This document shows, piece after piece, positions 1 to 35,824 of a stretch of DNA of 35,824 nt. A program made the translations under genes and the position numbers. Positions within the stretch are counted from its first letter, which is position 1; every line of letters starts with the position of its first letter. The stretch covers positions 1 to 35,824 of the forward strand of contig JAKSKF010000013.1 of the NCBI GenBank assembly GCA_024401825.1, in the 5' to 3' direction. Source of the stretch: Bacteroidales bacterium. Lineage in GTDB: Bacteria; Bacteroidota; Bacteroidia; Bacteroidales; UBA932. The notes under the pieces are model-generated. The model saw nothing but the letters and a program-made list of their open reading frames with translations. It made no database searches and was not told the DNA's origin.

Positions 1-348
1 ATCAACGAGGTCAAGGACGGTATCGAGGGTATGCTCGAGCCTGAGAAGAAGGAGGAAGTCACCGGAACTGCCGAAATCAAGCAGACCTTCAGGATAAGCA
101 AGGTGGGCACCATCGCGGGATGTATAGTACGCGACGGCAAGATGACCCAGAAGGCCAGCGTGCGTCTGATACGCGACGGAATAGTCATCTACACGGGTGA
201 ACTCGGTTCGCTGCAGATTGGCAAGGATGCCGCCAAGGAGGTCGTTGCAGGCAAGGAGTGCGGTATGAGCATCGCGGGCTACAACGATGTCAAGGAAGGC
301 GATGTGATTGAAGCGTTCCAGATTGTCGAAATTAAGAGGACGCTGTAG
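1..348 (+). CDS. infB: Translation initiation factor IF-2, C-terminal end (partial)
   Basis: The reading frame is open from the first base and ends in TAG at 346-348, so this is the 3' end of a longer gene cut by the window edge; 115 residues remain. The segment contains the features of the last IF-2 domain, which binds the formyl-methionyl end of initiator tRNA: the stretch [15 protein letters not shown], then [14 protein letters not shown], then the terminal [20 protein letters not shown]-2 is a cytoplasmic GTPase that positions initiator tRNA on the 30S subunit; the GTPase domain lies outside the window. A strong hairpin terminator follows 22 bases after the stop. Identification is secure because this tail is highly conserved. 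Confidence 0.95.
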
Positions 349-370
349 TCACAGGTCTGAATGCAGGCAA

Positions 371-403
371 ATGCCCGGAAGTCATTCTGCGACTTCCGGG
401 CAT
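371..403. terminator. Rho-independent terminator, infB / acyltransferase convergence
   Basis: A perfect 13-bp stem (ATGCCCGGAAGTC at 371-383 with GACTTCCGGGCAT at 391-403) encloses a 7-nt loop and is followed by a short T run on the plus strand. It lies between convergent infB (plus) and the acyltransferase (minus, ending at 446). It is placed to end infB transcription and could also stop transcription arriving from the other side. Confidence 0.85.
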
Positions 404-445
404 TTTCCGTGTATCCGGCTCGAATCTTGAACCCGTATCAGGGGA

Positions 446-1600
446 CTATCCGAAAATCCATCTGGCCTTGGGGCCGATGATGCGATATGCAATTGCCACA
501 AAAGCCCAGGAAACGGCCAGCGTGACAACAGCGGACACTGGAATCACAAACCCGATGTGCATGATTTTCATACAGGTGTTGACAATAGGCCCGACGAAAA
601 AGAAATGCACCATATATATTCCGAAACAGCAAAGCGTGGAATTGGCAAGAACACGTTTCACCTTCCCGTTGTTTACCACGGCGCATTTGCATATCAGGAA
701 GATGGAAACATCCATCATCATAACGCTGAGACTGTTGTTGGTCCAGAACAGTTCGAACATCTCTTCGCTGTGGGACGGGATGGACAGGGTCCAGTTGTGT
801 CCGAGATAAGTTATGAAATACCCCGCTATCAACATTGGGATGCAAATACAAAGCACTTTGCGCGTTTCCCAGTTGTGGTTCCGTAGGTAATGCCCGAGCA
901 ACAGGTAGCCGTTCCATCCCGCAAAGTAATACAAGGCGTGAAAGTGCATGTTCCAGGTGCAGGAGCCCCAGATATATGTGTTGCAGAACATATTATAGTA
1001 GGGCAACAGCAGGGTCACAGCCCAAAGTCCGAGGAAGAAGCGCTTTTCCCGGTCTGAAGCTTTTTCCACCCAGCTTGAGAAAATCGGCAAATACAGATAC
1101 AGCCCCACAAGCAGGTAGACATACCAGAGATGGAGGTTGATGGTGTTGAAGTTCAAGGGAATATGTGCCAACGAATCGAACGCGGTCTTCAGGGGCGCGT
1201 CATAAAAGTCGCGGACAGCATAAGGGAAAAGGCTGAAAAGCATTTCCCTCTCCATCCCCAAGGCCTTGGTGACCAGGGGATAGAAGCAGTACAGCACCGT
1301 CCAGATGAAGAACGGGGCTACGACTCTTGTGATTCTTTTCTTATAGAATGCGGATGCGCTCGTTTTCACCGGAAGGAGCAAGGCCCCCGTAAGCATTACA
1401 AAGATGGGGACAGGACGTAACATACTGCCCCAGAGCGAGCCCCAGAATGACAACTGCTCGGGATTCGGCGCCCAGTCCACCGACCAACTGAATTGGGTTG
1501 CGCAGTGGCAGGCAACAAGCATATACAGGGCAACTACACGGACAACGTCCATCCAGACGATATGTCCGGTATTTTCAATTGAAGATACTTCTTTAGGCAT
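446..1600 (-). CDS. Membrane acyltransferase, acyltransferase-3 family
   Basis: A 384-residue integral membrane protein with about ten hydrophobic helices. The N-terminal portion WMDVVRVVALYMLVACHC is the typical opening of the acyltransferase-3 family (OafA/WecH-like O-acyltransferases), which transfer acetyl or other acyl groups to cell-surface sugars; an early R (in DVVRV) and a following H in the first helix match the family pattern. The acceptor cannot be told from sequence. The start codon lies only 4 nt beyond the encoded CCA of tRNA-Gln, with no room for a promoter between them, so it is probably co-transcribed with the tRNA. By eye it is less GC-rich than its neighbours. No polysaccharide cluster adjoins it, so it may be a recently acquired single gene beside a tRNA. 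Confidence 0.85.
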   Translation of the reverse strand: MPKEVSSIENTGHIVWMDVVRVVALYMLVACHCATQFSWSVDWAPNPEQLSFWGSLWGSMLRPVPIFVMLTGALLLPVKTSASAFYKKRITRVVAPFFIWTVLYCFYPLVTKALGMEREMLFSLFPYAVRDFYDAPLKTAFDSLAHIPLNFNTINLHLWYVYLLVGLYLYLPIFSSWVEKASDREKRFFLGLWAVTLLLPYYNMFCNTYIWGSCTWNMHFHALYYFAGWNGYLLLGHYLRNHNWETRKVLCICIPMLIAGYFITYLGHNWTLSIPSHSEEMFELFWTNNSLSVMMMDVSIFLICKCAVVNNGKVKRVLANSTLCCFGIYMVHFFFVGPIVNTCMKIMHIGFVIPVSAVVTLAVSWAFVAIAYRIIGPKARWIFG

Positions 1601-1604
1601 TCTT

Positions 1605-1678
1605 TGGTTGAGATATCGGGACTCGAACCCAAACTGGCAGAACCAAAATCTGTAGTGCTACCATTACACCATATCTCA
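1605..1678 (-). tRNA. tRNA-Gln (anticodon TTG), CCA encoded
   Basis: Read on the minus strand, a 7-bp acceptor stem pairs TGAGATA (1678-1672) with TATCTCA (1615-1609). It is followed by discriminator A at 1608 and a CCA at 1607-1605. The anticodon loop TTTTGGT gives anticodon TTG at 1646-1644, which reads Gln CAA. The T-loop GTTCGAGTC is intact. A TATCTTTG -7 element lies 9 nt upstream. The acyltransferase start codon follows the CCA by 4 nt. Confidence 0.96.
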
Positions 1679-1687
1679 ATAGCGCTG

Positions 1688-1695
1688 CAAAGATA
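1688..1695 (-). promoter_or_regulatory. Bacteroidetes -7 element (TATCTTTG) for tRNA-Gln
   Basis: An exact match to TAnnTTTG ends 9 nt before the tRNA 5' end. No clear TTG was found at the usual -33 spacing, although TTGACA lies closer in. It is probably the only promoter serving both the tRNA and the acyltransferase behind it. Confidence 0.6.
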
Positions 1696-1721
1696 GGAAA
1701 ATTTTGTCAATTCGCAGACAT

Positions 1722-2183
1722 TCACCGCCGGTGGCGGAAGAATTCAGTCACAAGCTCGGAGCAGTCTTCGGAAAGGATGCCCGAGGCTGTTTCCGTTTTC
1801 GGGTGAAGAAGACCGCGGGCAGGGCCGCCGGGTACTTCAGGCTCCGCCTTGAACAGGGAGAACCCGCGCTTCGGGTCGTCCGCTCCCCATACCACCCTGC
1901 TTATCTGGGCCCAGTTCAGGGCCGCCGCGCACATAGGACAGGGCTCCACAGTTACATAGAGCGTGCATCCAGTAAGATACTTGCCGCCAAGGGCCTCGGT
2001 CGCCGCGGTAAGTGCTATCATCTCTGCGTGTGCGCTGGGGTCATTCAACCTTTCGGTCATATTGTGTCCCCGCGCTATGATGTTCCCCCTGCACTCTATC
2101 ACCGCCCCGATGGGGATTTCGCCCTCGTCACGAGCCAGCGCGGCCTCGCGCAGGGCCTCTTTCATATATTGTTCGTCTGTCAT
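1722..2183 (-). CDS. tadA: tRNA-specific adenosine deaminase (A34 to inosine)
   Basis: A 153-residue cytidine-deaminase-fold zinc enzyme. The zinc and catalytic motif HAEM appears at about residue 52 (PSAHAEMIAL) and the second zinc motif PCPMC at about residues 81-85 (TVEPCPMCAAAL), with the expected spacing and length for TadA. It converts adenosine to inosine at the wobble position of tRNA-Arg(ACG), so that one tRNA reads CGU, CGC and CGA. The substrate tRNA-Arg(ACG) is encoded in this same window at 35349-35422. The gene is divergent from polA, with its own TATATTTG element 21 nt upstream. A guanine or cytosine deaminase is less likely given the TadA-like N-terminus (YMKEALREAALARDEGEIPIGAV). 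Confidence 0.92.
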   Translation of the reverse strand: MTDEQYMKEALREAALARDEGEIPIGAVIECRGNIIARGHNMTERLNDPSAHAEMIALTAATEALGGKYLTGCTLYVTVEPCPMCAAALNWAQISRVVWGADDPKRGFSLFKAEPEVPGGPARGLLHPKTETASGILSEDCSELVTEFFRHRR

Positions 2184-2204
2184 ATCAGGTTTCGGAATAT
2201 GTCA

Positions 2205-2212
2205 CAAATATA
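2205..2212 (-). promoter_or_regulatory. -7 element (TATATTTG) for tadA
   Basis: An exact TAnnTTTG match on the minus strand, 21 nt before the tadA start codon, back to back with the polA promoter. The -33 box is not clear. Confidence 0.6.
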
Positions 2213-2217
2213 ATACT

Positions 2218-2247
2218 TTGAGAGTTTCAAAAAAAGTTTCATATTTG
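2218..2247 (+). promoter_or_regulatory. Promoter for polA, predicting a leaderless transcript
   Basis: TTG at 2218-2220, a 19-bp spacer, then CATATTTG at 2240-2247. This matches the Bacteroidetes -33/-7 promoter at 7 of 8 positions of the -7 box with ideal spacing. The polA ATG at 2253 begins 5 bases after the box, where transcription would be expected to start, so the mRNA would have essentially no leader. This also argues against the GTG at 2247, which sits inside the promoter. Confidence 0.65.
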
Positions 2248-2252
2248 TGTTT

Positions 2253-4862
2253 ATGAAACTTTTCCTCATCGACGGGCACGCGCTCATATTCAAGATGTAC
2301 TATGCCTTTCTGGGCAGGCCTATGGTAAACAGCAAGGGAGTGGACACTTCCATTCTGTTCGGGTTTACCAAATATCTGCTGGAACTCATTGACAGAGAGA
2401 AACCTACGCATCTGGCTGTAAGTTTCGACCCTCCCGGGGGAACCTTCCGCAACAGGCTGTATCCGGAATACAAGGCCAACAGGGCTGAAACTCCGCGTCT
2501 GGTCATTGACGCCCTGGAGCCTCTGACGGCCATAGTCAGGGCGATGAACATCCCCGTGCTGATGGTCCCCGACTTCGAGGCCGACGACGTAATCGGCTCA
2601 GCCGCAAAACGGTTCGCCGCAGAAGGCTTCGACGTCTTTATGGTGACTCCGGACAAGGATTACGGGCAACTGGTGGACGGCAGAATCAGGCAGTGCAGGC
2701 CGGGAAAGGCGGGGGAGAACGAGATTCTGGGCCCGGAAGAGGTGACCCTCAAGTGGGGGATAGAGAACGCCGCGCAGGTGGTTGACATACTGGCGATTTG
2801 CGGAGATGCCGCGGACAACGTGCCCGGAGTGGCCGGAGTGGGCCCTGTGGGGGCTTCCAAACTGCTGGGGAAGTATCACAGCGTTGAAGGAATATACAGT
2901 CATCTGGATGAACTCACGCCGAGGCAGGCGGAACAGTTCAGGGCCGCGGAAGGTCACATAGGACTGAGCAAGGAGCTGGTCACCATCAGGACTGACGTCA
3001 GTCTGGACGTCCGTGCAGAGGATTTGAGGCTGGATATCAATCCGGGGCCGGAACTTGAGGCCCTGTTCGACCTGTATGAGTTCGGTTCACTTAAGCGCAA
3101 GCTCAGTTTCAAGGCGTCTGCCCCGGTTGTGGCGCCATCTGCCGCAAGGGAAATTTCCTTCAGCGAAGGCCTTGTCCGGGAGGACGTGATTGGCGCAGGC
3201 GCCGTGGCGCTGGAACTGTCGGAAGACGGGCTGTATCTTGCGGTGGCGCCTCAATCCCCTGACCTCCCCGCGAAGGTTTGCAAGGGTACGCCGGAGCAAT
3301 GGAAGGAGATACTCGAGGACGGGAGCGTGGCGAAAGCGGGATGCGGGCTCAAATCCGTAATGAACAGGCTCAAGTCTATGAATATAGTCCTGCGGGGAGA
3401 TCTGCGGGACCCTGAACTTATGCATTATCTTCTGAATCCGGAGAGCAGTCACAAGATTGACAGTCTGTGCCGGTCATATCTGGGCGTGGAACTTGAAAAC
3501 GGCGGACAGCAGGAGAGCCTTTCCCTGTTCGACGAAGATTCCCGCGAGCTTGACTCTCCTGCGTTCAGGCGTGTGGCTGCGGTCCTGCCTCTTTGCGACA
3601 AGCTCCGCGCGGAACTGGAAACCGACGGGGTGGCGGGACTTTATGACAATGTGGAAGCTCCTCTTTCCGCCGTGCTTGCAGGAATGGAGCAGACGGGAGT
3701 CAGGATAGACCTGGGCCCTCTTTCCGAATTCACCGGAGAACTGAGGGCGAAGATGCTTTCCAAGGAAGCGGAGGTCAGGCGTCTTGCAGGCGTCCCGGAC
3801 CTGAACGTGTCTTCTCCCAAGCAGGTCGGCGAGGTCATTTTCGAGAAACTCAGGCTCAGCCCCGGCGCCCGCAAACCCAAGAACGGAAACTGGCCTACGG
3901 ACGAGCAGACCCTGTCCGACCTTTCGGACAGGAGTCCTATAATAAATGCGATACTGGATTACAGGGGACTTCGCAAACTGCTGTCAACCTACATCGAGCC
4001 TCTTCCTTCGTTCGTAAGTCCCGTGGACGGCCGTGTGCACACCACCTTCAACCAGACACTGACGGCGACCGGCAGGCTGAGCAGTTCCAATCCCAACCTC
4101 CAGAACATACCGGTGCGCAGCGATGAGGGCAGGGAGATTCGCAAGGCCTTCGTCCCGCAGAAGGAAGGCTGGGTTATGATGTCGGCGGACTACTCCCAGA
4201 TAGAGTTGAGGATAATGGCTCACCTGTGCGGCGACGCTCATATGACGGAAGCCTTCCGCAAGGGGACCGATGTCCACGCGGCCACGGCGGCCAGGATATT
4301 CCACAAGGACGTGGGCGGGGTGACTTCCGACGAGAGGAGGGTGGCGAAGACCGCCAACTTCGGGATTATGTACGGCATTTCGGCTTTCGGACTTGCGCAG
4401 AGACTGTCCTGCCCGAGACAGGAGGCCAAGAAAATCATAGAAGAATATTTCCAATCCTTCCCCAGCATACGCGGGTTCATTGACAGTACCCTTGACAGGG
4501 CCCGCAAGGACGGCTATGTCCGGACTATGTTCGGGAGGCGGCGTTATCTCCCGGACCTGGAATCGCCCAACGCGCAGGTCCGCGCCTTTGCGGAACGGAA
4601 TGCCGTGAACGCCCCGATACAGGGGACGGCGGCCGACATAATCAAGATGGCGATGACAGCGGTGGACCGCCGGCTCCGGGAAGAAGGCCTGGAGGCGAAG
4701 ATGGTCCTTCAGATTCACGACGAACTCCTGCTGGAGGTACCTGAAAATGAGATTGACCGGGTCCGCGACATTCTTGTGGAGGAAATGGAGGGCGTAACGG
4801 AAATTTCAGTACCCCTGACTGTAGAATGCAATTATGGCAAAAACTGGCTCGAAGCCCATTGA
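2253..4862 (+). CDS. polA: DNA polymerase I (proofreading motifs degenerate)
   Basis: An 869-residue family A DNA polymerase that removes RNA primers and fills gaps in replication and repair. Domains in order: an N-terminal 5'-nuclease (residues about 1-290, with LIDGHALIFKMYYAF, the metal-site run FEADDVIG and VTPDKDYGQLV), a middle 3'-5' exonuclease-like region (about 300-460), then the polymerase domain. Polymerase motif A is DYSQIELR (about residue 642), motif B is KTANFGIMYG, and motif C is QIHDELL (about residue 820). In the middle region the expected catalytic DxE reads as ALELSEDG, the NxxxD site as GLKSVMNRL, and the YxxxD site as VAAVLPLC, so proofreading looks lost. The ATG at 2253 is preferred over an in-frame GTG two codons earlier because of the promoter position. 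The 3' end overlaps the sigma-factor gene by 29 nt. Confidence 0.97.
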   Translation: MKLFLIDGHALIFKMYYAFLGRPMVNSKGVDTSILFGFTKYLLELIDREKPTHLAVSFDPPGGTFRNRLYPEYKANRAETPRLVIDALEPLTAIVRAMNIPVLMVPDFEADDVIGSAAKRFAAEGFDVFMVTPDKDYGQLVDGRIRQCRPGKAGENEILGPEEVTLKWGIENAAQVVDILAICGDAADNVPGVAGVGPVGASKLLGKYHSVEGIYSHLDELTPRQAEQFRAAEGHIGLSKELVTIRTDVSLDVRAEDLRLDINPGPELEALFDLYEFGSLKRKLSFKASAPVVAPSAAREISFSEGLVREDVIGAGAVALELSEDGLYLAVAPQSPDLPAKVCKGTPEQWKEILEDGSVAKAGCGLKSVMNRLKSMNIVLRGDLRDPELMHYLLNPESSHKIDSLCRSYLGVELENGGQQESLSLFDEDSRELDSPAFRRVAAVLPLCDKLRAELETDGVAGLYDNVEAPLSAVLAGMEQTGVRIDLGPLSEFTGELRAKMLSKEAEVRRLAGVPDLNVSSPKQVGEVIFEKLRLSPGARKPKNGNWPTDEQTLSDLSDRSPIINAILDYRGLRKLLSTYIEPLPSFVSPVDGRVHTTFNQTLTATGRLSSSNPNLQNIPVRSDEGREIRKAFVPQKEGWVMMSADYSQIELRIMAHLCGDAHMTEAFRKGTDVHAATAARIFHKDVGGVTSDERRVAKTANFGIMYGISAFGLAQRLSCPRQEAKKIIEEYFQSFPSIRGFIDSTLDRARKDGYVRTMFGRRRYLPDLESPNAQVRAFAERNAVNAPIQGTAADIIKMAMTAVDRRLREEGLEAKMVLQIHDELLLEVPENEIDRVRDILVEEMEGVTEISVPLTVECNYGKNWLEAH

Positions 4863-5421
4863 TGAACTTGTAAGGCTCGCCATCATAGGAGACGGCGCTG
4901 CCTTCACCCAATTGTGGGACACACACATCGATTCACTCAGAAACTATCTGCGGGGGACGTTCCGCAGGATGGATGAGTTCTATGTTGACGACATCTGCTC
5001 CAAGAGCTTTGAAAAGGCGTTCAGGCAGATAGGAGCATACGACCCGTCCAAGAGCCAGTTTGCAACCTGGCTGAAGACCATCGCCCACAATACGGCGATA
5101 GACCTCCTTGACCAGGAGAACCGCAAGCGCAGGCAATATGTCTCCCTGGATGACGGAGTAGGGCAGCAGAATGTCCTGGAGACCCTTCCCGACGAGATTG
5201 ACACTCCCTTGGAAAGCATCATCAGGGATGAAGACGAAGCCCGGACCAGGGATTACATATCCGGCCTTCCGGAACTGTACCGTGACGTGGCGGAAAAAAG
5301 ACTTGTGGACGGCCTCAGGTACAAGGAGATTGCCGAGGAACTGGATATGGAACTCAATACGGTAAGAACCAGGATACGCAGGGCAAAGGCCTTGATTGAC
5401 AGGATGAAGGATGAAAACTGA
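4834..5421 (+). CDS. Sigma-70 family (ECF-like) RNA polymerase sigma factor
   Basis: A 195-residue sigma factor with region 2 at about residues 25-95 (YLRGTFRRMDEFYVDDICSK, then FATWLKTIAHNTAIDLL, the -10-binding helix) and region 4 at about residues 135-190 (LPELYRDVAEKRLVDGLRY, KEIAEELDMELNTVRTRIRR, the helix-turn-helix). There is no region 1.1 or 3, as in extracytoplasmic-function sigma factors. It starts 29 nt inside the end of polA and overlaps rsmG by 11 nt, so all three are probably translated from one mRNA. No anti-sigma gene adjoins it, which sets it apart from the usual FecR-paired Bacteroidetes ECF factors. Its targets cannot be inferred. Confidence 0.9.
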   Translation: MAKTGSKPIDELVRLAIIGDGAAFTQLWDTHIDSLRNYLRGTFRRMDEFYVDDICSKSFEKAFRQIGAYDPSKSQFATWLKTIAHNTAIDLLDQENRKRRQYVSLDDGVGQQNVLETLPDEIDTPLESIIRDEDEARTRDYISGLPELYRDVAEKRLVDGLRYKEIAEELDMELNTVRTRIRRAKALIDRMKDEN

Positions 5422-6049
5422 ATTTGACAGGACATATTTCGCCCGCGCCGTGGAACTGTGGGCGGACTGGAACTCAAGGATAAACGTGGTGTCGCGCAAG
5501 GATATCGACAATCTGTACGAGCATCATATCCTCCATTCCCTGGCCATAGCGGAATACCTGGAAAGGCAGGGAGCCGTTCTTCCGCAGGGAACGAGCGTGC
5601 TGGACCTGGGTACGGGAGGGGGATTCCCCGGAATACCCCTGGCTATGGTGATGCCCGATGTCAGATTCACGCTATGCGACAGCATAGCGAAAAAAATCAG
5701 GGTGGCCCGGTCCGTATGCGACGCCCTGGGACTGAAAAACGTGGAATGCGTGAACTGCAGGGCGGAGTCTCTTCCCGACAGTTATGACTATGTGGTGTCC
5801 CGAGCTGTTACCTCCCTGGACAATTTCTATCCCTGGGTAAGGAACAAGTTCCGCTGCAGTGTCCTGTATTTGAAAGGTGGTGACGTCAACGGGGAAATTT
5901 CCTCCCTGGTGGCAAAATGCAGGGTAAATCCCTCACTTGTCCGCACTTGGAAGATTTCAGACTGGCTCGATGACGATTATTATGCAGAAAAATTTGTAAT
6001 TGAGATTGGAAAAAATTACCTTTGCACTCCCAATTCGACTCAAAAATAA
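5411..6049 (+). CDS. rsmG: 16S rRNA (guanine527-N7)-methyltransferase
   Basis: A 212-residue SAM-dependent methyltransferase that modifies G527 in the 530 loop of 16S rRNA. The N-terminal part WNSRINVVSRKDIDNLYEHH and the SAM-binding motif VLDLGTGGGFPGIPLA (about residues 63-78) are diagnostic of RsmG/GidB; VVSRAVTSLDNFYPW matches the later conserved block. It overlaps the sigma-factor gene by 11 nt. Its last 30 bases contain the promoter for rpmH. Confidence 0.95.
   Translation: MKTEFDRTYFARAVELWADWNSRINVVSRKDIDNLYEHHILHSLAIAEYLERQGAVLPQGTSVLDLGTGGGFPGIPLAMVMPDVRFTLCDSIAKKIRVARSVCDALGLKNVECVNCRAESLPDSYDYVVSRAVTSLDNFYPWVRNKFRCSVLYLKGGDVNGEISSLVAKCRVNPSLVRTWKISDWLDDDYYAEKFVIEIGKNYLCTPNSTQK
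5994..6024 (+). promoter_or_regulatory. Promoter for rpmH inside rsmG
   Basis: TTG at 5994-5996, a 20-bp spacer and TACCTTTG at 6017-6024, an exact -7 match. It lies in the 3' coding end of rsmG and gives a leader of about 25-27 nt, so the abundant ribosomal protein can be transcribed independently of polA and rsmG. Confidence 0.7.
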
Positions 6050-6055
6050 CAAGAT

Positions 6056-6208
6056 ATGAAAAGAACATTCCAACCTTCAAGGCGTAAGAGAATCAACAAA
6101 CACGGATTCCGCGAGCGTATGAGCACTCCCAACGGACGTCGTGTACTCGCAGCGCGCCGCGCGCACGGTCGCAGGAAGCTCACCGTGTCATCGGAAGACA
6201 AATTCTAA
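6056..6208 (+). CDS. rpmH: 50S ribosomal protein L34
   Basis: A 50-residue, very basic protein beginning [20 protein letters not shown] and continuing with [20 protein letters not shown], the invariant L34 pattern. Its last residues, EDKF, are a short extension. The gene is short and easily missed. It follows rsmG by 6 nt but has its own promoter within rsmG, and a strong terminator lies 20 nt downstream. In this chromosome rpmH neighbours rsmG and polA rather than dnaA and rnpA. Confidence 0.97.
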
Positions 6209-6227
6209 TCCTGCAACGGATTCGTAC

Positions 6228-6257
6228 AAGGAGACTGGCCGAAAGGACGGTCTCCTT
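6228..6257 (+). terminator. Rho-independent terminator of rpmH
   Basis: An outer stem AAGGAGAC (6228-6235) with GTCTCCTT (6250-6257) continues inward with one mismatch to a GAAA tetraloop at 6241-6244. It is followed by TTTG and a T-rich run to about 6268. Confidence 0.85.
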
Positions 6258-6317
6258 TTGTGTTTTTTGTGCAGTGCCGTACAACGATATTTTCAGAGAG
6301 TTTGGGTACAATAGAAC

Positions 6318-6348
6318 AAAGGGCGTCCGCGATGTCGTGACGCCCTTT
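6318..6348 (-). terminator. Rho-independent terminator of the tyrS-rbfA-permease operon
   Basis: A 10-bp stem, AAAGGGCGTC (6318-6327) with GACGCCCTTT (6339-6348), lies directly after the permease stop codon at 6351 on the minus strand. Together with the rpmH terminator it separates the two convergent units. Confidence 0.8.
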
Positions 6349-6350
6349 TC

Positions 6351-7544
6351 TCATTCCTTACGGAGTGCGCCCTTCAGCGCCGCAAGTGAAATAAGGAAGC
6401 CCGTCAGCGCCACGGCGGCTGCGGTAAGCGCGACGTCGGCCGCCTTCAGGACCACGGGATAGGCGTCCACAAGATAGTTTCCGGGCATCCTGACAAATCC
6501 TGTCTTCTGCTGGAGAAGGGCAATCCCTACACCCAGGACAATCCCTGCGGCAAGACCGCAAAGGGAAACCAGCCAGCCTTCCAGTACGAAAATCCTGCGG
6601 ACGGTCCTGCCGGACGCCCCCATAGATTTCAATGTCTCTATGTCCTGCCGCTTTTCTATTATGAGCATGGACAGGGACCCGAAGATGTTGAAGGCAATTA
6701 TGACAACCACAAACAACAGGATAAGGAAGATTGCGGTTTTCTCATAGCGCATCATCCTGTACAGCTCAGGGTGCTGGGCCATCTTGTCGAGGGCAAGGAG
6801 CCCGGGGGGAAGCATCCTCTCGATTCTCTTGAAGTCGGCACCCGGGGCAAGGCGCAGTTCAAGGGAACTGACCTCCCGGTCATAGTCCAGCAGGGAACGC
6901 AGTCTGTCTATCGGAAGCAGGAGCATCTTGCGGTCGGTCTCATTGTCGACACTGACCACTCCTGACGGAAACACTTCAATGCTCCTGAGCGACGCGGCGG
7001 GGTCGGCTACCGAAATGGCCGCATTCCTGTCCGGGAAGAAGAGCTCCATCCTGTCGGAGAACTGCGGATGGGCTCCCAGCTCGTAGGACAGGCCGGCGCC
7101 TATGCAGCATTGGGCCAGTTCTCCGAACATAAGTTCCAGACTTCCTTCCACAAGGTGCCTGTCCAGCCTGGCCACCCTCATATAGCTTGAGTCCACGCCC
7201 CTGGCTTCCGCCACACCCTGCCTTCCGTCATAGAGAATGAAAACGTTTTCACGGACGGTCTCGCATACGGAGGATATGCCCGGCTCGGAATCCAGGGCCT
7301 TCATAAGTCCGGCGGAGGGGACGAAGGTCTTGCCCGTGCGGGGAACTATGAGCATATCGGGGTCGATGTCGGAAAGGTTGTCGTCCACAATGGCTCCGAA
7401 TCCGTTGAATACGGACAATACAAGAATCAGGGCCGCCGTGCCCACGGCCATTCCGGCCGCACTTATCAGGGATATGACGTTGATGACATTGTGCGACTTC
7501 CCGGAGAAAAGGTACCTCCCGGCTATGAACAGGGGAAGATTCAC
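6351..7544 (-). CDS. LolC/LolE-type ABC transporter permease (FtsX family)
   Basis: A 397-residue inner-membrane permease. It has an N-terminal helix at about residues 25-48 with the LolC/E hallmark NVISLISAAGMAVGTAALI followed by LSVFNGFG, a large periplasmic domain (about 50-265), and three C-terminal helices (IFLILLFVVVIIAFNIFGSL, then SLCGLAAGIVLGVGIALL, then DVALTAAAVALTGFLISLA). The PGNYLVDAYPV segment before the last helix is also typical of LolC/E. The family partners with LolD to extract lipoproteins from the inner membrane for delivery to the outer membrane. The ATPase is not encoded nearby. It overlaps rbfA by 4 nt (ATGA), so it is translationally coupled. Whether it is the true lipoprotein-releasing permease or a paralogue is not settled by sequence. 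Confidence 0.88.
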   Translation of the reverse strand: MNLPLFIAGRYLFSGKSHNVINVISLISAAGMAVGTAALILVLSVFNGFGAIVDDNLSDIDPDMLIVPRTGKTFVPSAGLMKALDSEPGISSVCETVRENVFILYDGRQGVAEARGVDSSYMRVARLDRHLVEGSLELMFGELAQCCIGAGLSYELGAHPQFSDRMELFFPDRNAAISVADPAASLRSIEVFPSGVVSVDNETDRKMLLLPIDRLRSLLDYDREVSSLELRLAPGADFKRIERMLPPGLLALDKMAQHPELYRMMRYEKTAIFLILLFVVVIIAFNIFGSLSMLIIEKRQDIETLKSMGASGRTVRRIFVLEGWLVSLCGLAAGIVLGVGIALLQQKTGFVRMPGNYLVDAYPVVLKAADVALTAAAVALTGFLISLAALKGALRKE

Positions 7545-7888
7545 TTCTTTAGAAGTTCTTCTATGCGCTCGGCGTAGTCAAGGGTGGTGTCGAGCAGGAA
7601 ATATATGTCGGGAACTATGCGGAGCTGGCTGGCAACCTTGTGCCCCAGTTCCCCGCGGTACACGCGGATGTTCCCGTTGAGAATGTCCATTACGGCGGCG
7701 GATTTCTCGGAAGGAAAGATGCTTACGAACACCTTGGCTGAACTGAGGTCGGGGCTCACCCTGACCTCGCTCACCGTAACCATCGCCCCTCCGAAACTGG
7801 CCATACCCTTGCTGCGGATGATTTCGGCAAGGTCCCTCTGGAGCTCGCGCGCAACCTTGAGTTGTCTTGTGCTTGCGGCTTTTTCCAT
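7541..7888 (-). CDS. rbfA: 30S ribosome-binding factor A
   Basis: A 115-residue KH-like-fold protein that binds immature 30S subunits and assists 16S rRNA 5'-end maturation. Recognisable parts are RQLKVARELQRDLAEIIRS at the N-terminus, VTVSEVRVSPDLSSAKVFVS in the middle, and LRIVPDIYFLLDTTLDYAER near the end. The last of these is the strongest RbfA signature. It overlaps tyrS by one base (TAATG) and the permease gene by four, so the three form one minus-strand operon. Confidence 0.95.
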   Translation of the reverse strand: MEKAASTRQLKVARELQRDLAEIIRSKGMASFGGAMVTVSEVRVSPDLSSAKVFVSIFPSEKSAAVMDILNGNIRVYRGELGHKVASQLRIVPDIYFLLDTTLDYAERIEELLKK

Positions 7889-9177
7889 TATTTCACGATT
7901 ATGATGTAATAATCCTTCTTGCCTTTCTGCGCCAGGATGTATTTGCCGTCGATTATGTCGGATGAGCTCAGTTGGTAATTGATGTCGGTGAGCTTGTCCT
8001 TGTTGAGGCTGAATCCGTTGCCCTGAACCATTTTCCTGGCTTCTCCCTTGGAGGGGAAGATGCCGGTATGGACTGCCAGAGCGTCCAGAATCCCCACAGG
8101 CAGGGACGATGCCTCGATTTCGAAGGTGGGAACCCCGTCAAAAACGTCGAGGAAGGTTTTCTCGTCCAGCTTGCGGAGGTCTTCGGAAGTGGATTTGCCG
8201 AACAACATACGGGATGCCTCGAGCGCCTTCTGGTATTCCGCCTCGCCGTGCACCATCACCGTGACCTCCCGCGCCAGAAGTTTCTGCAAGGTCCTGAGTC
8301 CGGGGTCCTGACGGTGTTCTTCTATGGCGGCCTCTATGGTGGGGCGGTCCAGCATAGTGAAAATCTTTATGTATTTCTCCGCGTCGGTGTCGCTGACATT
8401 GAGCCAGAACTGATAGAACTGGTAGGGAGAGGTACGCTCAGGGTCAAGCCAGATGTTGCCTTTCTCCGTCTTTCCGAACTTGCCTCCGTCTGCCTTGGTG
8501 ATGAGAGGACAGGTCAGCGCGTAAGCCTCTCCTCCGTTCCTGCGGCGAATCATCTCCGTTCCTGTGGTGATGTTGCCCCACTGGTCCGCTCCTCCAAGCT
8601 GGAGCTTGACTCCGTAGTTCTCGTAAAGATACACGAAGTCGTAGCCCTGGAGAAGCTGGTAGGTGAATTCGGTGAAGGACATCCCTTCCCTGGACTCGGT
8701 GCTGAGACGCTTCTTGACGGAGTCCTTGGCCATCATATAGTTGACGGTTATCATCTTGCCGATGTCCCGGGTGAAATCTATGAAACTGTAGTCCTTCATC
8801 CAGTCGTAGTTGTTCACCAGCTCGGCCTTGTTGGGAGCGTCGCTGTCGAAATCGAGGAACCTGCCCAGCTGCGCCTTGATGCAGGAAACGTTGTGCTGCA
8901 GAGTCTCGTTGTCAAGCAGATTCCGCTCCTGACTTTTCATCGACGGGTCCCCAATCATTCCGGTTGCGCCGCCCACCAGCGCGAACGGCTTGTTGCCGCA
9001 GGCCTGGAAGTGCTTGAGTATCATTATGCTGACGAGATGCCCGATGTGCAGGGAGTCTCCCGTAGGGTCAATTCCCACATAAGCCGACATTGGGCCCTTA
9101 CTGAGTTCTTCTTCCGTTCCGGGCGTGATGTCGTGTATCATTCCGCGCCATTTGAGTTCTTCTACAAAATTTTTCAT
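7888..9177 (-). CDS. tyrS: Tyrosyl-tRNA synthetase
   Basis: A 429-residue class I aminoacyl-tRNA synthetase that charges tRNA-Tyr. The HIGH motif is at residues 44-47 ([10 protein letters not shown]), the tyrosine-binding segment includes QLLQGYDF and GGADQWGNI, and the KMSKS-equivalent is KFGKT at residues 233-237. A C-terminal S4-like RNA-binding domain (about 355-429) follows, as in the bacterial TyrS group. The N-terminal ATG at 9177 is 24 nt downstream of an exact TAAATTTG -7 element. Confidence 0.97.
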
Positions 9178-9200
9178 TGTCGCTCCGATTATAAATCTTA

Positions 9201-9208
9201 CAAATTTA
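9201..9208 (-). promoter_or_regulatory. -7 element (TAAATTTG) for tyrS operon
   Basis: An exact TAnnTTTG match on the minus strand, 23 nt before the tyrS start codon. No TTG is found at the expected -33 spacing. Confidence 0.55.
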
Positions 9209-9231
9209 GGAAAAATCTTTTACGGATTTTG

Positions 9232-9239
9232 TAACTTTG
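9232..9239 (+). promoter_or_regulatory. -7 element (TAACTTTG) for tpiA
   Basis: An exact TAnnTTTG match, 35 nt before the tpiA start codon, divergent from the tyrS promoter. The -33 region has only a TTTAG-like match. Confidence 0.6.
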
Positions 9240-9274
9240 TATGCTTTTGAAAAAACCTGATAAATTATATCGAT

Positions 9275-10036
9275 ATGAGAAAGAAAATTGTTGCAGGAAA
9301 CTGGAAAATGAACACCGTCAAGGAGCAGGGCGTTGAACTTGCAAAGGCGGTTGCGGCAAAGGCGGGCGAAGCCCCCGCAAACGTAGGACTCATAATAGCT
9401 CCTCCCTTCACGCATCTTTGCTGTGTGGCAAAGGCGGTGGAAGGAACAAAAATCGCTGTCGCCGCGCAGAATTGCGCCGACCACACGAGCGGAGCGTACA
9501 CCGGAGAGGTTTCGGCCGCTATGATAAAGGCTGTCGGATGCTCCTGGACCATACTCGGCCACTCTGAGCGCCGTCAGTATTACGGCGAGACCGACGAGAA
9601 GCTCGTGGAGAAGACCAAACTCGCGCTCGCTGAAGGACTCGGCGTCATTCTCTGTGTGGGTGAGAACCTCGAACAGAGGGAGGCGGGCGAGCATTTTGCA
9701 GTCTGCGAGTCTCAGATAAAGAATGTGCTCTTCAACTTCAGTGCTGATGATATGGCCAGGATAATCGTGGCTTATGAGCCCGTCTGGGCCATCGGAACCG
9801 GCAAGACCGCCACGGCAGAGCAGGCCGAGGAAATCCACGCCCACATCCGCAAGACTCTTGCGGGCAAGTTCGGCGCCAAGGTCGCTGAAGACACCACCAT
9901 ACTCTATGGCGGAAGCTGCAAGCCTTCAAACGCGGCTGAACTCTTTGCCCAGAAGGATATCGACGGCGGACTGATTGGCGGCGCGGCTCTCAAGGCCGAC
10001 GACTTCATAGCCATAGCCAAGGCCTTCGAAGCATAG
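9275..10036 (+). CDS. tpiA: Triosephosphate isomerase
   Basis: A 253-residue TIM-barrel enzyme interconverting dihydroxyacetone phosphate and glyceraldehyde 3-phosphate in glycolysis and gluconeogenesis. Catalytic motifs are all present: AGNWKMN with the active-site Lys near residue 11, LGHSERR with the electrophilic His near residue 97, and [15 protein letters not shown] with the catalytic Glu and flexible loop 6. The phosphate-binding tails YGGSCKP and GLIGGAAL are intact. It is monocistronic with its own promoter and meets the GH28-like gene tail to tail with 18 bp between; no clear terminator was seen there. Confidence 0.98.
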
Positions 10037-10054
10037 AGTCGGGAAGAGCGGGGA

Positions 10055-11191
10055 TTACCTGTTCACCGTCACATTCTGCAGCGTAATGCTGTCGAAACAT
10101 CTGCCCCTGTGATTGACGACAGGGGCAGTTCTGTCATAGATTCCGCTGGCCTTGACATTTTTGACGGTCAGGTCCTTCGCGCTGTTGTCGTCACCCATAC
10201 TGACCCCTATGAGGCCGAGGGTGTTTATGACGGTGCAGTCCATGAACCTTATGCCTTTCATCACTCCGGGCGCCGCTCCCCATCCGCCGGGTTCGAAGAT
10301 GGCCGCGTACATCATATTGGTACGGCGCTTCTCTCCGCTTGTGCGGTGAGGATATCGGCCGGGGCCTTCGAACCTGCAGCCGTGAATGTAAACGTCCTCC
10401 GACGGCATTATCATCCTTATGCCGTTGCAGGATGAATTCACAAAGCATTTCCTAATTTCCATACCCGTCCAGTAGCCGCCTGCGATACTGTCGTCACCGG
10501 TTTCGAACCGGCAGTTGTCAATCAGCACGTTGATGCCGCCGCGGATATGGATTCCGTCCCAGCCCTCGCTGATACTTACGTTGCGGAACACTGCGTTCTC
10601 AAGGGCATATCCCATAAATGCGTAGTTGGCGGCGCAGGTGATTGTGATGCCCTCCAGACGGACATTCCGACAGTCTCCGAACACAATGGCGTGAGGCCCG
10701 CGCATATGTTCCTCTCCCAGAGGGTCGAAGACGTGCCGTCCGTTGATTGTGCCCCCTCCGGTAATCGCCACGTTCTCCACGCTGTTTGCAATGATGAGGG
10801 CACGGTTCCACCGCTCGTCCCTGGAGTTGTTCTGGTTGACGGTCCCGTCCCCGCTGTCGTACTTTGACATATCCCGCAGGGGAGCGAAGTGGTCGTATTC
10901 TTCCGGGTTCTCCCATCCTGCGATTTCGGAGCCGTCGCAGAGCCTGAGTTCCACATTGTCCAGAAGATGTATGGTCTTGCAGAGGAAAGTTCCGGCGGGT
11001 ACCGTCACTACCCCCTTGACCTTGCTGCAGGCCTCGATTGCCTTGTTGAAGGCTTCCGTGCAGTCGCTTGTTCCGTCGCCCTTGGCTCCGAAGTCAAGCA
11101 CGTTGAACTCCTTTGCCCGATTGCCGGCGAATGCCGGGATTGCACATAAAGCCGCGAGCGCGAATGAGGTGATTCTGATTCCGAGTTTCAT
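10055..11191 (-). CDS. Secreted GH28-like right-handed beta-helix protein
   Basis: A 378-residue protein with a signal peptide (residues about 1-22, cleavage after AFA) and the pectate-lyase-superfamily opening FNVLDFGAKGDGTSDCTEAF. Helix rungs follow to the end. Of the GH28 (polygalacturonase) active site, the Asp of the NTD motif is kept (WDGIHIRGG, D212) and so is the Asp pair (TGDDSIAG, D233-D234). The GHG histidine position reads CNG (residues 255-257), and no clear RIK triad is seen. It may therefore be an exo-acting or atypical GH28-like glycosidase on a pectin-type substrate, or a binding protein. It is the last gene of a minus-strand unit, 29 nt after the small lipoprotein gene, which follows the M6 peptidase gene. 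No SusC/SusD pair is nearby. Confidence 0.82.
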   Translation of the reverse strand: MKLGIRITSFALAALCAIPAFAGNRAKEFNVLDFGAKGDGTSDCTEAFNKAIEACSKVKGVVTVPAGTFLCKTIHLLDNVELRLCDGSEIAGWENPEEYDHFAPLRDMSKYDSGDGTVNQNNSRDERWNRALIIANSVENVAITGGGTINGRHVFDPLGEEHMRGPHAIVFGDCRNVRLEGITITCAANYAFMGYALENAVFRNVSISEGWDGIHIRGGINVLIDNCRFETGDDSIAGGYWTGMEIRKCFVNSSCNGIRMIMPSEDVYIHGCRFEGPGRYPHRTSGEKRRTNMMYAAIFEPGGWGAAPGVMKGIRFMDCTVINTLGLIGVSMGDDNSAKDLTVKNVKASGIYDRTAPVVNHRGRCFDSITLQNVTVNR

Positions 11192-11220
11192 ACTTGAAGT
11201 GTTTGGAAATTGGTTGAACG

Positions 11221-11631
11221 TCAGCGCAGAATCCTCAGGCTGACTTCAATGTTCAGCCCCCGGTTCCACAACCATATTTTATCATCGTCTGTCTTGCAGA
11301 CCGTGAAAGTAACTTTTTCTCTTGATTTCAGGCTCGACCCCGATGTCCATCGCAGGTCCGCCAGCACACTTTCTCCTTCGCCGCCGGGAATCCTGTCCAG
11401 GGTGACGGTGAAATACCTGGTCCCGTCATCTGCGGTCACGCAGAACTTTCTGTCGGAGGGACTGTAACTGAGCTGGCAGTCGGCGGGGGAGTACTCCAGG
11501 ACTTTTCTCCCCGCTATCTTGAGTTCGGGCTCGTTGAGGTTCAGGAATGCATCGTCCGGCGTCTCCCTGATGCAGGAACAGAGGATAACCACGGCCGGAA
11601 GCAGGCAATGTATGATGCGCCGTACTGTCAT
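11221..11631 (-). CDS. Small putative lipoprotein, function unknown
   Basis: A 136-residue protein with a short hydrophobic leader ending in a lipobox-like LCSC (Cys at residue 20). It would be lipid-anchored at the cell envelope. The mature part is predicted beta-rich (for example FCVTADDGTRYFTVTLDRI and KVTFTVCKTDDDKIWLW). I do not recognise a named family. It overlaps the upstream M6 peptidase gene by 4 nt, so the two are translationally coupled and may act together at the surface. It may be an inhibitor, chaperone or anchor for the peptidase, but nothing in the sequence decides this. Confidence 0.75.
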   Translation of the reverse strand: MTVRRIIHCLLPAVVILCSCIRETPDDAFLNLNEPELKIAGRKVLEYSPADCQLSYSPSDRKFCVTADDGTRYFTVTLDRIPGGEGESVLADLRWTSGSSLKSREKVTFTVCKTDDDKIWLWNRGLNIEVSLRILR

Positions 11632-13196
11632 TTCACACGGATTTCCTTAATAATCACCATCGTCCCTCCGTCCGGGGTGTGGACGACGGCCTTGAGGGTG
11701 AAACTTCTGTCAAGCAGGATTCTGCCGTCCGAATCGGGGCTTGTGGGAACGTCGTCAGCATACCACCGGACCTCCGAATCCCCGACGTTGTCCACCTTAA
11801 GGGGTACGCGGCTTCCTATTTTCAGGAAACCTCCTTCGGCGGCGGGGAAACTCCCGGTATTTATGTGAGGTACGTCACCGGAATCCTCTTCGGGAGCGTG
11901 GTGCCTGATTTGGAATGATACTTCCGATGCCGGTGTCTCCCGTATGTCTGTCAGGGAAAGCAGGGCGCTCTTTCCGTCCCAGCGGCGCAAGGCCGGCTCT
12001 GTCCGGGGCCCTAGTTCCGACGACCCCTCGGGGAAGAACAGAAAGGGAATTGTGGCGGAGTCCAACTTGGAATACCGCCATATCCTGTCATTGGCGGCGC
12101 AGGCTTCCATAAGGTCTGCGCACTGGTGCGAAGGATAGCCGTTCACAAGGTTGTGCTCCCATCTCGAAAGCGCGCTGATAGGTCTCCCGGCAATCTCCCC
12201 GCATTCGTTTTCAGACTTGTCGATATGGTAAACCAGGAGGCCGTGTCCTCCGATATATTCATCCCAGAGCGTCGCGTCCCTGTATTCGGCCAGGAAGTAC
12301 TCCCCGGGATTCCCGGATTCGAGCCTGAGCCATACGCCTTCCCTGACCGGGCGGAGCACTGTCCTTCCTGCCGTTGTCTCCACGGGGGAGCCCAGGGAAA
12401 GGATTTCCCTTTCGATGGCGTTCAGATTGGGCGGAGTGTGCCCGCTGTTGTTGAGAAAACCCTTGTCCATAATGGACGTGGTGCCCCAAAGTCCGGCGGA
12501 ATAATAGGCCTGCGTGTCGGAGAATCCGGTGTCGTAGAAATCCGGAAGCCCGAAGGTGTGCAGGAGTTCGTGACAGAACCTGCCTATTCCGGCCAGTCTG
12601 GGTTTATCTTCAAGCGGAGGACCGAGCTCGGAGGCACAGCAGTACAGGTCGATGGTGATGCCGTCCACCTTGAAGGAGCCGCGATTCTCGGACAGACGGT
12701 AGGAATGGGACCACAGACATTCGGGTTCCCCTCCGTCAGACTCGTCCCTGCCTGCATAGATGAAAATCAGGTGGTCGAGCTTGCCGTCGGAGTCATTGTC
12801 GTAAAGGGTGAAGTCCAGACTGTCCTTCAGGGCCGTGCATGCATCTGTCACCATTGCGCCGGGGTTTACATCGGTCCCGTCAGCGGCATTGGCTCCGTAG
12901 TGGGAACGCTCACGGGGGAGGGTGACAACGGGGGCGAGGTCGAAGATGAAATCCGTCTCAGGACCGAACTGGTCTGAGAAATATTTTCTGACGCTGCCGC
13001 AGGCTCCTTCCACGTTGAAGTCATCCGAATTCAGGAACTGAACCAGAGTGTCACGGGAATAGGTGAACCCGAGGTTTGAGAATTCAACGGGAACAACCAG
13101 TACCCGCGTGACGGAAGTCCCGCTTTCTTCAGCGGCATAGCACAATGCCGCCAATGCCAGTAATAGGGCCGATACTGTTTTCCCTGCTGATTTCAT
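11628..13196 (-). CDS. Secreted M6-type (immune inhibitor A-like) metallopeptidase
   Basis: 522 residues from the ATG at 13196, which gives a clean signal peptide (MKSAGKTVSALLLALAALCY); an in-frame ATG 54 nt upstream would bury it. The zinc motif is HELLHTFGLPD, with H209, E210, H213 and D219, the HExxHxxGxxD pattern of M6 peptidases. A DNDSDGKLD run (about residues 133-141) looks like a calcium-binding loop. The C-terminal 90 residues form a beta-rich, PKD/Ig-like tail ending in TMVIIKEIRVK, with no type IX sorting signature recognised. M6 enzymes are secreted zinc endopeptidases that cleave host or matrix proteins. It heads an operon with a lipoprotein and a GH28-like gene, behind a leader with several repeats. 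Confidence 0.9.
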   Translation of the reverse strand: MKSAGKTVSALLLALAALCYAAEESGTSVTRVLVVPVEFSNLGFTYSRDTLVQFLNSDDFNVEGACGSVRKYFSDQFGPETDFIFDLAPVVTLPRERSHYGANAADGTDVNPGAMVTDACTALKDSLDFTLYDNDSDGKLDHLIFIYAGRDESDGGEPECLWSHSYRLSENRGSFKVDGITIDLYCCASELGPPLEDKPRLAGIGRFCHELLHTFGLPDFYDTGFSDTQAYYSAGLWGTTSIMDKGFLNNSGHTPPNLNAIEREILSLGSPVETTAGRTVLRPVREGVWLRLESGNPGEYFLAEYRDATLWDEYIGGHGLLVYHIDKSENECGEIAGRPISALSRWEHNLVNGYPSHQCADLMEACAANDRIWRYSKLDSATIPFLFFPEGSSELGPRTEPALRRWDGKSALLSLTDIRETPASEVSFQIRHHAPEEDSGDVPHINTGSFPAAEGGFLKIGSRVPLKVDNVGDSEVRWYADDVPTSPDSDGRILLDRSFTLKAVVHTPDGGTMVIIKEIRVK

Positions 13197-13309
13197 ACAT
13201 ACGCGGGCGCCCCTTAGTCCAGCCCGACTTCGGGAGTAAAGGCCTCGCACACGCGTGTGGGCACGCGGACGCCCGGATACAAATATATGTAAAATGGGTA
13301 AAAAAGCAA
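13197..13309 (-). promoter_or_regulatory. Promoter and repeat-rich leader of the M6 peptidase operon
   Basis: On the minus strand, TTG (13309-13307), a 19-bp spacer and TATATTTG (13287-13280) match the Bacteroidetes promoter exactly. Transcription would start near 13274, leaving a leader of about 75 nt. The leader holds a 12-bp palindrome CACACGCGTGTG (13248-13259), a hairpin CCCGA-CT-TCGGG (13223-13234), an 8-bp palindrome GGGCGCCC (13205-13212), and an 11-of-12 direct repeat (ACGCGGGCGCCC at 13201-13212, ACGCGGACGCCC at 13263-13274). The structure suggests control at the RNA or operator level; the signal is unknown. Confidence 0.6.
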
Positions 13310-13332
13310 AGGGCCGATAGCCTCACGGCCCT
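13310..13332 (-). terminator. Probable terminator downstream of the histone-like gene
   Basis: The stem AGGGCCG (13310-13316) with CGGCCCT (13326-13332) and a 9-nt loop is followed on the minus strand by TTTGCTTTTTT. It lies between the histone-like gene and the M6 operon and would stop transcription of the former. Its T-rich tail carries the -33 TTG of the M6 promoter. Confidence 0.6.
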
Positions 13333-13423
13333 CGACCCTTAGACGTGTACTAAAACCTAAACCTGATATATAGATGCAGGTGGTTTCAGAAACGTTGCAT
13401 CAAAGTGAAATAATTTTTATTAT

Positions 13424-13597
13424 TTACTTGGTTGCTGCTACAGAAGCCTTGCGGAACTCCTTGAGGTCCTTCATAAGCTCGAGAGCTGCCTTGCGGGCGC
13501 GAGCGCCAGCAGCCTTGTTTCCCTTAACAACCTGAGCTTCGGCATTTGCCTTGAAGATCTCGATGTTGGCGTTGATCTTAGTTACAAGTTCTTTCAT
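13424..13597 (-). CDS. Histone H1-like nucleoid protein
   Basis: A 57-residue, lysine- and alanine-rich protein starting MKELVTKINANIEIFKANAE and ending ASVAATK. The central GNKAAGARARKAALELMKDL segment matches the small histone H1/Hc1-like proteins found throughout Bacteroidetes, which are expected to bind DNA and compact the nucleoid. It is basic, lacks cysteine and is predicted all-helical. It has its own promoter (TTG 13680-13678, 19 bp, ATATATTG 13658-13651) with a leader of nearly 50 nt, and an A+T-rich surrounding. Confidence 0.9.
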   Translation of the reverse strand: MKELVTKINANIEIFKANAEAQVVKGNKAAGARARKAALELMKDLKEFRKASVAATK

Positions 13598-13650
13598 GAT
13601 TTTAATATATTAAAATGTTTATAAAAGGTGTTCACACATACAAACGCTTG

Positions 13651-13680
13651 CAATATATAAAAGAAAAATATATTTAGCAA
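13651..13680 (-). promoter_or_regulatory. Probable promoter of the histone-like gene
   Basis: On the minus strand, TTG at 13680-13678, a 19-bp spacer and ATATATTG at 13658-13651. The -7 box is imperfect but the spacing is exact. The gene starts at 13597. Confidence 0.45.
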
Positions 13681-13702
13681 CGAATTTGTTAAAAAAGTGC
13701 AT

Positions 13703-14299
13703 TTATTGTTCATTTTCAACACTTTTCGCTTTTGAATTGACCAGGTTCATCGCCCGGTCGGCTCCTTCGAACGCCCAGATGCGGATTCCTTCTATTGCCT
13801 TTTCACACAGTTGCGGGACCTTGGATTTCTCCTCTTCGCTCAACTCTCCTGTCACGTATCCTGCCTGTTCGCCTCTGATGAAATCGTTGCCTATCCCTAT
13901 CCTGACCCTGGAATATTCGGTGGTCCCAATCATTTCGTTGATGTTTTTCAGTCCGTTGTGCCCGCCGTCGCTTCCTTTCTTCCTCATCCGAATGCTTCCG
14001 AATGGGAGGTTGAGGTCGTCGCAGACAATCATCAGACTTTCTTCCGTCACCGGAAGCCTGCTCATCCAGTAGCGCACGGCATTCCCGCTCAGGTTCATAT
14101 AGGTCGAAGGCTTGAGGAGATAGAATTCCCTTCCCTTGACGTTCAGCACGGCCAGGTCACCGTAGCGTCGGGTCTCAAAAACGGCATTGGACGCCTGGGC
14201 CCAGGCATCCAATACCATAAATCCGAGATTGTGTCTGGTCAAAGCATATTCGGGCCCTATGTTGCCCAGCCCCACTATGAGGTAGCTTTTCCCGGACAT
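13703..14299 (-). CDS. pth: Peptidyl-tRNA hydrolase
   Basis: A 198-residue enzyme that releases tRNA from peptidyl-tRNAs dropped by the ribosome. Diagnostic motifs are LIVGLGNIGPEYALTRHNLGF, with the catalytic His at residue 23 and Asn at 13, KPSTYMNLSG with Asn at 69, and VCDDLNLPFG with Asp near 94-95. GSDGGHNGLKNI and the RVRIGIG block complete the family pattern. It follows rplY by 11 nt, a pairing common in bacteria, and is probably transcribed from the rplY promoter. Confidence 0.96.
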   Translation of the reverse strand: MSGKSYLIVGLGNIGPEYALTRHNLGFMVLDAWAQASNAVFETRRYGDLAVLNVKGREFYLLKPSTYMNLSGNAVRYWMSRLPVTEESLMIVCDDLNLPFGSIRMRKKGSDGGHNGLKNINEMIGTTEYSRVRIGIGNDFIRGEQAGYVTGELSEEEKSKVPQLCEKAIEGIRIWAFEGADRAMNLVNSKAKSVENEQ

Positions 14300-14310
14300 T
14301 GTGACAGTGC

Positions 14311-14892
14311 TTATTCAGCGCTTTCCTCAGTTTCGGTTGCGACTGAGTTGCGTGTTGACTGAACTCCGCAGATGACCGTATCCTTGTCGCTGACGATGGT
14401 GATTCCGTCCACCTTGACGTCAGAGGCCTTGATTTTCTTGTCCAGGCCGAGTTTGGTGATATCGATGGGGAGCGTGTCGGGAAGCTTGTCCATAACCGCG
14501 CTGATTTTGAGCTTGCGCGCATTCTGGAAGAACTTGCCGCCCTGCTGTACGCCGACTGCGTGTCCTGTGATGACCACGGGAACGTCAATCTTGATGGGCT
14601 TCTTCTCGTCAACTGCGAGGAAATCGATGTGCAGGCAGTTGTCCTTTACGGGATGGAACTGGAGTTCGTGAAGAACTGCGAAGAATTTCTTGCCTTCGAG
14701 GTCTATGTCAACAATGAAGGACATAGGTGTGTAGAGAAGTCCCTTGACGTCTTTCTCGCTGACTGTGAAAAGAATGTTCTCGGTTTTGTTTCCGTAGAGG
14801 TTGCAGGGGATGAGACCCTGTTTGCGGAAGGCTTTGATGACAGCCTTGTTGCCGACCTTCCTGGTCTGGCCTTTCAATTCGAAATGTTGCAT
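14311..14892 (-). CDS. rplY: 50S ribosomal protein L25 (CTC/TL5 form)
   Basis: A 193-residue L25 of the long form. An N-terminal 5S-rRNA-binding domain (FELKGQTRKVGNKAVIKAFR through about residue 90) is followed by a C-terminal TL5/CTC beta domain (about 95-180). The tail is acidic. It binds 5S rRNA in the large subunit's central protuberance; the long form is also known as general stress protein CTC. Upstream lies an exact TTG-19 bp-TATATTTG promoter and a leader of about 80 nt with two hairpins. pth follows in the same operon. Confidence 0.94.
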   Translation of the reverse strand: MQHFELKGQTRKVGNKAVIKAFRKQGLIPCNLYGNKTENILFTVSEKDVKGLLYTPMSFIVDIDLEGKKFFAVLHELQFHPVKDNCLHIDFLAVDEKKPIKIDVPVVITGHAVGVQQGGKFFQNARKLKISAVMDKLPDTLPIDITKLGLDKKIKASDVKVDGITIVSDKDTVICGVQSTRNSVATETEESAE

Positions 14893-15008
14893 TTTTCTGT
14901 CGTTAAAATGTGTTACTCAAGTTTGGGCGAGCCAAACTCCCATTGCACCAAAACCCGTCGGGTTTTAAAATGCGAGCGCAAATATAGTCAAAATATGTTG
15001 ATTGCCAA
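14893..15008 (-). promoter_or_regulatory. Promoter and two-hairpin leader of rplY-pth
   Basis: On the minus strand, TTG (15008-15006), a 19-bp spacer and TATATTTG (14986-14979) fit the consensus exactly. The predicted leader runs from about 14973 to 14893. It contains AAAACCC-GTC-GGGTTTT (14950-14966; its minus-strand descending arm is T-rich like a terminator) and AGTTTGG-GCGAG-CCAAACT (14920-14938). This layout would suit attenuation or autogenous control by L25, which is inference. Confidence 0.6.
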
Positions 15009-15010
15009 CA

Positions 15011-16237
15011 TTATTTCACAAGTCCCGTGGCCTGGTTCCAGGCCAGTGTCCTGTACCAGTCTCTCATCTCGTCGCTCGGGAACTGGGGGATGCTCATTCC
15101 GAGCCCGCAGAAATGCTCGAAGGTGAAGCCGTGCCAGTTGTATCCGTCGTGGCTCATCATGAATTCAGGCGTGTTGGCCTTGTATATTATGCAGGATTCT
15201 ATAGCGGAACCGAGTTCTGAAAGTTCCTGCTCAGTGGCTCCGGCAACTCTTATGATGTCTTCCAGGTCGTAGAACCACCCGTGGTGCAGGAGTTCTTCCT
15301 TGCCGCTGTAGCGGAAGAAGCGCTGCACGCTCAGGGGGTCCAGTTCCTGAATCTCTGTGCTGTAGTCGCGGAACAGCCTGCCGCAGACTTCGGCAAGTCC
15401 GGGGAGCTCGGAAGTCTTCACCAGCGCTATGCAGGCGGACTTGTCCCTTCCTGTCTTGATGTCATACTGCTCGAAGAAATCCTTGCAGACCCCTTCGGGC
15501 GACGCTTGGTCTCCTCCGAGCAATTTGCGGCCCAGGCGGAGATAGTTGAATCCGTCGGACAGCACTTCCGTTGCGGAAACCCCGATTTTGTCGGCGCATT
15601 GCCTCAGTTCGTAAACAGTCTCCACGTTGCCCATAAGGCAGGCGTCGAAGAGCAGGTAGTCCAATTTGAAGGGGAGCCCGTCGGGCAGGTCCTGAATGTC
15701 CATCAAATACTGGTCTTCCCCCTGTATTTCCTGGCCGAAGGACTTCGTGGTCATCTTGCCGTTGGAATAGTACGGGCCGGGAAGCCAGCCTGAGCCGTGG
15801 GAACTGAGGATGGCTCCGTAATGGTCTGCGGGGAAAAGTTCCCTGACTTTGTTGAAGAAGGTCCGCATCACGTTGCTGTCCGTCAGGAACGAGGTCCCGC
15901 TCATAGAGAACACGGTGTCCCGCACCACGCTTCCGCTCTTGTCCCTGTAAATGTTCATCATCACGGGGAGGGTGGGCTTGTCGTAGGAGTAATAACTGTA
16001 GGGGGTGTGAACCACCACTATCAGGGCCTTGTCGCAGCCGTACTCGGGGACATAGGCTCCGTTCTTGACGTCACACAGTTCCTTGATATCGTTCTCCAGG
16101 TCCTCGGACAGGTTGTTGCGGGCTATGGAGTACAGGACGGCCACCCTGTCGTAAGGTATGTCTTTTCCGGGAACGGGCTTTTTCTCACAACCGGCCAGCG
16201 TGAGAAGCGCCGCCAGGATGAACAATATTCTCTTCAT
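15011..16237 (-). CDS. Clostripain-like (C11) cysteine peptidase, lipoprotein
   Basis: A 408-residue protein with a lipoprotein signal peptide (lipobox LAGC, Cys at residue 17). The clostripain-family catalytic pair is visible: His147 in AILSSHGSGW and Cys200 in DYLLFDACLMGNVETVYEL. C11 peptidases typically cleave after Arg or Lys. The segment VAVLYSIARNNLSEDLENDI matches the family's first strand. It would sit in the periplasm or on the outer-membrane surface. A TATCTTTG -7 element ends 7 nt before the start codon, so the mRNA would have almost no leader; the gene is divergent from xerD. A true substrate cannot be assigned. Confidence 0.88.
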   Translation of the reverse strand: MKRILFILAALLTLAGCEKKPVPGKDIPYDRVAVLYSIARNNLSEDLENDIKELCDVKNGAYVPEYGCDKALIVVVHTPYSYYSYDKPTLPVMMNIYRDKSGSVVRDTVFSMSGTSFLTDSNVMRTFFNKVRELFPADHYGAILSSHGSGWLPGPYYSNGKMTTKSFGQEIQGEDQYLMDIQDLPDGLPFKLDYLLFDACLMGNVETVYELRQCADKIGVSATEVLSDGFNYLRLGRKLLGGDQASPEGVCKDFFEQYDIKTGRDKSACIALVKTSELPGLAEVCGRLFRDYSTEIQELDPLSVQRFFRYSGKEELLHHGWFYDLEDIIRVAGATEQELSELGSAIESCIIYKANTPEFMMSHDGYNWHGFTFEHFCGLGMSIPQFPSDEMRDWYRTLAWNQATGLVK

Positions 16238-16244
16238 ATCAGTG

Positions 16245-16252
16245 CAAAGATA
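16245..16252 (-). promoter_or_regulatory. -7 element (TATCTTTG) for the C11 peptidase gene
   Basis: An exact TAnnTTTG match on the minus strand with 7 nt to the start codon. The -33 box is not clear. Confidence 0.6.
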
Positions 16253-16282
16253 GCATTCTTTTTTAAATCGGGAGATTTTATG

Positions 16283-16290
16283 TAAGTTTG
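16283..16290 (+). promoter_or_regulatory. -7 element (TAAGTTTG) for xerD
   Basis: An exact TAnnTTTG match with 7 nt to the xerD ATG, predicting a near-leaderless mRNA. A T-run occupies the -33 position. Confidence 0.6.
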
Positions 16291-16297
16291 TCCCACT

Positions 16298-17194
16298 ATG
16301 CAGGAACCGGTGTCACGGCTGATAAAGGACTATTCCTATTGTCTGAGGATTGAGAGACAGATGTCCCCCAACACCGTCAGTTCCTATTGCAGTGACGTGA
16401 GCCATTTCTTTGACGACTGCAAAAAAAGTGCTGAAAATACCGATGCGGATGACATAGTGTCGTATTTCTCGACCTATTCTGAATATTTTTCCAAGCGCAC
16501 GCAGGCCAGAATCCTCAGTTCCCTGCGTTCTTTCTTCGACTGGATGGTGCAGGAAGGCGACAGGGCGGACAATCCCTGCGACAGGGTGGATTCCCCGAAA
16601 CTGGGGCGTTATCTTCCCGAGGTCCTGTCGGTAGAGGAGGTCCAGGCGCTCCTGGACAGTGTCAGGACGGACAGTGTGTCCGGTATGAGGGACAAGGCGA
16701 TTCTGGAGGTGTTGTACGGTTGCGGGTTGAGGGTGACTGAACTGTGCGAGCTGCGCATCTCGCAGATTTTCTTTGAGGACGGATTCCTGCGGGTAGTAGG
16801 CAAGGGAGACAAGGAACGCCTGGTTCCGTTTGCCCCGATAACCGCGGAAGCCTTGCGGGACTGGCTCTCCCTGCGCCCCTGCGCGGCGGGTCCCCAGTGG
16901 GAGGACACTGTGTTCCTGAACAGGTTCGGAAAAGGGCTGAGCAGGGTGTCGGTGTTCAATCTGGTGAAGAAGCAGGCGCTCCTGGCCGGGGTCGACAAGG
17001 AGATATCGCCCCACACTTTCCGCCACTCGTTCGCCACTCACCTTGTGGAGAACGGCGCGGACCTTCGCGTAGTCCAGGAGATGCTCGGGCACGAAAGCAT
17101 CCTTACCACGGAAATATACACGCACATCGACAGCCGGACCTGGCAGCAGTCCATACTGTCGCACCATCCCCGCAGGAACTCCGGGAGGCCCTGA
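16298..17194 (+). CDS. xerD: Tyrosine site-specific recombinase, XerD type
   Basis: A 298-residue recombinase of XerC/XerD length. The N-terminal SAM-like core-binding domain covers about residues 1-90. The catalytic domain carries R145 (GCGLRVTELC), K169 (VVGKGDKER), H239 and R242 (SPHTFRHSFATHL), H265 (MLGHESI) and the nucleophile Y274 (TEIYTHID), so all catalytic residues are present. XerCD resolves chromosome dimers at dif near the terminus, at the division septum. No second recombinase gene and no mobile-element structure lie nearby, which favours a housekeeping XerD over a phage integrase; XerC cannot be fully excluded. Confidence 0.92.
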   Translation: MQEPVSRLIKDYSYCLRIERQMSPNTVSSYCSDVSHFFDDCKKSAENTDADDIVSYFSTYSEYFSKRTQARILSSLRSFFDWMVQEGDRADNPCDRVDSPKLGRYLPEVLSVEEVQALLDSVRTDSVSGMRDKAILEVLYGCGLRVTELCELRISQIFFEDGFLRVVGKGDKERLVPFAPITAEALRDWLSLRPCAAGPQWEDTVFLNRFGKGLSRVSVFNLVKKQALLAGVDKEISPHTFRHSFATHLVENGADLRVVQEMLGHESILTTEIYTHIDSRTWQQSILSHHPRRNSGRP

Positions 17195-17225
17195 ACGGTG
17201 TCCCCGGCCGGAAGGCCCCGTCTCA

Positions 17226-18164
17226 TCAGCGACCTGGGGCGGGAGCTATGAGGCAGAGGGAGAGACGGGCGGCGTTCTCCGGTGAGAGAATTCCCGCGCG
17301 TCCCAGCGCGGAGACGGTGAGGGAGTCCGGCGGAGAGTTCTCCCTGAAGAGCGCTATGGCCTTTGCGGTTCTCCAATCCCTGATATACGGGTGCTTGCGG
17401 AGTTCGTCCGGCGGAAGAGTCCACAGGGCGAAGGGCTTCTCCGGTGGCGAACAGACAATCAGGCGTTCGAGCCGGTCGTACCGTTCCTGTCCGAAGTTGT
17501 AGATGTCCAGCAGCTGGCGTTTGTCTGAGTATCCTCCGAGGCTGTTCCTGTATTCCACCATTTTTCGGGCGAAGTAACCTCCGATTCCGGGCAGGGCGTC
17601 GAAAGCGGCGGAGTCCGCTTTGTTTATGTCGACAAGAGGAATGTCGATGTATCCTGAAAGACGCCTGAATACAGAATCGCTTACCACGAAACTTCCTGCA
17701 AAATCCTCCTTGCTGTTGAACCGGCCGCCTTTCCGGCGATATCGGTCGATGGATTCCGCCTGCTTCAGGCTGAAACCCAACCTTTGCAGGTCCTCCACCG
17801 ACGCGGTGTTGGGATTGAAGCGGAAACTTTCGACCTTCCGCGTCCTGTCCCTTACCTCCCTTACCAGAGGGCTGTGCCCGGCTTCTTTCCTGTAGTGGCG
17901 GAGCCCGGAGAAATCTCCGTCCGCTCCGTCGTCCGGTCCGCCGTTCCCGTCCTCCTGCCGCACGGGACCGCTCCTGTCGGCATAGACAAAAACCGTGTCG
18001 GGATGGTCCCTGCCCGACTCGATTCGCAGAATGGAGGCCCTGCCTACGAACAGAGCCACCTGATAACCCAAAATGAGAAATGCCAGGTTGACTGCGCCCA
18101 GCTTGAACCTGACGGAAAGCCTAACTTTCTTCCGACTGTACTTCTCCACGTTCTCCCTCTTCAT
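17226..18164 (-). CDS. ComEA-like helix-hairpin-helix protein, membrane-anchored
   Basis: 312 residues from the ATG at 18164; an in-frame start 57 nt upstream is also open, but the later one places the basic KRENVEKYSRKKVRL segment directly before a single membrane helix (LGAVNLAFLILGYQVALF). A charged linker follows, then a series of helix-hairpin-helix modules: FNPNTASVEDLQRLGFS, VDINKADSAAFDALPGIGGY and DWRTAKAIALF. These are the DNA-binding motifs of ComEA-type proteins, which hold incoming DNA in the periplasm during uptake. In Bacteroidetes such proteins are widespread and their role in competence is not established. It overlaps the end of rsmI by 44 nt and is probably co-transcribed with it. 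Confidence 0.85.
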   Translation of the reverse strand: MKRENVEKYSRKKVRLSVRFKLGAVNLAFLILGYQVALFVGRASILRIESGRDHPDTVFVYADRSGPVRQEDGNGGPDDGADGDFSGLRHYRKEAGHSPLVREVRDRTRKVESFRFNPNTASVEDLQRLGFSLKQAESIDRYRRKGGRFNSKEDFAGSFVVSDSVFRRLSGYIDIPLVDINKADSAAFDALPGIGGYFARKMVEYRNSLGGYSDKRQLLDIYNFGQERYDRLERLIVCSPPEKPFALWTLPPDELRKHPYIRDWRTAKAIALFRENSPPDSLTVSALGRAGILSPENAARLSLCLIAPAPGR

Positions 18165-18873
18165 CCCTGTACTTGTTTTTATGTTCCCCGCGAACCGCCG
18201 CGGGTTTGCCGGAAACCACAATCACAATTTCTCCACGCGGCTCCTCCTTTCTGAAATGCCCGAGCACTTCCGCAATGCTGCCACGGCTGTGTTGCTCGTG
18301 GACTTTGGAAATCTCCCGGCTCACGCAAATCTGCCTGTCCGCTCCGAAAACGGTGCCGAACTGCTCCAGAGTCCTGACAAGCCTGCCCGGGGATTCGTAA
18401 AAAATCATTGTCCTTTCTTCGTCCGCGAGTCTGTCCAGCAGGCTGCGGCGGCCTTTTTTCTGCGGGAGGAAACCTTCGAAGCAGAAACGGTCGCAGGGCA
18501 GGCCCGATGAAACCACGGCCGGTATGCAGGCAGTCGGTCCCGGAAGGGTCTGAACCTCAATCCCGGCCTCGGAGCAGCTTCGCGAAAGCAGGAAACCGGG
18601 GTCCGATATTCCCGGCGTGCCCGCATCGCTGACGAGGGCCACGTTCTTTCCGGAAAGAATCTGTTCCCGTATCATCCCTACGGTCTGGTGTTCGTTGAAC
18701 TTGTGGTGGGACATCAACTGTCCGTGAATGTCATAATGCCGGAAAAGTACCGAGGACGTGCGGGTGTCCTCGGCAAGAATCAGGTCGGCGTCCCTGAGCA
18801 CACTTACGGCCCTGAAGCTCATATCCTCAAGGTTTCCGACGGGTGTGGGCACTATGAAGAGTTTCCCTGCCAT
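18121..18873 (-). CDS. rsmI: 16S rRNA (cytidine1402-2'-O)-methyltransferase
   Basis: A 250-residue SAM-dependent methyltransferase of the tetrapyrrole-methylase fold. The family signature is complete: KLFIVPTPVGNLEDMSFRAV, then LILAEDTRTSSVL, then ALVSDAGTPGISDPGFLL, with FYESPGRLVRTLEQFG further on. It modifies C1402 in the decoding centre of 16S rRNA. Its start overlaps the stop of the upstream hypothetical gene by one base (TGATG), and its 3' end overlaps the ComEA-like gene by 44 nt. Confidence 0.95.
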   Translation of the reverse strand: MAGKLFIVPTPVGNLEDMSFRAVSVLRDADLILAEDTRTSSVLFRHYDIHGQLMSHHKFNEHQTVGMIREQILSGKNVALVSDAGTPGISDPGFLLSRSCSEAGIEVQTLPGPTACIPAVVSSGLPCDRFCFEGFLPQKKGRRSLLDRLADEERTMIFYESPGRLVRTLEQFGTVFGADRQICVSREISKVHEQHSRGSIAEVLGHFRKEEPRGEIVIVVSGKPAAVRGEHKNKYRDEEGERGEVQSEES

Positions 18874-19667
18874 CAGTTCAGCTTGCGCCTTACGGCCATC
18901 ATCAGTTTATAGACGGGGTCGGAATCGAGTTTCCAGCGCGGGAACTTCTTCCTGATGAAACTTTCGGCCTCGTTCAGGGAGCGCATCCTGTTGAACTTGC
19001 TTACAGTGTCTATGAAGAGCTGCGCGTCATCCTGAAAAAGAACTCCGATGATAAGAGCCCTGTCCTTGAGAGCTATTCCGCTGAGAATGTTGCTCAGGGG
19101 TGATGCCGGAGTGTCCGTCTGCCATCCGTAGAACATAGTGGGCTGGGGTGCGGGCTTGGACGGTTTCCTTGTCTTTTTCACGGGTTTTGCGTCATTGTCC
19201 AGGAGCTCTCCGGCCATCAGCAGGTTTTCCTGCAGGCCTTCCTCCTTTTCCTTCCCCGGCTCCGGCGTCCTTTCAACCTTCTTGCCGGATTCCGCCCTGC
19301 GCCTCGGCTCCGCCTTGGTCTCAGGTTCTGCTTCCTGCTGCTTTTCCGGTTCCGATGCGTGGGGCTCGGGCTCTGTGCCCACGGCTTCCTCCGCCTTGTT
19401 CCCGACGGGTCCGGCGGGCTGAATCAGGTCCACCTCGTCCCCCATCATAATGTCGAACGCTTCTTCCGCCACGGTTTCGGCGGGCGCCGCGGTTTCTGCA
19501 GGTTCGCAGTCTCCGGCGGGCGCCGCAGGTTCGGCGGGTCCGGATTGCTCCGCATCGGCCTGCCCGGCAATCTCGCTTATCCTGCTTTCCATTTCCCCGG
19601 CCTTTTTCTTGAGCTCCTGAAGCTCCGATTGAATCTGCGCCAGAATTTCATTGGTGTTCTTTTCCAT
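18873..19667 (-). CDS. Conserved hypothetical protein with coiled coil and charged low-complexity region
   Basis: 264 residues; I do not recognise a named family. An N-terminal heptad-like coiled coil ([20 protein letters not shown], about residues 5-35) is followed by a long Ala/Pro/Glu-rich low-complexity stretch (about 40-165), a basic segment ([14 protein letters not shown]) and a folded C-terminal domain of about 85 residues ([20 protein letters not shown], then [20 protein letters not shown]). Only the ends look constrained. No signal peptide is visible, so it is probably cytoplasmic. It overlaps rsmI by one base and is first in that operon. The layout resembles a tethering protein with a disordered linker; that is inference. 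Confidence 0.75.
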
Positions 19668-19682
19668 ACGGCAATAATTCTT

Positions 19683-19690
19683 TACCTTTG
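19683..19690 (+). promoter_or_regulatory. -7 element (TACCTTTG) for tdk
   Basis: An exact TAnnTTTG match with 27 nt to the ATG at 19718. Because the box covers the in-frame TTG at 19688, it supports the later ATG as the real start. Confidence 0.6.
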
Positions 19691-19717
19691 CATTCGACAG
19701 ACCACAAATTTAATCAA

Positions 19718-20290
19718 ATGTTCCAAGAAAACCACAAAAAGAATGGCTGCATAGAAGTGGTATGCGGCTCGATGTTCTCCGGCAAGACTGAAGAACTCAT
19801 CAGAAGGCTCCGCAGGGCGGGATTCGCCAATCAGAAGATGGAAATCTTCAAGCCTGCGGTGGACAACAGATACTCTGACGTCGAGGTTGTGTCCCACGAT
19901 TTTCACAGTATCAAGTCGAGACCGATAGCCAGCCCTTCACAGATGCTCGAGATAGAGGATGACGTCCGGGTCGTGGGCGTAGATGAGGCGCAGTTCTTTG
20001 ACCAGAGTCTGGTGGATGTGTGCCAGACACTTGCAAACAGGGGAGTGAGAGTCATCGTGGCGGGACTGGACACTGATTATCAGGGTAAGCCGTTCGGCCC
20101 TATGCCTATGCTTATGGCCGTGGCTGAGGATGTGCAGAAAGTCCACGCCATCTGCGTGAAATGCGGCAACCTGGCCAATCACTCGCATCGTCTGAACAAG
20201 AGCCGGGACCTTGTGGTCCTGGGCGAAAAGGACGTTTACGAACCCCTGTGCCGCGAATGTTTCAACAAGGCGAGAGCCGCTGAAAAATAG
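19718..20290 (+). CDS. tdk: Thymidine kinase
   Basis: 190 residues from the ATG at 19718, a usual length for bacterial type II thymidine kinases; an in-frame TTG ten codons earlier lies in the promoter. The P-loop is [11 protein letters not shown] (about residues 16-26). The VGVDEAQFF segment carries the base-catalytic Glu region, and two cysteine pairs (CVKC and CREC) make the zinc site. It phosphorylates thymidine in the pyrimidine salvage pathway. The stop codon TAG overlaps the earliest possible codon of the next open frame. Confidence 0.95.
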
Positions 20291-20379
20291 AAAATCTCAT
20301 AAACATATTCGCACGGAACTGTGAAGTCCGCCGCATCCCGAAGGAAACAGCGGCGGCTTTTCTCGACGCTAACCACAGG

Positions 20380-22894
<2,515 letters not shown>

Positions 22895-22919
22895 AATGCA
22901 AGTGTTAAATGTTTCAAAG

Positions 22920-22950
22920 CAAAGTTAGGAAAAAGGCGCGAATTCTTCAA
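22920..22950 (-). promoter_or_regulatory. Promoter for recA-trpS
   Basis: On the minus strand, TTG (22950-22948), a 20-bp spacer and TAACTTTG (22927-22920), an exact match to the -7 consensus. It is divergent from the sdaA promoter. Confidence 0.65.
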
Positions 22951-22960
22951 AACCTTTTTA

Positions 22961-22968
22961 TAAATTTG
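22961..22968 (+). promoter_or_regulatory. -7 element (TAAATTTG) for sdaA-rlmN-recX
   Basis: An exact TAnnTTTG match, 23 nt before the sdaA ATG. No TTG was found at the -33 position. Confidence 0.55.
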
Positions 22969-22991
22969 CAGATGAAGCCAATCAACAGATT

Positions 22992-24209
22992 ATGGAAAGC
23001 ATAAAAGAAATCTACAAGATAGGCGCAGGACCTTCCAGCAGCCACACCATGGGCCCGTTCAATGCGGCCGCGGCCTTCGGGGAGAAGCATCCCGGGGCGG
23101 CGGAATTCAGAGTCACTCTTTACGGCAGCCTGGCCGCTACCGGCAAGGGGCATATGACGGACAGGGCCATAATCAGGGCGCTCGGGGAAAGACCGACCCG
23201 GATAGTCTGGCGCGCCGACATAGTCCCGGAGTACCACACCAACGGAATGCTTTTCGAGGCTTTGGACAGCGAGGGCGGGGTCGTGGACAGCTGGACAGTG
23301 TACAGCATAGGGGGAGGCTTCCTTTCGGAGGGGCCGGACTCCCGGACCGAGGCAAGGCAGGTGTACCCGCGGAATTCGATGAGCGAAATACAGCAGATTA
23401 TAGAGAAGGAGGGCTTCTCTTTCTGGGAGTATGTGGAATATCACGAGGACAAGGACCTCTGGGACTACCTCGCTACGGTATGGGATGCGATGCAGGCCAG
23501 CGTGGAGGAAGGACTGGAGAATGACGAACGGCTTCCCGGCTGCCTGCGGCTGAGGAGCAAGGCCAAGCAGTATTACCTCAGGGCCTCGGCTTTCAAGGAC
23601 AGCCTGAAGAGCCGGGCGCTGGTGTCGTCCTACGCGCTTGCGGTGTCCGAACAGAACGCCAGGGGAGGAACGGTGGTCACGGCTCCGACCTGCGGCTCCT
23701 GCGGAGTGGTTCCCGCCGTGCTGTATCATATGAAGCGCGCCCACAACTTTTCAGACAAGGACATCCTCAAGTCGCTTGCCACCGCAGGACTGTTCGGGGA
23801 GGTCATCAAGACCAACGCGTCGCTTTCAGGCGCGGAAGTGGGATGCCAGGGAGAGGTGGGCAGCGCCTGCGTTATGGCGGCGGTTGCAATCAACCAGATT
23901 TTCGGAGGCACTCCCCAGCAGATAGAATATGCGGGGGAAATGGCTATGGAACACAACCTTGGGCTGACCTGCGACCCTATCTGCGGACTGGTTCAGATTC
24001 CCTGCATCGAGCGCAACCCCCTTGCCGCCCTGCGCGCCCTTGACGTCAGTATGTACGCTCTCCTGAGCGACGGCCGCCATCTGGTATCCTTCGACAAGGT
24101 TGTGGACACTATGAAACGTACCGGAAAGGACCTTCCCAGCCTGTACAAGGAAACTTCCTACGGAGGACTCGCCTCCATCGAATACGAAAAATCCGTCACC
24201 GGAAAATGA
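22992..24209 (+). CDS. sdaA: L-serine dehydratase (iron-sulfur, single chain)
   Basis: A 405-residue L-serine ammonia-lyase converting serine to pyruvate and ammonia. It has the fused beta-alpha arrangement: an N-terminal regulatory half (IYKIGAGPSSSHTMGPFNAA) and a catalytic half with the [4Fe-4S] cysteines (APTCGSCGVVPAVLYH, CDPICGLVQIPCIERN). It is oxygen-sensitive in known members, which fits an anaerobic gut bacterium. It overlaps rlmN by 4 nt (ATGA), starting the sdaA-rlmN-recX operon. Serine breakdown may affect the phosphoserine pool used by cysteate synthase, but that link is weak. Confidence 0.95.
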   Translation: MESIKEIYKIGAGPSSSHTMGPFNAAAAFGEKHPGAAEFRVTLYGSLAATGKGHMTDRAIIRALGERPTRIVWRADIVPEYHTNGMLFEALDSEGGVVDSWTVYSIGGGFLSEGPDSRTEARQVYPRNSMSEIQQIIEKEGFSFWEYVEYHEDKDLWDYLATVWDAMQASVEEGLENDERLPGCLRLRSKAKQYYLRASAFKDSLKSRALVSSYALAVSEQNARGGTVVTAPTCGSCGVVPAVLYHMKRAHNFSDKDILKSLATAGLFGEVIKTNASLSGAEVGCQGEVGSACVMAAVAINQIFGGTPQQIEYAGEMAMEHNLGLTCDPICGLVQIPCIERNPLAALRALDVSMYALLSDGRHLVSFDKVVDTMKRTGKDLPSLYKETSYGGLASIEYEKSVTGK

Positions 24210-25234
24210 AACCGTCTCTGCTTGGAATGACTCTCCCCGAGTTGGAGCAGGCCGCCGTGGACTGCTCTCTGAAGCCTTTTGTCGGCCGGCAACTTGCAGA
24301 CTGGATGTACTCCAAGAGGGTGGGGAGCTGGGACGGGATGCGAAACATATCCAACGCCGCCAAGCAGGCTCTTTCGGAAAAATATGAACTCGGTACAGCC
24401 GCTCCGGTGGGAATGGCGGAGTCTTCGGACGGTACGCGCAAATACCTCTTCGAGCCGGGGATAGAGGCGGTGATGATTCCCGATGCGGAACGAAAGACCC
24501 TGTGCGTAAGTTCGCAGGTGGGGTGCAAGATGGGCTGCCGTTTCTGTATGACCGGACGCCAGGGCTGGCACGGCAACCTGAGCGCGGCGGCCATCCTGAA
24601 CCAGTTCCTGAGCATTGAAGGCGCCTCAGACCTGACCAATGCCGTGTTTATGGGTATGGGCGAACCGTTGGACAACTACCGGGAGGTGAGCAGGGCAATA
24701 GACGTGCTGACCTCCGGCTGGGGTTTCGGCTGGAGCCCCAAGAGAATAACCCTCAGCACTGTCGGCGTCATTCCCGAACTCCGGAAATACCTCGATGAGA
24801 GCAAGTGCCATCTGGCAGTGAGCCTTCATAACCCCATTCCCGGTGAAAGGCTTCAGTTCATGCCCGTGCAGAAGGCCTGGCCGCTCGAGGATGTGGTGGA
24901 CTTGGTCAGGAAGTATGATTTCAGCGGTCAGCGCAGGGTGAGTTTCGAGTACACGATGTTTGCCGGCTGGAACGACGACAAGGCTCACGCCGACGCCCTG
25001 GTCCGTCTCCTCAGGGGGCTTGAATGCAGGGTGAACCTCATCAGATTCCACAAGATTCCGGATTTCCCTTACGACAGTTCGCCCGAAGCGGTGATGGAGG
25101 CCTTCCGGGAAAGACTGAACTCCAACGGAATAGTATGTACCATAAGGTCTTCCAGGGGAGAGGACATACTGGCGGCCTGCGGCCTGCTCGCGGGACAGTG
25201 CGGAAGACGCAATACCGGAAAGACCGATGAATGA
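24206..25234 (+). CDS. rlmN: 23S rRNA / tRNA adenine-C2 methyltransferase
   Basis: A 342-residue radical-SAM enzyme that methylates A2503 in 23S rRNA and A37 in some tRNAs. The cluster motif CxxxCxxC is at C107, C111, C114 (QVGCKMGCRFCMTG), GMGEPLDNY is the SAM-pocket motif, and the methyl-carrying Cys is near residue 325 (ACGLLAG). It is not a Cfr resistance enzyme by overall context. It overlaps sdaA by 4 nt and recX by 8 nt. Confidence 0.95.
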   Translation: MKPSLLGMTLPELEQAAVDCSLKPFVGRQLADWMYSKRVGSWDGMRNISNAAKQALSEKYELGTAAPVGMAESSDGTRKYLFEPGIEAVMIPDAERKTLCVSSQVGCKMGCRFCMTGRQGWHGNLSAAAILNQFLSIEGASDLTNAVFMGMGEPLDNYREVSRAIDVLTSGWGFGWSPKRITLSTVGVIPELRKYLDESKCHLAVSLHNPIPGERLQFMPVQKAWPLEDVVDLVRKYDFSGQRRVSFEYTMFAGWNDDKAHADALVRLLRGLECRVNLIRFHKIPDFPYDSSPEAVMEAFRERLNSNGIVCTIRSSRGEDILAACGLLAGQCGRRNTGKTDE

Positions 25235-25688
25235 GGAGTTGAAAAAAGTGCTTTCGTCCCTGCAGCTTCAGTGCGCCCGGCGGGAATACTGCTCGTCGGA
25301 CATACTGAAAAAGGCGGCGTCGCGCCTGGACGGGGACCTTGCCGCGGCGGGGGAGATTCTCGACCGCTTGAAGGAGGAATCCTACGTGGATGACGGCAGG
25401 TATGCGGCGGCCTTCGCAAGGGAGAAAGCCTCGATATCCGGCTGGGGACCCGTCAAAATCCGTTATGCCCTTGCGGCAAGGAAGATAGAGGGTTCCGTCA
25501 TCGAACAGGCTCTGTCACAGATAGATTCGGACTCTGCCGACGCGCGTCTTCTCCGTCTTCTGGAAAACAAACGCAAAAGCCTCAGGGATGACCCGCAGGC
25601 CAAGCTGAAGCTTTTGAAATTCGCCCTTGGAAGGGGCTATGACTATGACAGCGTGCGCTCCGTGGTGGAACGCATCTGCCACGGATGA
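25227..25688 (+). CDS. recX: Regulatory protein RecX
   Basis: A 153-residue helical protein of the RecX family, which blocks RecA filament growth and RecA ATPase. The three-helix repeats include LQCARREYCSSDILKKAAS at the start, EESYVDDGRYAAAFAREKA in the middle and DYDSVRSVVERICHG at the end. It overlaps rlmN by 8 nt. recA is divergent, about 2.3 kb away, so the two are linked by neighbourhood rather than by operon. It meets pdxA tail to tail with 4 bases between and no visible terminator. Confidence 0.88.
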   Translation: MNEELKKVLSSLQLQCARREYCSSDILKKAASRLDGDLAAAGEILDRLKEESYVDDGRYAAAFAREKASISGWGPVKIRYALAARKIEGSVIEQALSQIDSDSADARLLRLLENKRKSLRDDPQAKLKLLKFALGRGYDYDSVRSVVERICHG

Positions 25689-25692
25689 ATCC

Positions 25693-26778
25693 TTATGCAA
25701 TCTGAGGCCTTCCGGGTTTCTCCTTCGGAGCCTCCCTCTCCGGTTCAATCATCTTGCCGTCCTGAAGCTTTTTCCAGGAGTGCCGGTTCTTGAATATGTC
25801 GATGGCCTGGAATATGGCAGCCCTCATCGAACGGGGGTCCGCCTCGTCCCGCCCGGCCATATCGTACGCCGTGCCGTGGTCCGGGGAGGTCCTGACTATG
25901 GAAAGTCCCGCCGTGTAGTTGACGCCGTCCTCGAAACTGAGCGCCTTGAACGGGGCGAGACCCTGGTCGTGGTACATCGCAAGCGTAGCGTCGAATTTCT
26001 CATAGCTGGAAAGTCCGAAGTAACCGTCGGGGGAGTAGGGCCCGAAGGCCAGGATGCCCTCTTCCGCAGCCCTGTGGATGGCCGGTATTATGATGTTCTG
26101 CTCTTCACTGCCCAGAAGCCCTCCATCCCCGCTGTGCGGGTTGAGGCTGAGCACTCCTATCCTGGGGTTGTCTATCTGGAAATCCTGCTGGAGCGAGGCC
26201 TTGATGAGACGCAGTTTGCTGAGTATCTTTTCCTCGGTTATCGCCGCCGTGACTTCTTTCAGGGGAATGTGGCCTGTGACGACTCCGAGCTTGAGCCGGC
26301 TGCTTATCATAAGCATTGCCACGTCCTCCGCTCCGAACTGCCTCTGGAGATATTCCGTGTGCCCGGGAAATCCGAAGCCCTGGAGCGACATCGATTTCTT
26401 GTTTATGGGACCTGTCACCAGAACGTCCACCTTGCCGGACTTGATGTCCTTCACGGCTCTCTCGAGAGAGGTCACCGCCGCATTTGCGGCCGCTTCGGTG
26501 GGGTCTCCGGGCTCCGCGAACACGTTTTCCGGCAGACAGTCCAGAATGTTGACCTTCTTGGCCTGGGCCTCCTCCGCAGACTTGATGGTCAGGGTGTCCA
26601 TCTGTTCTATTTCCGGTATGCTCTTGGAGTAGAAACCGAACAGTTTTGGAGAACCGTAAACCACGGGGATGAAACCTTCCAGGATTCTGGGGTCGCTCAA
26701 AGCCTTGATTATAACTTCGTAACCGATTCCGTTGGAGTCGCCTTGGGTGATGCCCACCACTATTTTGCCGTTTGTCAT
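25693..26778 (-). CDS. pdxA: 4-hydroxythreonine-4-phosphate dehydrogenase
   Basis: A 361-residue NAD-dependent enzyme of vitamin B6 (DXP-dependent PLP) biosynthesis. Key segments: VVGITQGDSNGIGYEVIIKA, the metal-binding PGHTEYLQ, VVTGHIPL, LNPHSGDGGLLG, AMYHDQGLAPFK with a second metal His, and VRTSPDHGTAYD. The last 25 residues (KMIEPEREAPKEKPGRPQ) are a charged tail beyond the usual length. It is 3 nt behind rnhA and probably co-transcribed with it. PLP is the cofactor of both fold-type enzymes in the nearby sulfonolipid cluster. Confidence 0.95.
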   Translation of the reverse strand: MTNGKIVVGITQGDSNGIGYEVIIKALSDPRILEGFIPVVYGSPKLFGFYSKSIPEIEQMDTLTIKSAEEAQAKKVNILDCLPENVFAEPGDPTEAAANAAVTSLERAVKDIKSGKVDVLVTGPINKKSMSLQGFGFPGHTEYLQRQFGAEDVAMLMISSRLKLGVVTGHIPLKEVTAAITEEKILSKLRLIKASLQQDFQIDNPRIGVLSLNPHSGDGGLLGSEEQNIIIPAIHRAAEEGILAFGPYSPDGYFGLSSYEKFDATLAMYHDQGLAPFKALSFEDGVNYTAGLSIVRTSPDHGTAYDMAGRDEADPRSMRAAIFQAIDIFKNRHSWKKLQDGKMIEPEREAPKEKPGRPQIA

Positions 26779-26781
26779 ATC

Positions 26782-27240
26782 TTATAAGAGTTTGTCTTCC
26801 TGTTCCTTGGGGACGTAGCCTTCGTCTCCGGGCAGATTCGGACGGGAATATGCCTCCACCGCAAGTCTGTCGCAACGCTCGTTTTCCGGATGTCCGGCGT
26901 GGCCCTTGAGCCAATGGAGGGTTATTCTGAATCCGGCGGCAAGCGCGTCGTATCTGGCCCAGAGGTCGTGATTCTTCTTGCGCTTCCATCCCTTGGTCAG
27001 AGTGTTGACCACATAGGTGGAGTCACTCCATATTTCAACTTCCGCATCCTGCCATCTGATGGCTTCCAGACCCTTGATTACCGCAAGAAGCTCCATTCTG
27101 TTGTTGGTGGTCAGAGCAAAGCCTCCCGACATCTCCTTACGGGCATTCCCGCAGGTCAGCACGGCGCCCCAGCCTCCGGGCCCGGGGTTGCCGCTTGCCG
27201 CTCCGTCCGTGTAGAGGTATATTACGGGCCTGTTTTCCAT
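26782..27240 (-). CDS. rnhA: Ribonuclease HI
   Basis: A 152-residue RNase H that degrades RNA in RNA-DNA hybrids. The catalytic carboxylates D12 ([11 protein letters not shown]), E50 ([11 protein letters not shown]), D73 ([11 protein letters not shown]) and D124 (ERCDRLA), and the KGHAGHPEN loop with its His, are all present. The TATTTTTG -7 box ends 5 bases before the start, so the mRNA should be leaderless. It is divergent from rfbD and followed by pdxA. Confidence 0.96.
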
Positions 27241-27245
27241 TTGTA

Positions 27246-27263
27246 CAAAAATAGTTATTTTTG
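27246..27263. promoter_or_regulatory. Back-to-back divergent -7 elements, rnhA and rfbD
   Basis: TATTTTTG occurs on both strands: minus at 27253-27246 for rnhA and plus at 27256-27263 for rfbD, separated by only two bases. Together they make a near-perfect inverted repeat, CAAAAATA-GT-TATTTTTG. The two -33 positions would fall on the other gene's side, so both promoters occupy the same DNA and probably cannot be used at once. Confidence 0.65.
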
Positions 27264-27283
27264 CGAGATTTTAAATCAAAATT

Positions 27284-28177
27284 ATGAATGTATTGGTGAC
27301 AGGGGCCAACGGCCAGCTCGGAAACGAATTGCGCCTCCTTGCAAAGGAAAGTGCCCACCGGTTCATATTCAGCGACGTGAACAAGGTTCCGGGGGTGGAA
27401 ACCGTCTATCTGGACATCACCGACACCGAAGCCCTGGAAATCGTGACTTCCGCCTTTCCCGTGGACGTCATAGTGAACTGCGCCGCTTATACCAACGTGG
27501 ACAAGGCGGAAGACGACATAGGCTTCGCCGAACTGCTGAATTCCACGGCCGCTGCCAACCTGGCGGCGCTGGCAAAGCGCAGGGACGCCACGCTCATTCA
27601 TATCAGCACCGACTACGTCTTTTCCGGCAATGCCTGCAAACCCATTCCCGAGAATGCGGAGCCTCAGCCCGCGAGCGTTTACGGAGCGACCAAGCTGGCC
27701 GGAGAGAAAGCGGTGGAAAACTCGGGCTGCAAGTCCTTGATTATACGTACTGCCTGGCTCTATTCGCCTTTCGGAAAGAACTTTGTGAAAACTATGCTGG
27801 GACTTGTCTCCTCACGGAAGAGTCTGAACGTGGTATGTGACCAGGTTGGTTCCCCCACCAGTGCAGCCGACCTTGCGGCGTTCATTATGACCGTGATAGA
27901 CGGGGGAGAACCGTTCCCGACAGGCATTTACCACTACACCGACGAAGGTGTGGCCAGCTGGTACGACTTCGCCAAGGCGATAGCGGAACTTTCCGGCAAT
28001 GAATGCGATGTAAGGCCCTGTACCTCGGAAGAGTATCCTTCCAAGGTCAAGAGACCGCATTACAGCGTGCTGGACAAGAGCCTGGTAAAGAAGACTTTCG
28101 GAATCACCGTTCCCCACTGGCGCGACTCCCTGAAAGCGTGCCTTGAAAGAATTTCTTCAGATGAATCCCGACATTGA
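27284..28177 (+). CDS. rfbD: dTDP-4-dehydrorhamnose reductase
   Basis: A 297-residue SDR-superfamily protein that makes dTDP-L-rhamnose by the last reduction step. It has the Rossmann motif VTGANGQLGNEL at the N-terminus, the DYVFSG segment, the catalytic YGATK (Tyr and Lys, about residues 128-132) and RTAWLYSPFGKNFVKTML. The other rml genes are not adjacent, so the pathway is scattered or the enzyme serves a surface polysaccharide encoded elsewhere. It overlaps the next gene by 17 nt. Confidence 0.93.
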   Translation: MNVLVTGANGQLGNELRLLAKESAHRFIFSDVNKVPGVETVYLDITDTEALEIVTSAFPVDVIVNCAAYTNVDKAEDDIGFAELLNSTAAANLAALAKRRDATLIHISTDYVFSGNACKPIPENAEPQPASVYGATKLAGEKAVENSGCKSLIIRTAWLYSPFGKNFVKTMLGLVSSRKSLNVVCDQVGSPTSAADLAAFIMTVIDGGEPFPTGIYHYTDEGVASWYDFAKAIAELSGNECDVRPCTSEEYPSKVKRPHYSVLDKSLVKKTFGITVPHWRDSLKACLERISSDESRH

Positions 28178-29192
28178 ACTGATAGCAGGTCCCTGCAGCG
28201 CTGAAAGCGAGAAGCAGGTAATGGAAACCGCAGGGGCTCTCAGTGAACTGGGGGTGGAAACCTTCAGGGCCGGACTGTGGAAACCGAGGACAAGGCCGGG
28301 GACGTTCGAGGGGGTGGGAGCCGAGGGCCTGCCCTGGCTCATCAGGGTCAGGAACGAACTGGGGATGAGGGTCTGTACCGAGGTGGCCTGCGCCGACCAC
28401 GTGCGCCGGTGTCTGGACGCCGGTCTGGATATGATGTGGATAGGCGCCAGGACAACCGCCAACCCTTTCGACGTGCAGGAGATAGCCGACGCCCTCGGCG
28501 GGACGGGGGCCTCCGTCCTGGTCAAGAATCCCGCAAGTCCGGACCCCGAACTCTGGTACGGCGCAATAGAGCGGCTGAAAGGGGCGGGAGTGAAGGACCT
28601 GTCGGCCATATTCAGGGGATTCTCCACTTTCTCCAAGACTCTTTACAGGAATTCTCCGCACTGGCAGACGGCCGCCGAATTCCGCAGGAGATATCCCTCC
28701 GTCGCCCTGTACTGCGACCCGTCACACCTCGCCGGTTCCGCCGAACTCGTGGGGGAGGTGTCCCAAAGGGCTCTCGACCTGGGTTTCAATGCGCTTATGG
28801 TAGAGGTACACTGCCGCCCGCAGGAAGCCCTGAGCGATGCCGGCCAGCAACTCACCCCATCCGCGTTCGCAACTATGCTGGCTTCTCTCCGTTCCCGTGC
28901 GCTGGACAGCGGAGCCGCGGACTACAGACAGACTCTGGATGAACTCCGGGCGGGAATCGACGCGCTGGACTGCACTCTGGTCCGGACGCTTGCCGCCAGG
29001 ATGGAACTCAGCCGCAGGATAGGAAAGGCCAAGAAAGAGGGAAACGTTTCCATAATCCAGACGGACAGGTGGAACGCCGTGCTTGAAAGAGTCACCGCGC
29101 TCGGAAAGGAGAAGGGACTCGACGCAGGGTTCCTGACCCGAATCTACAATGAAATTCACGAGGCGTCCATCGCCGAACAGGATAAAAAATAA
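28161..29192 (+). CDS. DAHP synthase / chorismate mutase (type II) fusion
   Basis: 343 residues from the ATG at 28161; a TTG six codons upstream is possible but less likely. The N-terminal part (about 1-250) is a type I DAHP synthase of the KDO8P-synthase-like group: LIAGPCSAESEKQVMETAG, LWKPRTRPGTFEGVG, and CDPSHLAG. It condenses phosphoenolpyruvate and erythrose 4-phosphate, the first shikimate step. The C-terminal part (about 260-343, LDELRAGIDALDCTLVRTLA, then RMELSRRIGKAKKEG) is a chorismate mutase type II domain. The fusion is common in Bacteroidetes and usually allows feedback control. It overlaps rfbD by 17 nt. Confidence 0.92.
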   Translation: MNPDIELIAGPCSAESEKQVMETAGALSELGVETFRAGLWKPRTRPGTFEGVGAEGLPWLIRVRNELGMRVCTEVACADHVRRCLDAGLDMMWIGARTTANPFDVQEIADALGGTGASVLVKNPASPDPELWYGAIERLKGAGVKDLSAIFRGFSTFSKTLYRNSPHWQTAAEFRRRYPSVALYCDPSHLAGSAELVGEVSQRALDLGFNALMVEVHCRPQEALSDAGQQLTPSAFATMLASLRSRALDSGAADYRQTLDELRAGIDALDCTLVRTLAARMELSRRIGKAKKEGNVSIIQTDRWNAVLERVTALGKEKGLDAGFLTRIYNEIHEASIAEQDKK

Positions 29193-29201
29193 AGAGAAGT
29201 G

Positions 29202-30497
29202 ATGAAAAAATTCATATTACTGCTCCTTGCGGCGTTGTACTGTGTCTCCTCTCCGGCAGCCGTGGCCGTGCGCGACACGGCGACAATCCACAAGACGGGG
29301 TGGAACTTCGCTCCGCTGCCTGTGGTGAGCTACAATTCTGACCTGGGATTCCAGTACGGCGTCTGCTGCGACCTCTTCAACTATTCCGACGGGAGCATGT
29401 TCCCCAACTACCGGGACCATTTCTACGTGGAGGCATCCAGATACACCAAGCAGCAGACTTTGCTCTATACCCAGTACAATTCCGATTATCTGATTCCGAA
29501 TATACAGAGCACGTTCGTGGCAAGTTACCAGCTGGACCCTATGTACTACTTCTACGGGTTCAACGGACTGGAGACCTATGACCCGGGCCTGAACGCCAAC
29601 AAGGAACTCAGGACCGCACGATACAGCTACTGGCGCAGCATGATAAGGGTTATGGCCGATTTCCAGGGAAACATCATCGGCCCCAACTTCCGATGGGCGG
29701 CCGGAGCCGCATTCTGGAACTTCAGGATTGCTGACCTGAAAATGGATGGATACGATGCCGAAAACACCCTTTTTTACGAATACAAGTCCAACGGGCTGAT
29801 TCGCCCCGAAGAGGCGGACGGAGGCTCGCATCTGGAACTCAAGCTGGGCGCGGTTTACGACACCCGCGACTTCGCTCCGTCACCCTCGAGGGGAATATGG
29901 GCGGAGGCCTTCTTCACCGGGGCGCCGGACTTTTTCAGGGCCGGCACTTCGTATCTCAAGTTCTGCGCGCATTTCAGACAGTATCTCTCCATAGCGCGCA
30001 ACGACGCGTTCGTGTTTGCCTATCATCTGGCCTATCAGGGCACTGTGGCAGGACGCACGCCATTCTATCTGCTGCAGAACATCTATAACCTGCGTATGCT
30101 CCAGACCTCTTCCGAAGGGCTGGGAAGCGCGAACACCATCAGGGCCGTGATGCCCTGCCGTCTGCTCGGGGAATCCTATGCCTGGGCGAACGTGGAGTTC
30201 AGAATCAGACTCTTCAAGTTCAACCTCATAAAGCAGTCCTGGTATGTCGGGGTCAATCCTTTCTTCGACTGCGGGGCCGTGCTGAGGCCATACGAAATCG
30301 AGAAATACGCATCCGCCTATCCTGAACGCAGTGTCGAGGAACTCAAGGCGGCTTCCCGCGCGTTCCATTCCAGCGTGGGACTGGGCCTCAAGCTCGGCAT
30401 GAACAGGAACTTCATCCTTTCGGTGGAAGGCGCCCAGCCCTTGAACAGGGGAGACGGCGAGTTCGGCGTGAACGTAGGATTCAACTACGTCTTCTGA
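29202..30497 (+). CDS. Outer-membrane beta-barrel protein, Omp85/BamA-like C-terminal type
   Basis: 431 residues from ATG 29202 (a GTG directly before is in frame). The signal peptide is KKFILLLLAALYCVSSPAAV. No POTRA domains are seen; the whole mature protein alternates short beta strands and aromatic ends, for example LGAVYDTRDFAPSPSRGIW (the LxDTRDxxxxPxxG block of Omp85-type barrels) and the terminal FGVNVGFNYVF, whose final Phe suits Bam-mediated insertion. I recognise it as a stand-alone Bacteroidetes barrel related to surface antigen D15, with no assigned function. It follows the DAHP synthase gene by 9 nt, and the sulfonolipid promoter lies just after. Confidence 0.8.
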   Translation: MKKFILLLLAALYCVSSPAAVAVRDTATIHKTGWNFAPLPVVSYNSDLGFQYGVCCDLFNYSDGSMFPNYRDHFYVEASRYTKQQTLLYTQYNSDYLIPNIQSTFVASYQLDPMYYFYGFNGLETYDPGLNANKELRTARYSYWRSMIRVMADFQGNIIGPNFRWAAGAAFWNFRIADLKMDGYDAENTLFYEYKSNGLIRPEEADGGSHLELKLGAVYDTRDFAPSPSRGIWAEAFFTGAPDFFRAGTSYLKFCAHFRQYLSIARNDAFVFAYHLAYQGTVAGRTPFYLLQNIYNLRMLQTSSEGLGSANTIRAVMPCRLLGESYAWANVEFRIRLFKFNLIKQSWYVGVNPFFDCGAVLRPYEIEKYASAYPERSVEELKAASRAFHSSVGLGLKLGMNRNFILSVEGAQPLNRGDGEFGVNVGFNYVF

Positions 30498-30525
30498 GTA
30501 CCGTCAGGCCCCGTCACTTGCTTTT

Positions 30526-30570
30526 TTGAGGGTGAATGACTAATTTAGCGGTTTGTAATTTTATTACAAA
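30526..30570 (+). promoter_or_regulatory. Putative sulfonolipid-operon promoter overlapping an inverted repeat
   Basis: TTG at 30526-30528, a 19-bp spacer and GCGGTTTG at 30548-30555 fit the -33/-7 spacing; the TA of the -7 is replaced. The TTTG is also the left end of an inverted repeat TTTGTAAT-TTT-ATTACAAA (30552-30570, 8-bp arms). The repeat overlaps the expected transcription start near 30561, a typical operator position, and could instead form a hairpin in the leader. The gene starts at 30584. Confidence 0.5.
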
Positions 30571-30583
30571 AGCAAGAAGAACG

Positions 30584-31849
30584 ATGCAAGTCGACATTTT
30601 TGACAAAATCAGAAAATCCACGGGTGGCCCGATAGGGCAGTATCGTGACAAGGCGGACGGATACTTCGCTTTCCCCAAGTTGGAGGGGGAACTCGGCCCG
30701 CATATGAAGTTCAACGGAAGGGAGGTCCTGTGCTGGAGCCTGAACAACTATCTCGGACTCGCAAACCATCCTGAAATAAGAAAGATTGACGCTGAAGCGG
30801 CGGCGCGCTGGGGTATGGCATATCCTATGGGCAGCCGTATGATGACAGGGCAGACCGCTCTTCACGAACGCCTGGAAAGGGAGCTGGCAGACTTCGAATG
30901 CAAGGAGGCGGCTTTCCAGATGAACTTCGGTTACCAGGGCATAGTCTCCGTCATCGATTCCCTGCTCAGCAGACACGACGTTGTGGTGATAGATTCGGAG
31001 GCGCACGCCTGCCTCATCGACGGAGTCCGTCTGCATATGGGCAAGGTGTTCAAGTTCAAGCACAATGACATCGAATCCTGCGAGCAGAAACTCAAGGCGG
31101 CCACGCAGGAGGCCGAACAGAGCGGGGGAGGTATCCTGCTCATCACTGAAGGCGTGTTCGGAATGACCGGAGCGCTTGGAATACTGGACCGGATTGTGGC
31201 CCTGAAGAAGAAATACAAGTTCCGCATACTGATAGACGACGCCCACGGCTTCGGTGTGATGGGCCCGAACGGAAGGGGAACTTCCGAGCATTTCGGAGTT
31301 ATGGACGACATCGACATCTATATCGGCGCATATGCCAAGTCGATGGCCACCATAGGAGGCTTCGTGGCGTCGGAGAAAGACATAATCACGTACCTGAGGT
31401 ACAACATGCGCTCCCAGATGTACGCGAAGTCCCTGCCTATGCCCATAGTGGAAGGCTGCCTGAAGCGTCTGGAAATCATAAGGAGCGCCGAAGGCGATTC
31501 TCTCAGGGCCCGTCTCTGGGAGGTCACCCGCAGCCTTCAGGACGGTTTCAGGGAACTCGGCTACGAAATAGGTCCGGCCGAGGCCTGCGTGACTCCGGTT
31601 CATCTGATGTGCGGAGTCAACCAGGCGACCAACATCGCGGTCGACCTGCGCGAGCATTACGGAATTTTCTGCTCGATAGTGACTTATCCCGTGATTCCTC
31701 CCGGGATGCTCATTTTCCGAATCATCCCTACCGCCGCGCACAGTATGGAGGATGTCCGGAGAACCCTTTCGGCATTCAAGGACATAAAGGAAAGGCTGGA
31801 CAGGGGAGAGTATGACAAGGATATGCCGGATATGGCGTTAATAAAGTAG
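30584..31849 (+). CDS. Alpha-oxoamine synthase; probable cysteate acyltransferase of sulfonolipid synthesis
   Basis: 421 residues from ATG 30584, chosen because the AONS-type fold begins at MQVDIFDKIRKSTG; an in-frame ATG 48 nt upstream lies beside the promoter. It is a fold-type I PLP enzyme of the AONS/serine palmitoyltransferase family: EAHAC (His141), DDAHGFG (Asp219, His221) and the PLP Lys252 in AYAKSMATIGGF, as in SPT. SPT condenses serine with an acyl thioester; in Alistipes a relative uses cysteate to make the capnine backbone. The cysteate synthase gene 3 nt downstream makes the cysteate substrate more likely. Lys and His motifs alone do not separate the two, so a true serine palmitoyltransferase remains possible. 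Confidence 0.85.
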   Translation: MQVDIFDKIRKSTGGPIGQYRDKADGYFAFPKLEGELGPHMKFNGREVLCWSLNNYLGLANHPEIRKIDAEAAARWGMAYPMGSRMMTGQTALHERLERELADFECKEAAFQMNFGYQGIVSVIDSLLSRHDVVVIDSEAHACLIDGVRLHMGKVFKFKHNDIESCEQKLKAATQEAEQSGGGILLITEGVFGMTGALGILDRIVALKKKYKFRILIDDAHGFGVMGPNGRGTSEHFGVMDDIDIYIGAYAKSMATIGGFVASEKDIITYLRYNMRSQMYAKSLPMPIVEGCLKRLEIIRSAEGDSLRARLWEVTRSLQDGFRELGYEIGPAEACVTPVHLMCGVNQATNIAVDLREHYGIFCSIVTYPVIPPGMLIFRIIPTAAHSMEDVRRTLSAFKDIKERLDRGEYDKDMPDMALIK

Positions 31850-31852
31850 GCG

Positions 31853-33142
31853 ATGGCAAAGTTCAAGGCTACCGGATATTCCCTGATGAATGTCGGGACG
31901 GGGAGGATTTTTGAAGATACGGGATGGACTCTGGCAGACCCCGAGGCAAAGGAACCTTCACTGGTCAGGGCGGTATATGAGGAAAAGAAGTTCGTGCCCA
32001 GGGACGAACTGGACGGAATCTACCGTTACGCCAACTGGATGCCGGTCAAGAGAATACTGAAGGGCTCCTGCCCTCCCGTCACTTACAAATCGGTAAAACT
32101 GGCTCATTTCCTAGGACTGGAGAATCTGTACATCACTTTCTCCGGATGGAATCCGAAAATCGGCGCGAGGATGAAGACCTGCTCCTTCAAGGAAACCGAG
32201 GCGTACAGCATTCTGGCGCATATGGACAAGAAGGAGAAGAGGATTCTGGTGGTCCAGTCTGCCGGAAACACGGCAAGGGCCTTCGCGCAGGTCTGTTCCG
32301 ACAACAGGATTCCCGTGGTAATCTGCGTTCCTCAGGACAATTGTCAGGACCTGTGGTTCAGACGCAAGCTCAACAAGTGTGTCAAGCTCATCGCCGTGCC
32401 TCACGGATGTGACTACTACGATGCGATAGTGCTCGGTGAGAAACTGGCCTCCGATTCGCGCTATTTCCTGGAAGGCGGGGCAAAGAATATCGCCCGCAGG
32501 GACGGTATGGCAACTACGGTGCTCAGTTTTGCGGAAAAGACAGGACGTATCCCGGACGCCTATTTCCAGGCGGTCGGTTCCGGTACGGGCGCCATTGCGG
32601 CCTGGGAGAGTGCCCAGAGGCTGGCTTCCGACGGAAATTTCGGGGAAAACAGGATGCGCATATATGTCGCGCAGAATGCTCCCTTCTCCCTGATGTACGA
32701 CAGTTGGAAGGCCGGGGACAGAACGCTGGCGAATCTGGACCCGACGGAAGGCCGCCATCAGGCCGAGGTCATAATAGCAAGCGTGCTTGCCAACAGGAAA
32801 CCTCCCTACTCGCTTGCGGGCGGGCTTTATGATACTCTGAAGGCCAGCGGAGGAGATTTCTTCCTGGTTGACAACAATGACATCCTGTACTGGCTGATGA
32901 AGTTCCGCAACCTGGAAGGCTATGAACTTCTGCCGGCTTCCTGCGTGGCAGTGTCGGCTCTTGCAAAGGCCGTCAGGGAGGGGACTGTGGCAAAGGATGA
33001 ATTCATTATGCTCAACTGTACCGGAGGAGGAACTCTGGCGGCTACGAGCAAGGGATTTGTGTTCAAGGAGGCGGATTTGGTGATGTCGCCCGATTTACCC
33101 GCCGAACAGATAGTGGAGAAAGTAAATGAACTGTTTAAATAG
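31853..33142 (+). CDS. Probable cysteate synthase (threonine-synthase-like PLP enzyme)
   Basis: A 429-residue fold-type II PLP protein. Lys113 in TCSFKETEAYSI takes the place of the SFKD lysine of threonine synthase; QSAGNTARAFA (about residues 135-145) is the phosphate/cofactor loop, and LNCTGGGTLAA the C-terminal PLP-pyridine motif. Cysteate synthases make L-cysteate from O-phosphoserine and sulfite; the family is known from methanogens (coenzyme M) and is present in sulfonolipid-producing Bacteroidetes. It differs from threonine synthase by its N-terminal layout and the SFKE rather than SFKD site. It starts 3 nt after the acyltransferase-type gene and the next gene starts 6 nt later. Function rests on family memory and gene order. 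Confidence 0.82.
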   Translation: MAKFKATGYSLMNVGTGRIFEDTGWTLADPEAKEPSLVRAVYEEKKFVPRDELDGIYRYANWMPVKRILKGSCPPVTYKSVKLAHFLGLENLYITFSGWNPKIGARMKTCSFKETEAYSILAHMDKKEKRILVVQSAGNTARAFAQVCSDNRIPVVICVPQDNCQDLWFRRKLNKCVKLIAVPHGCDYYDAIVLGEKLASDSRYFLEGGAKNIARRDGMATTVLSFAEKTGRIPDAYFQAVGSGTGAIAAWESAQRLASDGNFGENRMRIYVAQNAPFSLMYDSWKAGDRTLANLDPTEGRHQAEVIIASVLANRKPPYSLAGGLYDTLKASGGDFFLVDNNDILYWLMKFRNLEGYELLPASCVAVSALAKAVREGTVAKDEFIMLNCTGGGTLAATSKGFVFKEADLVMSPDLPAEQIVEKVNELFK

Positions 33143-33148
33143 ACGTGT

Positions 33149-34480
33149 ATGAAAACTTTTAAGGAAGACTGGCTGGCCGTTGCCGTCGGTTATATTGTGA
33201 TTGTGCTTGGCTGTGTGGCCGTATTGACGGGGGCCTTTGATTTTTCTGCCTTGAAATTCAGCACCTGGGCCTGTGGTGAGAATCTGAGTGAGGAAGCTGC
33301 CGCAAAACTTGTCCCGCTGGGAACGCAGCTCTCATCCGGAGCATTCTGGGGAAAGGCCGCCCTGACCTTCGTCGTGCTGGCGCTGTTGTTCGCAGGCGGA
33401 GTGAAACTTCAGGGTGAGAAAATAGGGAAGTTCATCCCGGCGTTCGTCATTCTTTTCATCCTTGCCGTCGCGGTGCGCCTGATAAGCGCTGAATTCACAC
33501 TTAACAGATATCTGGAGTGGGCCTTCTGGGCACTTGCCGTAGGCCTCCTGGTATCCAATACCGTGGGTGTGCCCAAGTGGCTCAAGCCTGCCGTGCGCAC
33601 AGAATTCTACATCAAGACGGGACTCGTCATAATGGGATTCTCCGTGCTGTTCTCTAACATAGTCAAGTTCGGACTGTACGGCCTTGGAATTGCGTGGATA
33701 GTTACGCCCGTAGTCATAATCTTCATGTGGTGGCTCGGAACCAAGGTCTTCAAGATGGACAACAAGCCCCTGGTAATCACTATGGCGGCCGCTACCAGCG
33801 TCTGCGGTACGAGCGCTGCCATCGCTACGGGCGCTGCGTCGAACTGCAAGAAGACTGACCTCTCCCTGGTCGTTTCCATTTCCATAATCTTCACCATACT
33901 GATGATGGTGTTCGAACCCGTGATTATCCGCGCTACGGGTATGTCGGCCATTATGGGAGGCTCGCTCATAGGCGGAACAGTCGACAGTACGGGCGCCGTT
34001 GCGGTCGCGGGTTCCGTACTCGGCGGAGAAGCTGAGAAGGCGGCTGTCCTGGTGAAGATGATTCAGAACATCCTGATAGGCTTCATAGCGTTCTTCGTGG
34101 CCATATTCTTTGCAACCAGGGTTGACCGCAAGGCGGGTCAGAAAGTGGGCGCGGGTGAGATATGGACGAGATTCCCCAAATTCATCATAGGATTCTTCGT
34201 GGCATCCCTGATTGCCTCCTTCATAATCCAGCCCATTTGCGGCGCGGACCAGGTGGGCGCAATCAACAAGGTGCTGGACCAGTACAAGAACTGGTGCTTC
34301 GTGCTTGCGTTCACAAGCATAGGTCTCGACACCAATTTCAAGGACATAGTGAAGCAGATGCAGGGAGGAAAGGTTCTGTGGCTTTACATAATAGGTCAGC
34401 TGTTCAACATAGCGCTGACCTTCCTGGCAGTCTGGCTTCTGCTCTCAGGAGTCATATTCCCCATACCTGCACTTTCCTGA
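33149..34480 (+). CDS. YeiH/PF03601-type transporter, putative sulfur-anion exporter
   Basis: A 443-residue integral membrane protein with about 10-12 helices (for example WLAVAVGYIVIVLGCVAVL and ALTFVVLALLFAGGV). Family segments include TGLVIMGFSVLFSNIV, AAATSVCGTSAAIATGAA (a conserved Ser/Thr/Gly-rich re-entrant part) and GGTVDSTGAVAVAGSVLG. The family is annotated as putative sulfate exporter, without firm biochemical proof for most members. It is longer than E. coli YeiH, with an N-terminal extension. It is 6 nt behind cysteate synthase and overlaps the small membrane protein by one base. Exporting surplus sulfite/sulfate or importing a sulfur source are both open. Confidence 0.87.
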   Translation: MKTFKEDWLAVAVGYIVIVLGCVAVLTGAFDFSALKFSTWACGENLSEEAAAKLVPLGTQLSSGAFWGKAALTFVVLALLFAGGVKLQGEKIGKFIPAFVILFILAVAVRLISAEFTLNRYLEWAFWALAVGLLVSNTVGVPKWLKPAVRTEFYIKTGLVIMGFSVLFSNIVKFGLYGLGIAWIVTPVVIIFMWWLGTKVFKMDNKPLVITMAAATSVCGTSAAIATGAASNCKKTDLSLVVSISIIFTILMMVFEPVIIRATGMSAIMGGSLIGGTVDSTGAVAVAGSVLGGEAEKAAVLVKMIQNILIGFIAFFVAIFFATRVDRKAGQKVGAGEIWTRFPKFIIGFFVASLIASFIIQPICGADQVGAINKVLDQYKNWCFVLAFTSIGLDTNFKDIVKQMQGGKVLWLYIIGQLFNIALTFLAVWLLLSGVIFPIPALS

Positions 34481-34752
34481 TGAAAGGGAAAACCATATAC
34501 AAAACTGCCACAGTCATAGTTGCTGTGGCAGTTGTCGTTGTGGCCCTTTACATTATGCTTACCGGCCGGGGTCTTGTGGACGGATTGGATTTCGGGGCAG
34601 GCGCCTATTATTATGCGGACATTCCCGATTTCGAAAAGTTTGAAAAACTGGTTTCGTTCAAGTCCGGGTTCGGAATAGGCTTTCACATAATTCTTTTCCT
34701 GCTGTGGGGCTTCCTGATGTACAGACTATGGGTCTGGATTGACAGGAAGTAG
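34480..34752 (+). CDS. Small two-helix membrane protein coupled to the transporter
   Basis: A 90-residue protein starting at ATG 34480, whose first base is the last base of the transporter stop (TGATG), so it is translationally coupled. Predicted membrane helices are at about residues 7-28 (TATVIVAVAVVVVALYIMLT) and 64-86 (GIGFHIILFLLWGFLMYRLW). Between them lies a 35-residue soluble loop with YYYADIPDFEKFEK. The C-terminus is basic (WIDRK). No family is recognised. Its position and size suggest an accessory subunit of the YeiH-type transporter or a lipid-enzyme partner. It meets the next minus-strand gene tail to tail. Confidence 0.78.
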   Translation: MKGKTIYKTATVIVAVAVVVVALYIMLTGRGLVDGLDFGAGAYYYADIPDFEKFEKLVSFKSGFGIGFHIILFLLWGFLMYRLWVWIDRK

Positions 34753-34764
34753 GGCGACTGATTG

Positions 34765-35238
34765 TCATTTCTGCCCGAAACTGTACCTTACTCCAAAGGT
34801 CGGAACAAATCCGAAAAGTCCCAGTGTGTTGTAAACAAATGAATTGGAAGAGGTCCCGAATCCGATTGACGGCCTGAGGTCGACAGAAAGCTGCAGAGGG
34901 AACCAGAAAGTGTACTCAAGACCTACCTGACCGCAAATTCCTAAGTTGAAAGGAATGGTCCTGAAATATGTTCCGAGTGAAACGCCGGGACCGGCATAAA
35001 CTTTCCAAGTCCCTCTCGGGGTCCAGTTGGGAGTGGCGCAGATGAAGTTGTAGGTGGCCGTGATACCGGCACCTGACGCATAATCGTAGCCGAGGTCCAT
35101 TTCCACGAACCCGGGACCGACACTGTGCTGATAGGAAACCTCGACTCCGAGTGAAAGGCGTCCGCCTATTGCGCGGGGCTGGGCGATTGCCGCAACGGAT
35201 AAGAGAGCGGCGATGACGATGACGATAGTTTTTTTCAT
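34765..35238 (-). CDS. Small outer-membrane beta-barrel protein
   Basis: 157 residues from ATG 35238, giving a clear signal peptide (MKKTIVIVIAALLSVAAIAQ). A longer in-frame start would run through the terminator and tRNA-Arg and is rejected. The mature part is an eight-strand-type barrel: RLSLGVEVSYQHSVGPGF, then YASGAGITATYNF and GTWKVYAGPGVSLGTYF, then VDLRPSIGFGTSS, ending FVPTFGVRYSFGQK. This resembles small OmpA/OmpW-like porin-fold proteins of unknown function in Bacteroidales. A TATCTTTG element lies 31 nt upstream. Confidence 0.83.
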   Translation of the reverse strand: MKKTIVIVIAALLSVAAIAQPRAIGGRLSLGVEVSYQHSVGPGFVEMDLGYDYASGAGITATYNFICATPNWTPRGTWKVYAGPGVSLGTYFRTIPFNLGICGQVGLEYTFWFPLQLSVDLRPSIGFGTSSNSFVYNTLGLFGFVPTFGVRYSFGQK

Positions 35239-35269
35239 ATCTGTTGGTTTTTGTATGTTTGAAAGCGGG

Positions 35270-35277
35270 CAAAGATA
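35270..35277 (-). promoter_or_regulatory. -7 element (TATCTTTG) for the small barrel gene
   Basis: An exact TAnnTTTG match on the minus strand, 31 nt upstream of the start codon. No good -33 TTG was found. Confidence 0.55.
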
Positions 35278-35312
35278 ATAAAATAATCTTCCATTTGAGC
35301 AGGAATATACAC

Positions 35313-35347
35313 AAAAAACGCTTCGAGAAGGTTCTCGAAGCGTTTTT
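35313..35347 (-). terminator. Terminator after tRNA-Arg / rplS
   Basis: A long stem, ACGCTTCGAGAA (35318-35329) with TTCTCGAAGCGT (35332-35343), extends by A/T pairs on both sides and has a T-rich tail on the minus strand (35318-35313). It begins just past the tRNA 3' end. Confidence 0.85.
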
Positions 35348-35348
35348 G

Positions 35349-35422
35349 TGACGCCTGCAGGATTCAAACCTGCGACCTTTTGATCCGTAGTCAAATGCTC
35401 TATTCAGCTGAGCTAAGGCGCC
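35349..35422 (-). tRNA. tRNA-Arg (anticodon ACG), CCA not encoded
   Basis: The 7-bp acceptor stem pairs GGCGCCT (35422-35416) with AGGCGTC (35356-35350), discriminator A at 35349. The next bases are CAA, so CCA must be added enzymatically. The anticodon loop CTACGGA gives anticodon ACG. Inosine at position 34 would be made by TadA, encoded at 1722-2183. It lies 9 nt after the rplS stop and is probably transcribed with it. Confidence 0.96.
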
Positions 35423-35431
35423 GGAAATATG

Positions 35432-35806
35432 CTAGGCCTCAGTCTTTACCGAGCGCTTTGCCTCTTTGATGCGGGCCTTCTTTCCTGACAGTGCGCGGAG
35501 GTAGAAGATGCGGGCTCTGCGGACCTTACCTACCTTGTTGACCTCAACCTTGTCGATGAAAGGTGACTCATAGGGGAAAATCCTCTCCACGCCGATGCCG
35601 TTTGATATCTTGCGGACCGTGAAGGTCTTCGTGAAAGGACTGCCACCCTTGATTTGGATGACGACTCCGCGGAAATTCTGAAGTCTGTCCTTGTCTCCCT
35701 CCTTGATTCTGTAGGTCACCGTGACGGTGTCACCGGCCTTGAATTCGGGGAATTTCTCTGCTCTTTCCGTTGCGAAAGAATCCTGTACTAACTTGATAAG
35801 ATCCAT
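35432..35806 (-). CDS. rplS: 50S ribosomal protein L19
   Basis: A 124-residue L19, at the 30S-50S interface. Conserved parts are [20 protein letters not shown], then [40 protein letters not shown] and [20 protein letters not shown]. The C-terminus has a short basic extension ([13 protein letters not shown]). tRNA-Arg follows by 9 nt. Its promoter must lie outside the window or in the last 18 bases, which hold only A/T-rich sequence. Confidence 0.97.
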
Positions 35807-35824
35807 AATTTCTTAATTAATCTT

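Follow-up and report, generated by a model that had tools for sequence, protein, structure and literature searches.

Does a membrane transporter gene that lies at the end of a sulfonolipid operon serve sulfonolipid synthesis and, if so, in which direction would it carry its substrate? The question is raised by a four-gene unit (30584-34752, + strand) of a Bacteroidales bacterium (GCA_024401825.1). The window analyzed here is the whole stretch of 35,824 nucleotides, positions 1-35,824 of contig JAKSKF010000013.1. The unit and the features just 5′ of it are the following:

29199..30497, + strand: Omp85-family outer-membrane barrel, 432 aa, just 5′ of SulA (NF047779, 255.8 bits for a cut-off of 200; PF01103, 42.8 bits)
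30552..30570, no strand assigned: perfect 8-bp inverted repeat, TTTGTAAT-TTT-ATTACAAA, ending 13 bp before SulA
30584..31849, + strand: SulA/CFAT, PLP-dependent cysteate fatty acyltransferase, 421 aa
31853..33142, + strand: cysteate synthase CysS, 429 aa
33149..34480, + strand: PF03601 membrane transporter of a long Bacteroidales subfamily, 443 aa, putative carrier of sulfite or another sulfur oxyanion
34480..34752, + strand: smp, small two-helix membrane protein, 90 aa, putative transporter subunit

The open reading frames confirmed the four genes and their intergenic gaps of 3, 6 and -1 nt; the stop codon of the transporter and the start codon of smp overlap by 1 nt within ATGA. A longer frame for SulA exists from 30536, but the homologue in the sister operon L242 is also 421 aa long. 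The source genome, 89% complete, belongs to the genus Candidatus Cryptobacteroides, which replaces the Alistipes/Odoribacter frame of the initial annotation.

By sequence, the first gene encodes a cysteate acyltransferase of the SulA/CFAT type, predicted to condense cysteate with acyl-ACP or acyl-CoA. It matched the Alistipes finegoldii SulA/CFAT (PDB 7u7h) near full-length with an E value of 1.2e-172 and the "Cysteate-C-fatty acyltransferase" 28eh with 1e-164, compared with 1.4e-63 for serine palmitoyltransferase (SPT). Lys252 of the window SulA aligns with the PLP lysine, Lys251, of the A. finegoldii enzyme, and Lys282, within YAKSLP, occupies the position of Lys281 in 7u7h, which is an alanine (FSAS) in the SPT chains. 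A lysine instead of this alanine is the diagnostic residue of cysteate acyltransferases (PMC9304779). Gene 2 is a cysteate synthase, its activity being likewise predicted: CysS reached 404.8 bits with TIGR03844, a curated equivalog model with a cut-off of 324.9, against 62.8 for the best threonine synthase model. It also aligned nearly end to end with the cysteate synthase 9k3c (E 1.8e-143), while threonine synthases gave 1.7e-10 or worse. We take the reaction of the TIGR03844 family to be the conversion of O-phosphoserine and sulfite to cysteate. The first reading of an AONS/SPT-family gene as a cysteate acyltransferase, and of a threonine-synthase-like gene as a cysteate synthase, is thus borne out; neither enzyme grouped with the SPTs or with the threonine synthases, respectively.

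The third gene belongs to PF03601 (Cons_hypoth698; 161.6 bits, gathering cut-off 24.5), and no other PF03601 match was found in the source genome. The label "YeiH-type" had to be dropped, since the protein stays below the TIGR00698 (YeiH) cut-off (77.9 against 232.6 bits) and lies on a separate branch of the tree. This tree was built from 124 of 176 unique sequences, lengths outside 300-620 aa having been excluded beforehand, and the subfamily forms a clade with an SH-aLRT value of 98. The smp gene adjoins the transporter in 103 of 107 unique loci of this subfamily and in none of 69 other PF03601 loci, and alignments of 18 and 38 sequences show its loop (L/Y)DFGAGAYYYADIP to be conserved. The smp of the window had no Pfam match, and its NCBIfam matches were weak and far below cut-off. 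The alignment carrying the loop DFGAGAYYYADIP gave weak and scattered Pfam matches and no convincing solved structure. We infer that smp is a putative subunit of the transporter.

Around the four genes, the Omp85-family barrel is a possible further member of the unit. Homologues of 36-39% identity lie downstream of smp in four relatives (G601, G679, G596, L320) and near the transporter/smp pair in another (G003, the same as L263). The inverted repeat is a possible operator; it is the sole match in the window allowing up to 3 mismatches (0.04 expected). A conserved palindrome before SulA was rejected, inspection of 16 other loci having shown no 7-bp inverted repeat 5′ of SulA. A scan of the window for sigma-70 promoters and terminators gave more matches than shuffled sequences, none of them usable; promoters of Bacteroidota are of a different kind. 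An Rfam search of the window returned two tRNAs only.

The order of the four genes reflects more than chance, and the CysS-transporter linkage recurs. CysS followed by the transporter on the same strand, with gaps of 6-814 nt, was found in 9 of 151 genus genomes, the window included; in one of them (G536) the contig holds just the first 31 residues of the transporter. Similarly, 9 of 80 named loci (two of which, L258 and L262, are contigs of one MAG) have CysS or a CysS-like gene in one unit with the transporter. An apparent SulA in L291 (30% identical) is probably a paralogue and was left out of the linked count. Gene contexts were established by tblastn because, with the high GC content of these genomes, the longest-ORF caller picked wrong-strand frames and missed the transporter at 5 of 60 loci; the neighbor proteins with cited Pfam matches, including PF01103 and Porin_O_P, come from that caller. 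The adjacency is therefore not a peculiarity of the source genome, as the initial annotation had allowed for, but the four-gene order is just one arrangement among several. The order of the enzymes varies among the linked operons, the transporter following them in each, and of the 71 genus genomes that have both genes, 62 did not show the transporter beside CysS, although contig ends may hide some cases. The linked transporters fall into two separate clades (AU p 0.0005 with 48 rows, for a grouping already noticed on a quick tree), and the linked loci are scattered on the CysS tree (70 of 106 sequences). In tables read by eye, a true CysS with the smp/transporter pair was not seen outside the genus, and a CysS above cut-off adjoined a PF03601 gene in the source genome only (1/103 and 1/73). 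A divergent PF03601 gene adjoins a CysS-like gene in three genomes (G085, G442, G397); in G085 it clusters with SulA, PAPS reductase and the CysS-like gene.

Co-occurrence points in the same direction, also where the genes are unlinked. Among the 151 genus genomes, 92 have both the long PF03601 type and SulA or CysS, 2 the transporter only, 19 the pathway only and 38 neither; in the same order, the counts are 47/0/4/12 at a completeness of at least 90%. Across the order they are 25/7/78/283 for genomes (p 1.8e-10) and 14/4/20/82 for families (p 2.9e-6), and genomes with other PF03601 types only show the opposite trend (13/78/90/212). At this level the long type was hand-picked from printed rows (profile match beginning at 2-6 and ending at about 293 or later, open frame of about 400 or more), the partial G005 being counted and G085 not. 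All these tests ignore phylogeny and lack a neutral control gene. The pathway-free genomes may be a branch without many genes, because an Hdr-like module is also associated with the pathway in the genus (70 both, 1 Hdr only, 41 pathway only, 39 neither). With phylogeny left uncontrolled, recurrent linkage and co-occurrence support the view that transporter and pathway are functionally connected.

How would the pair serve the pathway? The four genes may constitute a shortened sulfonolipid operon in which CysS would convert sulfite and O-phosphoserine to cysteate, SulA would form 3-ketocapnine from cysteate and a fatty acyl group, and the PF03601 protein and smp would act as one two-part inner-membrane transporter dedicated to this pathway, importing sulfite or a closely related sulfur anion. 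No match was found for PAPS reductase in 131 of 151 genus genomes or for siroheme sulfite reductase in nine of nine genomes, the source genome being among both, nor for HdrB in the source genome (89% complete). Inward transport is favored since the search of the source genome yielded no route by which sulfate could become sulfite. Furthermore, CysH/CysD-type proteins occur in 2 of 79 pathway genomes with the transporter against 9 of 32 without it (p 2e-4; 11 genomes above 100 bits, two matches in 863- and 880-aa frames and weaker ones being excluded). In four loci of one other family, a Porin_O_P porin gene lies upstream of the transporter/smp pair, as expected of uptake. We therefore lean, tentatively, towards a pair that serves the pathway by importing sulfite, or a closely related sulfur anion, for CysS, both the substrate and the inward direction being deduced. 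Of the two roles first proposed, sulfite supply or export of an excess, the reductase searches speak for the former. Against import stand the 62 of 71 genomes with no visible linkage, two genomes of the order that keep the pair with no CysS match (G302, G365), the 19 pathway genomes with no long PF03601 match, association tests that ignore phylogeny and an incomplete source genome.

The better-known members of the family also point outward. Salmonella YeiH is reported to be needed for sulfite resistance, its deletion causing sulfite sensitivity (PMC12880088), and SuyZ has been proposed to extrude sulfite or sulfate during cysteate breakdown (PMC11582611). By analogy, the pair could be a safety valve that exports excess toxic sulfite and bounds the pool needed by CysS. 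An Hdr-like module, a possible internal maker of sulfite, is present in 58 of the 92 genomes that combine the pathway with the long transporter. However, no internal source (PAPS reductase, sulfite reductase, HdrB) was found in the source genome, and the module is rarer in linked-operon genomes (1/9) than in unlinked ones (57/83; p 0.0013), the reverse of what a valve for Hdr-derived sulfite predicts. We thus consider export unlikely and favor import over it.

The Hdr-like module appears among the genes that the sister operons add, namely a reductase and a VOC protein, and sometimes this module or another CysS-like enzyme. VOC and reductase genes were not found within the window, where CysS is present. 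In L242 and L244 a CysS-like PLP enzyme stands instead of CysS, that of L242 failing TIGR03844 (116 bits). Ten transporter genomes have no CysS match, and such an enzyme was rejected as the general reason for this: among the 151 genus genomes it turned up in G654 alone, which accounts for one of the ten. Strict alternation of Hdr module and transporter was also rejected, the module being equally common in pathway genomes with (58/92) and without (12/19) the long transporter. Among 14 genus genomes with an operon-type SulA (79% identity or more), 8 have the transporter only, 3 Hdr only, 2 both and 1 neither (p 0.09). A difference emerged only between the linked and unlinked genomes given above. 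It is conceivable, if doubtful, that gut Bacteroidales unable to reduce sulfate use two interchangeable sulfite routes for sulfonolipids, either a dedicated importer (PF03601 plus smp, at the operon end) or an Hdr-like iron-sulfur/flavin complex whose genes lie immediately ahead of CysS. If so, sulfite scavenging would supply lipid precursors and link the makeup of the membrane to the sulfite in the environment.

A transporter of another anion (sulfate, thiosulfate, cysteate or another sulfonate, or phosphate from the CysS reaction), linked indirectly to the pathway, is less probable still. The function of YeiH is called poorly characterized (PMC12880088), G302 and G365 hold the pair with no CysS match, and the Porin_O_P family adjoining the pair elsewhere is named phosphate-selective. 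Against this reading, co-occurrence with SulA/CysS is tight in genus and order, imported cysteate would make CysS needless, and imported sulfate would be of no help without PAPS reductase. That a housekeeping transporter pair merely landed beside the enzymes is very improbable: its separate location in 62 of 71 genomes, the lack of adjacency to a true CysS in the tables for genomes outside the genus and the possible inflation of co-occurrence by phylogeny are outweighed by a linkage that appears separately at least twice on the transporter tree, the scatter on the CysS tree and the divergent PF03601 genes, which in G085 cluster with SulA, PAPS reductase and a gene resembling CysS and in G442 and G397 adjoin such a CysS-like gene.

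Our literature search found no paper on the transporter or smp in sulfonolipid synthesis, nor a description of the origin of sulfite for sulfonolipids in such bacteria. Should the pair import sulfite, sulfonolipids would hinge on the sulfite that the diet, the host or neighbors provide, and the transporter gene would mark that dependence. PF03601 would then act in a pathway as well as in stress resistance, and transporters would have a novel type of small subunit. The conserved extra genes, for the VOC protein, the short-chain reductase, the Hdr-like module and the alternative CysS-like enzyme are candidates for undescribed steps.

Compared with known systems, the window SulA shares the PLP lysine and the diagnostic lysine with the SulA/CFAT of A. 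finegoldii (7u7h) and with 28eh, and it lies in one unit with cysteate synthase and the transporter. In A. finegoldii, the reductase genes are reported to be dispersed, with no clustering near cfat and Cys (PMC11211663). With YeiH and SuyZ, of the putative sulfate exporter family, the transporter has in common the PF03601 domain and a sulfur-anion context. It differs from the canonical PF03601 type of the order in sequence (22-25% identity over the matched segment) and in pairing with smp, which none of the 69 other PF03601 loci does. Small membrane partners of secondary transporters are exemplified by YjcH with ActP and by KdpF; the feature in common with these systems is a very small membrane protein whose gene is coupled to that of a transporter.

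ORF analysis confirmed the four consecutive genes of the initial annotation, all on the forward strand and separated by 3, 6 and -1 nt. An Omp85-family barrel also lies in the window:

29199-30497, Omp85-family barrel
30584-31849, forward strand, gene 1, SulA (cysteate acyltransferase)
31853-33142, forward strand, gene 2, CysS (cysteate synthase)
33149-34480, forward strand, gene 3, PF03601 transporter
34480-34752, forward strand, gene 4, small protein

The barrel is 5′ of the operon here and 3′ of it at other loci (L205, L215, L216, L220 and L320); it might have a role in placing lipids in the outer membrane. A perfect palindrome, TTTGTAAT-TTT-ATTACAAA, unique within the window, stands a short distance 5′ of SulA (30552-30570) and was seen at none of 16 other loci. 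The window, contig C5, comes from a Candidatus Cryptobacteroides genome of 1.48 Mb (52 contigs, 89.1% complete). Among named records, the near relatives of its transporter include those of Ca. C. equifaecalis, faecihippi and caccocaballi, and many record titles mention rumen, omasum or horse faeces.

Cysteate synthase uses O-phosphoserine and sulfite. Gene 2 scored 404.8 bits against TIGR03844 (cut-off 324.9) and matched the cysteate synthase of PDB 9k3c nearly end to end (E 1.8e-143). Gene 1 matched PDB 7u7h (E 1.2e-172) and the cysteate-C-fatty acyltransferase of PDB 28eh (E 1e-164), whereas the match to serine palmitoyltransferase (SPT) was far weaker (E 1.4e-63). In the alignment, its Lys282 falls on Lys281 of A. 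finegoldii SulA, a position by which SulA can be told from SPT (PMC9304779). Gene 3 had been called a YeiH/PF03601-type transporter; it passed PF03601 (161.6, cut-off 24.5) but fell below the TIGR00698 cut-off (77.9 versus 232.6). In a tree of 124 of the 176 unique PF03601 sequences, it groups in a separate clade (55 rows, SH-aLRT 98).

The small protein accompanies this subfamily at 103 of 107 unique loci and was found at none of the 69 loci of other PF03601 types. Two of the four exceptions (L158, L170) end too early, and the longer loci L216 and L217 do carry it; L130 and L291 lack it. Where both genes share a strand, the gap is -11 to 6 nt in 52 of 61 loci; at L283 the small protein is inverted and elsewhere in the locus. 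Alignments revealed a near-invariant loop, DFGAGAYYYADIP, flanked by two hydrophobic stretches and presumably periplasmic by the positive-inside rule. The window's protein matched no Pfam family. Its relatives hit 12 families weakly (best E 0.00036), none of them in more than 5 of the 38 members, and these hits look like generic membrane helices. Such features would be expected of a transporter subunit or partner, which makes the protein a candidate for that role. At L207:4153-4893 the small protein continues in frame into an apparent acetyltransferase (judged by eye; 246 aa in total).

CysS and the transporter are adjacent on the same strand in 9 of 151 sampled genus genomes, the window's among them (G000, G660, G679, G601, G538, G596, G567, G666 and G536, the last counted on a contig holding only the transporter start). 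Likewise, CysS or a CysS-like gene shares a unit with the transporter in 9 of 80 named loci (L242, L243, L244, L257, L258, L259, L262, L277 and L320); L258 and L262 belong to a single MAG, and some species occur in both samples. This MAG, RUG10680, carries the operon genes twice, on two contigs, which could be duplication or mixed strains. The linked units are ordered SulA-SDR-CysS-pair, SulA-CysS-SDR-pair, SulA-CysS-pair, SDR-Hdr module-CysS-pair or SulA-CysSlike-SDR-pair (SDR, short-chain dehydrogenase/reductase; Hdr, heterodisulfide-reductase-like; pair, transporter and small protein), always with the enzymes first. CysS was not seen beside the transporter in 62 of the 71 genus genomes holding both, and beyond the genus true CysS was never adjacent in the sampled genomes (tables read by eye). 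Operon-type SulA forms a single clade (19 rows) with moderate support (93/94). A single clade of linked transporters was rejected (p-AU 0.0005, 48 rows), in a test of a grouping already seen beforehand.

The window-type transporter (the long PF03601 type) also co-occurs with the pathway (SulA and/or CysS). In the genus, 92 genomes held both, 2 the transporter only, 19 the pathway only and 38 neither; for genomes at least 90% complete the numbers were 47, 0, 4 and 12. Against CysS above the cut-off, the corresponding counts were 25, 7, 78 and 283 for genomes of the order (p 1.8e-10) and 14, 4, 20 and 82 for its families (p 2.9e-6), in tests that ignore phylogeny, a weakness which the family-level count eases without removing it, and that include no neutral control gene. 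Genomes of the order with other PF03601 types only showed the reverse trend (13, 78, 90 and 212). Because the Hdr module likewise goes with the pathway in the genus (both 70, Hdr only 1, pathway only 41, neither 39), the pathway-free genomes may be one branch lacking many genes. We regard a tie between the transporter pair and sulfonolipid synthesis as well supported, and the unit first pointed out is genuine and meaningful. Among the titles listed in the literature for sulfonolipids, for cysteate synthase, for YeiH, UPF0324, SuyZ and PF03601, and for sulfonolipids together with sulfite and transporters, none dealt with such a transporter.

Related operons contain further genes:

L257:2549-3622, VOC/glyoxalase-family protein
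L320:761-5676, HdrC-HdrB-HdrA-HdrD-like module directly upstream of CysS (also L243, L215)
L242:3145-4392, CysS-like enzyme (others beside SulA or PF03601 genes at L244, L332, L212, L213, L214)

A short-chain dehydrogenase is present in 7 of the 8 linked genus genomes besides the window's and in every one of the 9 linked named loci. Since the third pathway step is a ketoreductase (PMC11211663), it is a good candidate for the 3-ketocapnine reductase. At each of the 16 sister operon loci inspected, from 14 genomes, the gene directly 5′ of SulA encodes the 357-aa VOC/glyoxalase-family protein, assigned by Pfam at two loci; it is absent from the window.

The CysS-like PLP enzyme (threonine-synthase/cysteate-synthase-like; 116 bits, below the TIGR03844 cut-off) takes the place of CysS at L242 and L244, adjoins SulA in G654, and has relatives beside divergent PF03601 genes in G085, G442 and G397. 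It may represent a second type of cysteate synthase. The G085 cluster (L212), with SulA, PAPS reductase, a 64-aa protein, a DUF5395 protein, a divergent PF03601 gene and a CysS-like gene, is a separate PF03601-sulfonolipid link.

The Hdr-like module, which precedes CysS in numerous genomes of the family, comprises HdrC-, HdrB-, HdrA- and membrane HdrD-like genes, whose scores fall well short of the curated thresholds of methanogen Hdr models. In the family, 19 of the 30 best-scoring loci (L092-L121) have the HdrD-like gene next to CysS, against none of the 30 best-scoring loci of the order (flanks of about 1.5 kb in both sets). Of the 151 genus genomes, 71 gave an HdrB match, and 70 of these have the pathway. 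In 24 of the 71, HdrB sits 3.07-3.32 kb 5′ of CysS on the same strand; in 3 the two are apart on one contig, 6 have no CysS match, and in the others they are on separate contigs. The module may make or handle sulfite, possibly as a sulfite-generating complex. Our literature search, with most subscription journals outside its coverage, found no paper on sulfonolipid with heterodisulfide reductase or with Cryptobacteroides.

Which way would the pair move sulfite? A PAPS reductase match (PF01507) occurred in 20 of the 151 genomes of the genus; the window's genome is not one of them. CysH/CysD-type hits occurred in 2 of 79 pathway genomes with the window-type transporter versus 9 of 32 without (p 2e-4). 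Siroheme sulfite reductase (PF01077) matched in none of 9 genomes, including the window's (3 of the 9 at least 90% complete), which leaves cysteate synthase as the sole sulfite-using enzyme identified. In other families, outer-membrane barrels, typed by Pfam on one protein of each type, lie upstream of window-type transporters. They are of Porin_O_P type in G201, G349, G101 and G286, all four with the pair, and in G120; they are of Alginate_exp type in G003, again with the pair, in G217 and G301, and in G148, where one small frame intervenes. This fits uptake without proving it. In the window's genome none of the internal sulfite sources sought was found, which favours import; we tentatively regard the pair as a putative sulfite importer. 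The direction is much less well supported than the link to the pathway, with import the likelier reading and export less likely. The family precedents point towards export or resistance: these are Salmonella YeiH, whose mechanism its authors left to future work (PMC12880088), and SuyZ and YeiH of H. denitrificans (PMC11582611).
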